Source of the DNA: Microbacterium sp. SORGH_AS_0888
GTDB taxonomy: Bacteria > Actinomycetota > Actinomycetes > Actinomycetales > Microbacteriaceae
DNA: 64,000 bases
NCBI RefSeq assembly: GCF_030818905.1
Contig: NZ_JAUTAZ010000001.1
Location: forward strand, 124,001-188,000
Direction: 5' to 3'
The notes under the pieces were generated by a model. It saw only the letters and a list, made by a program, of their open reading frames with translations. It was not told the origin of the DNA and did not search any database. A program made the position numbers and the translations under genes. This document shows, one piece after another, positions 1-64,000 of this stretch. How positions within the stretch are numbered: the first letter of the stretch is position 1; each line of letters starts with the position of its first letter.

Positions 1-1619
1 AGACCGCGGCTGCCGAGGAGACCGCGGCTGCCGAGGAGACCGCGGCTGCCGAGGAGACCGCGCCCGCGGAGACGCCGGCCGCCGAGACGGCGCGCGCGGA
101 GGTCGTCGGCGAGGCGAGCCCCGTCGAGACGGGCGAGAGTGCGGCCGCACAGCCCGAGGCCGCGACCGAGACCCCTGTCGCCGAGACCCCCGTCGCCGAG
201 ACTCCGGAGAACGGCGATCAGGGCGAAGGCAGCAGCCGCAGCCGCAGCCGCAGCCGTTCGCGCAACCGCAAGCGCGGTGGCACGCAGGCCGATGCCCAGG
301 GCAACGGTCAGCCGGCCGCGGCGAGCCAGCCCGCCCCCGCCGCCGAGTCCGGCGACGACGAGCAGCAGGGTGGCCGCAACGGCAACCGCCAGCGCAACAA
401 GCGCCGCGGCGCCGCCGACGAGTTCGAGCCGGAGATCGGCGAGGACGACGTGCTCATCCCGATCGCCGGCATCCTCGACGTCCTGGACAACTACGCCTTC
501 GTGCGCACGACGGGCTACCTCGCGGGTCCGAGCGACGTCTACGTCTCGCTCGGCCAGGTGAAGAAGTACAACCTCCGCAAGGGCGACGCCGTCGTCGGGG
601 CGATCAAGCAGCCCCGCGAGGGCGAGCAGCAGGGGCGTCAGAAGTACAACGCCCTCGTCAAGGTCGACGCGATCAACGGCCTGTCGGTGGAGGACGCCGC
701 CTCCCGCGTCGAGTTCGGCAAGCTCACCCCGCTCTACCCGCAGGAGCGGCTGCGTCTGGAGACGGCGCCGGAGAAGCTGACCCAGCGCATCATCGATCTC
801 GTCGCCCCGGTCGGAAAGGGCCAGCGCGGCCTCATCGTCGCCCCGCCGAAGGCCGGCAAGACCATCGTGCTGCAGCAGATCGCGAACGCGATCGCCCTGA
901 ACAACCCCGAGGTGCACCTCATGGTCGTTCTCGTCGACGAGCGGCCCGAGGAAGTGACCGACATGCAGCGCACGGTCAAGGGCGAGGTCATCGCGTCCAC
1001 CTTCGACCGTCCGGCTGAGGACCACACCACGGTCGCGGAGCTCGCGATCGAGCGCGCGAAGCGTCTGGTCGAGCTCGGCCGCGACGTCGTCGTGCTGCTC
1101 GACTCGATCACGCGTCTCGGACGCGCCTACAACGTGTCCGCGCCCACGAGCGGCCGTGTGCTGTCGGGCGGCGTCGACGCCTCGGCCCTCTACCCGCCCA
1201 AGCGGTTCTTCGGCGCGGCGCGCAACATCGAGAACGGCGGATCGCTCACGATCCTCGCGACCGCCCTCGTCGAGACCGGCTCCAAGATGGACGACGTGAT
1301 CTTCGAGGAGTTCAAGGGCACGGGCAACAGCGAGCTGCGGCTGTCGCGTCAGCTCGCCGACAAGCGCATCTTCCCGGCCGTCGACGTGAACGCCTCGTCG
1401 ACGCGTCGCGAGGAGATGCTCCTCTCGCCCGACGAGGTCAAGATCACCTGGAAGCTGCGTCGTGCCCTCGCGGGCCTCGACACGCAGCAGGCCCTCGAGG
1501 TCGTGCTCGGAAAGCTCAAGGAGACGCAGTCGAACGTCGAGTTCCTCGTGCAGATGCAGAAGTCGATCCCGGCACCCGCCGGCGGTCACTCGCACGGACA
1601 CGAGAACGACATCCGCTGA
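1..1619 (+). CDS. rho: Transcription termination factor Rho (5' end outside window)
   Basis: Rho is the hexameric RNA-dependent ATPase that ends transcription by translocating along C-rich RNA. The reading frame (codons from position 3) is open from the window edge, so the true start lies upstream. The first ~145 visible residues are low complexity: Ala/Glu-rich repeats, then an SR/RNRKRGG basic stretch and Gln/Asn/Arg-rich tracts, the insertion typical of actinobacterial Rho. The cold-shock-like RNA-binding domain follows ([19 protein letters not shown]). The ATPase domain carries Walker A PPKAGKT near 843-863, Walker B VVVLLDS near 1087-1107 and the R-loop/Q-loop region [11 protein letters not shown]. 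The C-terminus is His-rich ([10 protein letters not shown]). prfA follows after 22 nt, the usual actinobacterial order. Identity is secure. Confidence 0.97.
3..56 (+). repeat. Three tandem 18-bp repeats inside rho
   Basis: The 18-bp unit ACCGCGGCTGCCGAGGAG occurs three times without change (3-20, 21-38, 39-56) and encodes TAAAEE each time. More copies may lie before the window edge. It sits in the disordered N-terminal extension of Rho, so length change would keep the frame. Confidence 0.9.
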
Positions 1620-1641
1620 CCTCCGCGTGTCCGCCCCCGGC

Positions 1642-2721
<1,080 letters not shown>

Positions 2722-2740
2722 CCGCGCGCGGCGCGGCTCG

Positions 2741-4090
2741 TCACCAGCGGGGCGGATGCGGCAGCGGGCCGCGGCGCGCCTCGAGCTGCGCCGCCAGGCG
2801 GAACAGCTCGGCCTCGCCGCCGGGACGCCCGACCAGCTGAGCCGACACGGGGTGTCCCGTCGCGTCCCGGGTGACGGGGATCGTGATCGCCGGCAGCCCC
2901 GCGACGTTCACGAAGCTCGAGTACGGGGCGTACTGCACCTGCTGCGCGAAGTTCCGTTCCGGGTCGCCCGGGTCGAACCATCCCACCGGTCGCGGCGGCA
3001 GCGCGAGCGCCGGCGTCAGCACGGCGTCGTAGGGGGCGAAGGCCGCGATCGTCTCGCGCTCGAACTCGACCGCGGCGGACTGAGCTGCCGCCAGCTCGCC
3101 CGACGGCAGCTCCCTGCCCTCGCGCACGAGCCACGCCGTGATCGGCTCGACGCGCGCGAGCTCCGCCTCGGACAGGGACAGCCGCGCCGCCGAGGCGCGC
3201 CACAGCACCCGGAACAGCGCCGCGTACCCGTGCGGTCGCCAGCGCGCCGCCGAGACCGCGTTCCCGGCGTCGGCGAGCGTGTCCGCAGCCCAGGAGACCG
3301 CCATCCGTGCGGCGGCATCGAGCCGGATGTCCTCGTCGTCGTCCCACGGCGACACCGTCGTCACCCCGACGCGCAGGGCGCCGGCGTCGCGGGGGAGAGG
3401 CGCGGCGGGGGCGAGCGCGCGCCAGACGAGCTCGGCGTCCGCGACGCTGCGCGCCAGCGGTCCCGTGACGACGAGCCCCGTGGGGGAGTCGACCGCGATC
3501 CGCCCGCGCGAGGGTTTGAGCCCGACGACCCCGACGGTCGCCGCCGGGATGCGGATCGAGCCGCCGCCGTCGGACCCGATGGCGACCGGCAGCATCCCCG
3601 CTGCGACCGCGACGGCGGCGCCGCCCGACGATCCGCCGGCGCCGTTGCGCGGATCCCACGGATCCCGTGCGGCGGGCGCGACGGCGGACTCGGTGTAGCC
3701 GGTGAGTCCGAACTCGGGGGTGTTGGTCTTGCCGAGCGAGATCGCGCCCGTCGCATCCAGCGCCAGCGCGAGCGGGTCGGACGTCTCCGGCACGTGGGCG
3801 GCCCGCGTGAGCGAGCCATATCGTGTGGGGACCCCCTCGCGGGCCACGAGGTCCTTGTCGGCCGTCGGCAGCCCCCACAGCGCCGCGTCGGAGCGCGCCG
3901 CCGCCGGGGTGGTGGCGTCGAGCGTCTCGGCACGGTCCAGCGCCGCCTCCGCGGTGACCTCCACGAAGGCCCCGAGCTCGCCGTCCCGTCGTGAGATGCG
4001 GTCGAGGAAATGCGCCACGGCCTCCTGCGGCGACACCTGGCCGGAGCGGAGCGCGGCTCGCAGCTCGACGGCGCTGCGCTCGTGCAGCAC
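2741..4090 (-). CDS. Amidase signature family hydrolase
   Basis: A 449-residue amidase-signature enzyme that hydrolyses a carboxamide; the substrate cannot be told from sequence. The Ser-cisSer-Lys triad is visible: Lys in TADKDLV, the GGSSGGAAVAVAAG stretch, and the nucleophile Ser in GSDGGGSIRIPA. It lacks the conserved context of a gatCAB operon, so a GatA role in tRNA transamidation is unlikely. The start is taken as GTG at 4090, two bases after the cysE stop, giving VLHERSAVELRAAL, the usual N-terminus of the family; longer frames run through cysE antiparallel to its own code and are not credible. It is the third gene of a minus-strand cysK-cysE-amidase set and ends convergent with prfA, 19 nt away. 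Confidence 0.88.
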   Translation of the reverse strand: MLHERSAVELRAALRSGQVSPQEAVAHFLDRISRRDGELGAFVEVTAEAALDRAETLDATTPAAARSDAALWGLPTADKDLVAREGVPTRYGSLTRAAHVPETSDPLALALDATGAISLGKTNTPEFGLTGYTESAVAPAARDPWDPRNGAGGSSGGAAVAVAAGMLPVAIGSDGGGSIRIPAATVGVVGLKPSRGRIAVDSPTGLVVTGPLARSVADAELVWRALAPAAPLPRDAGALRVGVTTVSPWDDDEDIRLDAAARMAVSWAADTLADAGNAVSAARWRPHGYAALFRVLWRASAARLSLSEAELARVEPITAWLVREGRELPSGELAAAQSAAVEFERETIAAFAPYDAVLTPALALPPRPVGWFDPGDPERNFAQQVQYAPYSSFVNVAGLPAITIPVTRDATGHPVSAQLVGRPGGEAELFRLAAQLEARRGPLPHPPRW

Positions 4091-4092
4091 CG

Positions 4093-4662
4093 TCAGATGC
4101 TGTACTCGGGAGCCATCAGCAGCGCCCGCGTGTCCTCGCCGAGCCGACGCGCCCGCGCCTTGGCGGGGATCCCGACGAGCACGCTGTCCTCCGGGGCGTC
4201 GCGCGTCACGACGGCGTTGGCGCCCACGGCCGAGCCCGCGCCGATCACGACGGGCCCGAGCACCTTCGCGCCCGCCCCGACGACGACGCCGTCGCCGAGC
4301 GTGGGATGCCGCTTCCCGCTGTCGCGGGTCCGTCCCCCGAGCGTGACGCCGTGGTACAGCATGACGTCGTCGCCGATCTCCGCCGTCTCGCCGATCACGA
4401 CGCCCATGCCGTGGTCGATGAAGAAGCGCCGGCCGATCGTGGCGCCCGGGTGGATCTCGATGCCCGTGAGCCAGCGCGTCAGCTGCGATCCCGCGCGCGC
4501 GAGGAACCGCATCCGGCGCTGCCACAGCACGTGCCACAGCCGATAGGCCCAGATGGCGTGCAGGCCCGAGTACAGAAGCGCGATCTCCATGCCTCCGCGC
4601 GCGGCGGGGTCGCGGAGCTTCGCGGCGGAGATGTCCTCGCGCAGACGTGAGACGGCGCTCAT
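4093..4662 (-). CDS. cysE: Serine O-acetyltransferase
   Basis: CysE transfers acetyl from acetyl-CoA to L-serine, making O-acetylserine for cysteine synthesis. The protein (189 residues from ATG 4662) is the short actinobacterial form: an N-terminal helical part (SRLREDI...DPAARGG) and a left-handed beta-helix of hexapeptide repeats ([43 protein letters not shown]). The catalytic His lies in [12 protein letters not shown]. The ATG chosen is one base after the cysK TGA, so the two genes are translationally coupled; an ATG at 4686 would add eight residues and overlap cysK. The C-terminus is APEYSI; many CysE proteins end in Ile, which inserts in the CysK active site to form the cysteine synthase complex, so the terminal Ile fits. 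Confidence 0.93.
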
Positions 4663-4663
4663 C

Positions 4664-5602
4664 TCAGTTCTCGCGGAGGTCCTCATAGAGGGCCGTGGAG
4701 AGGTACCGCTCGCCGGCCGAGGGGATGATGACGACGATGTTCTTGCCGGCCGCCTCCGGGCGGGCGCCGATCTGCAGGGCCGCCCAGATCGCGGCGCCGC
4801 TGGACATGCCGACCAGGATCCCGTCGCGCGCGGCGGTCTCGCGGGCGACGCGGATGGCGTCGTCGAACTCGACGTCGACGACCTCGTCGATGATGTCGCG
4901 GTTGAGGACCTCGGGGACGAAGTTCGGCCCGATGCCCTGGATCTTGTGCGGACCGGGGTGTCCCTTGGTGAGCAGCGGGGAGTCGGCGGGCTCGACCGCC
5001 ACGATCTTCACGCCCGGCACGCGCTCCTTCAGGACCTCGCCGACGCCCGTGATCGTGCCGCCCGTGCCGATTCCGGCGATGAAGTAGTCGACCTTGCCGT
5101 CGGTGTCGCGGAGGATCTCCTCCGCGGTCGTGCGCCGGTGGATCGCCGGGTTCGCCTCGTTCTCGAACTGGCGGGCCCAGACGGCGCCGGGGGTCTCCGC
5201 GACGATGCGCTTGGCCTCGTCGACCGCGAGCGTCATGCCCTTGGTGGGGTCGGTCAGCACCAGCTCCGCGCCGAAGGCCTTGAGGAGGATGCGGCGCTCC
5301 TTGGACATCGACGCCGGCATCGTGAGGATCACCCGGTAGCCGCGTGCGGCCCCGACCATCGCCAGCGCGATGCCGGTGTTGCCGCTGGTCGACTCGACGA
5401 TCGTGCCGCCGGGCTGCAGCTCGCCCGATGCCTCGGCCGCGTCGACGATGGCGATGCCGAGGCGGTCCTTGACCGAGGACGCGGGGTTGTAGAACTCGAG
5501 CTTGGCCAGGACCTGGGCGTCGATGCCCTCCGTGACGTTGTTGAGCCGGACGAGCGGGGTGTCGCCGAAGGCGGACGTGATGTCGGGATGGATGCCGGGC
5601 AT
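4664..5602 (-). CDS. cysK: Cysteine synthase A (O-acetylserine sulfhydrylase)
   Basis: CysK joins O-acetylserine with sulfide to make L-cysteine, using PLP. The 312-residue length is typical. The PLP lysine is Lys45 in [11 protein letters not shown]; the substrate loop STSGNTG and the phosphate-binding GTGGTITG are both present. The start is ATG 5602, preceded at a good distance by an AAAGG ribosome binding site. It is the first gene of the minus-strand cysK-cysE-amidase unit and diverges from prmC; the 102-bp gap between them holds the promoters of both. No CymR-type or other operator was recognised. Confidence 0.96.
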
Positions 5603-5690
5603 TGCTGGACCTTTCGCGAGATGGTGCGATCTGAGCGCACAACAAGACTAGGCGCGCGACTCTTCCCGCCGTCGAATATGACGCCGGCGA

Positions 5691-5696
5691 TAGGGT
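5691..5696 (+). promoter_or_regulatory. Putative -10 box (TAGGGT) for prmC, leaderless
   Basis: TAGGGT lies 8 nt before the GTG start of prmC, so transcription would begin at or very near the start codon. No Shine-Dalgarno precedes the GTG. Confidence 0.55.
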
Positions 5697-5704
5697 GGTG
5701 TCTC

Positions 5705-6601
5705 GTGCCCGATCCCGCCGAGACCGCCCCCGAGGCGGCCGCCGTCCCCCTGCGAGCGCTCGTGGCGGATGCCGTGGCCGTCCTGGCGCGCGCCGGGGTG
5801 CCCGATCCGCAGGTCGACGCCGAGCTCCTGCTCGCCCACGTCCGCGGCACGTCGCGGGGCGAGGTGCAGGCCGCGGCCGTGCGCGGGGACGCGGCCGAGG
5901 GGGGCGTCCCCGCCGCGTTCGCGGCGCTGGTGGAGCGGCGCGCGGCGCGTGAGCCGCTCCAGCACCTGACCGGTCGCGCTCCCTTCCGCCACTTGGAGCT
6001 GCGCGTCGGACCCGGGGTCTTCGTCCCGCGGCCCGAGACCGAGATGGTCGCCCAGCTCGCGATCGACGCGCTCACCGCCGCGGCGTCGCCGTCGCCGATC
6101 GCGGTCGACCTCGGCACGGGATCCGGTGCGATCGCCCTCGCCCTCGCGACCGAGGTGCCCCATGCGCGGGTGCACGCCGCGGAGAACTCGGTGGACGCCT
6201 TCATCTGGGCACGGGAGAACTTCGACGCGGTGGGCCCGCCCCAGGCGCGACTCGCGTTCGTGGACCTCGCGGACGCGTTCGGCGAGCTGGACGGACAGGT
6301 CTCGGTGGTCGTGTCCAACCCGCCCTATGTGCCGGATGCGGCGATCCCGCGGGATCCGGAGGTCCGCCGCTACGACCCGCCTCGAGCCCTCTACGGCGGC
6401 GAGGACGGGCTGGATGTCGTCCGCGTCCTCAGCCGTGTCGGGATGCGTCTGCTGCACCCCGGCGGGATGCTCGTGATCGAGCACGCCGAGGTGCAGGGCG
6501 ACGCCGTGCGGGAGCTGCTCGCCGCGGACGGCTGGCGCGCCGCCGCGACGCATCGCGACCTCACGCTCCGCGATCGTGCGACCACGGCGTTGCGGCCCTG
6601 A
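5705..6601 (+). CDS. prmC: Release factor glutamine N5-methyltransferase
   Basis: PrmC methylates the glutamine of the GGQ motif in release factors RF1 and RF2, using S-adenosylmethionine. The 298-residue protein has the N-terminal helical domain (residues ~1-90), a RHLELRVGPGVFVPRPETE segment, the SAM-binding loop DLGTGSGAIALAL and the catalytic NPPY at 205-208. The GTG at 5705 is chosen because a TAGGGT box sits 8 nt upstream; an ATG at 5678 would add nine residues but falls before that box. tsaC follows 19 nt later, and the pairing prmC-tsaC is widespread in actinobacteria. Confidence 0.94.
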   Translation: MPDPAETAPEAAAVPLRALVADAVAVLARAGVPDPQVDAELLLAHVRGTSRGEVQAAAVRGDAAEGGVPAAFAALVERRAAREPLQHLTGRAPFRHLELRVGPGVFVPRPETEMVAQLAIDALTAAASPSPIAVDLGTGSGAIALALATEVPHARVHAAENSVDAFIWARENFDAVGPPQARLAFVDLADAFGELDGQVSVVVSNPPYVPDAAIPRDPEVRRYDPPRALYGGEDGLDVVRVLSRVGMRLLHPGGMLVIEHAEVQGDAVRELLAADGWRAAATHRDLTLRDRATTALRP

Positions 6602-6605
6602 CACG

Positions 6606-6611
6606 TAGACT
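6606..6611 (+). promoter_or_regulatory. Putative -10 box (TAGACT) for tsaC, leaderless
   Basis: TAGACT ends 9 nt before the ATG at 6621, within the short prmC-tsaC gap. There is no Shine-Dalgarno, so a leaderless or near-leaderless transcript is likely. Confidence 0.5.
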
Positions 6612-6620
6612 GGGCGCGTC

Positions 6621-7301
6621 ATGTCCTCCCATTTCGACTGCCGGGACGAGTCCCAGCTCCTCGCCGGCATGCGTCAGGCGCGCGCCGCCATCGGCCGCGG
6701 CGAGCTGATCGTCATGCCGACCGACACCGTCTACGGCGTCGCCGCCGACGCCTTCAGCCCCGCCGCGGTGCAACGGCTGCTCGATGCGAAGGGCCGCGGG
6801 CGGCAGTCCCCGCCCCCCGTGCTCGTGTCCGGGCTGAACACCGTGCGCGCTCTTGTGACCGAGGTGCCCGAGCCGATCGAGCAGCTGCTGGCCGCCCATT
6901 GGCCCGGCGGCCTGACGGTCGTCCTCCCGGCTCAGCCCTCGCTCGCGTGGGACCTCGGCGACACCGGGGGCACGGTGGCGGTGCGGATGCCCGCCCACCG
7001 GCTGGCCCTCGAGCTGCTCGAGGAGACCGGACCGCTCGCCGTCTCCAGTGCGAACCTCACGGGTCAGGCCGCGGCGGTCGACGTCTCGCAGGCGATGCGG
7101 ATGCTGGGGGAGTCGATCGCGGTGTTCCTGGACGACGGACCGAGCTCGACCGGCGTCCCTTCGACGATCATCGACGCGACGGGCATCGCCCATGGCGGCG
7201 GCGGCCGCGTGCGGGTGCTGCGCGAGGGCGTCATCGACCGTGCGGCGCTGCGCGCGGTCCTGGGCGAGGTGCTGGAGCCCGACCCGTCAGAGGCGGCGTG
7301 A
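6621..7301 (+). CDS. tsaC: L-threonylcarbamoyladenylate synthase (Sua5/YrdC/YwlC family)
   Basis: This enzyme makes threonylcarbamoyl-AMP from threonine, bicarbonate and ATP, the first step of the t6A37 modification of ANN-decoding tRNAs. The 226-residue protein is a single YrdC domain: the N-terminal GELIVMPTDTVYGVAADA, the KGR segment (DAKGRGRQSPPPVLV), WPGGLTVVLPA, the VAVRMPAH strand and PLAVSSANLTG. A short tail follows; the separate Sua5 C-terminal domain is absent. Its TGA overlaps the GTG of the next gene (GTGA), so translation of the glycosyltransferase is coupled. Confidence 0.93.
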   Translation: MSSHFDCRDESQLLAGMRQARAAIGRGELIVMPTDTVYGVAADAFSPAAVQRLLDAKGRGRQSPPPVLVSGLNTVRALVTEVPEPIEQLLAAHWPGGLTVVLPAQPSLAWDLGDTGGTVAVRMPAHRLALELLEETGPLAVSSANLTGQAAAVDVSQAMRMLGESIAVFLDDGPSSTGVPSTIIDATGIAHGGGGRVRVLREGVIDRAALRAVLGEVLEPDPSEAA

Positions 7302-8449
7302 CCCTCTATCTCATCACCGGGGCGCTCACCGCGCTCATCACGTTCGCGCTGGCGTGGGTGGTGTGGAAGCTCGCCCTGCGCTACCGCATCCACCCTGCGA
7401 TCCGGGAGCGCGACGTGCACACCACGCCCACACCCCGGCTGGGCGGTGTGGCGATGTTCCTCGGCGTCGCCGTCGCGTTCCTCTTCTCCTCGCAGAACCC
7501 GTTCTTCGCCCTCATCTGGGCCGACCCGGTGCCGATGCTCGCGGTGCTGGGGGCGACGCTGCTCATCGTGATCGTCGGCGTCGCGGACGACCTGTGGGAC
7601 CTGGACTGGATGATCAAGCTCGGTGCGCAGTTCCTCGCGGCCGGGGTCATCGTGTGGTTCGGCCAGCTGCAGATCTCCTCGCTGCCCATCGGGGGCATGA
7701 CCGTCGGCTCCAGCTGGATGAGCTTCGTCCTCACGGTGCTCTCCATCGTGCTGGTCATGAACGCCGTGAACTTCATCGACGGCCTGGACGGGCTCGTCGC
7801 CGGCGTCTGCCTCATCTCCAACGGCGTCTTCTTCGTCTACTCCTATCTGCTCGTGCGCGACACGGGCGCGAGCACCTACTTCAACCTCGCCTCCTTCCTG
7901 GCGATCGTGCTCGTGGGAGCGTGTGTCGGATTCCTGCCGTTCAACTGGCACCCCGCGAAGATGTTCATGGGAGACGCGGGCGCCCTCATGCTGGGGCTGC
8001 TGATGGCCACATCGGCGGTGGCGATCACGGGACAGATCCAGCCGGCCATGCTCGACCCGGATCAGTTCGGACGGTCCCAGCTGCTGGGCGCGTTCATCCC
8101 CATCCTGCTGCCCGTCGCGGTCGTGCTCCTGCCGCTGCTCGACTTCGGGCTCGCGGTCGTCCGTCGGCTCCGTGCCGGGAAATCGCCGTTCGCCCCGGAT
8201 CGCAAGCATCTCCACCACCGCATGCTCGACATGGGGCACTCGGATCTGTACGCCGTGCTCATCTTCTACGCCTGGACGGCCGTCATCGGCCTAGCGGTCC
8301 TGCTCATGTACATCGCCACCCGGGAGAACTGGTTCGGCCAGTACTGGATCGGGGTCGGCTTCGGCGTCCTGGGCGCCGCCGCCTGCCTCGTCGTGACCCT
8401 CTCGCCCCGACGCCGTCGCGTCCCGACCACCCCTCAGGAGAGCCTGTGA
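7298..8449 (+). CDS. Undecaprenyl-phosphate sugar-1-phosphate transferase (WecA/TagO/MraY-like)
   Basis: A polytopic membrane enzyme that moves a HexNAc-1-phosphate from a UDP-sugar onto undecaprenyl phosphate, starting a cell-wall glycopolymer or polysaccharide. The 383-residue protein has about 11 hydrophobic segments and the family motifs: PRLGGVAMF, the Asp pair VADDLWDLD, NFIDGLDGLVAG, the metal-binding GDAGALMLG, and HLHHRMLDMGH. MraY proper would sit in the division/cell-wall cluster, so WecA/TagO-type is preferred. It starts with GTG 7298 overlapping the tsaC stop and its TGA overlaps the next GTG. In actinobacteria a homologue commonly lies just before the atp operon, as here. Confidence 0.9.
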   Translation: MTLYLITGALTALITFALAWVVWKLALRYRIHPAIRERDVHTTPTPRLGGVAMFLGVAVAFLFSSQNPFFALIWADPVPMLAVLGATLLIVIVGVADDLWDLDWMIKLGAQFLAAGVIVWFGQLQISSLPIGGMTVGSSWMSFVLTVLSIVLVMNAVNFIDGLDGLVAGVCLISNGVFFVYSYLLVRDTGASTYFNLASFLAIVLVGACVGFLPFNWHPAKMFMGDAGALMLGLLMATSAVAITGQIQPAMLDPDQFGRSQLLGAFIPILLPVAVVLLPLLDFGLAVVRRLRAGKSPFAPDRKHLHHRMLDMGHSDLYAVLIFYAWTAVIGLAVLLMYIATRENWFGQYWIGVGFGVLGAAACLVVTLSPRRRRVPTTPQESL

Positions 8450-8925
8450 ACCGCCCGACCATCTCGAGCACGCCGGTCCTGCGCACCGCCTTGACCTGGG
8501 CGGCGATCGTGACGGGCGTGCTGGCGGTCGTCGGCGCCGTCGCGGGATTCCTCGCGGGAGGCGGCGCCGGGCTGGCGAGCGCGCTGCTGGGCGTCGTGGT
8601 GGCCGCGGTGTTCCTGGCGATCACGGCCGCGAGCATCCTGATCGCGAACCGCTGGTTCGGCGATCCGCTGTACGTGCCGATCTTCTTCGGCGTCGTGCTG
8701 GGCGGCTGGCTCCTGAAGATCGTCCTGTTCGTGGTCGCTATGCTGCTGCTGCGCGGCGTGGCCTGGATCGATCGGCCGGTGTTCTTCGTCGCGCTTGTCG
8801 TGAGCGTGCTCGCCTCGCTGGTGGTGGATGTCGTCGTCCTCGCCCGGATGCGGCTGCCCCATGTGAGCGACACCACGCTGCCGACCGATCCCGAGGAGGG
8901 GGAGCGGCGGGATCCGGGCGTGTGA
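8446..8925 (+). CDS. Small four-helix membrane protein ahead of the atp operon (AtpI-position)
   Basis: A 159-residue protein with four predicted membrane helices (roughly residues 12-35, 38-60, 70-95 and 100-125) and a charged acidic/basic tail. No catalytic motif is visible. It lies where other bacteria encode AtpI, an assembly factor of the ATP synthase c-ring; the size and four-helix layout fit, but similarity to AtpI itself is weak, so the role is an inference from position. The GTG start at 8446 overlaps the previous stop (GTGA) and has an AGGAG six bases upstream. A promoter for atpB seems to follow, so it may not be in the same transcript. Confidence 0.75.
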   Translation: MNRPTISSTPVLRTALTWAAIVTGVLAVVGAVAGFLAGGGAGLASALLGVVVAAVFLAITAASILIANRWFGDPLYVPIFFGVVLGGWLLKIVLFVVAMLLLRGVAWIDRPVFFVALVVSVLASLVVDVVVLARMRLPHVSDTTLPTDPEEGERRDPGV

Positions 8926-8982
8926 GCCGGATTTCCGGCACCGGATGCAACAATTCTGACACCGTGCGGTCCAGGAGTTTGA

Positions 8983-8988
8983 TAGGGT
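8983..8988 (+). promoter_or_regulatory. Putative -10 box (TAGGGT) and long leader of the atp operon
   Basis: TAGGGT is the best -10 candidate in the 164-bp gap between 8925 and atpB. It would give a 5' untranslated leader of about 95 nt. A CTGACA at 8955-8960 resembles a -35 element but is spaced too far (22 bp). No terminator or riboswitch was recognised in this gap. Confidence 0.4.
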
Positions 8989-9089
8989 GAGTGTGCACCC
9001 GATAGCGATCCTCTTGAGCGCTTCTGCGTGGTGTTCACCGACCATCGTCGCAACGGTCTTTTACCGATGCCCCAAAGCTGGAGCCAGCG

Positions 9090-10174
<1,085 letters not shown>

Positions 10175-10206
10175 ACGACCTCGACCGACACAAGTAAGGA
10201 GACAGG

Positions 10207-10764
10207 ATGCTGAACGCTCTTGTCATCCGCGCGGCCGAAGAGGGCCACCAGCCGTCGAACCCGCTGATCCCGGCGGTGTACGACATCGTCTGGTCGGCGG
10301 TGTGCTTCGTCGTCATCCTCTTCGTCTTCTGGCGCGTCGTGCTGCCTCGGATGCAGAAGCTCCTCGACGAGCGCGCCGCGGCGATCGAGGGGAACATCGA
10401 GAAGGCCGACCAGGCGCAGAAGCAGGCCGAGGCCGCGCTCGAGCAGTACACCGCACAGCTGGCCGAAGCGCGCGTGCAGGCCGGTGAGATCCGCGAGGCC
10501 GCCCGTGAGGACGGCAAGAAGATCGTCGCCGAGGCCAAGGACGCCGCGACGGCCGAGGCCGGGCGCATCACAGCGCACGCGCACGCGCAGATCGAGGCCG
10601 AACGGCAGGCGGCCCTCGTCTCGTTGCGGAGCGAGGTCGGCACGCTGGCCCTGGATCTCGCGGGCGGCGTCATCGGGGAGAAGCTGAAGGACGACGCAGC
10701 CGCGCAGGGCGTGGTGGACCGTTTCCTGGCCGACCTCGAGTCCTCCGAGAAGGCGACCTCGTAG
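10207..10764 (+). CDS. atpF: ATP synthase F0 subunit b
   Basis: Subunit b is the peripheral stalk that holds F1 static against the rotor. The 185-residue protein has one N-terminal membrane helix (residues ~25-45, WSAVCFVVILFVFWRVVLP) and a long Ala/Glu/Gln/Lys-rich coiled coil. It starts at ATG 10207 with an AAGGAGACAGG ribosome binding site. Its TAG is immediately followed by the ATG of atpH with no gap, which suggests coupled translation of the two stalk subunits. Confidence 0.96.
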   Translation: MLNALVIRAAEEGHQPSNPLIPAVYDIVWSAVCFVVILFVFWRVVLPRMQKLLDERAAAIEGNIEKADQAQKQAEAALEQYTAQLAEARVQAGEIREAAREDGKKIVAEAKDAATAEAGRITAHAHAQIEAERQAALVSLRSEVGTLALDLAGGVIGEKLKDDAAAQGVVDRFLADLESSEKATS

Positions 10765-11556
10765 ATGGGCAGTGCGACCACCCAGGCGCTCGGCGCCGTC
10801 CGTGAGGTCCTCGACCGCACGGACGGTGTCGACCTGACGACCGCCGCCGGGCTCTTCCAGGCTGCGCGCGCGATCGACGGCACCTCGCAGCTGCGAGGCG
10901 CCCTGTCCGACTCCGCGGCGGCGCCCGAGGCGCGCCGGAAGGTCGTCGCCGACGTCTTCCGTGCGGCGCTCACCCCCGCGGCGCTCGCGCTGCTGGAGAC
11001 CGCGGTCGAGCACCGGTGGTCCTCGGCCGACGGTCTCGTCGACGGCATCGAGGAGCTCGCCGTGCGTGCGGCATCGATCGGAGCCGCCGGCGTTGACCTC
11101 GAGTCGGAGCTGTTCCAGGTCTCGCGGCTCGTCTCCGCCAACCCGGAGCTCGAGCTCGCGCTCGGCAGCCGCATCGGCGACGCCGACGCGAAGAGCGCCT
11201 TGATCTCCTCGATCCTGGGCGGACGCTTCTCCGAGGCGACGGTCCTCATCGTGAGCTCGCTCGTCCGGCATCCGCGCGAGCGTCGGGTGCGCGGACTGCT
11301 CGGCCGTGCGATGGCGGTCACGGCGGATCAGCGCGGCCGGACGGTGGCCACCGTCACCGCGGCGTCGCCGCTGAGCGACGCGCAGAAGGACCGCCTGGTG
11401 GCGGCGCTGTCGGCGCGCTACGGCGTGCAGGTCACGCTCAACCTCGTGGTCGACCCCGCCCTCGTGGGCGGTGTCCGGGTGCAGGTCGCCGACGACCTCA
11501 TCGACGCGAGCGTGTCCACCCGCATCGCCGACCTGCGACAGCGGTTGGCGGGATAG
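10765..11556 (+). CDS. atpH: ATP synthase F1 subunit delta
   Basis: Delta links the peripheral stalk to the top of the alpha/beta hexamer. The protein is 263 residues, longer than the ~180-residue E. coli protein because of an extended N-terminal and central helical part; the C-terminal OSCP signature region is clear ([28 protein letters not shown]). It is not fused to subunit b as in mycobacteria. The ATG abuts the atpF stop codon. atpA follows after 77 nt. Confidence 0.94.
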
Positions 11557-11633
11557 ACGACTTCCCGCCGGTGCCGGACGACGGCGACGGCGGAGGCTTC
11601 GGGGCCGAGGGCCCCACGAAACGAAGGAAGACA

Positions 11634-13274
11634 ATGGCAGACATCTCCATCAGCCCCGACGTCATCCGTGACGCACTGAAGGACTTCGCTGCGGCATACG
11701 AGCCTACGGGCGCGGCGGCCGCCGAGGTCGGCTCCGTCATCGACGCCGCCGACGGCATCGCCCACGTCGAGGGCCTGCCGGGTGTCATGGCGAACGAGCT
11801 CGTGACCTTCGCGAACGGCACGCTGGGCTTGGCCCAGAACCTCGACGAGAACGAGATCGGCGTGGTCGTCCTCGGCGACTTCTCCGGCATCGTGGAGGGC
11901 CAGCAGGTCACCCGCACGGGCGAGGTGCTCTCGGTCGCGGTCGGTGACGGCTACCTCGGTCGCGTCGTCGACCCGCTCGGCAACCCGATCGACGGTCTCG
12001 GCCCGATCGCCAGCGAGGGTCGTCGTGCGCTCGAGCTGCAGGCGCCCGGTGTGATGCAGCGAAAGAGCGTTCACGAGCCGCTTCAGACCGGCATCAAGGC
12101 GATCGATGCGATGATCCCGGTCGGACGCGGGCAGCGCCAGCTGATCATCGGCGACCGCCAGACCGGCAAGACGGCCATCGCGATCGACACGATCATCAAC
12201 CAGAAGTCCAACTGGGAGTCCGGCGACGTCAGCAAGCAGGTCCGCTGCATCTACGTCGCGATCGGCCAGAAGGGCTCCACGATCGCGTCCGTCAAGGGTG
12301 CGCTCGAGGACGCCGGGGCGATGGAGTACACGACGATCGTCGCCGCTCCCGCCTCCGACCCCGCGGGCTTCAAGTACCTGGCTCCCTACACGGGCTCCGC
12401 CATCGGACAGCACTGGATGTACGGGGGCAAGCACGTCCTTATCATCTTCGACGACCTGTCGAAGCAGGCCGAGGCCTATCGCGCCGTGTCGCTGCTGCTG
12501 CGCCGTCCGCCGGGGCGTGAGGCCTACCCGGGCGACGTGTTCTACCTGCACTCGCGCCTCCTGGAGCGGTGTGCGAAGCTGAGCGACGAGCTGGGCGCGG
12601 GCTCGATGACGGGTCTGCCGATCATCGAGACGAAGGCCAATGACGTCTCGGCGTACATCCCGACGAACGTGATCTCGATCACGGACGGCCAGATCTTCCT
12701 CCAGTCCGACCTGTTCAACGCGAACCAGCGCCCCGCGGTCGACGTGGGCATCTCGGTCTCGCGCGTCGGCGGCGATGCTCAGGTCAAGTCGATCAAGAAG
12801 GTCTCGGGAACGCTGAAGCTCGAGCTCGCGCAGTACCGATCGCTCGAGGCGTTCGCGATGTTCGCGTCCGACCTGGACGCGGCATCCCGTCGTCAGCTGG
12901 AGCGCGGTGCGCGTCTGACCGAGCTTCTCAAGCAGCCGCAGTACTCGCCGTACCCGGTGGAGGAGCAGGTCGTCTCTATCTGGGCCGGCACCAACGGCAA
13001 GCTCGACACGATCGCCGTCGAGGACGTGCTGCGCTTCGAGCGTGAGCTGCTCGACCACCTGCGTCGCAACACGACGGTGCTCGACACGCTGCGCGAGACG
13101 AACGTCCTGGACGACGACACGACCGCCGAGCTCGAGAAGGCGACCGACGCCTTCATCCTCGAGTTCCAGTCCGGCACGGGCCAGGCTATCGACGCGCCCG
13201 GCAGCGAGCAGTTCGCCGAAGCCGACGCCGCCGACGTCAACCAGGAGAAGATCGTCAAGGGCCGCCGCGGCTGA
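11634..13274 (+). CDS. atpA: ATP synthase F1 subunit alpha
   Basis: Alpha forms the non-catalytic nucleotide sites of the F1 hexamer. The 546-residue protein has a beta-barrel domain, the P-loop GDRQTGKT at residues 173-180, the [16 protein letters not shown]alker B region and the [14 protein letters not shown] segment. The C-terminal ~40 residues are an acidic extension common in actinobacteria. ATG 11634 is selected because it has a GAAGGAAG ribosome binding site and yields the standard MADISISPD start; an upstream frame extension is not conserved in character. Confidence 0.97.
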
Positions 13275-13293
13275 GCCGGGCTGAGACAGGGAC

Positions 13294-15664
<2,371 letters not shown>

Positions 15665-15665
15665 C

Positions 15666-15926
15666 ATGCCGCTCAAGGTGAGCCTGGTCTCGGCCGACGC
15701 CGAGGTGTGGTCCGGTGAGGCCTCGCTCGTGATCGCCAAGACCGTCGAAGGCGAGATCGGATTCATGGCCGGGCACGAGCCCGTGCTGGCGATCCTCGCC
15801 GAGGGGCAGGTGCGCATCACCGAGACCAGCGGGAACAAGATCGTCGCGGACGCCCGCGACGGCTTCGTCTCGGTGGAACGCGACGAGGTCACGATCGTGG
15901 CCGGCAACGCCGCCCTCGTCTCCTGA
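15666..15926 (+). CDS. atpC: ATP synthase F1 subunit epsilon, short form
   Basis: Epsilon sits at the foot of the rotor and, in many bacteria, its C-terminal helices inhibit ATP hydrolysis. This protein is only 86 residues: it has the N-terminal beta-sandwich (LKVSLVSADAEVWSGEA, GEIGFMAGHEPVLAIL) and ends right after it, so the two inhibitory C-terminal helices are absent. Short forms are known in related actinobacteria, so this is probably not a truncation. Last gene of the operon; a strong hairpin follows. Confidence 0.95.
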   Translation: MPLKVSLVSADAEVWSGEASLVIAKTVEGEIGFMAGHEPVLAILAEGQVRITETSGNKIVADARDGFVSVERDEVTIVAGNAALVS

Positions 15927-15951
15927 CCCTGGTCCCTGGTCCGACATCGCA

Positions 15952-15994
15952 TCCGGCGTGAGACATCCGCAGTGAGCGGGCGTCTCACGCCGGA
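15952..15994 (+). terminator. Hairpin after the atp operon
   Basis: A perfect 13-bp inverted repeat, TCCGGCGTGAGAC at 15952-15964 and its complement at 15982-15994, with a 17-nt loop, lies 26 nt after the atpC stop. There is no T-run, as is common for terminators in high-GC actinobacteria. It also precedes yaaA closely. Confidence 0.7.
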
Positions 15995-16012
15995 GCCGGC
16001 TCCTCGCTGCTC

Positions 16013-16762
16013 ATGCTGATCCTGCTCCCGCCCTCCGAGACGAAGCGTGCGGGCGGCTCCGGCCCGCCGATCCAGGTCGGCGCGCTCGCCCTGCCGCAGC
16101 TCGCCCCGGAGCGGCGCAGGGTCCTCGATGCGCTCGTCGCCCTTTCCGCGGACCCGGATGCGGCTGCGCGCGTCCTGAAGCTGGGGGAGCGGCAGCGGGG
16201 CGAGATCGCGGTGAACGCGGCGCTGTGGACCGGACCGACGATGCCCGCGATCGACCGGTACACCGGGGTGCTCTTCGATGCGCTCGATGCCGCGTCGTTG
16301 GATCGGCCGGCGCTGCGGTGGCTGGGCGCGCACGTCCTGATCCACTCCGCGCCGTTCGGTCCGGTGGGCGCGCTCGATCCGATCCCGGCGTATCGGCTCG
16401 GCGCGGCGACGTCCCTCCCGGGGGCCCCGCCCCTCCGGCGACTCTGGGCGGATGCCGTCTCCGCGGCGCTGCTCGAGCTCTCGCCGTCGTTCGTGCTCGA
16501 TCTGCGGTCCGAGGCGTACGCGGCCCTCGGCCCGGTCCCGGCGGAGATCCCCTCGGCGTACGTCCGGGTCGTGACCGAGACGGAATCGGGTGCTGCGCGC
16601 GCCCTCAACCACTTCAACAAGCACGCCAAGGGCGAGCTGGTCCGTGCGCTCGCGTCGGATCGGCCACGTGCGAAGACCCCGGCCGGCATCCTGGGGTGGA
16701 TGCGCGACCGGGGCCTTCGTGTCGACGCGACGACCGCCGAATGGCGGCTCTACGTCACTTGA
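16013..16762 (+). CDS. yaaA: YaaA family protein (peroxide stress / DUF328)
   Basis: YaaA-family proteins lower free intracellular iron and protect DNA under hydrogen peroxide in E. coli; the mechanism is not settled. The 249-residue protein shows the family start LILLPPSETKR, the central RYTGVLFDAL, the LRSEAYAAL segment and the C-terminal FNKHAKGELVRAL. The ATG at 16013 directly gives the conserved MLILLPPSETK start. Its last 8 bases overlap the convergent DUF4870 gene. Confidence 0.9.
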   Translation: MLILLPPSETKRAGGSGPPIQVGALALPQLAPERRRVLDALVALSADPDAAARVLKLGERQRGEIAVNAALWTGPTMPAIDRYTGVLFDALDAASLDRPALRWLGAHVLIHSAPFGPVGALDPIPAYRLGAATSLPGAPPLRRLWADAVSAALLELSPSFVLDLRSEAYAALGPVPAEIPSAYVRVVTETESGAARALNHFNKHAKGELVRALASDRPRAKTPAGILGWMRDRGLRVDATTAEWRLYVT

Positions 16763-17309
16763 TGAAGCGGAAGTTGACCGGGTAGCGGTAGCTGCCGCCC
16801 GCGTTCACTCGCACGCCGCCGATGATCGAGAAGATCACGTTGACGACCCAGAGGGCGAACTGGAGGAGCCCGAAGAGGATCGCGATGATCCCGAGGAACG
16901 GGATGGCGCCGACGATCACGCTCAGGATGCCGAGCGCGACGTAGGCGATGATCCAGGTGATCTGCCAGTTCAGCGCCTCCTTGCCCTCCACCGCCACGCG
17001 GGGACCGCGATCCTTCAGGATGAGCCAGATCAGGAGCGAGGGCAGGAAGCCGACGACTCCGCCGATGTGCGCCCACATCGCGGCCTGGCGGTCGCCGTCG
17101 GCGGTCAGGGGCTGCGCGCCGCCGGCGTACGGGGCCTGCTGGTAGCCCGGCTGCGGGTAGCCGCCCGGCTGCTGGTACCCACCGGGCGGCGGGTAGGCGC
17201 CCGGCTGCTGCGGCGCGGCCGGCGGCTGGTAGGAGGGGGGCTGCGGGGAGGCCGGAGGCTGCTGGGGAGGGATGGGCGGCTGCTCGGGGTGGGGGATGTT
17301 GTCGCTCAT
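16755..17309 (-). CDS. DUF4870 membrane protein with Pro/Gln/Tyr-rich N-terminus
   Basis: A 184-residue protein of unknown function. Residues 1-75 are a low-complexity cytoplasmic tail of PPQQP, PGGYQQP and PGY-like repeats. Residues ~80-184 match the DUF4870 fold: WAHIGGVVGFLPSLLIWLI, the VEGKEALNWQITW signature and two more hydrophobic helices, ending YRYPVNFRFIK. The start ATG 17309 has GAGAGG six bases upstream. The 3' end overlaps yaaA by 8 bp on the opposite strand. Upstream it faces the tetR gene across 190 bp containing the TetR operator, so it could be in the same regulon, but the operator lies 160 bp away. Confidence 0.85.
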   Translation of the reverse strand: MSDNIPHPEQPPIPPQQPPASPQPPSYQPPAAPQQPGAYPPPGGYQQPGGYPQPGYQQAPYAGGAQPLTADGDRQAAMWAHIGGVVGFLPSLLIWLILKDRGPRVAVEGKEALNWQITWIIAYVALGILSVIVGAIPFLGIIAILFGLLQFALWVVNVIFSIIGGVRVNAGGSYRYPVNFRFIK

Positions 17310-17469
17310 GAAAAGCCTCTCTATAGGCACGAGAACGCACGCGGATGTGATCGTCGTGCGCATCCGACAAGGTAGCGGCTGGAGGGGGATCCTCGCAACG
17401 GGCGTTGCGGGGGGTGAGGCGCCCGTGGTACGGCCTTCTGCACCCGGCGCGGTGGAGAAGGAGATTGCG

Positions 17470-17485
17470 GAGTGAGTGCTCACTC
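17470..17485. promoter_or_regulatory. Palindromic operator, probable TetR-family binding site
   Basis: GAGTGAGTGCTCACTC is a perfect palindrome with 7-bp arms (17470-17476 and 17479-17485) around TG. It ends 2 bp before a TAAGCT -10 box and 15 bp before the tetR start, a position where a bound dimer would block RNA polymerase. Autoregulation of tetR and the exporter is inferred. Confidence 0.75.
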
Positions 17486-17487
17486 AT

Positions 17488-17493
17488 TAAGCT
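17488..17493 (+). promoter_or_regulatory. Putative -10 box (TAAGCT) for tetR, leaderless
   Basis: TAAGCT is followed by exactly 6 nt and then the GTG at 17500. The preceding palindrome covers the -35/-10 spacer. Confidence 0.6.
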
Positions 17494-17499
17494 GCGTTC

Positions 17500-18132
17500 G
17501 TGATGATCGAGACTCCTGATGCGGCGACCGCCGCCCGCGGGCGGGCGGCTCCGATGCCGCCGGACGAGCGCCGGGCGATGATCGCGGGGGCCGCCGTCCC
17601 GCTCCTGCTCGAGCACGGCTCCTCGCTCACGACCCGCCAGCTCGCGGAGCACCTCGGCATCGCGGAGGGCACGATCTTCCGTGCATTCGGCGACAAGGAG
17701 TCGCTCATCCGTGAGGCCGTGCGGACGTTCTTCACCCAGGCGCGGGAGCGGCGGCAGGCTGAGGTGCCGGATGCGTCGTTGCCGCTGCCGGAGAAGGTCG
17801 CCCGACTCGTCCACGGCTCGCGGCAGTGGGGCAGCGAGGCCTTCCGCATGCTCTCGCTCGTGCCACGGGAGGAGGCGCCACGCTTCTTCTCCCGCGGTGA
17901 CGACGAGGAGTATCGCCGTGCCGTCGCGGCCGTCTTCGCCTCGGACGCCGCTCGGCTGCGGATCGCGCCGGAGCGGATGGCCTCGATCATGCGCATGGCC
18001 GGTGTCGCCGCCAGCGCGGTGCACCAGGGCGGTGCCGGCGCGCTCAGCGAGGAGGAGCTCGTGCAGTTCATCCTCTACGGCGTCGCCGGAGAGCCACGAG
18101 GAGGGGACGCGACGTGCTCGGCAGACTCCTGA
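17500..18132 (+). CDS. TetR/AcrR family transcriptional regulator
   Basis: A 210-residue repressor with an N-terminal helix-turn-helix at residues ~38-60 (LTTRQLAEHLGIAEGTIFRAFGDKESLI) and a divergent ligand-binding C-terminal domain. It is first in a co-directional set with the two ABC exporter genes, whose first gene starts at 18114, inside the end of tetR (19-bp overlap). A clean palindrome sits at its promoter, so it most likely represses itself and the exporter until a ligand binds. The ligand, presumably an exported toxic compound, is unknown. Start is GTG 17500 (or the adjacent ATG 17503). Confidence 0.9.
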   Translation: MMIETPDAATAARGRAAPMPPDERRAMIAGAAVPLLLEHGSSLTTRQLAEHLGIAEGTIFRAFGDKESLIREAVRTFFTQARERRQAEVPDASLPLPEKVARLVHGSRQWGSEAFRMLSLVPREEAPRFFSRGDDEEYRRAVAAVFASDAARLRIAPERMASIMRMAGVAASAVHQGGAGALSEEELVQFILYGVAGEPRGGDATCSADS

Positions 18133-19847
18133 TCCGCTACCTGCGGCCCCACTGGCCGCTCATCGTCGGCGTGCTCGCGTTCCAGGTCGCGCAGTCGCTG
18201 GCATCGCTGTGGCTGCCCGCGCTCAACGCCGACATCATCAACAACGGGGTGATCACGGGCGACATCGGACACATCTGGTCGACGGGGATGCTGATGCTCG
18301 CGATCAGCCTCGGACAGATCGCGTTCGCGATCGCCGCGGTCTTCTTCGGCTCCCGCCTGGCGATGGGCCTGGGCCGTGACCTCCGTCACGATCTCTTCCA
18401 TCGGATCGTCGGCTTCTCGCAGCGGGAGGTCGGAGCCTTCGGTGCGCCGTCGCTGATCACGCGGAGCACCAACGACGTGCAGCAGGTGCAGATGCTCGTC
18501 CAGGTCTCCGCGACGCTGATGGTCTCGGCGCCGATCCTCGCGATCGGCGGCGTGGTCTTCGCGATCCAGGTCGACGCGTCGCTGTCCTGGCTCATGGCCG
18601 TCTCGGTCCCGGTGCTGCTCGTGCTGGTGTCCCTCATCGTCGTGCGCATGGTGCCCGCGTTCCGGACCATGCAGCGCCGCATCGACCGCATCAACCAGAT
18701 CCTGCGCGAGCAGCTCACGGGCATCCGGGTGGTCAGGGCCTTCGTGCGCGAGCGGGAGGAGCGCCAGCGCTTCGACCGGGCGAGCGCGGAGGTGAGAGAC
18801 ACGGCGCTTCACGCCGGCAACCTCATGGCGCTCATGTTCCCCGTTGTGATGCTCGTGCTGAACGCGTCCAGCGTCGCGGTGGTCTGGTTCGGGGCGTTCC
18901 AGATCGACGCCGGGACCACGCAGGTGGGAACGCTCTTCGCATTCCTCAGCTACATGATGCAGATCCTCATGGGGGTCATGATGGCGACGTTCATGTTCGT
19001 CATGATCCCGAGAGCCGCGGTGTGCGCCACCCGCATCGGAGAGGTGCTCGACACCGAGCCGTCTGTGGTCGCGCCGCGGAATCCGGTCCCCGCTCCTGCC
19101 GTCACGGGGCGCGTCGCCTTCGAGCACGTCGACTTCGCCTACCCCGGGGCCGCCGAACCGGTCCTCCGCGACGTGTCCTTCGTCGTGGAGCCCGGGACGA
19201 CGACCGCGGTCATCGGCTCGACCGGCGCAGGCAAGACCACGCTCGTGGGACTGGTGCCGCGGCTGTTCGACGTGACCGCGGGCCGTGTCACGGTCGACGG
19301 CGTCGACGTCCGTGACCTCGAGCCGGACGACCTGTGGTCGCGGATCGGCCTCGTGCCCCAGAGGGCCTTCCTCTTCTCGGGCACGGTCGCCGCCAATCTC
19401 CGCTACGGTCGCGCCGAGGCGAGCGAGGACGAGCTGTGGCAGGCGCTGGAGATCGCGCAGGGCCGGGACTTCGTCGAAGCGATGCCGGACGGGCTCGCGG
19501 CGCCCGTCGCGCAGGGCGGGACCAACCTTTCCGGTGGGCAGCGGCAACGTCTGGCCATCGCGCGGGCGCTCGTGAAGAAGGCGGCCGTGTACGTGTTCGA
19601 CGACGCGTTCTCGGCGCTGGACCTGCGGACGGATGCCGCGCTGCGCCGTGCGCTCGACGTCCGGCTGCCCGCCGCATCCCGGATCGTGGTGGCCCAGCGG
19701 GTCTCGACGATCCAGAACGCGGACCAGATCGTGGTGCTCGAGCACGGACGCGTCGTGGGACTCGGACGTCATGACGAGCTGGTCCGGGAGTGCGAGACCT
19801 ACCGTGAGATCGTCGACTCGCAGCTCTCGGCGGAGGCCGCGGCATGA
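18114..19847 (+). CDS. Heterodimeric ABC exporter, subunit with degenerate ATP site
   Basis: Six membrane helices fused to an ATPase domain (577 residues). Walker A GSTGAGKT is at 368-375 and the signature LSGGQRQR is canonical. The Walker B catalytic Glu is replaced: VYVFDDAFSALD has Asp497, and the switch His is Gln528 (VVAQRVSTI). This Asp/Gln pair is the hallmark of the degenerate half of TM287/288, BmrCD and LmrCD type heterodimers, known multidrug or peptide exporters. Its partner is encoded directly downstream with an ATGA overlap. GTG 18114 starts inside tetR. Substrate is not predictable. Confidence 0.93.
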   Translation: MLGRLLIRYLRPHWPLIVGVLAFQVAQSLASLWLPALNADIINNGVITGDIGHIWSTGMLMLAISLGQIAFAIAAVFFGSRLAMGLGRDLRHDLFHRIVGFSQREVGAFGAPSLITRSTNDVQQVQMLVQVSATLMVSAPILAIGGVVFAIQVDASLSWLMAVSVPVLLVLVSLIVVRMVPAFRTMQRRIDRINQILREQLTGIRVVRAFVREREERQRFDRASAEVRDTALHAGNLMALMFPVVMLVLNASSVAVVWFGAFQIDAGTTQVGTLFAFLSYMMQILMGVMMATFMFVMIPRAAVCATRIGEVLDTEPSVVAPRNPVPAPAVTGRVAFEHVDFAYPGAAEPVLRDVSFVVEPGTTTAVIGSTGAGKTTLVGLVPRLFDVTAGRVTVDGVDVRDLEPDDLWSRIGLVPQRAFLFSGTVAANLRYGRAEASEDELWQALEIAQGRDFVEAMPDGLAAPVAQGGTNLSGGQRQRLAIARALVKKAAVYVFDDAFSALDLRTDAALRRALDVRLPAASRIVVAQRVSTIQNADQIVVLEHGRVVGLGRHDELVRECETYREIVDSQLSAEAAA

Positions 19848-21799
19848 GCGCGCCAGGGCGACCCCTCCGGCCGGCCGGTGCGGCCACGCAGAAGCCGCGG
19901 AACTTCGGGGCGAGCGCGCGGCGCCTGCTGTCGACGCTGCGTCCTGACGCCGCGCTCCTGGCGGTCGTCGCCGTCGCGGGCGCGGTGAGCGTCGCCCTGA
20001 GCGTCCTCGGTCCCAAGCTGCTCGGGACGGCGACCAACATCGTGGTGGCCGGCTTCGTGTCCGCGCAGCTCGGCTCGGTGCCGCCGGGCACGACGAAGCA
20101 GCAGCTCCTCGAGCAGCTCACCGCCTCCGGCCGTCAGGCGCAGGCGGACCTTCTGTCCACCGTCGACTTCGTGCCCGGGCAAGGGCTCGACTTCGCGGCG
20201 CTCGGCCGCGTCCTGCTGACCGTGCTGGCCGTCTATGTCGTCGCCGCGTTGTTCGCGTGGCTCCAGGCGCGGCTGCTGAACGGCATCGTGCAGCGCGCCA
20301 TGCACCGGCTGCGCACGCAGGTCGAGGACAAGATCCATCGGCTTCCGCTCTCGTACTTCGACCGCATGCAGCGAGGTGAGCTGCTGAGTCGTGTGACCAA
20401 CGACGTCGACAACGTCGGCCAGTCCATGCAGCAGACGCTCTCCCAGGTCGTGACATCGCTGTTGACCGTCGTCGGCGTCATCGTGATGATGTTCGTGATC
20501 TCGCCGATCCTCGCCCTCGTCGCGCTCGTGACCATCCCGCTCACGCTGGGGGTCACGGTCCTCGTCGCACGCCGGTCGCAGAAGCTCTTCGTCGCCCAGT
20601 GGCGGGCGACCGGAGTCCTCAACGCACGCGTCGAGGAGACGTTCTCCGGGCACGCGCTCGTGAAGGTCTTCGGCCATCAGCGAGAGGTGGAGGCCGATTT
20701 CGCGGCGGAGAACGCCGAGCTGTACCGGGCCGGCTTCGGCGCGCAGTTCGTCTCCGGCCTCATCCAACCGGCCATGATGTTCATCGGCAACCTCGTCTAC
20801 GTCGCGATCGCCGTCGCGGGCGGCCTGCAGGTCGCCGCGGGGATGATCTCCATCGGCGACGTGCAGGCCTTCATCCAGTACTCCCGCCAGTTCACCCAGC
20901 CGCTGTCGCAGCTCGGCTCGATGGCGAACCTGCTGCAGTCCGGCGTCGCGAGCGCCGAACGCGTCTTCGAGCTGCTCGACGAGCCCGACGAGACGCCGGA
21001 CCCCGAGCCCGCCGAGACGGTCGAGGACGGCGCCGGGCACCTGGCGTTCCGCGACGTCTCCTTCCGCTACACGCCGGACCGGCCCCTCATCGAGGGACTC
21101 GACCTCGATGCCCGCCCCGGTCGCACCGTCGCGATCGTGGGGCCCACGGGCGCCGGGAAGACGACGCTCGTGAACCTCGTGATGCGGTTCTACGACGTGG
21201 ATGGCGGAGTCATCGCCCTCGACGGTCTCGACACCCGGAGGATGACGCGTGCGGACCTCCGCGGACGCACCGGGATGGTGCTGCAGGACACGTGGCTGTT
21301 CTCCGGCACGATCCGCGAGAACATCGCATACGGGCGTCCGGACGCGACGGACGAGGAGATCCGGGAAGCCGCGACCGCGGCGTACGTCGACCGGTTCGTG
21401 CACGCGCTGCCCGACGGCTACGACACCATGCTCGACGACGACGCCGCCAACCTGTCGGCGGGGGAGCGGCAGCTGGTGACGATCGCCCGCGCGTTCCTGG
21501 CGGATCCCCGCATCCTCATCCTCGACGAGGCGACGAGCTCGGTCGACACGCGCACGGAGCTGCTGATCCAGCGCGCCATGACCCGGCTCCGCCGGGACCG
21601 GACCGCGTTCGTCATCGCTCACCGGCTCTCCACCATCCGCGACGCCGATCTCATCCTGGTCATGGCGGACGGTGCGATCGTCGAGCAGGGGCGCCACGAG
21701 GAGCTGCTGAGCGAGCGGGGTGCCTACTGGAGTCTGTACAACGCCCAGTTCGAGGCGCCGGCCGACGACGGGGCGGCCGAGGTTCCGACTAAGATGTGA
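19844..21799 (+). CDS. Heterodimeric ABC exporter, catalytically competent subunit
   Basis: The second half of the exporter, 651 residues: six membrane helices with an ~50-residue insert between helices 1 and 2 (residues ~65-120, TTKQQLLEQLTASGRQAQADLL), then an ATPase domain. Walker A GPTGAGKTT begins at 433, the catalytic Glu562 is present in ILILDEATSSVD and the switch His593 in IAHRLSTI. Its signature loop is altered (LSAGERQ), as expected because it completes the degenerate site of the partner. The ATG overlaps the stop of the first subunit (ATGA), which favours equal synthesis of both. Confidence 0.94.
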   Translation: MSAPGRPLRPAGAATQKPRNFGASARRLLSTLRPDAALLAVVAVAGAVSVALSVLGPKLLGTATNIVVAGFVSAQLGSVPPGTTKQQLLEQLTASGRQAQADLLSTVDFVPGQGLDFAALGRVLLTVLAVYVVAALFAWLQARLLNGIVQRAMHRLRTQVEDKIHRLPLSYFDRMQRGELLSRVTNDVDNVGQSMQQTLSQVVTSLLTVVGVIVMMFVISPILALVALVTIPLTLGVTVLVARRSQKLFVAQWRATGVLNARVEETFSGHALVKVFGHQREVEADFAAENAELYRAGFGAQFVSGLIQPAMMFIGNLVYVAIAVAGGLQVAAGMISIGDVQAFIQYSRQFTQPLSQLGSMANLLQSGVASAERVFELLDEPDETPDPEPAETVEDGAGHLAFRDVSFRYTPDRPLIEGLDLDARPGRTVAIVGPTGAGKTTLVNLVMRFYDVDGGVIALDGLDTRRMTRADLRGRTGMVLQDTWLFSGTIRENIAYGRPDATDEEIREAATAAYVDRFVHALPDGYDTMLDDDAANLSAGERQLVTIARAFLADPRILILDEATSSVDTRTELLIQRAMTRLRRDRTAFVIAHRLSTIRDADLILVMADGAIVEQGRHEELLSERGAYWSLYNAQFEAPADDGAAEVPTKM

Positions 21800-21852
21800 G
21801 GATGCCGCGCGGCTGTGCGCGGGGCGGAAGCAGGCGACCGGAGGACATCTCA

Positions 21853-22620
21853 GTGCCCGAGACCACGACCCGCTCGCGTCGGGTCGCGCTGGACTCCGGC
21901 GCGGTGGAGCTGACCTGGGCGGCGGCCACGGACGTGGGCCGACGCCGGGAGATCAATCAGGACGCGGTCCTTGCCTCCTACCCGCTGTTCGTGGTGGCCG
22001 ACGGCATGGGCGGTCACATCGGCGGTGAGATCGCAAGCGCCAGCACGGTCTCACGGCTCTCCGCCATGGTCGAGGGGGGCACGGTGACCCCCAAGGCGAT
22101 CGAGAAGGCGCTCGCTCGGGCGGTCAAGGACATCGCCTCACATCCCGAGACCACGGACGAGGGCACCGGCACGACCGTGACGGGGCTGTACCTGGATGTC
22201 GCGGGTGCCGAGCCGCACTGGGTGACGCTCAACATCGGCGACTCTCGCGTGTACCTCCTGCGCGAGGACACGCTCGTGCAGATCACGACCGATCACTCGG
22301 TGGTGCAGGAGCTCGTGGCCGCCGGCCGGCTGAGCCCCGAAGAGGCCGAGAACCACCCCTACGGCAACGTGATCACCCGTGCCGTGGGTCCCAGCGACAG
22401 CGTCAAGCCCGACTACGTGCGCCTCGACGTGCAGGACGGCGACCGGTTCGTGGTCTGTTCCGACGGCCTCACGAAGGAGCTCACGGACTACGGGATCCAG
22501 CACTTCCTCAATGAGAACGCCGATCCGGCCGCGGCCGTCGACGCGATGCTGGACGCGGCACTCGAGAACGGCGGTCGCGACAACGTGACGGTCATCGTGC
22601 TCGACGTCGCCGTGGGCTGA
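21853..22620 (+). CDS. PP2C-family serine/threonine protein phosphatase
   Basis: A metal-dependent phosphatase that removes phosphate from Ser/Thr residues. The 255-residue protein has the PP2C motifs: RREINQD, ADGMGGHIGGEIAS, TGTTVTGLYL, NIGDSRVYLL, SDGLTKELTD and GGRDNVTVIVLD, with all expected metal-binding Asp residues. GTG 21853 is chosen because GGAGG stands 8 nt upstream. An ATG at 21802 is also possible: TAAGAT lies exactly 6 nt before it, so a leaderless longer form (17 more residues) could exist. The nearest gene upstream ends at 21799. No partner kinase is encoded in the window. Confidence 0.9.
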   Translation: MPETTTRSRRVALDSGAVELTWAAATDVGRRREINQDAVLASYPLFVVADGMGGHIGGEIASASTVSRLSAMVEGGTVTPKAIEKALARAVKDIASHPETTDEGTGTTVTGLYLDVAGAEPHWVTLNIGDSRVYLLREDTLVQITTDHSVVQELVAAGRLSPEEAENHPYGNVITRAVGPSDSVKPDYVRLDVQDGDRFVVCSDGLTKELTDYGIQHFLNENADPAAAVDAMLDAALENGGRDNVTVIVLDVAVG

Positions 22621-22712
22621 CCCCTTCTCCCCAAGCGCGACGCCGCCGGCGGTTCTCCACGGACTGCGGCCGTGGTCGCTCGTCCCCGTGATGGTCGGGG
22701 TTCACTGGGCGC

Positions 22713-25412
22713 ATGACCACGCCACCCGTCTTCACCCTCCCCGCTCCTGCCCCGCCGCCGCGGCGGGGCTCCGTCCCGCTCGCGGCCGCGGCCGTGCCGG
22801 TCGTGGGGGCCGTCATCCTCTGGCTCGTCACGGGGTCGCTGTTCGCCCTGTGCTTCGCCGCCCTCGGGCCCATGATGGCGGTGGCGTCGTCCCTCGACGC
22901 GCGGCGAGCCGCTCGACGGGAACGGCGGCGGGACGAACGGGAGCGGGAACGCCTGATCGCCGACCTCCGCATCCGCGTCTCGGAGGCGCACGCTCGGGAG
23001 CGCGCGGAGGCCGCCGAGCGGCATCCCGACCTCGCGCGCCTCGCGACCGCTCCGGCGGAGCTGTGGCGCCGGGTTCCGGGCAGGACCGCCGGCGTCGTCG
23101 TCGGACGCGGCGAGGCTCCCAGCTCGGTGCGTGTCGGCGGTGACGGGGCCGGGGCGGACGAGCTCCGCCGGTTCGCGGAACGCCTTGCGGATGCCCCGAT
23201 CGTGGTCCCGGTGGAGGCGGGGATCGCGGTGATGGGGCCCGAGCCGTGGGCCGCGGCCGTCGTGCGCGCGCTGGCGGTGCAGCTGCTCTGCCGGCGTCCG
23301 CCCGGTGAGCTGCGGCTGGCGGCGCCGGCGCCGGGATGGGCGGCCGGCTACGCACCCACGGGCGATGCCTCCCTGCGGCTCGCGCCGCCCTTCGGTCGCG
23401 ACGACGTCGTGGTGACGGCGGTGGCGGCGGGCGCCGCGCCGCCACCGGCATGCGCCGCCGTGCTGACGTTGACGGGACCGTGCCGCGGCGTCCTCGACCA
23501 CGAGGGGCAGCTGCGCACGGTGAACGTGGAGGCGCTCTCGGAGTCGCAGGCGCAGGCGGTCGTCGGCCTCCTCGCGCGCCGTGGGCGCGATCTGGCGCTC
23601 GGCCGCACCCTTCCCGACGAGGTGTGGCGGGAGCGGCTGCCTGCGGCGGTCGGCACCGGTCTCGCGGCCGTCGTCGGCATGGGCGTCGGCGGTCCCACTG
23701 AGCTCGACCTCGTCGCCGACGGTCCACACGCCGTCGTCGCGGGCGTGACGGGATCCGGGAAGAGCGAGCTGCTGGTGACGTGGGTCGCCGCCATGGCGGC
23801 CGGGCGCGGACCCGACGCGGTGACGTTCCTGCTCGTCGACTTCAAGGGCGGGACGGCGTTCCGGCGGCTGGCCTCCCTCCCGCACGTCACCGGGGTGGTG
23901 ACGGACCTCGACGCGCGAGGCACACGGCGTGCGATCGAGTCGCTACGGGCGGAGATCCGACGCCGCGAGGCGGAGCTCGCCGCGGCGGGGGCGACGGATG
24001 TCGATCATCCGGCCGCGCGGATGCCCCGGCTCGTCGTCGTCGTCGACGAGTTCGCCGCCCTCCTGCAGCAGGCGCCCGAGCTGGCCGCCGTGTTCACGGA
24101 CGTCGCGGCCCGCGGACGCGGGCTCGGCATCCATCTCGTGCTCGGCACCCAGCGTGTGACCGGCGTCGTCCGCGAGGCGATCCTGGCCAACTGCCCGCTG
24201 CGGATCGGCCTGCGCGTGACCGACGCCGCCGACAGCCGCGCGCTCCTGGACGCGATCGATGCGGCCACCGAGACCGAGCGCGGCATCGCCCACGTGCGCG
24301 TGCCCGGTCTGCCGATCGCGGCCGTGCGCGTGGCGCGGACCGCCGACGACGACATCGCTGCCCTCTCCGCGGCCGCCGGCGCGGCGCCCGCGCCCGCGGT
24401 GTGGCTGCCTCCGCTGCCGGCACGGTTGCCGCTCGCCGAGGCGCCGCGTGTCGCGGCCGGACTCGTCCTCGGGCTCGCCGACGAGCCCGAGCGGCAGCGG
24501 CAGGAGGCCGTGACGCTCGGTCGCGAGGACACCGGGCTCGCCGTCATCGGCGGTCCCGTCTCCGGACGTAGCGCGCTGCTGGCCGCGCTCGCGACGCAGG
24601 ACCCGACCGCGATCGTCCTGCCTCGGGACCCGGAGGTCGCCTGGGATCGCGTGACGGCCGTGATGGAGGAGCCGCCGGCGCCCGGCGTGCTCCTCCTCTG
24701 CGACGATCTCGACCTGCTGCTCAGCAGATATCCGGCCGACTACGCGACGGCGGTCGTCGATCGGCTCGTCGAGCTCGTGCGCGGGTGGGGCGTGCGGCCC
24801 GTGCTCTCGTGCGCTCGCGCCGTCGGCGTCCACGCCCGCCTGATCGAGCTGTGCTCGCGTCGCGCACAGCTGCGGCTGCCCACGCGCCTCGACCACGTCG
24901 GCGCCGGGTTCGACCCCGCGACGTATGACGCACAGGCTCCCCGCGGACGCGGCACGATCGACGGCCTGACCGTGCAGTTCGCCGAGGCCGCCGGTCCCGC
25001 CGCTCCCGGAGGCGACACCGTCCCGGTCTGGCGGCCGCAGCCGGGACTCAGCATGGCGGTGCTTCCGGGGGCCGCCGCCGTGCGGCGGGTCGAGGCGGCG
25101 CTGTCCGGCTCCGGCGCCGAGGTCGACGGACCCGCCGGCGAGCCCGGGGGCCGCGATCGGCCCCGGGTGCTCGTCGGCGACTCGGACGGCTGGCAGCGGG
25201 CGTGGGCGCGGTTCACCGCCCTGCGCGCTGACGCGGAGCTCGTGATCGCGGCCGAGTGCGCGGCCGACTACCGGCTGCTCACGGGCGACCGGTCGCTGCC
25301 GCCGTTCTGCGAGACGGGGAGGGGCCGCGGGTGGCTCATCGCAGAGGGACGCCCGGCCCGCCGCATCCTGCTTCCCGGAGCCCAGGATCGTCGGCTCCGC
25401 GCGGTCGGATGA
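22713..25412 (+). CDS. Orphan FtsK/SpoIIIE ATPase resembling the type VII secretion ATPase EccC
   Basis: An 899-residue protein with two N-terminal membrane helices (residues ~20-60), a charged linker and two ATPase domains. The first is canonical: Walker A TGSGKSELL (about 347-351), LLVDFKGGTAF, Walker B LVVVVDEFAALL (~440-450) and a GTQR sensor. The DFKGG motif is typical of EccC/EssC coupling ATPases. The second domain (~613-680) has GPVSGRSALL, where Arg replaces the P-loop Lys, but keeps LLLCDDLD. EccC usually has three ATPase domains and neighbours WXG100 proteins; none is seen here. A DNA-translocase role is also possible. Substrate unknown. Confidence 0.85.
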   Translation: MTTPPVFTLPAPAPPPRRGSVPLAAAAVPVVGAVILWLVTGSLFALCFAALGPMMAVASSLDARRAARRERRRDERERERLIADLRIRVSEAHARERAEAAERHPDLARLATAPAELWRRVPGRTAGVVVGRGEAPSSVRVGGDGAGADELRRFAERLADAPIVVPVEAGIAVMGPEPWAAAVVRALAVQLLCRRPPGELRLAAPAPGWAAGYAPTGDASLRLAPPFGRDDVVVTAVAAGAAPPPACAAVLTLTGPCRGVLDHEGQLRTVNVEALSESQAQAVVGLLARRGRDLALGRTLPDEVWRERLPAAVGTGLAAVVGMGVGGPTELDLVADGPHAVVAGVTGSGKSELLVTWVAAMAAGRGPDAVTFLLVDFKGGTAFRRLASLPHVTGVVTDLDARGTRRAIESLRAEIRRREAELAAAGATDVDHPAARMPRLVVVVDEFAALLQQAPELAAVFTDVAARGRGLGIHLVLGTQRVTGVVREAILANCPLRIGLRVTDAADSRALLDAIDAATETERGIAHVRVPGLPIAAVRVARTADDDIAALSAAAGAAPAPAVWLPPLPARLPLAEAPRVAAGLVLGLADEPERQRQEAVTLGREDTGLAVIGGPVSGRSALLAALATQDPTAIVLPRDPEVAWDRVTAVMEEPPAPGVLLLCDDLDLLLSRYPADYATAVVDRLVELVRGWGVRPVLSCARAVGVHARLIELCSRRAQLRLPTRLDHVGAGFDPATYDAQAPRGRGTIDGLTVQFAEAAGPAAPGGDTVPVWRPQPGLSMAVLPGAAAVRRVEAALSGSGAEVDGPAGEPGGRDRPRVLVGDSDGWQRAWARFTALRADAELVIAAECAADYRLLTGDRSLPPFCETGRGRGWLIAEGRPARRILLPGAQDRRLRAVG

Positions 25413-25479
25413 GGGGCGCGCCCTCCCCGGGGGCCGACGGAGTCCATCCGCCGCGTCGACGACGCGAGCCGACGCCCGC

Positions 25480-26469
25480 TCAGACGACCGGACGGATGCG
25501 GCCGACCGGGGCGCCGCCGCCGTGCACGACGAGCGGGAGATCCTGCAGCGACCGCTCCACGACGGCCGGGGCCAGCGCGCCCGCCTGCTCCAGCAGCGTG
25601 AGGGCGACCGCCGCCGCCGCGCGTCCGCTGCCGTCGAGGACCTTCAGCGCCACGGTCGTCCCGTCGGGGGCGACCAGGGTGGCCACGCCCTCCGCGCCGA
25701 ACTTCGAGAAGGAGCCCGTGCGCTCGGCGATCATCGTGTCGGGCCGGCCCGGGCCGGCCACCGTCCAGGGGTGCGTGCGGACGGCCTGCAGGATCATCGC
25801 GCCGAGCCGGTGCATCGCGAACGGCGACCGCTCGCTCGCGGTGCCCATCCGGTGGAGGGCGCGAGCGAGCCCGGTCAGCGAGACCGCGGGAACGGGCGCC
25901 CCGCATCCGTCCGTCGCCACCGTCGTGGGGCGTTCGCCGGTCAGCCGCTCGACGACCTGCAGGATGTGGGACTGCAGCGGATGCGCCGGCTCGAGGTAGC
26001 CGTCGGTGTCCCAGCCGCTCGCGCGGCACGCGCGCAGCATCGCGGCGTGCTTCCCCGAGCACGTCATGCGGATGCGCGTCGGACGCGCGAGATCTCGGAC
26101 GAGCTCGTCGCGGGTCGACGCGTCCTCCGGCCAGGCCGGCGGGCACGCGAGGTCGTCCTCGGTGAGATCCGCGCCGGCGAGGATGTCGCGGACGACACCG
26201 ACGTGACGGTCGGTGCCGCTGTGGCTGGCCGTCGCCAGCCCGAGCTGCTCGTCCACGAGCTCGGCGCCGGCCGTCAGACAGGCGAGGGCCTGCAACGGCT
26301 TCAGCGCGGAGCGCGGCAGGATCGGCGCGGCGGGGTCGCCGAGCGTGCGGATCACCGTTCCGTCAGCGCCCAGCACGACGGCCGAGCCGACGTGCCGGGA
26401 CTCGACGAAGCCGCTGCGCTCCACGACGGCGAGCTCTGCGGCGGCACCCGGGGAGAAGGTCTGCGGCAT
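25480..26469 (-). CDS. Asparaginase family protein (thermolabile, Rhizobium type II-like)
   Basis: A 329-residue protein of the family (PF06089) related to the Rhizobium etli inducible asparaginase, which converts L-asparagine to aspartate and ammonia. The family traits seen are AVVERSGFVESRHVGSAVVL, the serine in PRSALKPLQAL, ASHSGTDRHV, RMTCSGKHAAML with the conserved Cys-Ser-Gly-Lys, and DGCGAPVPAVSL. No signal peptide is present, so it is cytoplasmic. The ATG at 26469 is 6 nt after a TAGGCT box and is divergent from the OsmC gene. It converges with the FtsK-like gene across 67 bp with no obvious terminator. Confidence 0.88.
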   Translation of the reverse strand: MPQTFSPGAAAELAVVERSGFVESRHVGSAVVLGADGTVIRTLGDPAAPILPRSALKPLQALACLTAGAELVDEQLGLATASHSGTDRHVGVVRDILAGADLTEDDLACPPAWPEDASTRDELVRDLARPTRIRMTCSGKHAAMLRACRASGWDTDGYLEPAHPLQSHILQVVERLTGERPTTVATDGCGAPVPAVSLTGLARALHRMGTASERSPFAMHRLGAMILQAVRTHPWTVAGPGRPDTMIAERTGSFSKFGAEGVATLVAPDGTTVALKVLDGSGRAAAAVALTLLEQAGALAPAVVERSLQDLPLVVHGGGAPVGRIRPVV

Positions 26470-26475
26470 CCGTTC

Positions 26476-26481
26476 AGCCTA
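26476..26481 (-). promoter_or_regulatory. Putative -10 box (TAGGCT) for the asparaginase gene, leaderless
   Basis: On the minus strand TAGGCT is followed by 6 nt and the ATG at 26469. It lies in the 39-bp gap to the divergent OsmC gene. Confidence 0.55.
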
Positions 26482-26508
26482 CCGGCGGCGGCGTGCGAGA
26501 CTTCGATC

Positions 26509-26985
26509 ATGATCGGCGAACACGAGTACCGGCTGACCGCGACCTGGACCGGAGACCGCGGGACGGGAACGAGCGGTTATCGCGACTACGACCGCTCGGT
26601 CACGATCGAGGTCGACGGCAAGCCGTCGCTGCTCGCCTCGGCCGACCGCCCCTTCCGCGGAGATCCGGCGCGCTGGAACCCCGAGGACATGCTGCTGGCG
26701 GCCCTCAGCGAGTGCCACCTGCTCTCCTACCTGCACGCGTGCGTCACCGTCGGCGTCGTCGTCGTGGGCTATCGCGACACCGCGACCGCCGTGATGCGCG
26801 AGGACGGCCGGGGCGGCGGGGCGTTCGTCGAGGCGGTGCTGCACCCGGAGGTCGTGATCGCCGAGGAGGGCATGCGCGAGGCCGCCGAGGCTGCGCACGC
26901 GCAGGCGAACGCCTGGTGCTTCATCGCGAACTCCGTGAACTTCCCGGTTCGGCACGAGGCGACCATCACGGTCGTCGGCGCGTGA
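26509..26985 (+). CDS. OsmC family protein
   Basis: A 158-residue OsmC/Ohr-fold protein. Family members reduce organic hydroperoxides with two cysteines. The first Cys is in LSECHLLSYLH and a second in NAWCFIANSVNFPV, placed as in the family, so thiol peroxidase activity is plausible. It lacks features that would split OsmC from Ohr with certainty. A GAGACT element lies 6 nt before the ATG (26497-26502), hinting at a leaderless mRNA. It converges with plsC, 9 bp between stops. Confidence 0.85.
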   Translation: MIGEHEYRLTATWTGDRGTGTSGYRDYDRSVTIEVDGKPSLLASADRPFRGDPARWNPEDMLLAALSECHLLSYLHACVTVGVVVVGYRDTATAVMREDGRGGGAFVEAVLHPEVVIAEEGMREAAEAAHAQANAWCFIANSVNFPVRHEATITVVGA

Positions 26986-26994
26986 CGGGCCGCG

Positions 26995-27783
26995 TCAGCG
27001 GCGTTCGTGCGGCAGCGCCTGCTTGAGGCGTTCGATCGCGCCGTGCGCGGGCACCTCGTTGTAGGCGCCGGCGAGCTCCTGCCCGGACAGGGCGTGGATC
27101 GCGGCCATGATCTCGTCCGTCGCGAGGCGCCTCGCCTTGCCGGAGGTGGCGGGGCCGTGGGGGGTGAGATCCAGCGGCGTGCCGAACTTGATCGTCACGC
27201 GCGGCCGCAGCCGAGGGAACTTCGCGCCCACCGGCATCGCGTCGTTCGTGCCGAGCAGGCCCACCGGGACCACGGGGGCGCCGGTCTGCAGCGCGAGGAA
27301 GGCGACGCCCGTGCGGCCCTTGTACAGCCGTCCGTCCAGCGAGCGCGTGCCCTCCGGGTAGAGCGCGATGGCCTTGCCCGTCTCCAGCATGCGACGCTGC
27401 TGCTCCAGGGCGTCGAGAGCCGCCTGACCGGCGCCGCGCTCGACAGGGCTCGCGCCCAGGCCGGTGAAGAACTCGCGGGCGATCCATCCCTTCACGCCGG
27501 TGCCCTCGAAGTAGCTCGACTTCGCGAGGAAGTGCACGGTCCGGGGGGCAGCGAGGGGGATCGCGAACGAGTCGATGAACGACAGGTGATTGCTCGCGAG
27601 GATCACCGCGCCCGTGCGCGGGACGTTGTCGCGGCCCTCGATGTGCGGCAGATACGCGAGTCGGGCGAGCGGGGCGACGACGCGTCTACCGAAGAAGTAG
27701 GCGAACCCGGCCGACGAGGCGGGGACGGCCTCGGCGTCGTCGGCGGCGGGGATGTCGTCGTCGGCTCGGTCCGCGGAAGTCAC
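26995..27783 (-). CDS. 1-acyl-sn-glycerol-3-phosphate acyltransferase (PlsC family)
   Basis: An enzyme that acylates lysophosphatidic acid to phosphatidic acid in membrane lipid synthesis. The 262-residue protein has motif I NHLSFID (HX4D catalytic), motif III YPEGTRSLDGRLYKG and the substrate-binding RTGAVILAS and APVVPVGLLG segments. The first ~25 residues are an acidic tail. The GTG at 27783 is preferred because a TACCCT box lies exactly 6 nt before it and the upstream frame is not conserved. Divergent from the FKBP lipoprotein gene. Confidence 0.87.
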   Translation of the reverse strand: MTSADRADDDIPAADDAEAVPASSAGFAYFFGRRVVAPLARLAYLPHIEGRDNVPRTGAVILASNHLSFIDSFAIPLAAPRTVHFLAKSSYFEGTGVKGWIAREFFTGLGASPVERGAGQAALDALEQQRRMLETGKAIALYPEGTRSLDGRLYKGRTGVAFLALQTGAPVVPVGLLGTNDAMPVGAKFPRLRPRVTIKFGTPLDLTPHGPATSGKARRLATDEIMAAIHALSGQELAGAYNEVPAHGAIERLKQALPHERR

Positions 27784-27789
27784 CTCACG

Positions 27790-27795
27790 AGGGTA
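27790..27795 (-). promoter_or_regulatory. Putative -10 box (TACCCT) for plsC, leaderless
   Basis: On the minus strand TACCCT is followed by CGTGAG and the GTG at 27783, a spacing of 6 nt. Confidence 0.5.
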
Positions 27796-27899
27796 CTCCC
27801 GATCGCATTCCCCGCTGCGCATGTGGTGCTTCCCAGCCCGCGCAGAACTCCGGTGCGCCATGATGGAGGGATTCCCTGCCCCAACGAATGAGGTCACCC

Positions 27900-28847
27900 G
27901 TGCGCGTCCGCCCGCTCGCCACCCTTTCCGTCGTCGCCGTGGCGTTGCTCGCCCTGGCCGGCTGTTCCTCGGCGGGATCGCCCAGCGCCTCCGGCTCTGC
28001 CGACCCCGCCGCCTCGGCGGCTGCCTCGCTGTGCGACAGCGTCGCGGCATCCGGCGCGGCGAGCGATGCGGTGTCGGTGACCGGCGACGTCGGATCCGCG
28101 CCCACCGTCACCTTCACGGCGCCGCTCGACGTCACCGGCGTGCAGGCGACGACGGTCGTCAAGGGCACGGGCCCCGCCGTCGCCGACGGCGACTACGTGA
28201 CGATCGGCTACGCCGGCTACGACCCGGCCACGGGCAAGTCCCTGGCGGACTACAAGTCGGATGACCCGCCCGCCCCCATGGTCGCCAACAGCATCCTCGG
28301 CAGCGCCTTCGGCTGCGGCACCGTCGGCAGCCGTGCGGTCATCACGGTCCCCGCGGCGAACTCCAACCCCGCGGCCGTCTACGTGATCGACCTGCTCTCG
28401 TCCACGCCGGCTGCTCAGTGGTGCCAGCCGCAGGCCCCGGCCTCGGGTGCCCCGATGCCGACCGTCACGTGGGACGACAAGGGCGTGCCGACCGTGACGG
28501 TGCCGAGCGGGCAGACGCCGCCGACGTCCGTGACCGAGCAGGTGCTGACGGAGGGCGACGGCGACACCGTCCAGGCCGGCGACTCGGTCACGCTGAACTA
28601 TCACGGCATCAAGTGGTCCGACGGCACGGTGTTCGACTCGAGCTGGACCCGCGGCCAGCCGGCGACGTTCACGACCAGCCAGGTCGTCGCGGGCTTCGGC
28701 AACGCCCTCGTCGGCCAGAAGGTCGGCTCGCAGCTGGTCGTCGTCATCCCGCCGGAGTGCGGATACGGCACCGCGACGACGAGCAACGGCCTGGGCGGAC
28801 AGACCCTCGTGTTCGTGATCTCGCTCCAGAGCACCGCGCGGGGATGA
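27900..28847 (+). CDS. FKBP-type peptidyl-prolyl isomerase, lipoprotein
   Basis: An exported proline cis-trans isomerase that helps fold surface proteins. The N-terminus is a lipoprotein signal: hydrophobic TLSVVAVALLALAGC with the lipobox Leu-Ala-Gly-Cys at about residues 18-21. A Ser/Ala-rich linker follows, then two FKBP-like domains: the first (residues ~60-165) is degenerate, the second (~215-310) has the pattern GDSVTLNYHGIKWSDGTVFDSSW and PPECGYG. I chose GTG 27900 with GAGG 6 nt upstream; ATG 27888 would add four residues. dxr starts 26 nt later with its own promoter. Confidence 0.88.
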   Translation: MRVRPLATLSVVAVALLALAGCSSAGSPSASGSADPAASAAASLCDSVAASGAASDAVSVTGDVGSAPTVTFTAPLDVTGVQATTVVKGTGPAVADGDYVTIGYAGYDPATGKSLADYKSDDPPAPMVANSILGSAFGCGTVGSRAVITVPAANSNPAAVYVIDLLSSTPAAQWCQPQAPASGAPMPTVTWDDKGVPTVTVPSGQTPPTSVTEQVLTEGDGDTVQAGDSVTLNYHGIKWSDGTVFDSSWTRGQPATFTTSQVVAGFGNALVGQKVGSQLVVVIPPECGYGTATTSNGLGGQTLVFVISLQSTARG

Positions 28848-28861
28848 CCTTCCCGCGTCGG

Positions 28862-28867
28862 TAGGCT
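28862..28867 (+). promoter_or_regulatory. Putative -10 box (TAGGCT) for dxr, leaderless
   Basis: TAGGCT is followed by 6 nt and the ATG at 28874. Confidence 0.6.
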
Positions 28868-28873
28868 GACGGG

Positions 28874-29956
28874 ATGCGACGCATCCTGATCCTGGGCTCC
28901 ACGGGTTCGATCGGCACCCAGGCCCTGGATGTCGTGCGTCGCAACCCCGGACGCTTCGAGGTCGTGGGTCTCGCGGCCGGGACCGATCGCGCCGGCCTCG
29001 CCGCGCAGGCGGCCGAGTTCGGGGTCGAGGACACGGCGCTCGGCGCGGCGGAGGCCGAGCAGCTCGTCCGCGACGTCGCCACCGACGTCGTCCTCAACGG
29101 CATCACCGGGTCGGTCGGCCTCGGCCCGACGCTGGCGGCACTGGAGGCCGGCCGGGTCCTCGCGCTCGCGAACAAGGAGTCTCTGATCGTGGGCGGCGAG
29201 CTCGTGACGCGCCTCGCCGCTCCGGGCCAGATCGTGCCGGTCGACTCCGAGCACTCCGCCATCGCGCAGGCGCTCCTGGCGGGCGAGCACGCCGAGGTGC
29301 GCCGGCTCGTCGTCACCGCCTCGGGCGGGCCGTTCCGCGGACGCTCCCGTGCCGAGCTCGTCGACGTCACGCCGCAGCAGGCGTTGGCGCATCCCACGTG
29401 GGACATGGGACGTGTGGTGACCACCAACTCCGCCACGCTCGTGAACAAGGGCCTCGAGGTGATCGAGGCCCACCTGCTGTTCGACATCCCCTACGACCGC
29501 ATCGACGTCGTCGTCCACCCGCAGTCGGTCGTGCACTCCATGGTCGAGTTCGTCGACGGCTCCACGATCGCGCAGGCGTCGCCGCCGGACATGCGGCTGC
29601 CGATCTCGCTCGGGCTCGACTGGCCGCATCGGGTGAGCGGCGTGGGAGCCCCGATCGACTGGACTCGCGCGCAGGCCTGGACGTTCGAGCCGCTCGACGA
29701 CGAGGCGTTCCCCGCCGTGCGCCTCGCGAAGCGGGTCGGGGGCGCGGGAGGCACGTATCCCGCCGTCTTCAACGCCGCGAACGAGCAGGCCGTGGACGCC
29801 TTCCACGAGGGGCGCCTGCCGTTCACGGGCATCGTCGACACGGTGGCGCGCGTCGTGGACGCGCACGAGGCGCCGGACGCGCTCACCAGAGAGTCGCTCG
29901 CCGATGCCGAGGCATGGGCACGTCGCACGGCCGACGCTCTCATCGCCGTTCGCTAG
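28874..29956 (+). CDS. dxr: 1-deoxy-D-xylulose 5-phosphate reductoisomerase
   Basis: Dxr converts DXP to 2-C-methyl-D-erythritol 4-phosphate with NADPH, the committed step of the MEP isoprenoid pathway. The 360-residue protein has the NADPH motif GSTGSIG (residues 8-14), [11 protein letters not shown], the metal-binding VDSEHSAI, the flexible-loop region [10 protein letters not shown], and [22 protein letters not shown]. ispG (37114) and ispE (62394), two further pathway genes, are also in this window. A decayed gene and then murE lie downstream on the other strand. Confidence 0.97.
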
Positions 29957-29989
29957 CCGCCCCGACCCTCTCGTCGTCGACGACGTGAT

Positions 29990-30437
29990 GACGGGTTGGC
30001 GGAGCCTGTCGGGGGCGACCCGGCGGACGCCGCCGACGCAGATCTCGTGGTGCCTCCCGCTCAGCCGGAGCCCTTGACGGGGGATGAGCCGATGGTGCAT
30101 CTCGCGCAGCACGTCTGCGTCGTCGTCGGAGGAGCCGAGGTGCAGCGTCTGCACGCAGAGCCCCTCAGCGAGGGTCTCGATCCGCACGTGCTCCAGCCGA
30201 TCGGCCGACCCCTTGGCTGCGATGACGTCGACGGCTGCGTGGAACATCGCCTCGTCGATCCACTCGGGAACCATGAGCATCATCGTCGCAGTCCCACTGC
30301 GACGTGTCTCTCGCCGCCGTGAACGCATCCATGTCGTCCGCCCGCCACACACCTTCCAGCGGTGGCGCCACGTAGTCGCGGCCGAGCTCGCGTCTGCTCG
30401 CGGACCTCAGCGCTTGACGTCGATCTTCTCGGCCGCG
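29990..30437 (-). pseudogene. Decayed GyrI-like small-molecule-binding domain gene
   Basis: This stretch between dxr and murE has no intact gene but carries three broken pieces of one protein in order on the minus strand: EKIDVKR ending in TGA near 30414, then in another frame SRRELGRDYVAPPLEGVW and ADDMDAFTAARDTSQWDC, then after a one-base shift near 30288 MMLMVPEWIDEAM through GLRLSGRHHEI to DRLRQPV. These match, in order, the GyrI-like domain protein family (COG4832 type). About 60 residues are missing between the first two pieces and there is an extra base at the second junction. It is a non-functional remnant. The rest of the 30438-30486 gap holds nothing recognisable. Confidence 0.75.
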
Positions 30438-30486
30438 CAGCTCCTCCGCTCGCCCCGTCTCCGAGACAGCTGCCCGGGCATCGCGC

Positions 30487-32142
30487 CTAGCGGGACGGGC
30501 GCGTCGGGTCGGAATCGGGCGTCGCGTCGACCGGGTAGGGCACGGGCCAGTGCGGCTCCGGGACCGGCCATCCGGCGTCACGGAGGGCGCGCCGGGCCAG
30601 CTCGCGCGCCGAGTAGGGCGTGCGGACCCCGCGGATGTCGCGGTAGTCCTGGTGCCCGGGCCCGCACCACAGGATCGCGTCACCCTCGCCGACGAGTGCC
30701 ACGGCCTCGCGGATCGCCCGTTCGGGCGGCGAGAGCTCGAGGATCTCCGCATCCGGTCGTGCACGGCGCGCGCCCTCGAGGAGGGTCGCGCGGATGGCGT
30801 CCGGGTCCTCGTGGCGGGGGTGGTGATCGGTGATCACGAGGATGTCGCTGCCCTCGACGCCGGTGCGGCCCATGTCGTGGCGCTTGGTCGCGTCGCGGTC
30901 GCCGTCGGCGCCGAACAGGAACAGCACGCGACCGGGCGTCACGCGCCGTACCGCGGCCAGCGTCTTCTCGAACGCATCCGGAGAGTGCCCGAAGTCGACG
31001 TAGACGGCCGGGCCCCGCTCGCCCGACACGAGCTGCGTGCGGCCGGGGAGATAGGCGTCGATGCGCCCGCCGTCGAGCGCGTCGGCGAGCCGCTCCCAGG
31101 CGTACCCGGCCTCGAGGAGCATGACGATCGCGAGTCCCGCGTTCGCCGCCATGTGGCGGCCGATCACGGGAACCGTCGTCTCCAACCGCCCGGCCGGGCC
31201 ACTGAGCGAGAACCGGGTGCCGTCCTGCCGTTCCTCGATGATCTCGACGGTCCAGTCGGCGCCCGCGGCATCGTCCGCGTTCGCCGTGATGGCCGGCGTC
31301 GCGATCGTGGTGTGCGGAACTTCGCAGCGCGCGACGACCTCGCGCCCGGCGGGGGAGTCGAGGCAGATGACGGCGCGCCGCGACCGGTCGGGACGGAACA
31401 GCGGGAGCTTCGCCTCCAGATACTCGGTCATGTCGGCGTAGTCGTCGAGATGATCGTGGGTGAGGTTGGTGAAGGCCGCGACGTCGAAGACGAGGCCGTC
31501 GACACGCCGCCGGCTCAGCGCCTGTGCGCTGACCTCGACGGCGACCGCCTCGACACCGCGTTCGCGCATGAGCGCGAGGAGCGCATGGAACTCGCTCGCC
31601 TCCGGCGTCGTGAGCCGCGACACGATGACCTGCCCGGCGATGTGGCGTTCCGCCGTGGAGGAGAGGCCGGTGACGACCCCGAGCTGGTTCAGCATCCCCT
31701 CCAGCAGGTGGGACACGCTCGTCTTGCCGTTCGTGCCCGTCGTGCCGAGCAGGAGGGGCAGATCGTCGTCCGGGCCGGTCCCGTAGACCCAGGCCGACAG
31801 CGCGCCGAGGTGGGCGCGCGGCTCGTCGATGACGAGCACCGGGAGACCGGATGCCGCGGCGCGCTCGGCGCCGTCCTCGTCCGTGATGATGGCGACGGCT
31901 CCGCGGGCGGCGGCGTCGGCGGCGAACTCCGCGCCGTGGCGGTGGAGCCCGGGCAGGGCGACGAAGGTCTCACCGGCGCGCAGGTCGCCGGTGGCCAGCG
32001 TGATGCCGCTGATCGTGACGTCCTCGAACGCGCCGATCGTGCGGGCGCCGGCGAGGCGCGCGAGTTCCGCGAGGCTCCGTCTCGGCGGGTTCGACGGCCG
32101 GAGGACGGGCGGCAGGGCGGCGGAGGCATCGGGTGTCGACAT
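30487..32142 (-). CDS. MurE-type Mur ligase (UDP-MurNAc-tripeptide synthetase-like)
   Basis: A 551-residue Mur ligase with the three usual domains: an N-terminal UDP-binding domain, a central ATPase domain with GTTGTNGKTSVSHLL, HDHLDDY and the carbamylated-Lys region EAKLPLF, and a C-terminal domain. The architecture is that of MurE, which adds the third amino acid of the stem peptide. The residue-3 specificity motif reads TDHHPRHEDP, compared with DNPR in meso-DAP-adding enzymes; the Arg is kept and the Asn replaced. Actinobacteria of this family use Lys, ornithine or diaminobutyrate here, so the amino acid is uncertain. It lies away from any cell-division cluster and may be a second copy. 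Confidence 0.85.
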   Translation of the reverse strand: MSTPDASAALPPVLRPSNPPRRSLAELARLAGARTIGAFEDVTISGITLATGDLRAGETFVALPGLHRHGAEFAADAAARGAVAIITDEDGAERAAASGLPVLVIDEPRAHLGALSAWVYGTGPDDDLPLLLGTTGTNGKTSVSHLLEGMLNQLGVVTGLSSTAERHIAGQVIVSRLTTPEASEFHALLALMRERGVEAVAVEVSAQALSRRRVDGLVFDVAAFTNLTHDHLDDYADMTEYLEAKLPLFRPDRSRRAVICLDSPAGREVVARCEVPHTTIATPAITANADDAAGADWTVEIIEERQDGTRFSLSGPAGRLETTVPVIGRHMAANAGLAIVMLLEAGYAWERLADALDGGRIDAYLPGRTQLVSGERGPAVYVDFGHSPDAFEKTLAAVRRVTPGRVLFLFGADGDRDATKRHDMGRTGVEGSDILVITDHHPRHEDPDAIRATLLEGARRARPDAEILELSPPERAIREAVALVGEGDAILWCGPGHQDYRDIRGVRTPYSARELARRALRDAGWPVPEPHWPVPYPVDATPDSDPTRPSR

Positions 32143-32204
32143 GGGCTTCCATTCAAGCAGACGGCAGGGCCCCGGCCGCTGCGGCCGGGACCCCGCCCAC
32201 TGCG

Positions 32205-32891
32205 TCAGCGGCGAGCGCGGCGCAGCGCGACGATGCCCGTGACCAGTCCGGCGAGCCCCGCGGCGAGGCCGCCGGCGCCCAGCCAGACGCCGGTGGTGCC
32301 GGTGCCGGTGCCGTCCGCCGCGGGCGCGGCCATGGCATGCGCGTTGTGGTCGCCGTCGCCGTCGCCGTCGTCATCGCCGGAGTCCGCGACGGCGGCGCCG
32401 ACCTTGACCGACGGCGCCGGGGTGTCCAGCGACTCCGGGTCCTGACCGTCCGCGGGGATCTGCGTCCAGTCCGTCTCGCCCTGGACGCAGGACTGCACGA
32501 CGGGGAACGACAGCGTCTTTCCGGCCGCATCCTTGCTGTACTTGACCGACAGGTCGAACGCGACCCGCAGGCCCGTCTGGACCGGCTGGTCCGCCGTGTA
32601 GGTCACGTTCTGCACGAGCCCGTCGCCGTTGGCCCGAGTGACCTTCACCTGCCAGCCCGGCGTCACGGTGGGCGTGACGGAGTCGAGCCCCGCGGGCATG
32701 TCGATCGAGATCGCGGTCGTGGGGGACTCCTTGCAGCCGTGGCTGAAGGCGAAGGTGACGAGGCCGTAGCCGCCGGCGGCGGGATCGCCCTGCGGCGTCG
32801 CCGTCACGTGGGCGCTCGCTGCCAGGGGTGCGGCGATGACGAGCCCGGCGGCGAGGATGCCGGCGGCCAGGGTGCGGGTGGATGTCTTCAT
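32205..32891 (-). CDS. YcnI-like copper-associated surface protein (DUF1775)
   Basis: A 228-residue exported membrane-anchored protein. A signal peptide (residues 1-27, GILAAGLVIAAPLAASA) is followed by mature HVTATP; an N-terminal His after cleavage is the Cu(II) ligand of YcnI proteins. The DUF1775 beta-sandwich spans about 28-165 and contains the Cys pair (HGCKESP, VVQSCVQGE). An acidic linker (GDDDGDGDGD) precedes a C-terminal membrane helix and RRARR tail. It follows a gene for a small membrane protein on the same strand (109-nt gap), probably in one operon. A role in copper handling is family knowledge, not shown here. Confidence 0.85.
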   Translation of the reverse strand: MKTSTRTLAAGILAAGLVIAAPLAASAHVTATPQGDPAAGGYGLVTFAFSHGCKESPTTAISIDMPAGLDSVTPTVTPGWQVKVTRANGDGLVQNVTYTADQPVQTGLRVAFDLSVKYSKDAAGKTLSFPVVQSCVQGETDWTQIPADGQDPESLDTPAPSVKVGAAVADSGDDDGDGDGDHNAHAMAAPAADGTGTGTTGVWLGAGGLAAGLAGLVTGIVALRRARR

Positions 32892-32999
32892 GGATGTCTT
32901 CTCTCTCTCGGGCTGGGGCGCCGACGCGCCGCAGCATCCGTCGCGCGGGCGCGCGACGGCGAACGCACCGCCGGGGGCCGGCGGCACGGGGGCGTCCGG

Positions 33000-33608
33000 T
33001 CAGGACGCGGTGGGGAGAGAGCGAAGCGGCGGTCCGCGTCGCCGGAGGACGGCGGTCCAGACCGCATCGGCGCCGTCCAGTCTGAGGGCGGTCGCGGGTC
33101 GCGGTGCGGCGATCGGCGACCGGTGCGCCACGTCGACCCGCCGCGCCGCCAGGCGCACGCCGCGCCGGACGACGCCCACGGCGCGCCGTCCGAAGCCGAG
33201 CACCACGAAGGCGAGCAGCGCCGCGATCGCGTGCGCCGTCAGCATCCTGCCGTCCGGGAGCGAGAGCGACGTTCCCGCGGGGCCCAGCACCAGCTCCGCG
33301 TGGTGGTGAGCACCGCCGCCCGCGACGGGCTCGGCGCCCGCGGTGAGGGCGAACCCGACGTGCAGGATCGACTGCGCCACCACCGAGCCGAGCAGCAGGC
33401 CCGGCAGGCCGAGCCGGGACGCTGCGAGCAGCGTCGCCGCCGGCCACGCCAGCAGTCCTGCGGCGATCACCAGCAGGAGGTCGGGCGGCAGGCCGCCGCC
33501 GACCGAGTGCGAGACGGCTGCCAGCAGCACAGCGACGCCGCTCGAGACGCCACCGCGCAGCGCTCGACGCTGCCGCCCCGACAGGGGGCGAGCGGCGGGG
33601 GAGGGCAT
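33000..33608 (-). CDS. Multi-pass membrane protein upstream of YcnI
   Basis: A 202-residue protein with four or five membrane helices (about residues 18-36, 40-60, 66-86 and 118-137), a loop GGGAHHHAEL with three consecutive histidines on what is probably the outer side, and an Arg-rich cytoplasmic tail. I do not recognise the family. The His cluster and position upstream of ycnI suggest a metal, perhaps copper, function. The ATG at 33608 is 6 nt after a TACCCT box; longer starts would run past it. Confidence 0.7.
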   Translation of the reverse strand: MPSPAARPLSGRQRRALRGGVSSGVAVLLAAVSHSVGGGLPPDLLLVIAAGLLAWPAATLLAASRLGLPGLLLGSVVAQSILHVGFALTAGAEPVAGGGAHHHAELVLGPAGTSLSLPDGRMLTAHAIAALLAFVVLGFGRRAVGVVRRGVRLAARRVDVAHRSPIAAPRPATALRLDGADAVWTAVLRRRGPPLRSLPTAS

Positions 33609-33614
33609 GGAACG

Positions 33615-33620
33615 AGGGTA
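33615..33620 (-). promoter_or_regulatory. Putative -10 box (TACCCT) for the membrane protein-ycnI unit
   Basis: On the minus strand TACCCT is followed by 6 nt and the ATG at 33608, a leaderless arrangement; a plus-strand box for rseP lies 33 bp away. Confidence 0.5.
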
Positions 33621-33652
33621 CCGGCACACGGCTCGTTCAAAGCGATCATCGG

Positions 33653-33658
33653 TAGCGT
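33653..33658 (+). promoter_or_regulatory. Putative -10 box (TAGCGT) for rseP, leaderless
   Basis: TAGCGT is followed by 6 nt and the GTG at 33665. Confidence 0.55.
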
Positions 33659-33664
33659 GGGACG

Positions 33665-34981
33665 GTGACCGTCATCGCCTTCGTCATCGGCATCGTCGTG
33701 CTCGTGGTCGGGCTCGCGGTCTCCATCGCGCTCCACGAGGTCGGGCATCTGGTGCCCGCGAAGCGTTTCGGGGTGCGCGTCGGCCAGTACATGATCGGCT
33801 TCGGCCCGACCCTCTTCTCGCGGCGCTACGGCGAGACCCAGTACGGCGTCAAGGCGCTCCCGCTCGGCGGCTACATCTCGATGGCGGGGATGTACCCGCC
33901 GTCGAGTCAGCACGGCGAGGCGGTCGCGGTGGCGGCGGGCGAGGAGGCCGCACGGGCGGCGGGCAACGCGCCGGGCCGGTTCTTCGCGACGATGGTGCAG
34001 GATGCGCGTCTCGCGAACGACGAGACCGTGATCGGCGCCGACGACGACCGGGTGTTCTATCGGCTCCCGGTGTACAAGCGCGTCATCATCATGCTCGGCG
34101 GCCCGCTCATGAACCTGCTGCTGGCGATCGTGCTCTTCACGATCGTGCTGTGCGGGTTCGGCGTCCAGACCGCGACGACGACGATCTCGAGCCTCAGCAC
34201 GTGTGTGCCCACGAGCACGACCTCGACGGACTGCTCGAGCACGACGACGCCGGCCGCGCAGGCCGGCCTCCAGCCGGGCGACCGCATCCTCTCCATCGAC
34301 GGCACCGCGGTGTCGACCTTCGCCGATGCGTCCGCGATCATCCAGGCCTCGCCCGGCCGGCAGCTGAGCGTCGTGGTCGAGCGCGGCGGCTCCGAGCAGA
34401 CGCTTCGCCTCACCCCCGCCGCGGTCGACGCGGCGAGCACCGGATCGGGAGCGACGACGCAGGTCGGCTTCGTCGGCATCCGCCCGGTCTCCGAGCGGGA
34501 GCGGCAGCCGATCTGGGCGGGCGCCGAGGCGGCCTTCCAGAACGTCGGCGCGGTCGCGGGCATCATGGTCCAGTTGCCGGTGAAGGTCTACGACACGGCG
34601 GTGTCGCTGTTCACGGGCGCGGAGAGGGACCCGAACGGACCGATGAGCGTCGTGGGCGCCGGTGTGATCGCCGGCGACGTGGCGGCCTCCGACGCGCCGG
34701 TCCTCGACCGGCTCGCGTTCATCCTCGGGCTCCTCGGATCCCTGAACATCGCCCTGTTCGTGTTCAACCTGATCCCGCTCCTGCCGCTCGACGGCGGGCA
34801 CGTCGTCGTCGCCCTGTGGGACGGGGTCAAGCGCGCGGTCGCAAAGCTCCGAGGCACCGTCGCGAAGCCCGTCGACGCGACGAAGCTCGTGCCGGTCACG
34901 TTCGTCGTCGTCATCGCGCTGATCGTGATGGGCGGCATCCTGATCGTCGCCGACCTCGTCAACCCGATCTCGCTGTTCTGA
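33665..34981 (+). CDS. rseP: Site-2 protease of the M50 family (RseP/Rip1-like)
   Basis: An intramembrane metalloprotease that cleaves membrane-bound anti-sigma factors and related proteins. The 438-residue protein has the zinc motif HEVGH at residues 24-28 in the first membrane helix, a second helix after LGGPLMNLLLA, a PDZ domain (AGLQPGDRILSIDG), and the last metal-binding motif NLIPLLPLDGGHV in the third helix group. A Ser/Thr-rich insert with two Cys residues (TCVPTSTTSTDC) lies on the outer side before the PDZ domain. It sits between dxr and ispG, the conserved actinobacterial order. Start GTG 33665 follows a TAGCGT box by 6 nt. Confidence 0.94.
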   Translation: MTVIAFVIGIVVLVVGLAVSIALHEVGHLVPAKRFGVRVGQYMIGFGPTLFSRRYGETQYGVKALPLGGYISMAGMYPPSSQHGEAVAVAAGEEAARAAGNAPGRFFATMVQDARLANDETVIGADDDRVFYRLPVYKRVIIMLGGPLMNLLLAIVLFTIVLCGFGVQTATTTISSLSTCVPTSTTSTDCSSTTTPAAQAGLQPGDRILSIDGTAVSTFADASAIIQASPGRQLSVVVERGGSEQTLRLTPAAVDAASTGSGATTQVGFVGIRPVSERERQPIWAGAEAAFQNVGAVAGIMVQLPVKVYDTAVSLFTGAERDPNGPMSVVGAGVIAGDVAASDAPVLDRLAFILGLLGSLNIALFVFNLIPLLPLDGGHVVVALWDGVKRAVAKLRGTVAKPVDATKLVPVTFVVVIALIVMGGILIVADLVNPISLF

Positions 34982-34983
34982 CC

Positions 34984-35024
34984 CCCGCGGCGGTCTGACC
35001 CCGCGGCGCTCAGACCGCCGCGGG
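34984..35024. terminator. Bidirectional hairpin between rseP and the anthranilate synthase gene
   Basis: A perfect 15-bp inverted repeat, CCCGCGGCGGTCTGA at 34984-34998 and its complement at 35010-35024, with an 11-nt loop, lies 3 nt after the rseP stop. The right arm contains the stop codon and last four codons of the convergent minus-strand gene, so one structure serves both ends. Confidence 0.8.
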
Positions 35025-36914
35025 CGTCAGCGCGTGGGCCACGAGGCGCTCGAGGGTCGCCATCCCGTCGCGGGAGAGGATCGACTCGAGGTGGCCCTGC
35101 ACGGAGGCGAACCCGACCCCGCGCAGCGCGTAGACATCGCCCGTGACCGGGTCGGCCGAGACCTCGGCCGGTCCGACACGCGTCGTCCCTGCCGGAACCC
35201 GTGCCGTGAAGGTGTTGTAGAAGCCGATGGAGGCCGGCTCACCGAACACGTCCACCGTCTTCTGGAGCCCCTGGTGCGGTCGATCGAGCGGCACGAGCGC
35301 GATCCCCAGCCGATCGCTGAGGATCTGGTGGCTCAGGCACACGGCCAGGATCGGGCGTCCGGTGGACATCCGATCGTCGACGACGGCGCGCATCCGCTGC
35401 ATGCGCGCCGACCCGGGGTCTCGCGGATCGCCGGGGCCGGGCCCGGACACCACCAGGTCGGCTGCGGCGAGCGCCTCCGCCGTGGCATCGGCCCACGGCA
35501 CGACGGCCACCTCGAGCCCGAGGTGACGCAGTTGGTGCGCCAGCATCGTCGTGAAGCGGTCCTCGGCATCGACCACCACGGCCGTGCGGCCCGCGAACGG
35601 CCCCTCCCGGTGCGCGTCCTGCGGCGTGAGCCAGAACGCGGCGAGCCGGTCGTTGCGGGATGCGAGGAGGGCCGCGACGCCGGGATCCTCGGCCAGCGGC
35701 CGCGGCGTCGGGGCCGGCTCGTCCGGGTCGTCCTCGCGCACCGGGGCCTCGTCGCGGGGCACCGCCCCGATCGCGCCGAGGACGCCGGCGGCCTTGCCGT
35801 GGGTCTCGCTCACCTCGCCCATCGGGTCGGAGTGGCGCACGAGCGTCGCGCCCACCGGCACCCGCAGCCGACCCTCCACGAGGTAGGCGGTGCGGATGAG
35901 GATGGGGGCGTCGAGGTCGTGGCCGCCCCCCTCGTTCGGAGTGAACAGCGCCGCGACGCCGGAGTAGTAGCCGCGGGGGGTGCGTTCGTGCCGAGCGATG
36001 ACGGTGCACGCGTTCTGCATGGGGGAGCCGGTCACCGTCGGGGCGAACATCGTCTCGCGGAGGATGTCGCGCGGGTCCATCGCGGAATGCCCCTCGAGCT
36101 CGTACTCGGTGTGGGTGAGCCGCGACATCTCCTTGAGGTGCGGGCCCGTGATGCGCCCGCCGTCGCTGCAGACGGCGCTCATCATCTTGAGCTCCTCGTC
36201 GACGACCATGAACAGCTCCTCCGTCTCCTTCGTGGAGGAGAGGAACTCGGACAGCGTCTCGACCGTGGCCCCGCCGGTGGGATGACGGAAGGTGCCGGAG
36301 ATCGGGTTCATGGACACGATCCCGCCGGTGGCGCCCACGTGCGCCTCGGGGCTCGCACCGACCGCGACGTGCCCGTCGGTGACGACGACGAAGGTCCAGT
36401 ACGCGCCCTTCTCATGCTCGAGGAGCGCACGGAACCAGGTGAGCGCAGCGGTGCGGGCGGGCGCGTCGACGGTCGCCGTGAAGTCGCGGCGGATGACGAA
36501 GTTCGCGCCCTCGCCTCGACCGATCTCGTCCGCGATGACGGTGCGCACGATGTCGGCGTAGGCGTCGTCGCTCACGTCGAACCCGGCGTCGCGGAGGGGG
36601 ATCTGCATGCCGGGGAGCGCGCCGATCACCTCGGCGCGCGGCAGCCGTCGGTGCTCGGTCACGACCAGGCAGCGCAGCGGCGCGTCGTCGTCGTGGCAGA
36701 CGAAGCCGCGCTCGCGCACCTGGCGGAACGGCACGAGGGCGAGCACCTCGCGAGCCGAGCCGGCCGCATCCGTGAGCGGGATGTCGGCCAGCAGCTCGAC
36801 GTCGACCACGTCACCCGTGAGCACCTCGACCCAGCCGGTCTCACGGGCGATGAGCGCGAAGGGCTCATCGCCGAGCTCGAGGGCGGTCAACAGGGCGGAG
36901 GCGGTGCCGGTCAT
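35010..36914 (-). CDS. Fused anthranilate synthase (TrpE-TrpG type)
   Basis: A 634-residue fusion that makes anthranilate from chorismate and glutamine. The N-terminal two-thirds is the chorismate-binding (TrpE-like) domain, with [27 protein letters not shown] and [11 protein letters not shown]. After a linker (residues ~425-445) a class I glutamine amidotransferase follows: [12 protein letters not shown], the nucleophile Cys in [11 protein letters not shown], and the [16 protein letters not shown] region. Family name by type is uncertain: the layout also resembles PhzE of phenazine pathways, but the tryptophan attenuator just upstream shows that the product serves tryptophan synthesis. ATG 36914; no trpBA genes are nearby. 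Confidence 0.92.
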
Positions 36915-36953
36915 GATCGGTCTTTCGTCGAGGAGCGGCCGCCGCAACGCAGA

Positions 36954-37015
36954 AGACCGCCCATTCGGAGGGAGAGGGCGGTCTGTGTCGCACACACACC
37001 GCCTCAGGCGGTGTG
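36954..37015 (-). promoter_or_regulatory. Tryptophan attenuator: pause, antiterminator and terminator hairpins
   Basis: Three mutually exclusive RNA hairpins precede the anthranilate synthase gene. Hairpin 1:2 pairs 36995-37003 with 37007-37015 (9 bp, loop TCA) and includes the end of the leader peptide. Hairpin 3:4, the terminator, pairs 36954-36962 with 36976-36984 (9 bp, loop 13 nt). Segment 2 can instead pair with segment 3: GGCGGTGTGTG against CACAGACCGCC matches at 10 of 11 positions, the antiterminator. When Trp-tRNA is scarce the ribosome should stall on the two Trp codons and favour 2:3. Confidence 0.88.
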
Positions 37016-37039
37016 CCACCAGGAGCGGTTCGCGAGCAT
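37004..37039 (-). CDS. trpL: Tryptophan leader peptide, [11 protein letters not shown]
   Basis: An 11-codon open frame, ATG at 37039 to TGA at 37004-37006, encodes [11 protein letters not shown] with two adjacent TGG codons. It is too short for ordinary gene finders. It overlaps hairpin 1:2 of the attenuator and its start is 6 nt after a TAATTT box, so the mRNA is probably leaderless. The ribosome reading this peptide senses charged tRNA-Trp. The peptide itself need not have a function. Confidence 0.88.
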
Positions 37040-37045
37040 GCGCCG

Positions 37046-37051
37046 AAATTA
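37046..37051 (-). promoter_or_regulatory. Putative -10 box (TAATTT) for the tryptophan leader
   Basis: On the minus strand TAATTT is followed by 6 nt and the leader peptide ATG at 37039. It is divergent from the ispG box 51 bp away. Confidence 0.65.
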
Positions 37052-37101
37052 CCACATGCGCGCGGGCTCGGCCTCGCAGCGCCCACCCGGCCGCGGACGC
37101 G

Positions 37102-37107
37102 TACGCT
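37102..37107 (+). promoter_or_regulatory. Putative -10 box (TACGCT) for ispG, leaderless
   Basis: TACGCT is followed by 6 nt and the GTG at 37114. Confidence 0.6.
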
Positions 37108-37113
37108 GGTGGC

Positions 37114-38265
37114 GTGCCAGCAGTGAACCTCGGGATGCCCGCCGTCCCTCACACCCTCGCTCCGCGACGCAAGAGCCGGCAGATCCGGGTCGGGAAGGTC
37201 CTGGTGGGCGGTGACGCCCCCATCAGCGTGCAGTCGATGGCCACCACCAAGACCACCGATATCAACGCGACCCTCCAGCAGATCGCCGAGCTCACCGCAT
37301 CCGGATGCGAGATCGTGCGTGTCGCGGTGCCGAGCCAGGACGACGCGGACGTGCTGCACATCATCGCGAAGAAGAGCCAGATCCCGGTCATCGCCGACAT
37401 CCACTTCCAGCCGAAGTACGTCTTCCAGGCGATCGACGCGGGGTGTGCGGCCGTGCGCGTGAACCCGGGGAACATCCGTCAGTTCGATGACAAGGTCGGC
37501 GAGATCGCGAAGGCCGCCAAGGACGCGGGCGTCTCGCTCCGCATCGGCGTCAACGCCGGCTCGCTGGACAAGCGGCTGCTGCAGAAGTACGGCAAGGCGA
37601 CGCCGGAGGCGCTCGCCGAGAGCGCCCGATGGGAGGCGTCGCTGTTTGAGGAGCACGACTTCCACGACTTCAAGATCTCGGTCAAGCACAACGACCCGGT
37701 GATCATGGTGCAGGCGTACCGGCTGCTGGCCGCGATGGGCGACTGGCCGCTGCATCTGGGCGTGACCGAGGCGGGCCCCGCGTTCCAGGGCACGATCAAG
37801 TCGGCGACGGCGTTCGGCATCCTGCTCGGCGAGGGGATCGGCGACACGATCCGCGTCTCGCTCTCCGCGCCGCCGGCCGAGGAGGTCAAGGTCGGGCATC
37901 AGATCCTCCAGTCCCTCAACCTGCGCGAGCGCAAGCTGGAGATCGTGTCCTGTCCCTCGTGCGGCCGCGCGCAGGTCGACGTGTACTCGCTGGCCGACAG
38001 CGTCACCGAGGGACTCAAGGACATGACAGTGCCGCTGCGCGTCGCCGTCATGGGCTGTGTCGTGAACGGTCCCGGTGAGGCGCGCGAGGCCGACCTCGGC
38101 GTTGCGAGCGGCAACGGCAAGGGCCAGATCTTCGTGAAGGGGGAGGTCGTCAAGACCGTCCCCGAGGCGGAGATCGTGCAGACGCTCATCGAGGAGGCCA
38201 ACCGCATCGCCGCCGAGATGGGCCCCGATGCGCCGCTGGGCACCGCGCAGGTCGTCACCGCCTGA
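37114..38265 (+). CDS. ispG: 4-hydroxy-3-methylbut-2-en-1-yl diphosphate synthase
   Basis: IspG reduces MEcPP to HMBPP, the penultimate step of the MEP pathway, with a [4Fe-4S] cluster. The 383-residue protein has a TIM-barrel domain ([29 protein letters not shown]) and a C-terminal cluster domain whose ligands are Cys280 and Cys283 (SCPSCGR), Cys315 (GCVVNGPGE) and Glu322. The start is GTG 37114, set by the TACGCT box. It follows rseP in the conserved order although the fused anthranilate synthase has been placed between on the opposite strand. Confidence 0.96.
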
Positions 38266-38426
38266 CCGCGGTCGGGCACGCGCCGCGCCGGCCGCGGTAC
38301 GTGTCGCGCGGTGGCTGCGGCCCACGCGGGCACGCCTGCTGCCCTCCCGCTGACTGCTGCCCTCCCGACGCCTGCTGGCTGCTGATCGGCCAACGCTGAC
38401 TCCCGCTCGCCGCTCGGTCACGCGAT
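38266..38426. other. Gene-free stretch after ispG
   Basis: No gene is seen between ispG and the palindromic repeat. It contains a possible weak terminator just after the ispG stop (ACCGCGG at 38265-38271 pairing with 38292-38298, 20-nt loop) and two direct copies of CTGCTGCCCTCCCG near 38337-38375. The composition is very rich in C and G with short CTGCTG-like runs. Confidence 0.5.
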
Positions 38427-38486
38427 CGCGCCGATTTCGTGCAGCTCGCGCGTGTATTGGCGCTGCGCTTGCACGAAATCGGCGCG
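38427..38486. repeat. Long intergenic inverted repeat
   Basis: CGCGCCGATTTCGTGCA at 38427-38443 and its exact complement at 38470-38486 form a 17-bp perfect stem with a 26-nt loop. It is AT-richer than its surroundings (ATTTCGTGCA), sits between ispG and the sigma gene and does not look like an ordinary terminator. I expect it to be a multicopy intergenic element of this genome, but that cannot be tested from one window. Confidence 0.65.
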
Positions 38487-38490
38487 AATA

Positions 38491-38525
38491 GGCTCGGGGC
38501 TCGGGGCTCGGGGCTCGGGGCTCGG
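38491..38525. repeat. Five tandem GGCTCGG heptamers
   Basis: The 7-bp unit GGCTCGG occurs five times in a row without change, directly after the inverted repeat. Seven-base units in an intergenic stretch can expand or contract by slippage; here it lies 58 bp before the sigma factor start. Confidence 0.85.
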
Positions 38526-38582
38526 TGCACGGGTGAACGGACTTGGCGTGAACCGATCCGGCGATGCCGGACACTACAGAGT

Positions 38583-39119
38583 GTGGGAGACGATGATGCC
38601 GCGCTGTGGGCGCGGGTGCGTGCGGGGGACGAGTCCGCGCTGGGGGCGCTGTTCGACCGCTACGAGTCGAGGCTGTTCCGGCACGCGTGCCGACTGCTGA
38701 GCGAGCGTGAGGACGCGAAGGACGCGGTCGCCATCGCGTTCTTCGAGCTGTGGCGACGACGCTCGTCCGTGCGCGTCGTCGACGGCTCGCCGCTGCCGTG
38801 GCTGCTGGTCACGCTCGCCAATGCCTGCCGCAACCTGGAACGTTCGGCACGGCGGTATCGGGCGCTCCTGCACCGGACGCCGGCAGCCGGCGAGGTCCCT
38901 GCCCCGTCCGCCGGCGACGAGACGGGCGTCATGGCAGCGCTCGCCCAGCTGCCGGCGGCGGAGCGCAGCGTGGTGGTGCTCGTCGTCCTCGAGGGCTACG
39001 CCGAACGGGAGACGGCCGAAGCGCTCGGCATCCCTGCAGGAACCGTGAAGTCGCGGCTCGCACGTGCCAAGTCGCGGCTGCGCGAGGAGATGACGGCGAT
39101 GGAGGAGTCATGGGCGTGA
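38583..39119 (+). CDS. RNA polymerase sigma factor, ECF type
   Basis: A 178-residue ECF sigma factor. Region 2 (residues ~10-75) includes ALFDRYESRLFRHACRLLSEREDAKDAVAIAFFELWRRR, region 4 (~115-170) has LPAAERSVVVLVVLEGYAERETAEALGIPAGTVKSRLARAKSRLRE, a helix-turn-helix for the -35 element. It has no region 1 or 3. GTG 38583 gives the usual start, with GACACT 7 nt upstream. The next gene overlaps its end (GTGA) and encodes a membrane-anchored protein, a common pairing where the second protein holds the sigma factor. It is not a recognised zinc anti-sigma factor, so the interaction is inferred. Confidence 0.9.
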   Translation: MGDDDAALWARVRAGDESALGALFDRYESRLFRHACRLLSEREDAKDAVAIAFFELWRRRSSVRVVDGSPLPWLLVTLANACRNLERSARRYRALLHRTPAAGEVPAPSAGDETGVMAALAQLPAAERSVVVLVVLEGYAERETAEALGIPAGTVKSRLARAKSRLREEMTAMEESWA

Positions 39120-40285
39120 ACGACACTCCGCTCTCGCAGCGAGAGCGCGACGAGCTCCGGCAGACGGTGACCGCCGGCGCGGCGCGGATGAGGCGCTCCC
39201 GCACGCGACGAATCCAGGCGCTCTCCGGAGCGGCCGCCGTGGTGCTCGTGGGCGCGGTGGTGACCGCCGTCACGCTCGGGACGCTGATGCCGGCCGCCTC
39301 ACCGATCACGACCGCGAGTCCCGTGCCTTCCGCCTCGCACACGCCGTCCCCGACGCCGTCCTCGACGCCGAGCGCCTCCCCGACCTCGACCCCGACGACG
39401 GCACGCTCCCTCTTCGACGGCGACTGCGGCGCCATGATCGGCGCCGACGTGCTGACAGCGGAGTTCGGGGTCGCGATGCCCGTGCAGCCGAAGCTCTGGC
39501 AGAGCCCGCAGGACGCGCTCGCCGGAGGCCTGGAGTGCGTCTGGTGGGATGGCGCGTCGTACGCGACGCCGTCGCTGACCGTCTACGCCTATCCGGCGTC
39601 GTCCGATGCGCCGGAGTCCGCGTTGACGTGCACTGTCGGCGGCGCGTACACCTCGTGCAGCGAAACCTTCGTCCAGGGCGGCGTCTGGGTCTCGGCCTCG
39701 GCATCGGCATCCGCTGCAGCGCTGACACAGGACGGAATGCAGCGGCTGATCGACGCGCTCGCGCTGTCGGTGTCAGCCGCCTCGCCGCCGCGGGCAGCGG
39801 AGCGGGCGGTCGGCTGGTGGCCGCTTCCGACGTGCGACGAGCTAGCCACGGTGACGCCGCTCGGGGACATCAATGCGACGATGCGGGGTTCTAGCGCGTC
39901 CACCGACGACAGCCAGACCACGGAGGCGACGCCCGAACGGGCAACCGCGCCCTATGAGACCAGCTGCCTCATCGATGCCGACGCCATCTTCCCGCCCAGC
40001 GGCGAGCTCATCACGACGCAGGCAAGGGTGGAGGTCGTCCCGGGCGGTGGTCAGTACTTCGATCAGATCACGACGAGCCAGGGAGCGGAGCAGATCCAGA
40101 TCCCGGGTGTGCCGCAGGCAGTGCTCGCCAGCGACAATGCACGCTGGGAGGGATACGCGCCCGCGCTCGTGGTCCGCGACGGACCGAACGTGATCGTCTT
40201 CCGCGGGAACATCGGGCTCGAGGCGCGCGCGCTCGCACCGCTCGCGGCACCGTACCTCGCGTTCCTCGACGCGCAGCTGCCCTGA
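39116..40285 (+). CDS. Membrane-anchored protein of the sigma factor operon
   Basis: A 389-residue protein of unknown function. It has a short cytoplasmic part (residues 1-35, [25 protein letters not shown]), one membrane helix (~36-58, [22 protein letters not shown]), a Ser/Thr/Pro-rich linker, and a ~290-residue outer part with at least six Cys residues ([44 protein letters not shown]) that may form disulfides. No enzymatic motif was found. Start GTG 39116 overlaps the sigma stop codon and has a GGAGGAG upstream; ATG 39110 is possible. It could be the sensor or anti-sigma partner, but this is context only. Confidence 0.75.
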
Positions 40286-40314
40286 GGGCGTCCGTGGGCG
40301 CGCCGCGGCATCCG

Positions 40315-40320
40315 TAGACT
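40315..40320 (+). promoter_or_regulatory. Putative -10 box (TAGACT) for proS, leaderless
   Basis: TAGACT is followed by 8 nt and the GTG at 40329. Confidence 0.55.
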
Positions 40321-40328
40321 TGTGCCTC

Positions 40329-42086
40329 GTGGTCACACGTCTGTCGAACTTCTTCCTCCGCACGCTCCGCGAAGACCCGGCGGGCGCCGAGGTCGCCAGC
40401 CACAAGCTGCTGATCCGCGCCGGCTACATCCGCCCGCAGGCGGCGGGCATCTTCGCGTGGCTCCCGCTCGGGCTGCGCGTGAAGGCGAAGATCGAGACCG
40501 TGATCCGCGAGGAGATGGCCGCCGCCGGCGCGCAGGAGGTGCATTTCCCGGCGCTCATGCCGCGCGAGGCGTACGAGGCAACGGGGCGCTGGGAGGAGTA
40601 CGGCGACCTCCTGTTCCGTCTCCAGGACCGCAAGGGCGGCGACTACCTGCTCGCGCCCACGCACGAGGAGGCGTTCACGCTTCTCGTGAAGGACCTCTAC
40701 TCGTCCTACAAGGACCTGCCGCTGACGATCTACCAGATCCAGGACAAGTACCGCGACGAGGCCCGGCCGCGCGCCGGGCTCCTGCGCGGACGCGAGTTCA
40801 CGATGAAGGATGCGTACTCCTTCGACGCGAGCGACGCCGGGCTCGAGGCGAGCTACCAGGCGCAGCGCGACGCGTACGAGCGCATCTTCCAGCGGCTGGG
40901 CCTCGAGTACGTGATCGTCCAGGCCGACGCGGGAGCCATGGGCGGCTCACGGAGCGAGGAGTTCCTGCACCCCACCCCGGTCGGGGAGGACACGTTCGTG
41001 CGCTCGGCCGGCGGGTACGCCGCCAACGTCGAGGCCTACACGACGACGGCACCCGAGCCGATCCCGTTCGACGGACTCCCCGCACCCGTCGTCTTCGACA
41101 GCCCCGACACGCCCACGATCGAGACGCTCGTCGCCCACGCGAACGCGACCCTCGACGGTGAGTACACGGCAGCCGACACCCTGAAGAACGTCGTTCTCGC
41201 CCTCACCCATCTCGACGGTACGCGCGAGCTCGTCGTGGTGGGCGTCCCGGGCGATCGCGAGATCGACGACAAGCGTGTCGAGGTCGCCTTCGCCCCCGCC
41301 ACGGTCGAGCCCGCGAACGAGGCCGATTTCGCCAGGCACCCGCTGCTCGTGAAGGGCTACATCGGGCCCTGGTCGCCCGAGGGCGCGATCCTCGGCGAGG
41401 AGTCCGCCACCGGCATCCGCTACCTGCTGGACCCGCGCGTCGCGCCGGGCACCCGTTGGATCAGCGGCGCGAACATCGATCAGAAGCACGTCCACTCGCT
41501 CGTCGCCGGCCGCGACTTCGACGCCGACGGCTACGTGGAAGCGGCGAGCGTGCGCGAGGGCGACCCGGCCCCGGACGGCTCGGGCCCGGTGACGCTCGCC
41601 CGCGGCATGGAGATCGGTCACGTCTTCCAGCTCGGCCGCAAGTACGCCGAGGCGCTCGGCCTGAAGGTGCTCGACGAGAACGGCAGGCTCGTGACCGTCA
41701 CCATGGGCTCCTACGGCATCGGCGTCACACGCATCCTCGCGATCATCGCCGAGCTGAACAACGACGACAAGGGCTTGATCTGGCCGTCCTCGGTGTCGCC
41801 CTTCGACGTGCACGTCATCGCCACCGGCAAGGATGACGTCGCCTACGGCCTCGCGGAGCAGCTCGCGGCCGACCTCGAGGCGACCGGGCTCGACGTGCTG
41901 TACGACGACCGTCCCAAGGTCTCTCCGGGGGTCAAGTTCGGCGACGCCGAGCTCGTCGGCGTTCCCCGGATCGTCATCGTGGGACGAGGCGCCGCGGCCG
42001 GCGAGGTCGAGCTCTGGGACCGCCGCAGCGGCGACCGAGAGACCCTCTCCGTCGCAGCGGCGGTTGCCCGACTCCGCACGCGGTGA
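40329..42086 (+). CDS. proS: Prolyl-tRNA synthetase
   Basis: Charges tRNA-Pro with proline. The 585-residue protein is the long bacterial type: class II motifs 1-3 in the catalytic domain ([39 protein letters not shown]), an inserted YbaK-like editing domain at about residues 225-385 that clears mischarged alanine, and a C-terminal anticodon-binding domain (VSPFDVHVI...). The GTG at 40329 is preferred over upstream TTG 40320 because a TAGACT box ends 8 nt before it. Normal core translation gene. Confidence 0.96.
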
Positions 42087-42232
42087 CCCGGACGGCCACG
42101 CGCCGCTGACGAACGCCGCGTCCGAGCTCCGGATGCGGCCGTCCCGCACGATGCGTCGGCCCCCGCCCTCGCTCGAGGGGGTGACACGCGCGTCGCGACT
42201 CGGGCCGGGGCGCGCTGTGCGCACAATGAGGG

Positions 42233-43192
42233 ATGACCCTCGAGCGGATCGATCCCGAGCTGCGCGCAGCGCTCGCGATCGTGGGCGGCTCCTTCCCTCC
42301 GACGATCACCCCGGAGCTGGTGCCGTTCATGCGGCGCTCCTACGCCTCGGGGCCGAGGGAGGAGCTGCTCGCGGAGCGTGCCGTCGACGTGCGCGATCTC
42401 TCGTTCGCCGCGGCCGACGGCGTGGCGCTCGGCGCATCGATCGTCTCGCCGCGCGGGACGGACGAGCGGACGGCGCTCGCCGGCATCCTGGCCTTCCACT
42501 CGGGCGGCCTCATGTTCGGCGACCGCTTCAGCGGAATGGATGTGATGCTCTCGATGGTCGAGGAGCTCGGTCTGCGACTGATCACGATCGACTATCGCCT
42601 CGCTCCCGAGCATCCCTATCCCGTCCCGGCCGAGGACTGCTACGCCGCGCTGGAGTGGGTCGTGCACGCCGCCGCCGAGCTCGGCGTCGATCCGCGGCGG
42701 CTGCTGATCTGCGGGGCGAGCGCGGGGGCGGGGCTGGCCGCGGCCGTCGCACTGCTGGCGCGCGACCGCGACGGCCCGCGGTGCGCGGGTCTTCTCCTGG
42801 ACTACCCGATGCTCGATGACCGGTGCGCGACCGCGTCGATGGGGCAGTTCGACGGCGTCGGCGTGTGGGACCGGGTGAGCAACATGACGGGATGGCGCGC
42901 GTACCTCGGCGAACGCGCCGGCACCGACGAGGTGCCCGTCTCGGCGGCTCCGGGCAGGGCGGAAGACCTCCGGGGGCTCCCGCCGACGTATCTCGACGTC
43001 GGCACGGCGGAGGTGTTCCGCGACGAGACGGTCGCGTTCGCGGCGCGCCTGTGGGCGGCGGGGGTCCCGACAGAGCTCCACGTCTGGCCGGGCGCCTTCC
43101 ACGCGTGCGACATCTTCGCCCCGCACACCACGATCGCCCGCGCAATGATCCGGACGCGTCGCGAATGGGTGGAGCGCATGCTCGTGGGCTGA
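42233..43192 (+). CDS. Alpha/beta hydrolase, hormone-sensitive-lipase type
   Basis: A 319-residue carboxylesterase-like protein. The nucleophile is Ser in CGASAGAGLAAA and the Asp and His of the triad are in DVGTAEVFRDE and GAFHACD. The oxyanion loop, usually HGGG, reads HSGGLMFGD, a change that may alter activity. DYRLAPEHPYP is the standard HSL sequence. No signal peptide. It lies between proS and a PucR-type regulator gene, and a CACAAT element is 5 nt before the start. Substrate unknown. Confidence 0.85.
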   Translation: MTLERIDPELRAALAIVGGSFPPTITPELVPFMRRSYASGPREELLAERAVDVRDLSFAAADGVALGASIVSPRGTDERTALAGILAFHSGGLMFGDRFSGMDVMLSMVEELGLRLITIDYRLAPEHPYPVPAEDCYAALEWVVHAAAELGVDPRRLLICGASAGAGLAAAVALLARDRDGPRCAGLLLDYPMLDDRCATASMGQFDGVGVWDRVSNMTGWRAYLGERAGTDEVPVSAAPGRAEDLRGLPPTYLDVGTAEVFRDETVAFAARLWAAGVPTELHVWPGAFHACDIFAPHTTIARAMIRTRREWVERMLVG

Positions 43193-43233
43193 GAAGCGCG
43201 GAGAAGGAGCACCCGGTCGCGGCGGCGAAGGGC

Positions 43234-43239
43234 CATAAT
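43234..43239 (+). promoter_or_regulatory. Putative -10 box (CATAAT) for the PucR-type regulator
   Basis: CATAAT lies 22 nt before the ATG at 43262. An AAGGAGG ribosome binding site at 43251-43257 is used, so this transcript has a short leader. Confidence 0.5.
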
Positions 43240-43261
43240 GAGACGGCGCGAAGGAGGGCGG

Positions 43262-44287
43262 ATGCAAGAGTTGCTGGGCCGTCTCGGGGCACTCGATCCC
43301 GAAGCTCGACAGAGTCTCCGCGTGATCGCCTGCTTCGATGAGCTCATGAGCGGCAACGTGCCCACGCGCGCTCTGCTCGCCGCTGCGGCCGCCCTCTGCG
43401 GCGGCGTCGTGGGTGCCCAGTACGAGGGCCGCGTGGAGCGGATCGATCGCCGTGGCGACCGGCTGGGGCCGGACGTCGGCGTCTCCCGCCGCTGCGTCCA
43501 CGATCTGGACGGGCTGCGCGTGTGGGTGGAGGGCGAGGCTCCGGCGCATGCGAACGATGCGCTCGTGCTCGAACGGCTCGCGCTCGCGATCCGCGTGCGG
43601 GTCGACCCGTTCTCCGAGGGGGCGCGCCGTCGTGATCTGGCCGTCGTCCTGGATGCCGAGGTCGCCGAGGGCGAGCGGCTGGCCGCGGCGGCCCGCCTGC
43701 TCCTGCCGACGGATGCGCGCTTCCGCGTCGTCGTGGCACCGCTGTTCACCGCGTGGGAACGGCACCCGCAGGGCATCGAGGACGTCGTCGCCACCCCGGC
43801 CGGTCCCGTGCACGTCGCGGTGATCGGCGAGTCCGTGCCGGAGCCCGCGGGCGCGCCCGTCGGCATCGGCGTCGCGGCGTCCGTCGCGGAGCTCCCGGTC
43901 TCGTACCGCACCGCGCTGGTGGCGGTACGGCTCCACGACGGGCGCTCCGCGGCACCGGTGCGCGCGGATGACCTCGGCGGCCTGGCCGTCATGCTCGCGG
44001 AGCAGTTCGAACGCGGCCTCGCCGGTCCGGATCAGGAACGCGTGTCGCGGGTCGCGGCGCACAGCTGGGGGGAGAGCACCCTGGATGCGCTCGTGCGCAC
44101 GACCTCTCTCCGCGAGGCCGCGCGCGATCTCGGGATCCACCCCAGCACGCTGTCGGCGCGCGTCGAGTCGATCGTGGCCACGCTCGGCTTCGACCCGCTC
44201 ACGGGGCTGGGACGCACCCGGCTCGGGACGGCGTTCCTGCTGTGGCGGCTTCGCCAGTCGCGCGTGCTGGACGTCGCCGCGCGCTGA
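43262..44287 (+). CDS. PucR/CdaR-type transcriptional regulator
   Basis: A 341-residue protein with a C-terminal helix-turn-helix of the PucR family (residues ~275-335, TSLREAARDLGIHPSTLSARVESIVATLGFDPLTGLGRTRLGTAF) and a long N-terminal part without a recognised sensor domain. Regulators of this family usually activate nearby catabolic genes. The hydrolase 127 bp downstream on the same strand is a likely target, and the hydrolase upstream a second candidate. Start at ATG 43262 has a strong AAGGAGG. Confidence 0.8.
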   Translation: MQELLGRLGALDPEARQSLRVIACFDELMSGNVPTRALLAAAAALCGGVVGAQYEGRVERIDRRGDRLGPDVGVSRRCVHDLDGLRVWVEGEAPAHANDALVLERLALAIRVRVDPFSEGARRRDLAVVLDAEVAEGERLAAAARLLLPTDARFRVVVAPLFTAWERHPQGIEDVVATPAGPVHVAVIGESVPEPAGAPVGIGVAASVAELPVSYRTALVAVRLHDGRSAAPVRADDLGGLAVMLAEQFERGLAGPDQERVSRVAAHSWGESTLDALVRTTSLREAARDLGIHPSTLSARVESIVATLGFDPLTGLGRTRLGTAFLLWRLRQSRVLDVAAR

Positions 44288-44414
44288 CCCCGTCGTTCGT
44301 CGGGGGAGAGCGCACGCACCTGCGATCGAGTGTCGGTGTCGTGACGCGCGCGGTGCCACCAGAGTGGGAACGACCCGACGCTCGGCCGGGTCGGACCACG
44401 AAGGAGTGGACACC

Positions 44415-45470
44415 ATGATCGACAACCCGTATTACTCGCCCGAGGTGCACAAGGACTTCACGCTCGTCTCGATCGGACGGCTCGAGCTAGAGGAGGGTGG
44501 CGTCATCCCCGACTGCTCACTGGCGGTGCGCACCTGGGGAACCCTGAACGCGGCGAAGGACAACGCGATCCTCATCCCGACGTGGTACTCGGGAACGCAC
44601 CAGATCTGGGCCGATGCCTATGTGGGGCCCGGTCACGCGCTCGATCCCGAGAAGTACTTCATCGTCTGCGTCAACCAGATCGGCAACGGCCTCTCCACGT
44701 CGCCGCACAACGCCACGGACCCGTCGGTGTCGATGTCGCGCTTTCCCCACGTGCGGATCGGCGACGACGTCGTCGCGCAAGAGCGGCTGCTGCGGGAGCA
44801 CTTCGGCATCGACCGTCTCGCCCTGGTCGTCGGGGGCTCCATGGGTGCGCAGCAGACCTACGAATGGGCGGTCCGCTTCCCGGACAAGGTGCTGCGGGCG
44901 GCGCCGATCGCCGGCACGGCACGCAACACGCCCCACGACTTCCTGTTCACCGAGGCCCTCAACGAGCAGATCTGGTCCGACCCCGGCTGGAACGGAGGAG
45001 AGTACGCCTCGCACGAGGAGGTCCACGACGGCCTCGTCCGGCACGCGCACATCTGGGCGATCATGGGCTTCTCGACCGAGTTCTGGAAGCAGGAGAGGTG
45101 GGCCGCGCTCGGCTTCACCTCGAAGGAGGCGTTCCTCGGCGACTTCCTCGAGCCGTACTTCACGGCCATGGACCCGAACGACCTGCTGGCCATGGCGTGG
45201 AAGTGGCAGCGCGGCGATGTCTCGCGTCACACCGGAGGCGACCTCGCCGCCGCCCTCGGCCGGATCACCGCGGCCATGTTCGTGATGCCCATCAGCGAGG
45301 ACATGTTCTTCCCGGTGCGCGACTGCGCCGCCGAGCAGTCGCTCGTCCCCGGCAGCGAGCTGCGCGTGGTGGAGGACGTGTCCGGGCACCTGGGGCTCTT
45401 CGCGATCGACTCGCAGTTCATCCCGCAGATCGATCGGCACCTCGGAGAGCTCCTCGCGATCCCGCGCTGA
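44415..45470 (+). CDS. Alpha/beta hydrolase of the homoserine acetyltransferase (MetX) superfamily
   Basis: A 351-residue protein of the MetX fold. The nucleophile Ser142 is in GGSMGAQQTYEWA, and the C-terminal HLGLFAID carries the catalytic His. PTWYSGTHQIWAD and NQIGNGLSTSPHN match the family. MetX proper has extra motifs for homoserine that are not clear here, and no met gene is adjacent, so it is more likely a related hydrolase of unknown substrate. ATG 44415 has AAGGAG at 44401-44406. It follows a PucR-type regulator. Confidence 0.8.
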   Translation: MIDNPYYSPEVHKDFTLVSIGRLELEEGGVIPDCSLAVRTWGTLNAAKDNAILIPTWYSGTHQIWADAYVGPGHALDPEKYFIVCVNQIGNGLSTSPHNATDPSVSMSRFPHVRIGDDVVAQERLLREHFGIDRLALVVGGSMGAQQTYEWAVRFPDKVLRAAPIAGTARNTPHDFLFTEALNEQIWSDPGWNGGEYASHEEVHDGLVRHAHIWAIMGFSTEFWKQERWAALGFTSKEAFLGDFLEPYFTAMDPNDLLAMAWKWQRGDVSRHTGGDLAAALGRITAAMFVMPISEDMFFPVRDCAAEQSLVPGSELRVVEDVSGHLGLFAIDSQFIPQIDRHLGELLAIPR

Positions 45471-45570
45471 CGTGTCCGCGCACGGGGGCGGGACGGCTCG
45501 GTCACGTGACGGGCATGTAAACCTCGCGTGGCGAGTGTCGCGCTCGTCCCCTCCGCACGGCTCGGCTCGA

Positions 45571-45576
45571 TATCGT
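45571..45576 (+). promoter_or_regulatory. Putative -10 box (TATCGT) for glgP, leaderless
   Basis: TATCGT is followed by 6 nt and the GTG at 45583. Confidence 0.55.
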
Positions 45577-45582
45577 CGTCTC

Positions 45583-48094
45583 GTGCCCGAGAACGCATCC
45601 GACGCCGCTTCCGCCCTCCGTGCCACGCACCCGCTCGCCGTCGCGCCGGTGATCGCCCCACCGGCCTCGGTCGACGGCTTCGTCAAACAGTTCCTGCAGA
45701 ACCTGAACTTCGATCTCGGCGTCGCCCTCTCGGCGTCCGACGTCAACGACCGCTACCTCGCCCTGGCCGGGACGGTGCGCGACTACCTCGTCGCACGCTG
45801 GCTCGACGACCAGGCACGCCAGCGCGAGCAGCAGGCCAAGACCGTCTGCTACCTCTCCGCCGAGTACCTGCTGGGCCGGCAGCTCGACAACAACCTGCTG
45901 GCCTCGCGCCTCACGGAGATCGCGACCGACGCGCTTGCGCAGTGCGGCATCGACATCGACGAGCTGCGGGCGATCGAGGTCGAGCCGGGACTCGGCAACG
46001 GCGGCCTCGGGCGGCTGGCGGCCTGCTTCCTGGACTCGCTGGCGACCATGAGCGTGCCGACGATCGGGTACGGGATCCGCTACGAGTACGGCATCTTCCG
46101 TCAGACCTTCGTCGACGGCGAGCAGGTCGAGCAGCCCGACGCCTGGCTGCGCATGGGATCGCCCTGGGACTTCCCGCACCCCGAGGCGGCGCAGACGATC
46201 TGCTTCGGCGGCCACACCGAGACCGTGACCGACGAGGGCGGCGAGATCCGCACCCGGTGGATCCCGGCGTGGAACGTCGTCGCTGTGCCCTACAACATGA
46301 TGGTCCCCGGATACCACAACGGGCGCGTCAACACCCTCCGGCTCTGGCGTGCGGTCGCGACGAACGCGTTCGACCTGCGCATCTTCAACTCGGGCGACTA
46401 CGAGGAGTCGGTGCGCTCGCAGACCTACGCCGAGAACATCTCCAAGGTCCTCTACCCGGAGGACTCCACGCCGCAGGGCAAGGAGCTGCGTCTGCAGCAG
46501 CAGTACTTCTTCGTCGCCGCCTCCATCGCCGACTTCGTCGACACCGTGCTGCCCGAGGACTTCGACCTGTCGCGCCTGCCGGAACGGGTCATCTTCCAGC
46601 TGAACGACACGCATCCCGTCATCGCGGTGCCCGAGCTCATGCGCGTGCTCGTCGACGAGAAGGGGATGTCGTGGGATGCGGCGTGGCAGATCACGCAGCA
46701 GTGCTTCGCCTACACCTGCCACACCCTTCTCCCGGAGGCGCTCGAGGTGTGGCCGGTCGATCTCCTCGGGCGGCTGCTGCCCCGGCACCTCGAGATCATC
46801 TACCGGATCAACGACGCCTTCCTGGAGGAGGTGCGCGAGCGGTTCGGCGATGACGAGCTGCTCATCCGGAACATGTCGATCATCGGCGAGCACCCGTACC
46901 GGTCCGTGCGGATGGCCTATCTCGCCACCGTCGCCGGGTCGAAGGTCAACGGCGTCGCCGAGCTGCACTCGCAGCTGCTGCGGGACAACGTCCTCAAGGA
47001 CTTCGCGCAGCTGTGGCCGGAGAAGTTCACGAACGTCACCAACGGCGTCACGCCCCGGCGATTCCTGAGACTGGCGAACCCCGAGCTGTCCGCGCTGATC
47101 ACGGAGGCGCTGGGCGCAGGCTGGACCGTCGACCTCGAGCGGCTGCGGGGACTCGAGGCGCTCGCCGAGGACGCCGAGTTCCGCGAGCGGTTCGCGGCCG
47201 TGAAGGTGGCGAACAAGCGCCGCCTCGACGCGGTTCTGCGTGCCCGCGGCGGCCGCGGCATCGACGAGACCCACCTGCTCGACGTCATGATCAAGCGGCT
47301 CCACGAGTACAAGCGGCAGATGCTCAAGGTCCTGCACGTCGTGAGCCTCTACGAGGGCGTGGTGTCCGGGCGAACGCCCGTGACGGATCTGCAGCCCCGC
47401 ACGGTGCTGTTCGGCGCGAAGGCGGCACCCGGCTACGCGATGGCCAAGCGGATCATCCACCTCATCAACGCCGTCGGCGAGGTCGTCAACAACGGATGAG
47501 CGGCTCGAGGGGCGGCTCACCGTGCTGTTCCCGGAGAACTACAACGTCACGCTCGCCGAGCGCATCATCCCCGCGGCCGACCTCTCGGAGCAGATCTCGC
47601 TTGCCGGCAAGGAGGCTTCCGGGACCGGGAACATGAAGCTCGCGCTCAACGGCGCGCTCACGATCGGCACGGACGACGGCGCCAACGTCGAGATCCGCCA
47701 GCTCGTGGGCGACGACGACTTCTTCCTGTTCGGCATGACCGAGCCCGAGGTCGAGGCGCGATGGGCGGCGGGCTACCGTCCCGCCGAGCTCTACCAGTCG
47801 GACGAGCGTCTGCGCCGTGCCATGGATCTCATCGCCTCCGGCGCGTTCTCGGGCGGTGACCGCTCCGTGTTCGAGCCGATCGTCTCGAACCTGCTGTACG
47901 ACGACCGCTTCATGGTCCTCGGCGACTTCGCGGCCTACGTCCAGGCTCAGGAGCGTGTGGATGCCGCCTACGCCGACCTCGACGGCTGGACGCGTTCGGC
48001 GATCCTCAACGTCGCCCGATGCGGGTTCTTCTCCTCGGACCGTGCCGTGCGCGACTACCTCGACCGCATCTGGCACGCCTGGCCGACCCGCTGA
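45583..48094 (+). pseudogene. glgP: Glycogen phosphorylase gene with a one-base frameshift
   Basis: Glycogen phosphorylase releases glucose-1-phosphate from glycogen. The first frame (45583-47499) codes for residues 1-638 with PGLGNGGLGRLAACFLDS, NDTHPVIAVPELMR and VMIKRLHEYKRQ, then hits TGA. The rest continues at once in another frame to 48094, with AGKEASGTGNMKLALNGA where the PLP lysine is (codon at 47636-47638). Expected VVNNDERLEG is broken by one extra G at 47494-47495 (AACGGATGAG). The full-length protein without it would be 836 residues, normal for the family. The truncated product lacks the PLP site, so it would be inactive. Confidence 0.9.
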
Positions 48095-48126
48095 GCGATA
48101 ATCCCTTCCGCCCCGGGCGTGCGTGC

Positions 48127-48174
48127 TCCCTCGGCGAGGCCGTAGTCCGTGTCGTTGGCGTACCGAACGATGTC
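48127..48174 (-). pseudogene. Short remnant of an aldehyde dehydrogenase gene
   Basis: The minus-strand frame reads DIVRYANDTDYGLAEG, which fits the aldehyde dehydrogenase family segment (AVRYANDTDYGLA). Only 16 residues match; nothing before or after does. It is probably a decayed fragment, or chance. The rest of the 284-bp gap between glgP and nusA holds only the short leader and promoter of nusA described separately. Confidence 0.35.
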
Positions 48175-48315
48175 GGCGAGACGAGCGAGCCGATCTGCGT
48201 GCCGCGTCCGGTCGACGACGAGAAGCTCTCCATCGAGCGCGCTTCCTCTCCTCGCCTGAGGTCGCGGGGACGACCTCTCCAGGCGCGAGGAGTATAACCG
48301 TCGTGCCTCATCGGG

Positions 48316-48321
48316 TAACGT
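48316..48321 (+). promoter_or_regulatory. Putative -10 box (TAACGT) for the nusA operon
   Basis: TAACGT is followed by 7 nt and an ATG at 48329 that opens an 11-codon reading frame. A TATAAC at 48293-48298 is a second candidate. Confidence 0.4.
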
Positions 48322-48328
48322 ATGTGGG

Positions 48329-48364
48329 ATGCCGGGACGAGCGGTCGCGTCCCGCAAGAACTGA
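48329..48364 (+). CDS. Possible 11-codon leader ORF before nusA
   Basis: ATG at 48329 to TGA at 48362-48364 would encode MPGRAVASRKN. It begins 7 nt after a TAACGT box, so it would be read from the very end of the mRNA. The nusA start is 15 nt after its stop. No biased codon content is visible, and it may be coincidence. Confidence 0.25.
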   Translation: MPGRAVASRKN

Positions 48365-48378
48365 AGAGGGAGGCCACT

Positions 48379-49365
48379 GTGGACATCGATCTCGGACTGC
48401 TTCGCACTGTCGAGCGCGAGAAGGAGATCCCCTTCGAAGAGCTCGTCGCGATCATCGAGCAGGCGATCATCACCGCGTACGCGAAGCACACGTCGCCCGA
48501 CGGGGAGCTTCCCCAGGGGGCGCGGGCCAAGCTCGACGTCAAGACCGGCCACGTGGCCGTCTTCGTGCCTCTCCTGGACGACGAGGGCCTCGTCATCGGC
48601 GAGGAGGAGTCGACGCCGGAGGGCTTCGGACGCATCGCCGCCTTCGCGGCCAAGCAGGTCATCAGCCAGCGGCTGCGCGACATCGCCGACGACGCCGTCC
48701 TGGGCGAGTTCCGCGGCAAGGAGGGCGACATCGTCGCCGGCATCATCCAGCAGGGTCCCAACCCGCGCATGGTGCACGTCGACCTCGGCTCCGTCGAGGC
48801 GATCCTGCCTCCGGAGGAGCAGGTGCCGGGCGAGGAGTACCGGCACGGCTCCCGCATCCGGGTGTACGTCACGTCCGTGTCGAAGGGCACGAAGGGGCCG
48901 TCGATCACTGTCTCCCGCACGCATCCTGGCCTCGTGCGCAAGCTCTTCGCGCTCGAGGTCCCCGAGATCGCGAGCGGCGTCGTCGAGATCGTGTCGCTCG
49001 CGCGCGAGGCCGGGCACCGCACCAAGATGGCGGTCCGCACCGCGGACCCCGCCATCAACGCGAAGGGTGCGTGCATCGGCGAGCTCGGACGTCGCGTGCG
49101 CGCGGTGACGGAGGAGCTCGGCGGCGAGAAGATCGACATCGTCGACTTCAACCCCGAGCTCGCGGCCTTCGTCGCGAACGCCCTCTCGCCCGCGAAGGTG
49201 ACCTCGAGCTTCGTCCTCGACCCCAAGATCAAGGCCGTGCGCGCTCTCGTGCCCGACTACCAGCTCTCGCTCGCGATCGGCAAGGAGGGGCAGAACGCCC
49301 GCCTCGCAGCCAAGCTCACGGGCGCGAAGATCGACATCCAGCCGGATTCCGTGCTCGAGGACTGA
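48379..49365 (+). CDS. nusA: Transcription termination/antitermination factor NusA
   Basis: NusA binds RNA polymerase and nascent RNA and modulates pausing, termination and antitermination. The 328-residue protein has the N-terminal domain, an S1 domain (residues ~110-180, GIIQQGPNPRMVHVDLGSVEAILPPEEQ) and two KH domains (ARE...RTKMAVRTADPAINAKGACIGELGRRV and SLAIGKEGQNARLAAKLTG). It lacks the acidic repeats found in E. coli. GTG 48379 has AGAGGGAGG just upstream. It starts the nusA-ylxR-infB-rbfA unit; rimP, often placed before nusA, is not here. Confidence 0.95.
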   Translation: MDIDLGLLRTVEREKEIPFEELVAIIEQAIITAYAKHTSPDGELPQGARAKLDVKTGHVAVFVPLLDDEGLVIGEEESTPEGFGRIAAFAAKQVISQRLRDIADDAVLGEFRGKEGDIVAGIIQQGPNPRMVHVDLGSVEAILPPEEQVPGEEYRHGSRIRVYVTSVSKGTKGPSITVSRTHPGLVRKLFALEVPEIASGVVEIVSLAREAGHRTKMAVRTADPAINAKGACIGELGRRVRAVTEELGGEKIDIVDFNPELAAFVANALSPAKVTSSFVLDPKIKAVRALVPDYQLSLAIGKEGQNARLAAKLTGAKIDIQPDSVLED

Positions 49366-49413
49366 TCGCGGCACGGGACGGTCGCGTCCGGAGAGACGCG
49401 ACGAGGGGGTAAG

Positions 49414-49686
49414 ATGGAACCCGTACGAACGTGCGTCGGATGTCGCACGCGTGCTCCCCGATCCGACCTCCTCAGGGTGGTCGCGCGCGAATCCCACCTC
49501 GTCATCGACGAGAGGGCCGTGCTCCCGGGGAGGGGCGCGTGGGTCCACCCGACGAGCGAGTGCCTGAGCGCCGCCTTGCGACGACGAGCTTTCGTGCGGG
49601 CATTGCGTGTGTCGGGTCCCCTCGACACGCAGACCATCGAGAAACGGCTGAACGGCTATGGACAAGAAGTGAACGGCTCGAAATGA
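49414..49686 (+). CDS. ylxR: YlxR family RNA-binding protein (DUF448)
   Basis: A 90-residue protein with the YlxR fold that binds nucleic acid or regulates genes in some bacteria. It starts MEPVRTCVGCRTRAPRSDLLRVV, has the GRGAWVHPTSECL signature and conserved Cys residues. It lies between nusA and infB as in most Gram-positive bacteria. A ribosome binding site GAGGGGG is just upstream of ATG 49414. Function in this genus is not known. Confidence 0.92.
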   Translation: MEPVRTCVGCRTRAPRSDLLRVVARESHLVIDERAVLPGRGAWVHPTSECLSAALRRRAFVRALRVSGPLDTQTIEKRLNGYGQEVNGSK

Positions 49687-49745
49687 GACCCGTCCGCGAC
49701 TGATCGGTCTGCCCTGTCCTGGGTAGGCCCGGAGACAGGAGAATT

Positions 49746-52520
49746 GTGGCAAACCCACGTGTGCACGAGATCGCTTCCGAGCTCGGCGTCGACAGCAAGG
49801 TCGCGCTCGCGAAGCTGAAGGAGCTCGGCGAGTACGTCAAGAGCCCGTCGTCGACGATCGCGCCCCCGGTGGCGCGTAAGCTCCGGCAGGCGCTCGAGGC
49901 AGAGGGCGGAGCGAAGACCGCCGACAAGCCGGCTGCGCCGGCCCCCCGTCCTGCCGGTCGACCCGGCCCCGCGCGTCCCGCGGCGCCCAGCGCCAAGCCC
50001 GGCCCCGCAGCGGCGCCCGCACCCGCAGCGCCTGCGGCGGCTCCCGCCGCAGCGGCACCCGCCGCGACCCCCGGCCCGGCACGTCCGGCCGCCCAGGCGC
50101 CCGCTCCCGCTCCCGCCCCTGCGGCGCAGGAGAAGGCCGCCGGCCCGCAGGCACCGACCCCCGCAGCGCCCTCGGCCACGCCGGGTGCGACCCCGCAGGC
50201 GCCGCGTCCGGGCGGCGCGCCGCGTCCGGGCAACAACCCGTTCGCGAGCGCCCAGGGCATGGGTCAGCGCCCGGCCGGGCCGCGTCCGGGCAACAACCCG
50301 TTCGCGAGCGCCCAGGGCATGGGGCAGCGCCCCACCCCGGGCAACATCCCTCGTCCGCAGGCTCCGCGCCCGGGTTCCCCGCGTCCGGGCGCACCGCGTC
50401 CCGGTGGCGCGGGTCGTCCCGGTGGCGGCGGTCGTCCGGGAGCGCCGTTCCAGCAGCGTTCGGGCGGTCCCGGCCGTCCCGGCGGCGGCGGAGTCGGCGC
50501 ACCGCGTCCCGGTGGGGCCGGTCCCGTCGCGGGTCGTCCCGGTGGCGGCCGCGGCCGCGGCCCGAACGGCGGCACGGCCGGCGCGTTCGGCAAGGGCGGC
50601 GGCAAGGCCAAGCAGCGCAAGTCGCGTCGGGCCAAGCGGCAAGAGTTCGAGATGCGGTCGGCGCCCGTCGTCGGCGGTGTGAACGTCCAGAAGGGCAACG
50701 GCGAGATCATCCGCCTGCGCCGCGGCGCCTCCATCGCCGACTTCGCCGACAAGCTCGAGGCCCTCAACGGCTACACCGTGCAGCCGGGAACGCTCGTGAC
50801 GATCCTCTTCAACCTCGGTGAGATGGCGACGGCGACCGAGTCGCTCGACGAGGCCACCTTCGAGGTGCTGGGCGCGGAGCTCGGCTACAAGATCCAGATG
50901 GTCTCGCCCGAGGACGAGGACAAGGAGCTCCTGGAGGGCTTCGGTCTCGACCTCGAGAAGGAGCTGGAGGAGGAGAGCGAGGACGACCTCGAGATCCGTC
51001 CGCCGGTCGTGACCGTCATGGGTCACGTCGACCACGGTAAGACGCGACTGCTCGACGCGATCCGACAGACCAACGTCGTCGCCGGCGAGGCGGGTGGCAT
51101 CACCCAGCACATCGGTGCGTACCAGGTCTGGACGGAGCACGACGGCATCGAGCGCGCCATCACGTTCATCGACACCCCCGGTCACGAGGCGTTCACCGCC
51201 ATGCGTGCCCGTGGCGCGCAGGTGACCGACATCGCGATCCTCGTGGTCGCGGCCGACGACGGCATCATGCCGCAGACGGTGGAGGCGCTGAACCACGCCC
51301 AGGCGGCGAACGTCCCCATCGTGGTCGCCGTCAACAAGGTCGACAAGCCCGAGGCGAACCCCGCCAAGGTGCGTCAGCAGCTCACCGAGTACGGCCTGGT
51401 GGCGGAGGAGTACGGCGGCGACGTCATGTTCGTCGACGTCTCGGCCCGCCAGGGAACCGGCATCCAGGACCTGCTGGATGCGGTGCTCCTCACCGCGGAC
51501 GCCGGGCTCGACCTCACGGCGAACCCGAACAAGGCGGCGCGTGGTGTGGCCATCGAGGCCAAGCTGGACAAGGGCCGCGGATCCGTCGCGACCGTGCTCA
51601 TCCAGTCCGGAACGCTCCGGGTCGGCGACGCGATCGTCGCCGGCACCGCCTACGGCCGTGTCCGCGCGATGATCGACGAGAACGGCGACGCCGTCGACGA
51701 GGCCGCGCCCTCGCGTCCGGTCCAGGTGCAGGGTCTGAACTCGGTGCCGCGCGCCGGCGACACCTTCATCGTGACCGAGGAGGACCGTACGGCCCGCCAG
51801 ATCGCGGAGAAGCGCGAGGCGGCGGAGCGCAACGCGCAGCTGGCGAAGGCCCGCAAGCGGATCTCGCTGGAGGACTTCACCCGCGCGCTCGAAGAGGGCA
51901 AGGTCGAGTCGCTCAACCTCATCATCAAGGGCGACGTGTCGGGTGCCGTCGAGGCGCTCGAGGAGTCGCTGCTCAAGATCGAGGTGGACGACAGCGTCCA
52001 GCTGCGGATCATCCACCGCGGTGTGGGTGCGATCACCGAGTCCGACGTCAACCTCGCCTCGATCGACAACGCGATCGTGATCGGCTTCAACGTCCGCCCG
52101 GACGCCAAGGCCCGCGAGCGGGCGTCGCGCGAGGGCGTCGACATCCGCTTCTACTCGGTCATCTACAACGCGATCGACGACGTCGAGCAGTCGCTCACGG
52201 GCATGCTCAAGCCGGAGTTCGAAGAGGTGCAGTCGGGTGTCGCCGAGATCCGCGAGGTGTTCCGCTCCTCGAAGTTCGGCAACATCGCGGGTGTCATCGT
52301 CCGCAGCGGCACGATCACGCGCAACGCGAAGGCGCGGGTCATCCGCGACGGTGTCGTGATCGCCGATGGCCTGGCCATCGAGTCGCTGCGCCGGTTCAAG
52401 GACGACGTCACCGAGGTGCGCACCGACTTCGAGGCCGGTATCGGCCTCGGCAAGTACAACGACATCCAGGTCGGTGACGAGATCGAGACGACCGAGATGG
52501 TCGAGAAGCCGCGCGGCTGA
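49746..52520 (+). CDS. infB: Translation initiation factor IF-2
   Basis: IF2 is the GTPase that brings fMet-tRNA to the ribosome. The 924-residue protein has an N-terminal helical part ([32 protein letters not shown]), a ~250-residue Pro/Ala/Gly-rich disordered region, the G domain (G1 GHVDHGKT at residues 426-433, G3 DTPGHEAF, G4 NKVDKP), and the domains binding initiator tRNA. The start GTG 49746 has AGGAG 6 nt upstream. Two direct copies of a 54-bp segment are in the disordered region. Confidence 0.96.
50219..50332 (+). repeat. Two direct copies of a 54-bp segment in infB
   Basis: The segment around [17 protein letters not shown] at 50219-50272 is repeated at 50279-50332, offset by 60 bp, with one base different (GGGTCAG against GGGGCAG). 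Both keep the reading frame, which gives a doubled peptide in the low-complexity region. Confidence 0.9.
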
Positions 52521-52546
52521 GCGCAGGAACACGAAGGACGACAGAC

Positions 52547-52978
52547 ATGGCCAACGAGCGCCAGGCCCGGCTCGCCGATCGCATCAAGGTGCTGATCGCC
52601 GAGCGGCTCGAGAAGGGACTGCGTGACCCTCGCCTCGGCTTCGTGACGATCACGGATGTCCGGGTGACGGGTGACCTGCAGCACGCCTCCGTGTTCTACA
52701 CGGTGCTGGGCAGCGAGCAGGAGCGCAACGACACGGCCGAGGCCCTGCGGGCCGCGACCGGGATGCTGCGCAGCGAGGTCGGACGCAGGCTCGGCGTACG
52801 GCTCACGCCGACGCTGGAGTTCATCGCCGATGGGATCCCGGAGAACGCGGGACACATCGAGGACCTCCTGCGTGAGGCGCGCGAGCGCGATGAGCAGGTC
52901 GCCGGCCTCGCCGCCTCGGCGTCGTACGCCGGGGACGCCGATCCCTACGTCAAGGCCGTGGAGGCCGACGAGGACTGA
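52547..52978 (+). CDS. rbfA: Ribosome-binding factor A
   Basis: RbfA acts in 16S rRNA maturation and cold adaptation by binding the 30S subunit. The 143-residue protein has the family's KH-like core: RLADRIKVLIAERLEKGLRDPRLGFVTITDVRVTGDLQHASVFYTVLG, followed by LRTPTLEF-like RLGVRLTPTLEFIADG. It follows infB by 26 nt. The next common gene, truB, is not found; instead a hairpin and an XRE regulator follow. Confidence 0.94.
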   Translation: MANERQARLADRIKVLIAERLEKGLRDPRLGFVTITDVRVTGDLQHASVFYTVLGSEQERNDTAEALRAATGMLRSEVGRRLGVRLTPTLEFIADGIPENAGHIEDLLREARERDEQVAGLAASASYAGDADPYVKAVEADED

Positions 52979-52985
52979 CGAGCGC

Positions 52986-53028
52986 CGACAGAGGGGCCGC
53001 TCCGGGATTCCGGGCGGCCCCTCTGTCG
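52986..53028. terminator. Bidirectional terminator between rbfA and the XRE regulator
   Basis: CGACAGAGGGGCCGC at 52986-53000 and its perfect complement at 53014-53028 form a 15-bp stem with a 13-nt loop, 7 nt after the rbfA stop and 7 nt before the stop of the convergent minus-strand gene. It would end both transcripts. Confidence 0.8.
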
Positions 53029-53035
53029 TGTCCGA

Positions 53036-53668
53036 TCAGTGCGGGGAGTGGACGATGAGCCAACGCGCGACCACGGGCTCGTTCGACGTGTTGTGCAGGC
53101 GGTGCGGCCGGGAGCAGGGGTAGCTGATCGCGTCGCCGGCACGCAGGATGACGCGCTCGTCGTCGAAGTCGACGGTCAGCTCGCCCGACACCACCGTCCC
53201 GACCTCATAGCCCTCGTGGCGGAAGAAGCCGGGATCGGCGTGGGCGGTGGCGCCCGGCGGATAGGTGGACTCGAAATAGTCCACCCCCGGCGTCGCGATG
53301 GGGGAGATGCGGCGGAAGGTCACGCCGTCGTCGAGGACGATCGCATCCTCGTGCTCCGCACGGCGCAGGCCGAAGCTCTCGGGGGTCGCGGACGCCCTGC
53401 CCTCCGAGGGGTCGAAGACCGAGGTCAGCGGCACGTCCAGCTCGTCCGTGATGGCGATCAGTCGCGAGACGCTCGGCTGCATGACCCCGCGCTCGATCTG
53501 CGAGACCGCGCTCGGCGAGATGCCGAGGCGCCGCGCGAGGTCACGTGCCGACATGCCACGCGCGACACGCAGGGCACGCAGACGCTCGCCGACGGACTCG
53601 GGGCGTACGGCTCCCGGGGAGGAGGGGACATCCGGGGAGGTGTGATCGACGGTGCCCGCTCGGCTCAT
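53036..53668 (-). CDS. XRE-family regulator with C-terminal cupin domain
   Basis: A 210-residue DNA-binding protein: a helix-turn-helix of the Xre/cro type at residues ~25-75 (ERLRALRVARGMSARDLARRLGISPSAVSQIERGVMQPSVSRL) and a cupin sensor at ~130-205 (SYPPGATAHADPGFFRHEGYEVGTVVSGELTVDF, AGDAISYPCSRPHRLHN). Regulators of this layout usually govern a nearby transport or degradation gene. It is divergent from an NCS1 permease and both flank two identical-arm palindromes. ATG 53668 follows a TACGAT box by 7 nt. Confidence 0.9.
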   Translation of the reverse strand: MSRAGTVDHTSPDVPSSPGAVRPESVGERLRALRVARGMSARDLARRLGISPSAVSQIERGVMQPSVSRLIAITDELDVPLTSVFDPSEGRASATPESFGLRRAEHEDAIVLDDGVTFRRISPIATPGVDYFESTYPPGATAHADPGFFRHEGYEVGTVVSGELTVDFDDERVILRAGDAISYPCSRPHRLHNTSNEPVVARWLIVHSPH

Positions 53669-53675
53669 GACACAG

Positions 53676-53681
53676 ATCGTA
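53676..53681 (-). promoter_or_regulatory. Putative -10 box (TACGAT) for the XRE-cupin gene, leaderless
   Basis: On the minus strand TACGAT is followed by 7 nt and the ATG at 53668. Confidence 0.5.
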
Positions 53682-53725
53682 TCGCGCAGAGCTGTCGCGG
53701 TCCCGTCGTCGCACGATCCTCGGGT

Positions 53726-53743
53726 GTGAAGGTGCAACTTCAC
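53726..53743. promoter_or_regulatory. Palindromic operator, site 1
   Basis: GTGAAGGTGCAACTTCAC has 6-bp arms GTGAAG/CTTCAC with a 6-bp centre. An almost equal site with the same arms is 52 bp away. Likely bound by the XRE-cupin protein. Confidence 0.75.
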
Positions 53744-53777
53744 GTGACCGTTACATGAGCGAAATCGTGGGCCATGC

Positions 53778-53795
53778 GTGAAGTAATAACTTCAC
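53778..53795. promoter_or_regulatory. Palindromic operator, site 2
   Basis: GTGAAGTAATAACTTCAC has the same arms as site 1 and a different centre. The 52-bp separation of centres is five helical turns, so two dimers would lie on the same face of the DNA, allowing cooperation. Confidence 0.75.
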
Positions 53796-53874
53796 ATGAG
53801 AACCACCAGGCCACGGACACCACGTCGCGGTCCGCTCCCTCCGTCACCTCATCGGACATTCCTGGAAGGCAGTC

Positions 53875-55494
53875 ATGACCCCTCACACCCCGCCCTCGAC
53901 CGGTGTCTACGACATCGTCGAAGCCGCCGGCATGCCCATCGGCGCCGGCAACATGAAGCCGCAGTACGACGAGCGTCTCGCCAACGAGGACCTCGCCCCG
54001 CTGCGCAAGCAGAAGTGGAGCGCGTACAACATCTTCGCGTTCTGGATGAGCGACGTGCACTCGGTCGGCGGCTACGTCACTGCCGGATCGCTCTTCGCGC
54101 TCGGCCTGCAGAGCTGGCAGGTGCTCGTCGCGCTGCTGGTCGGCATCGTCATCGTCCAGTACTTCGCGAACCTCGTGGCCAAGCCCAGCCAGAAGACGGG
54201 GGTTCCCTATCCCGTCGTCAACCGGGCGATCTTCGGCATCCGCGGCGCCAACATCCCCGCCGTCATCCGCGGGCTCATCGCGATCGCCTGGTACGGCGTG
54301 CAGACCTTCCTCGCCGCCGAGTCGCTGAACATCGTGTTCCTGAAGTTCATCCCCGGCTCGGCCGCGCTGCTGGATGTCTCCTTCCTCGGGCTGTCGGCGC
54401 TCGGCTGGATCTCCTACGGCATCCTGTGGGTCGCCCAGTTCCTGCTGTTCTGGAACGGCATGGAGGTCATCCGGCGCTTCATCGACTTCGCCGGCCCCGC
54501 CGTCTACCTCGTGATGATCGTGCTCGCGGTGTACCTGGTCTCGCAGGCGGGCATCCAGAACATCTCGCTGAACCTGTCGACCAAGCAGCTCGACTTCTGG
54601 GGCTCGATCCCGGTCATGTTCGCCGCGATCGCGCTGGTCGTGTCGTACTTCTCCGGTCCGATGCTGAACTTCGGCGACTTCGCGCGGTACGGCAAGAGCT
54701 TCGCGGCCGTCAAGCGCGGCAACTTCTGGGGTCTGCCGATCAACTTCCTGTTCTTCTCGCTGCTGACGGTGATCACCGCGTCCGCGACCGTGCCCGTGTT
54801 CGGCGAGCTCATCACGGACCCGATCAAGACGGTCGAGGCGATCGACGGCTGGTTCGCGATCCTGCTGGGCGGGCTGACGTTCGTCACCGCGACCGTAGGC
54901 ATCAACATCGTCGCGAACTTCATCTCGCCCGCGTTCGACTTCTCCAACGTCGCGCCGAAGAAGATCTCCTGGCGGGCGGGCGGCATGATCGCCGCCGTGG
55001 GCTCCGTGTTCCTCACCCCGTGGAACTGGTACTCCAACGACGACGCGATCCACTACACGCTCGGTCTGCTCGGAGCGCTCATCGGTCCGCTCTTCGGCAT
55101 CCTCATCGCGGGCTACTACGTCGCGGGGCGTCAGCGCATCAAGACGGACGCGATGTTCACGATGGATCCGAACGGGCCGTACTGGTACCGCCGGGGCTTC
55201 AACCCGAACGCCATGAAGGCGCTGCTCGTCGCCGGCATCCCCGCCGTGTTCCTCGGTGTGTTCCCGAAGCTGTTCGCCGACATGGGGCTGTTCGACATCT
55301 CCTGGATCAGTGACTACAGCTGGTTCATCGGCTGCGGTCTCGGCTACGCCGCCTTCGTGCTCTTCGAACGTCTCGACCCGCAGGTGCCGACCTTCGAGGG
55401 CGAGACCGAGGGTGTGTCCGACGGCACGGCTCCGGTCGTCGTGGCGGCCGATGCGGCTCCGGAGCCGGCGACTGCGGGAGCCGTCACGTCGTGA
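53875..55494 (+). CDS. NCS1-family nucleobase/allantoin/hydantoin cation symporter
   Basis: A 539-residue permease with twelve hydrophobic segments. NCS1 family motifs are seen at the N-terminus: LAPLRKQKWSAYNIFAFWMSDVHSVGGYV, and VKRGNFWGLPINFLFFSLLTV in the middle. Substrates of the family are cytosine, uracil, allantoin, hydantoins and related compounds taken up with H+ or Na+. The racemase-like gene overlapped at its end (GTGA) suggests a hydantoin or allantoin substrate here. ATG 53875 has GGAAGG 7 nt upstream. Downstream of twin palindromes. Confidence 0.9.
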   Translation: MTPHTPPSTGVYDIVEAAGMPIGAGNMKPQYDERLANEDLAPLRKQKWSAYNIFAFWMSDVHSVGGYVTAGSLFALGLQSWQVLVALLVGIVIVQYFANLVAKPSQKTGVPYPVVNRAIFGIRGANIPAVIRGLIAIAWYGVQTFLAAESLNIVFLKFIPGSAALLDVSFLGLSALGWISYGILWVAQFLLFWNGMEVIRRFIDFAGPAVYLVMIVLAVYLVSQAGIQNISLNLSTKQLDFWGSIPVMFAAIALVVSYFSGPMLNFGDFARYGKSFAAVKRGNFWGLPINFLFFSLLTVITASATVPVFGELITDPIKTVEAIDGWFAILLGGLTFVTATVGINIVANFISPAFDFSNVAPKKISWRAGGMIAAVGSVFLTPWNWYSNDDAIHYTLGLLGALIGPLFGILIAGYYVAGRQRIKTDAMFTMDPNGPYWYRRGFNPNAMKALLVAGIPAVFLGVFPKLFADMGLFDISWISDYSWFIGCGLGYAAFVLFERLDPQVPTFEGETEGVSDGTAPVVVAADAAPEPATAGAVTS

Positions 55495-56234
55495 GGATCC
55501 TGCTGATCAATCCCAACACCTCCCGGGCGATGACCGCGAGCATCGCGGACGCCGCCCGGGAGGTGGCGGGCCCCGGCGTCGAGATCGCCGCCGTCTGCCC
55601 CGCACCGGGGGAGGGCCCGGACGCGGTGGAGAGCCACGTCGACGAGGTGGCCGCCGCTGCAGCGGTCGTCGAGCTCGTCCGTCGCGACCTCGCCCGTGGC
55701 GGCAGCGATGCCTACGTCATCGCGTGCTTCGGCGATCCCGGGCTCGATGCGGCCCGCGAGCTCGTCGACGTCCCGGTCATCGGCGTCGCCGAAGCCGCGA
55801 TGCACCTCGCCGCGATCGCGGGGCGGCGCTTCGCGATCGTGACGACGCTCGGTCGCACGCTGGGCCGCGCGCGCGACCTCGTCGCCCGCTACGGCATGGA
55901 GCAGGCGTGCGCGAGCTACCTCGCGGTGGAGATCCCCGTGCTCGCGCTCGAGGAGGCCAGCGCCGAGACCGTCGCCGCGATCGAGCGCGTCTGCGCGGTG
56001 GCCGTGGATGCGCCCCCGGGCGACGCGGCGGACGCGATCGTGCTGGGCTGCGCGGGGATGGCCGACCTGGCCGCCCGGCTGTCCGACCGGCTCGGCGCCC
56101 CCGTCGTCGACGGCGTCGCCGCGGCTGTCGGGATCGCGACCGGGATGCGGCGGATGCGGATGCGCGTCGCCGGCCGCGGGGAGTACGCGTCCCCGCCGGA
56201 GCGGACCACCCGCGCCCGCGAGGTCTGCTTCTGA
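55491..56234 (+). CDS. Aspartate/glutamate racemase superfamily protein, hydantoin racemase-like
   Basis: A 247-residue protein of the Asp/Glu/hydantoin racemase family. It starts MRILLINPNTS, the typical hydantoin/allantoin racemase N-terminus, with the first catalytic Cys in VIACFGDPGLD and the second in IVLGCAGMADL. Such enzymes interconvert stereoisomers of 5-substituted hydantoins or allantoin. Overlap of its GTG with the permease stop points to one operon. No hydantoinase or carbamoylase gene is seen in the window. Confidence 0.85.
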   Translation: MRILLINPNTSRAMTASIADAAREVAGPGVEIAAVCPAPGEGPDAVESHVDEVAAAAAVVELVRRDLARGGSDAYVIACFGDPGLDAARELVDVPVIGVAEAAMHLAAIAGRRFAIVTTLGRTLGRARDLVARYGMEQACASYLAVEIPVLALEEASAETVAAIERVCAVAVDAPPGDAADAIVLGCAGMADLAARLSDRLGAPVVDGVAAAVGIATGMRRMRMRVAGRGEYASPPERTTRAREVCF

Positions 56235-56249
56235 GCCCGCCGGCGGGGG

Positions 56250-57710
56250 CTACGCGTGCCGCTTCGGCTTCTGCACGAACAGCGTCTCGGTCTTCTCGAG
56301 CTCCATGCCCTTGGTCTCGGGGATCTTCCACGCGACGTAGACGAGCGAGAGGGCCGCGAACAGCGCATACATGCCGTAGGTCAGCGGCAGCGACCAGCCG
56401 GACATCGCCGGGAACGTCACCGTGATGAGGAAGTTCGCGATCCACTGGGCGGCCGCGGCCACGCCGAGCGCCTTGCCGCGGATGCGGCTGGGGAAGATCT
56501 CGCCGAGCAGCACCCAGACGAGCGGGCCCCAGGACGCGGCGAAGCCGACGACGAAGAGGTTCGCCGCGATCAGCGCGACGGGGCCCCATGCGCCCGGGAG
56601 GGTCACCTCGCCGTCGACCTTCTGCGCGAAGGCGAAGGCGAGCGCCATCGTGCCGAGCGACAGCGTCATGAGCGCGGAGCCGGTCAGCAGGATCGGCTTG
56701 CGCCCGACGCGGTCGACCAGCCAGATCGCGACGAGCGTCATGACGACGTTCGTGACGCTCGTGATCACGCTGATCAGGAGCGAGTTGCTCTCATCGAACC
56801 CGACGGCCCGCCACAGGGTCGTGGAGTAGTAGAAGATCACGTTGATGCCGACGAACTGCTGGAACACGGACAGGATGATGCCGACCCAGACGATCGGCTG
56901 CAGGCCCAGTGCCGGGCCGCGCAGGCTCGCCTTCTTCTGAGTGCGGTCCGCCTCCAGCGCGGCGGTGAGCTCCCGCATGGTCTGGTCGAGGTCGACCGCG
57001 GGGACGAGCCGCGTGAAGATCGCGCGCGCCTCTTCCGTGCGCCCCTTCGACAGCAGGTAGCGCGGCGACTCGGGCACCGTGAACGAGAGGATGCCGTAGA
57101 CCGCCGATGGGATGACGCCGACCAGGAACATCCACCGCCATGCCTCCATGCCCCACCACAGGGTCTCCGAGGCGCCGCCGGCGCTCGTGGCCAGCAGTGC
57201 GTCGGAGAGGAGGGCGCCGAAGATGCCGAGCGTGATCGCGAGCTGCTGCAGCGAGGCGAGTCCGCCGCGGATCTGGCGCGGCGCGATCTCGGCGATGTAG
57301 GCGGGCGCGACGACCGAGGCGATCCCGATGCCCAGACCGCTGAGCACGCGCCACACGATGAGGTCCGGGATGCTGAAGGTGAGGGCCGTGCCGATGGACG
57401 ACACGAAGAACAGGATGGCGCCGAGGAACATGACCCGAAGGCGTCCCCAGCGGTCCGACAGCGAGCCGGCCAGCATGGCGCCCACGGCGCAGCCGAGGAG
57501 CGCGACCGCCACCACGAAGCCCGTGAGGACATCGTTGCCGGGCATGTACGCGCCCTCGATCGAGTCGACCGCGCCATTGATGACGGAGGAGTCGAACCCG
57601 AAGAGGAACCCGCCGACGGCGGCGGCGACCGACAGTCCGACCGCCCGTCGCCCGTACGGGCTCCGAAGGGAGAACGTCCCGGTGGGAAGGGCCTCGTCTC
57701 TACTGTTCAC
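56250..57710 (-). CDS. MFS sugar porter
   Basis: A 486-residue major facilitator of the sugar porter subfamily with twelve membrane helices. The family signatures are present: GGFLFGFDSSVINGA in helix 1, DRWGRLRVM after helix 2, PESPRYLLSKGR in the central loop, DRVGRKP after helix 8 and PETKGMELEKTE at the end. The transported sugar cannot be told. GTG 57710 is the likely start; it is 8 nt after TAGTGT. Convergent with the racemase gene, 15 bp between the stops, with no clear terminator. Confidence 0.92.
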   Translation of the reverse strand: MNSRDEALPTGTFSLRSPYGRRAVGLSVAAAVGGFLFGFDSSVINGAVDSIEGAYMPGNDVLTGFVVAVALLGCAVGAMLAGSLSDRWGRLRVMFLGAILFFVSSIGTALTFSIPDLIVWRVLSGLGIGIASVVAPAYIAEIAPRQIRGGLASLQQLAITLGIFGALLSDALLATSAGGASETLWWGMEAWRWMFLVGVIPSAVYGILSFTVPESPRYLLSKGRTEEARAIFTRLVPAVDLDQTMRELTAALEADRTQKKASLRGPALGLQPIVWVGIILSVFQQFVGINVIFYYSTTLWRAVGFDESNSLLISVITSVTNVVMTLVAIWLVDRVGRKPILLTGSALMTLSLGTMALAFAFAQKVDGEVTLPGAWGPVALIAANLFVVGFAASWGPLVWVLLGEIFPSRIRGKALGVAAAAQWIANFLITVTFPAMSGWSLPLTYGMYALFAALSLVYVAWKIPETKGMELEKTETLFVQKPKRHA

Positions 57711-57718
57711 GATCGACC

Positions 57719-57724
57719 ACACTA
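57719..57724 (-). promoter_or_regulatory. Putative -10 box (TAGTGT) for the sugar porter gene, leaderless
   Basis: On the minus strand TAGTGT is followed by 8 nt and the GTG at 57710. The divergent ksgA box is 43 bp away. Confidence 0.45.
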
Positions 57725-57766
57725 GACCCGCCGGTGGGCCGGCGGCGGGCATTGACGCGTGCCCGA

Positions 57767-57772
57767 TACAGT
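57767..57772 (+). promoter_or_regulatory. Putative -10 box (TACAGT) for ksgA, leaderless
   Basis: TACAGT is followed by 7 nt and the ATG at 57780. Confidence 0.55.
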
Positions 57773-57779
57773 GACATGC

Positions 57780-58619
57780 ATGTCCGTGCATCTGCTCGGC
57801 GCGGCCGAGATCCGCGCGCTCGCCGCCGAGCTCGATGTCACCCCCACCAAGAAGCTCGGCCAGAACTTCGTCGTCGACGCCAACACGGTGCGCAAGATCG
57901 TGCAGGTGGGGCGCGTGGGCAGCGGCGACCGGGTGGTGGAGGTCGGTCCCGGGCTCGGCTCGCTCACCCTGGCGATCCTCGAGACCGGCGCGCACGTCCT
58001 CGCCGTCGAGATCGACCACCGCCTCGCCGCGCGGCTGCCCCAGACGGCCGCTGCCCACGGCGTTCCCGCCGACGCCCTCGAGGTCGTCGACGCGGACGCC
58101 CTGCGGGTCACGGAGCTGCCGGGCGACCCGAGGGTGCTGATCGCCAATCTGCCCTACAACGTCTCGGTGCCCGTGCTGCTGCACTTCATGGAGACCTTCC
58201 CGCATCTGGAGCGGGGCGTGGTCATGGTGCAGGCCGAGGTGGGGGAGCGCCTGGCCGCGCCCCCCGGCTCGAAGGTCTACGGCGCGCCGAGCGTCAAGGC
58301 CGCGTGGTACGGCCCGTGGCGGCTGGCGGGCGCCGTGTCGCGGCAGGTGTTCTGGCCCGTCCCCGGCGTCGACAGCGTGCTCGTCGCATTCGAGCGCGAT
58401 GCGGAGCCGCGCGGCACCGACGACGAGCGCCGACGCGTGTTCGCGCTCGTGGACGCGGCCTTCGGCCAGCGTCGCAAGATGCTGCGTCAGTCGCTGTCGG
58501 GTGTGCTGGGCGGCTCGGCTGCTGCGGCATCCGATGTGCTCGAGCGCGCCGGGGTCGATCCGACCGAGCGGGGCGAGCGGCTCACGGTCGACGATTTCGT
58601 GCGGATCGCCCGGGTCTGA
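57780..58619 (+). CDS. rsmA: 16S rRNA dimethyladenosine transferase KsgA (RsmA)
   Basis: KsgA dimethylates two adjacent adenines of the 16S rRNA 3' hairpin late in 30S assembly. The 279-residue protein has [17 protein letters not shown], the SAM-binding [10 protein letters not shown], the catalytic NLPY at 123-126 ([16 protein letters not shown]) and the C-terminal [14 protein letters not shown] 57780 is chosen from the TACAGT box 7 nt upstream; a GTG at 57759 would add seven residues. ispE usually follows it closely in actinobacteria but here three genes intervene. Confidence 0.94.
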
Positions 58620-58757
58620 CACCGCGGGCGCGACGCGCGACACCGATCGTTGGGGTCACGTTCACCACACGGTCGGAAACATGCCGGTAACATGACATCC
58701 GTCCGCCGTTCCGTTCCCGGCACCTCGCCACGCGGCTGACACGGGAGAACCGATCCC

Positions 58758-59687
58758 ATGCGCAAGGCCGAGTACCCCGCACCCGAGCGGGTCCTGCTCC
58801 ATCTCAGCGACACGCACCTGCGTGCGCCCGGGCCGATGCTCTTCGATCACGTCGACGGCCAGCGTCATCTCGCCCGTGCCCTCGACTCCATCGAGGCGTC
58901 CGGCATCCGGCCCGACGGCATCGTCTTCACGGGCGACCTGGTCGATCTCGGAGAGCCCGACGCCTACGCGGCGCTTCGACGCCTCGTCGAGCCGTTCGCG
59001 GCGCGGCTGGGTGCCCCGGTCTTCTGGGTCATGGGCAATCACGACGACCGCGTCGCCTTCCGGGCCGCGCTCACCGACGCCGCCGCGGCCGATCCCGCCG
59101 CGCCCTTCGATCGGGTCGACGAGCTCGACGGCCTCCGACTCGTGACCCTCGACACGACGGTCCCCGGAGCCCACCACGGCGAGCTCCGGCCGGCGCAGCT
59201 CGTCTGGCTCCGCGAGGTCCTGTCGGTGCCGGCGCCGCTCGGCACGATCCTCGCCATGCATCACCCGCCGGTCCCGAGCGTGCTGCCGCTCGCGGCGAGC
59301 GTCGAGCTGCGTGACCAGCACCCGCTCGCCGAGGTGCTGCGCGGCACCGACGTGCGCGCGATCATCGCCGGCCACCTGCACTACTCGACGTTCGCGACGT
59401 TCGCCGGGATCCCCGTGTCGGTCGCCTCGTCCACGTGCTACGCGCAGGACCTCACGGTCCCGGTCGGCGGAACCCGACCCCAGGACGGCGCGCGCTCGTT
59501 CAACCTCGTGCACGTCTACGACGACACCGTCGTGCACTCCGTCGTCGCGGTGGACGCCCCGCATCCGCTCGAGTACATCGATGCCGCGGAGGCGCAGCGC
59601 CGGCTGCTGTCGGCCGGTATCGAGCAGGAGGTCAGTGCCGCGCGGCGGATCGCTCCGCCGACCGAGCCGCTCCCTGTCGTGCGCTGA
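58758..59687 (+). CDS. Calcineurin-like phosphodiesterase (class III cAMP PDE/CpdA type)
   Basis: A 309-residue metallophosphoesterase with the full dimetal set: [30 protein letters not shown] and GHLHYST. The GNHDD and GHLH context fits the CpdA/Rv0805-type cyclic nucleotide phosphodiesterases, which cleave cAMP, although other phosphodiester substrates are possible. ATG 58758. The 3' end overlaps that of the convergent Stealth gene by 56 bp. Confidence 0.88.
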
Positions 59688-61224
59688 GCGCATCCGCCCG
59701 CTCCCACGGTGCCCGCACGGGGAACATGCGCTCCAGCAGCTCGGTGACCACCCGCACCCGCACCTCTTCGGGGACCTCCGACTCGCCGCCGTCGTTGAGG
59801 CAGAACATGTCGACGTCGCCGCGCGCGACGAGCCGCTCCGTCCGGCGCAGCGAGTCCGCGAGCGTCGTCTGGTAATAGCGCGTGCGGGGGCGGGTCGTGG
59901 GAACGGCACGCCCCGTGAACAGCGCGTAGTAGTGGTACAGGCTGTTGGTGACGGAGATGTCGGTCGCCGAGCGGAACCGCGAGGCCGCCGTTCGGCGGAA
60001 GTCCTCCGCGAACTCCTGCTCGAGCTCTGCCATGACGCTGCGGCGCAGCGGTGTCGCGCAGTGCTCCAGGTCGCGGACGATCGTCCGGCCGAAGCGGCGT
60101 TGCAGGAGCTCACGGTTGACGCGCAGCGCGTTGTCGTGGCCGCTGCGCTGGATGCGGGAGGGCCCCGTGCCGATCCTCACCTCGCACTCGACGAAGCTCG
60201 ACACGCCGGCCGGGCTGAAGAACAGCTCGGGCTCGACCGGCCGGCCGAAGAACATGTCGTCGTTGGAGTAGAGGAAGTGCTCGGCCAGACCCTCGATGCG
60301 GTGGAGCTGGGCCTCGACGGCGTGCGAGTTGTGGATCGGCAGCACCGAGGTGTCCGCGAAGAACTCCTCGCTCCGCACGACGGTGACGCGGGGGTGATCG
60401 ATCAGCCACGCCGGCGCGGGCGAGTCGGTCGCGATGAAGATCCGCCGCACCCACGGTGCGTACATGTGCACGCTGCGCAGGGCGTAGCGCAGCTCGTCGA
60501 CGTGTCGGTACCGCGCCGGTCCCGCGTCGCCGTCGCCGACGACGTACTGCGCCAGCTGTGCGGCGCGCTGCCGCTGGAAGTCGGTGGAGGAGCCGTCCAC
60601 CCAGGAGAACACCATGTCGATCTCGTCGGTGACCTCGTGCGGGTGCGGATCGAACATGCCGACCGGCGTCCGCCAGGTGCGGCCGTGGCGCGCCACCTCG
60701 GTGACCTCGAGATCGACGGCGGGGATGACGCGCCGCGTGAGGGCGTTCTGCGCCGGCGTCTCGACGGTCTCGGCGCCGAAGCGCCAGAACTCCAGGCGCA
60801 CGGCGCTCGCGACGCCGTAGCGCAGGCCCCCGGGACCCGTGATGCGCGGACGGAACAGGCGGATCGCGCCCGTGCCGTCGCCGCGGTCGCGCACGTCGGG
60901 GAGCGGGACCGCGGCCGTGCCCTTGGGCTTGGCGTACACGGGTTCCCGGTCGCACAGGGCACGCAGGGCGTCCAGCGCCCGTGCGCGGTCGGTGTCGGCC
61001 ACGGCCAGTGCGGGGGTGCGCAGCTCGTGCCGGATGAGGAGCGGCTCGACGCCCGCCGACTCGAGGGTCTCGGCGATCAACAGCAGGTCGGCGATGCGCG
61101 CGTCCTCGGGGGACATGTCCTCGTGGAGCAGGTGGAGCACGCCATGCTCGAGCAGGACGTCCTCGCGGGCGAGCAGCGAGGTCCAGGGATGCGGCTGCGC
61201 CGGAACGGCTGTCAATGACGCCAT
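59632..61224 (-). CDS. Stealth family sugar-phosphate transferase
   Basis: A 530-residue protein of the Stealth family, whose members link sugar phosphates in capsule or cell-wall polysaccharides. Conserved region CR1 is [14 protein letters not shown] (~210), CR2 is [30 protein letters not shown] with [15 protein letters not shown] and [11 protein letters not shown], and the CR3-like RPRTRYYQ region comes late. The start ATG 61224 has AAGGAG six bases upstream. It has a long N-terminal extension that I do not recognise. Possibly one of a set of cell-surface genes; its 3' end overlaps the phosphodiesterase gene. Confidence 0.88.
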
Positions 61225-61320
61225 GGAGCTCCTTCGATGTCGTGGGCCAGAAGGTTCAGACTAAGCCGCCCGCATTACGGTGGCGTTTCGGGGCGGCTGC
61301 CACGGCGCTCCGCCGCCGAC

Positions 61321-61326
61321 TAGGCT
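61321..61326 (+). promoter_or_regulatory. Putative -10 box (TAGGCT) for the aldo/keto reductase gene, leaderless
   Basis: TAGGCT is followed by 6 nt and the GTG at 61333. Confidence 0.55.
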
Positions 61327-61332
61327 TTTCGG

Positions 61333-62397
61333 GTGAGCCTCAACGACCGCGCCCGGCCCGGGATCCCCGACGTCCACCGTCCCTACGTGGCGGCGCCGGA
61401 GCGGAACGCGGCCATGCCGTACCGCCAGGTGGGGGCTTCGGGCCTGTACCTGCCCGCGATCTCGCTGGGGCTCTGGTGGAACTTCGGCGACAACGTGCCC
61501 TTCGACCGCCAGCGCGAGATCCTGCGTCACGCGTTCGACCGCGGCATCACGCATTTCGATCTGGCGAACAACTACGGACCGCCCTACGGCTCGGCCGAGA
61601 CGAACTTCGGCCGCGTGCTGCGCGAGGACCTCCGTCCCTATCGCGACGAGTTGATCATCTCGTCGAAGGCCGGCTGGGACATGTGGCCGGGCCCGCACGG
61701 CGAGTTCGGGTCCCGCAAGCACATCATCGCGAGCGCCGACCAGTCGCTCGGGCGGATGGGCCTCGACTACGTCGACATCTTCTACTCGCACCGCGTCGAC
61801 CCGGTGACCCCCATCGAGGAGACGATCGGCGCGCTCGACACGCTCGTACGGCAGGGCAAGGCGCTCTACGTCGGCATCTCGTCCTACAGCGCTGAGCGCA
61901 CGATCGTCGCCTCGGCCGTCGCGCGGAGCCTGGGGACACCGCTCGTGATCCACCAGCCCGCCTACTCCATCCTCAATCGCTGGATCGAGGACGGCCTGAC
62001 GGGGGCTCTCCGGCAGGAGGAGCTGGGCGCGATCGCGTTCACCCCCCTCGCGCAGGGACTCCTGACCGACAAGTACCTCGGCGACGGCCGCGGGCGCCGT
62101 GCCCAGCCGCGTCCGCTGCCCGACAAGGCGTTGTCCCACGGCTCGATCGCGGCCCTTCGCAATCTGAACGCGATCGCCAAGGAACGGGGTCAGACGCTCG
62201 CGCAGATGGCGATCCAGTGGGTGCTCCGGGACCCGATCGTCGCGTCCGCGTTGCTGGGAGCCTCGAGCGTCGAGCAGCTCGACGAGAACATCGCCGCTCT
62301 CGACGGGCCCGCGTTCGACACGGAGGAGCTGCAGCTGATCGATTCCATCTCGGCGGGGATCGACGTCGACCTGTGGTCGGTGTCGTCGAGACTGTGA
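61333..62397 (+). CDS. Aldo/keto reductase, YghZ/MgrA type
   Basis: A 354-residue NADPH-dependent oxidoreductase. It resembles the L-glyceraldehyde 3-phosphate reductase group: [26 protein letters not shown] at the N-terminal strand, catalytic Asp and Tyr in [14 protein letters not shown], Lys in [15 protein letters not shown] and His in FYSHRVDP. Family members reduce small aldehydes such as methylglyoxal. GTG 61333 follows TAGGCT by 6 nt. Its TGA overlaps the GTG of ispE (GTGA), so the two are one unit. Confidence 0.9.
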
Positions 62398-63326
62398 GCC
62401 TGTCCGCCGACTCCGCCCGGGTGCACGTGCGTGCGCCCGGGAAGATCAACGTCTTCCTCGAGGTCGGGGAGGTCCAGGAGGACGGCTATCACGACGTGGC
62501 CTCCGCCTATCAGGCGGTGTCCGTGTTCGAGGACGTGTGGGCCACGACCGCCGACGAGATCACGATCGCCGTCAGCGGCACCGTCGATCTCGCACAGGTT
62601 CCGCAGGACGACCGCAACCTCGCGGTCCGGGCGGCGCGGCTGCTCGCCCAGGAGGCCGGCTGGCGCGGCGGTGTGCACCTCGACATCCGCAAGGGTGTCC
62701 CGGTCGCCGGCGGCATGGGGGGCGGTTCGGCCGATGCCGCTGCGGCTCTCGTCGCCTGCGACGCGCTGTGGGGGACCGGACTGAGCGTGCACGAGCTCCA
62801 CGAGCTCGGAGCGCGGCTGGGCGCCGACGTCCCGTTCGCGCTGATGGGCGGGACGGCGGTGGGCATGGGGCGTGGCGACGAGCTGAGCCCCGCTCTCGCT
62901 CGCGGCCGGTTCGACTGGGTCCTCGTGACGCATGCCTTCGGGCTGTCGACCCCCGAGGTCTACGCCGCGCTCGACGCGCACCGGAGCCGGTACGCCCTCG
63001 ACATCGCTCCGCCGCGCCGTCGGCCGGTCGTCGAGGCCGACGTCCTGCATGCGTTGCGGGCGGGGGATGCCGCCATGCTCGCCGAGGCGGCGCGCAACGA
63101 CCTGCAGGTCGCGGCGCTCGCCCTCCGTCCCGAGCTTGCGACCGTTCTCGCCGAGGGGGAGCGGGCGGGAGCGCTCGCCGGCATCGTCTCCGGCTCGGGA
63201 CCCACGCTCGCCTTCCTCGCCGCGGATCGGGAGGCGGCGATCGAGCTGCAGGTCCTGCTCTCGGCGGCGGGGCATACGGCGCTTCACGTGCACGGGCCGG
63301 TTCCGGGAGCCCGCATCGTCGACTGA
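62394..63326 (+). CDS. ispE: 4-diphosphocytidyl-2-C-methyl-D-erythritol kinase
   Basis: IspE phosphorylates CDP-ME in the MEP pathway using ATP. The 310-residue GHMP kinase has the N-terminal [23 protein letters not shown], the ATP loop [17 protein letters not shown] and the C-terminal GSGPTLAFL. It starts with GTG 62394, overlapping the aldo/keto reductase stop, and an acetyltransferase gene follows after 26 nt. ispE is usually directly downstream of ksgA; here it is separated. Confidence 0.95.
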
Positions 63327-63352
63327 CCACGCCGGAGGAAACGAGAGCTGAC

Positions 63353-64000
63353 ATGGCCGACCACGATCTGATCACGACCCACACGGATGCACCGGTGGAC
63401 GCGGAGTCCGCCGCGCGGCTGCAACGGGGCGGGCTCGAGCTGCGCCGCTACGCGCACGAGGGCGAGGAGTTCACCGGCTGGTACGAGGCCGTGTCGCGCG
63501 GTTTCCTCGAGGCGGCACAGACCTCTGCGCAGGTGGAGGCGGCGCGCGAGCCCCTGGCGTCCCGCCGCCTCGTCGGGGTGGCCGACCCCTCCGGTCCCGC
63601 TCCGGCGTGGCCGGTCGCGACGGTCGCGAGCTGGGTCGCCGACCTCTCGATCCCGGGCGCGGTGATCCCGTCGTGCGCGATCAGCGATGTGACGGTCGCG
63701 CCGACCCATCACCGCCGCGGGATCGCGCGAGCACTCCTGGAGGGGGAGCTGCGCACGGCGGCGTCGCTCGGCGTCCCGTTCGCGTCGCTCACCGTCAGCG
63801 AGTCCACCCTGTACGGCCGCTACGGCTTCGGGCCGGCGGTGTCGGTGGCCACGATCGAGATCGATGTGAAACGCGCATCGTGGGCCGGTCCCGCGCCTGC
63901 CGGGCGGGTCGACTTCATCGCCCGCGAGACCTGGCGTGCGCTGGCGCCGGACGTGTTCGACCGTATCCGGGTGCACCGTCCGGGCGAGCTGGAGATGCCC
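63353..64000 (+). CDS. GNAT-family acetyltransferase, Eis-like (3' end outside window)
   Basis: The N-terminal 216 residues of a GNAT acetyltransferase. The acetyl-CoA-binding motif A is VTVAPTHHRRGIARALLEGEL, followed by TLYGRYGFGPA, the layout of the Eis (enhanced intracellular survival) group. Such proteins carry a second GNAT-like domain and a sterol-carrier-like C-terminus, both of which lie beyond position 64000. ATG 63353, 26 nt after ispE, with GGAGGA somewhat far upstream. Substrate unknown; Eis proteins acetylate amino groups of varied targets. Confidence 0.85.
   Translation, partial: MADHDLITTHTDAPVDAESAARLQRGGLELRRYAHEGEEFTGWYEAVSRGFLEAAQTSAQVEAAREPLASRRLVGVADPSGPAPAWPVATVASWVADLSIPGAVIPSCAISDVTVAPTHHRRGIARALLEGELRTAASLGVPFASLTVSESTLYGRYGFGPAVSVATIEIDVKRASWAGPAPAGRVDFIARETWRALAPDVFDRIRVHRPGELEMP

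Follow-up and report, generated by a model that had tools for sequence, protein, structure and literature searches.

The DNA analyzed here, a stretch of 64 kb to which we refer as the window, carries on its minus strand trpEG (35010–36914), a gene assigned by domain matches to a fused anthranilate synthase of 634 aa. Upstream of the gene the minus strand reads TGTGG-TAATTT-CGGCGC-ATG, that is an extended -10 promoter element, TGG-TAATTT (37046–37054, with the box at 37051–37046), a gap of 6 nt (CGGCGC) and an ATG at 37039. This ATG opens a leader peptide ORF of 11 aa (37004–37039) that ends on TGA, would lie at the very 5′ end of the mRNA and starts 125 nt upstream of the trpEG start at 36914. 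Codons 7 and 8 of the leader are the tandem, presumably regulatory Trp codons TGG TGG (37021–37016), and no other ORF on either strand of the window combines such a WW leader with a box. The attenuator promoter is arranged head to head with ispG, whose start is located at 37114 or 37135 (region 37039–37135), so that both promoters have about 75–96 bp in common.

The transcript downstream of the Trp codons can be divided into four segments. Segment 1 starts with the final G of the second Trp codon and segment 2 lies directly 3′ of the stop codon, and both pair in a 1:2 hairpin (36994–37016, arms 37016–37007 and 37003–36994) that encloses the leader stop codon. The 2:3 antiterminator (36977–37003) pairs 37003–36992 with 36988–36977 through 6 and 5 bp around one mismatch, and the 3:4 terminator hairpin (36954–36984) pairs 36984–36976 with 36962–36954. 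The terminator is followed on its 3′ side by the short and weak T-rich tract TCTGCGTT (36946–36953, 4 T of 8) and by a possible but uncertain fifth segment, GGCCGCTC (36933–36940), with the potential to pair with the 3′ arm of the terminator. The box, the start codon, the leader with its tandem Trp codons and the three hairpins had all been proposed in an original prediction made from the DNA alone, and each was found in the sequence, and for the hairpins also upon folding, where it had been placed.

Folding of the alternate structures, a check suggested together with that prediction, yielded −18.3 kcal/mol for the 1:2 hairpin (10 bp including one G-U), −19.0 kcal/mol for the 2:3 antiterminator and −19.3 kcal/mol for the 3:4 terminator with its main stem of 9 bp. 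The 161-nt region as a whole folds better than 195 of 200 dinucleotide shuffles (z-score −2.24), which is a weak test when taken alone. We then represented ribosome footprints by assumed masks of 28–31 nt, a length of our own choice. With nt 4–31 or 7–34 masked, corresponding to a stall at Trp7 or Trp8, RNA extending to nt 66 forms 2:3, and 3:4 forms with the assumed mask at the stop codon. Once segment 4 is present, the 3:4 terminator is the favoured fold even under the stalled-ribosome mask, and in RNA to nt 66 without any ribosome the favoured fold contains 2:3 and not 1:2. Hence, the switch must be kinetic and dependent on timing. Ribosome-free RNA to nt 92 places segment 2 in a longer 5′ hairpin and has 3:4 formed. 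The 1:2, 2:3 and 3:4 pairings are mutually exclusive, and a stalled or a finished ribosome selects among them under these assumed masks, with the order of folding being required.

Read together, these features very probably constitute a ribosome-mediated Trp transcription attenuator that acts on a leaderless mRNA upstream of the apparently sole anthranilate synthase gene. RNA polymerase would initiate on the A of the leader ATG or on a neighbouring base, as judged from the -10 box, and a 70S ribosome would engage the 5′-terminal AUG without a Shine-Dalgarno sequence, a known mode of initiation. In the presence of charged tRNA-Trp the ribosome would reach the stop codon and cover segment 2, 3:4 would form and transcription would end. 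When charged tRNA-Trp is absent, the ribosome would stall on codons 7–8 with its front edge just before segment 2, leaving 2:3 to form and trpEG to be transcribed, and the output of trpEG would in this manner respond to Trp. Without a ribosome, segment 2 might be held by the 5′ part of the transcript, either in 1:2 or in the longer hairpin with nt 11–16, and 3:4 would again result, depending on the order of folding.

As the original prediction had further suggested, we compared the upstream regions of orthologous genes. The set comprised 129 fused trpEG loci (30, 19 and 80 named ones), and since the named loci are the best 80 of at least 572 confirmed relatives, close relatives dominate the counts. 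A locus was scored positive if a WW-containing ORF of 6–30 codons was found with TAnnnT 5–9 nt before its start. This was the case for 124 of the 129 loci, compared to only 2 of 4121 overlapping 480-nt stretches taken from both strands of the 80 named loci. Hence, the attenuator is not a product of chance, and the proposed four-segment Trp attenuator with exclusive folds is borne out, the folds under the assumed masks and the leader with its box across loci. The sets overlap to some extent (G020:C3 and L073 have the same leader), and 120 loci are left after removal of exact duplicates. Ten weaker loci of 30–40% identity (L057–L066) were excluded from the 129 as not being fused relatives, and none of the ten carries a WW leader. 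Three of the five fused loci scored negative end with their contig (L026, L085 and L113), and two truly do not have a leader (L055 and L143). L055 (G084:C15) stems from a 1.4 Mb genome of another genus, in which the fused gene lies beside an ispG-like gene and the attenuator is absent; here the structural gene itself appears to be directly leaderless, since TAGCAT is found 7 nt before its own ATG.

The geometry of the leader varies little. Among the 85 loci of the genus Microbacterium and close MAGs, duplicates kept, the leader has 11 aa in 79, 10 aa in 3 and 12 aa in 3, and WW begins at codon 7 in 80. Exactly three codons separate the last Trp from the stop in 111 of 123 loci, the stop codon being TAG in 102 of 123, and of the 120 distinct loci 108 start the leader with ATG and 12 with GTG. 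In 108 of 124 loci the segment-2 core GRCGG begins 1–3 bases downstream of the first stop-codon base, and the stop codon therefore mostly abuts or overlaps the switch. With this spacing, segment 2 should be covered by a ribosome that has arrived at the stop and just left free by one stalled at Trp. A homologous terminator core could be located by pattern in 114 of 124 loci, and together with the segment-2 core in 101 of 124. At least 4 T of 8 follow the automatically chosen hairpin in 95 of 123 loci, and 2:3 pairing is better than in shuffled sequence (p ≤ 0.05) in 71 of 123; the automatic choice took other stems in, for example, L041, L044, L048, L049, L067, L068, L111, L117, L118, L122 and L144, and the energies and p-values of individual loci thus do not all refer to the homologous terminator. 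In L039 and L040 (genomes G108 and G177) the leader MFAIRFWWPAF is kept and the best downstream hairpin is a different one, of the GAGACGG/CCGTCTC type and followed by 2 T of 8; both genomes also possess a full-length canonical TrpE match.

Covariation was analyzed in an alignment of 57 sequences, consisting of the window and 56 of the 73 listed references, the remaining 17 being close to others, divergent or equipped with long leaders. The terminator covaries: 97.2% of its cells are paired and 27 cells show a double change, values each reached by none of 500 shuffles, and all slid controls score lower. The double changes fall on 3 pairs (matched by 113 of 500 shuffles), and 11 further pair types occur (39 of 500). 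For the 6-bp core of the antiterminator, 95.0% of cells are paired and 5 show a double change (0 of 500 shuffles). The covariation of 2:3 is nevertheless modest, because its further pair types lie below the shuffled mean and are reached by 495 of 500 shuffles, and controls slid by +1, +2 and +3 equal or exceed the real covariation score.

The position of the promoter box bears on the 5′ end of the message. Across the 120 distinct loci the gap between the box and the start codon measures 6 nt in 66, 7 nt in 53 and 8 nt in 1, and a single further TAnnnT, at 12 nt, occurs in the 40 nt upstream. The loci had been preselected for a box at 5–9 nt, yet only 2 of 126 with full upstream sequence were without one. 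A TGN triplet 5′ of the box, as in an extended -10 element, is present in 86 of 120 loci (47 TGG, 27 TGA and 12 TGC), and no match to a Shine-Dalgarno sequence longer than 4 nt was found upstream of the leader among the 120 loci. The leader ORF is thus probably leaderless, as originally proposed, with its 5′ end deduced from the -10 box. The best surviving alternative is that the attenuator is real but its message starts further upstream, the leader being read by 70S scanning or another form of Shine-Dalgarno-independent initiation. The 75–96 nt before the divergent ispG have room for other promoters and the leaderless 5′ end is, within the genus, deduced, but a TAnnnT that in 119 of 120 distinct loci ends 6–7 nt from the start codon, with only two other positions in the 40 nt upstream over all of these loci, speaks against such a start, and so does the S. 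lividans trpL1 transcript, which is reported as leaderless by RNA-seq (PMC8079986). We consider this alternative improbable. It had also been argued that leaderless translation, leaving the ribosome no Shine-Dalgarno sequence to bind, would make attenuation unusual. This view is not supported: leaderless initiation proceeds by 70S binding at a 5′-terminal AUG and does not need a Shine-Dalgarno sequence (PMC9031893), and leaderless attenuators have been reported from Actinobacteria, trpL1 upstream of S. lividans trpE among them (PMC8079986). The leaderless aspect is neither a paradox nor new.

A further possibility is that the hairpins act mainly on translation of trpEG, with segment 4 or the T-tract hiding the ribosome site, and not on termination. 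In the window GGTCTT on the 3′ side of the terminator could indeed pair with AAGACC at the trpEG ribosome site. Pairing of this kind was rejected as an element of the switch: it is no stronger than with swapped partners, which performed equally or better in 200 of 200 swaps for 75 genus loci and in 151 of 200 for 109 loci, and a mainly translational action appears even less probable than an upstream start. That GC-rich inverted repeats met a short ORF by chance, to which the commonness of hairpins at high GC and the z-score of only −2.24 could be taken to point, is already refuted by the conservation of leader and attenuator against the control stretches, next to a terminator covariation score seen in 0 of 500 shuffles, and has a negligible probability. 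The fifth segment has a narrower distribution: of 66 genus loci tested, 24 have a motif of the GACCGCC/GGCCGCT type and 12 show pairing with the terminator 3′ arm that exceeds shuffles (p ≤ 0.05), and of 34 other loci one has the motif and one such pairing. The window has p = 0.115.

Searches for related elements gave the following picture. Rfam (release 15) returned no match in the window at the gathering cut-off and no Trp leader, and at permissive thresholds it gave three weak hits, all of them to unrelated families and far under the respective cut-offs. A covariance model applied to the window genome produced one strong match, the trpEG attenuator itself at 91.4 bits, whereas the next match (23 bits, E = 3.5e-4) is partial and falls on a plain terminator hairpin that resembles it in sequence and immediately follows a 3′ end judged by eye to be tRNA-like. 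The search scored 150 of 5487 first-look candidates, so that weaker copies of the attenuator could be missed. The terminator hairpin 3′ of the tRNA-like end (L152, 1498–1530; G000:C1 near 410300) likewise has the GACCGCCC/GGGCGGTC core, which is possibly a stem that terminators of this genome commonly use. The 14 kb around trpC-trpB-trpA and the 6.5-kb trpD-family region of the window genome contained no WW leader with a box.

We turned to the enzyme and its place in tryptophan synthesis. The TrpEG protein unites Chorismate_bind and GATase domains in one chain, and none of the 25 listed of 40 NCBIfam models reaches its cut-off for it. The closest solved relative is the PhzE-type structure PDB 3r74 (residues 19–629, E = 1.4e-160). 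Three Chorismate_bind genes are found in the window genome, among which trpEG is the only candidate anthranilate synthase found; one of the others, beside leuS, we take from neighbours and sequence to be PabB-like, and the third, beside a menD-like gene, is on the same grounds presumably MenF-like. A gene for trpA and a trpD-family protein, the family of which also includes other enzymes, are present. The his-trp operon of the window genome presumably reads hisF-hisI-(Trp-operon membrane-protein-like gene)-trpC-trpB-trpA, with gene names assumed from sequence, and trpE is absent after hisI (L149, 7100–8200), where the membrane-protein-like gene follows directly; the family members L147 and L148 have trpE at this place.

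A full-length canonical TrpE (NF010086) was found in none of 35 genus genomes including the window genome, three of these being only 77–86% complete, and the best score was 268.6 bits against a cut-off of 693. The whole search set of 80 genomes consisted of these 35, of 18 other family genomes with the fused gene and of 27 of the 130 family genomes without it. Fused enzyme only was found in 41, both enzymes in 12, canonical TrpE only in 26 and neither in 1, where six full-length matches of 617–666 bits were counted as canonical TrpE despite lying under the cut-off. The genome with neither, G077 of the same family, possibly belongs to a Trp auxotroph or represents a further replacement. The genus genomes are most simply read as having lost TrpE, with the fused, attenuator-bearing gene taking its place, and the cell seems to have no anthranilate synthase gene besides trpEG. 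The genomic context supports a tryptophan role for this PhzE-like fused enzyme, with anthranilate rather than ADIC as its predicted product. The attenuator had been taken as showing this role. The role is supported, since canonical TrpE is missing and three multi-copy genomes have one attenuator-bearing copy each, but the attenuator as sole proof does not: the missing TrpE is the stronger evidence, and an attenuator alone is no proof of chemistry.

The distribution of attenuators among additional fused copies points in the same direction. A phylum-wide search (E ≤ 1e-80) yielded 14 further fused loci, 10 of which have a Trp leader and box. In three genomes of 7–8 Mb with more than one listed fused copy, probably Streptomyces (G309, G373 and G395), exactly one copy each bears the attenuator, and the four extra copies (L157, L166, L167 and L168) have no Trp leader. 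Three of these four sit near phenazine/ADIC-type or NRPS genes: L157 adjoins an isochorismatase gene with DAHP synthase and EPSP synthase genes nearby, and L167 and L168 share one region, at a distance of about 15 kb from each other, in which NRPS and PhzF-like genes also occur. For L166, whose start codon is uncertain, no clear cluster is apparent. As a simple sequence mark, the attenuator may hence separate tryptophan-serving fused enzymes from phenazine/ADIC-type copies. Divergent ispG adjoins trpEG in 54 of the 80 named loci (the best 80 of at least 572 relatives), all from the genus and close MAGs. The other 26 comprise three genus loci on short contigs (L071, L085 and L113) and 23 from other genera, among them Plantibacter, Agromyces, Jiangella and Kutzneria. 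Of the latter 22 carry the leader in the absence of divergent ispG, and gene and attenuator thus appear to move together.

One may extend these observations to a more ambitious reading, in which leaderlessness is a selected working part of the attenuator and not a side effect, each transcript makes a single-shot decision, the cassette with a sensor of its own took the place of the his-trp operon TrpE in Microbacterium, and the fifth segment adds a second competition in some members. With the start codon at nt 1 and the first Trp codon at positions 6–11 (mostly 7 in the genus), a stalled ribosome would fill almost the whole stretch between the 5′ end and the border of segment 2, and since the 5′ region is then occupied, one ribosome per nascent transcript would decide once. 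We hold this reading, taken as a whole, unlikely. For the attenuator itself, what is new here is its breadth, its fixed geometry and the genus-wide stand-in for TrpE. Trp attenuation on probably leaderless messages, previously a matter of a few model Actinobacteria, is extended to most of the fused trpEG loci compared (124 of 129, and 10 of 14 more), the genus is documented with a regulated fused gene standing in for TrpE in every genome searched (35 of 35), and the tight geometry offers a testbed for how a ribosome loading at nucleotide 1 keeps pace with RNA polymerase.

Comparable sensors are known from related bacteria. Lin, Paradkar and Vining reportedly described in 1998 a trp attenuator of the S. 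venezuelae anthranilate synthase gene, and the S. venezuelae TrpEG is said to be an anthranilate synthase (Ashenafi 2008). Like the window, S. venezuelae thus combines a trp attenuator with a fused TrpEG target, the latter as far as the title of the work tells. The genomes of 7–8 Mb that are probably Streptomyces differ in having leaders of mostly 18 aa that end in WWWTA.PAA(H/R), whereas the window leader has 11 aa with WW at codons 7–8 and a stop that touches segment 2. Attenuators of Corynebacterium, where trpE is not fused, precede the trp operon, and that of the window precedes fused trpEG. Leaderless polycysteine attenuators of mycobacteria were reportedly described by Canestrari in 2020; they share with the window a leaderless short ORF with repeated codons that sense one amino acid, but they sense cysteine and are described as translational, while the window attenuator would sense Trp and is proposed to be transcriptional. 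PMC13236596 and PMC9031893 cite these polycysteine attenuators, the latter with an action on translation of the downstream genes.

According to PMC1262725, classical trp attenuators are predicted for both Corynebacterium and Streptomyces, with experimental work done on the C. glutamicum and S. venezuelae examples. The Corynebacterium systems share with the window a tandem UGG leader and complementary triples common to antiterminator and terminator (PMC1262725 and PMC4046766), and PMC4046766, which reports a trp leader, also cites work that by its title describes attenuation at ilvBNC of C. glutamicum in the absence of a ribosome binding site. PMC4833913 cites the 1998 study as well as a paper from 2015 that deals with Trp attenuators of Actinobacteria. 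A literature search in which subscription papers lay mostly out of scope found no paper on trp leader-peptide attenuation in Microbacterium, which the 2015 paper may already include. PhzE stops at ADIC (PMC5958127), and this sets the 3r74 enzyme apart from its relative trpEG, which stands in for TrpE. In S. lividans TK24 trpL1 (MFAHSTRNWWWTAHPAAH), reported as leaderless, precedes trpE (PMC8079986) and resembles the window in its leaderless Trp leader and hairpins, with a single trpE gene downstream; trpL1-like leaders precede the fused gene in 7 loci of the phylum-wide set. Its relative S. coelicolor has several trpE genes (PMC5036795), whereas no canonical TrpE was found in the genus Microbacterium. 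The window attenuator is hence a well-supported new example and not a new kind, as such sensors are known in related bacteria.
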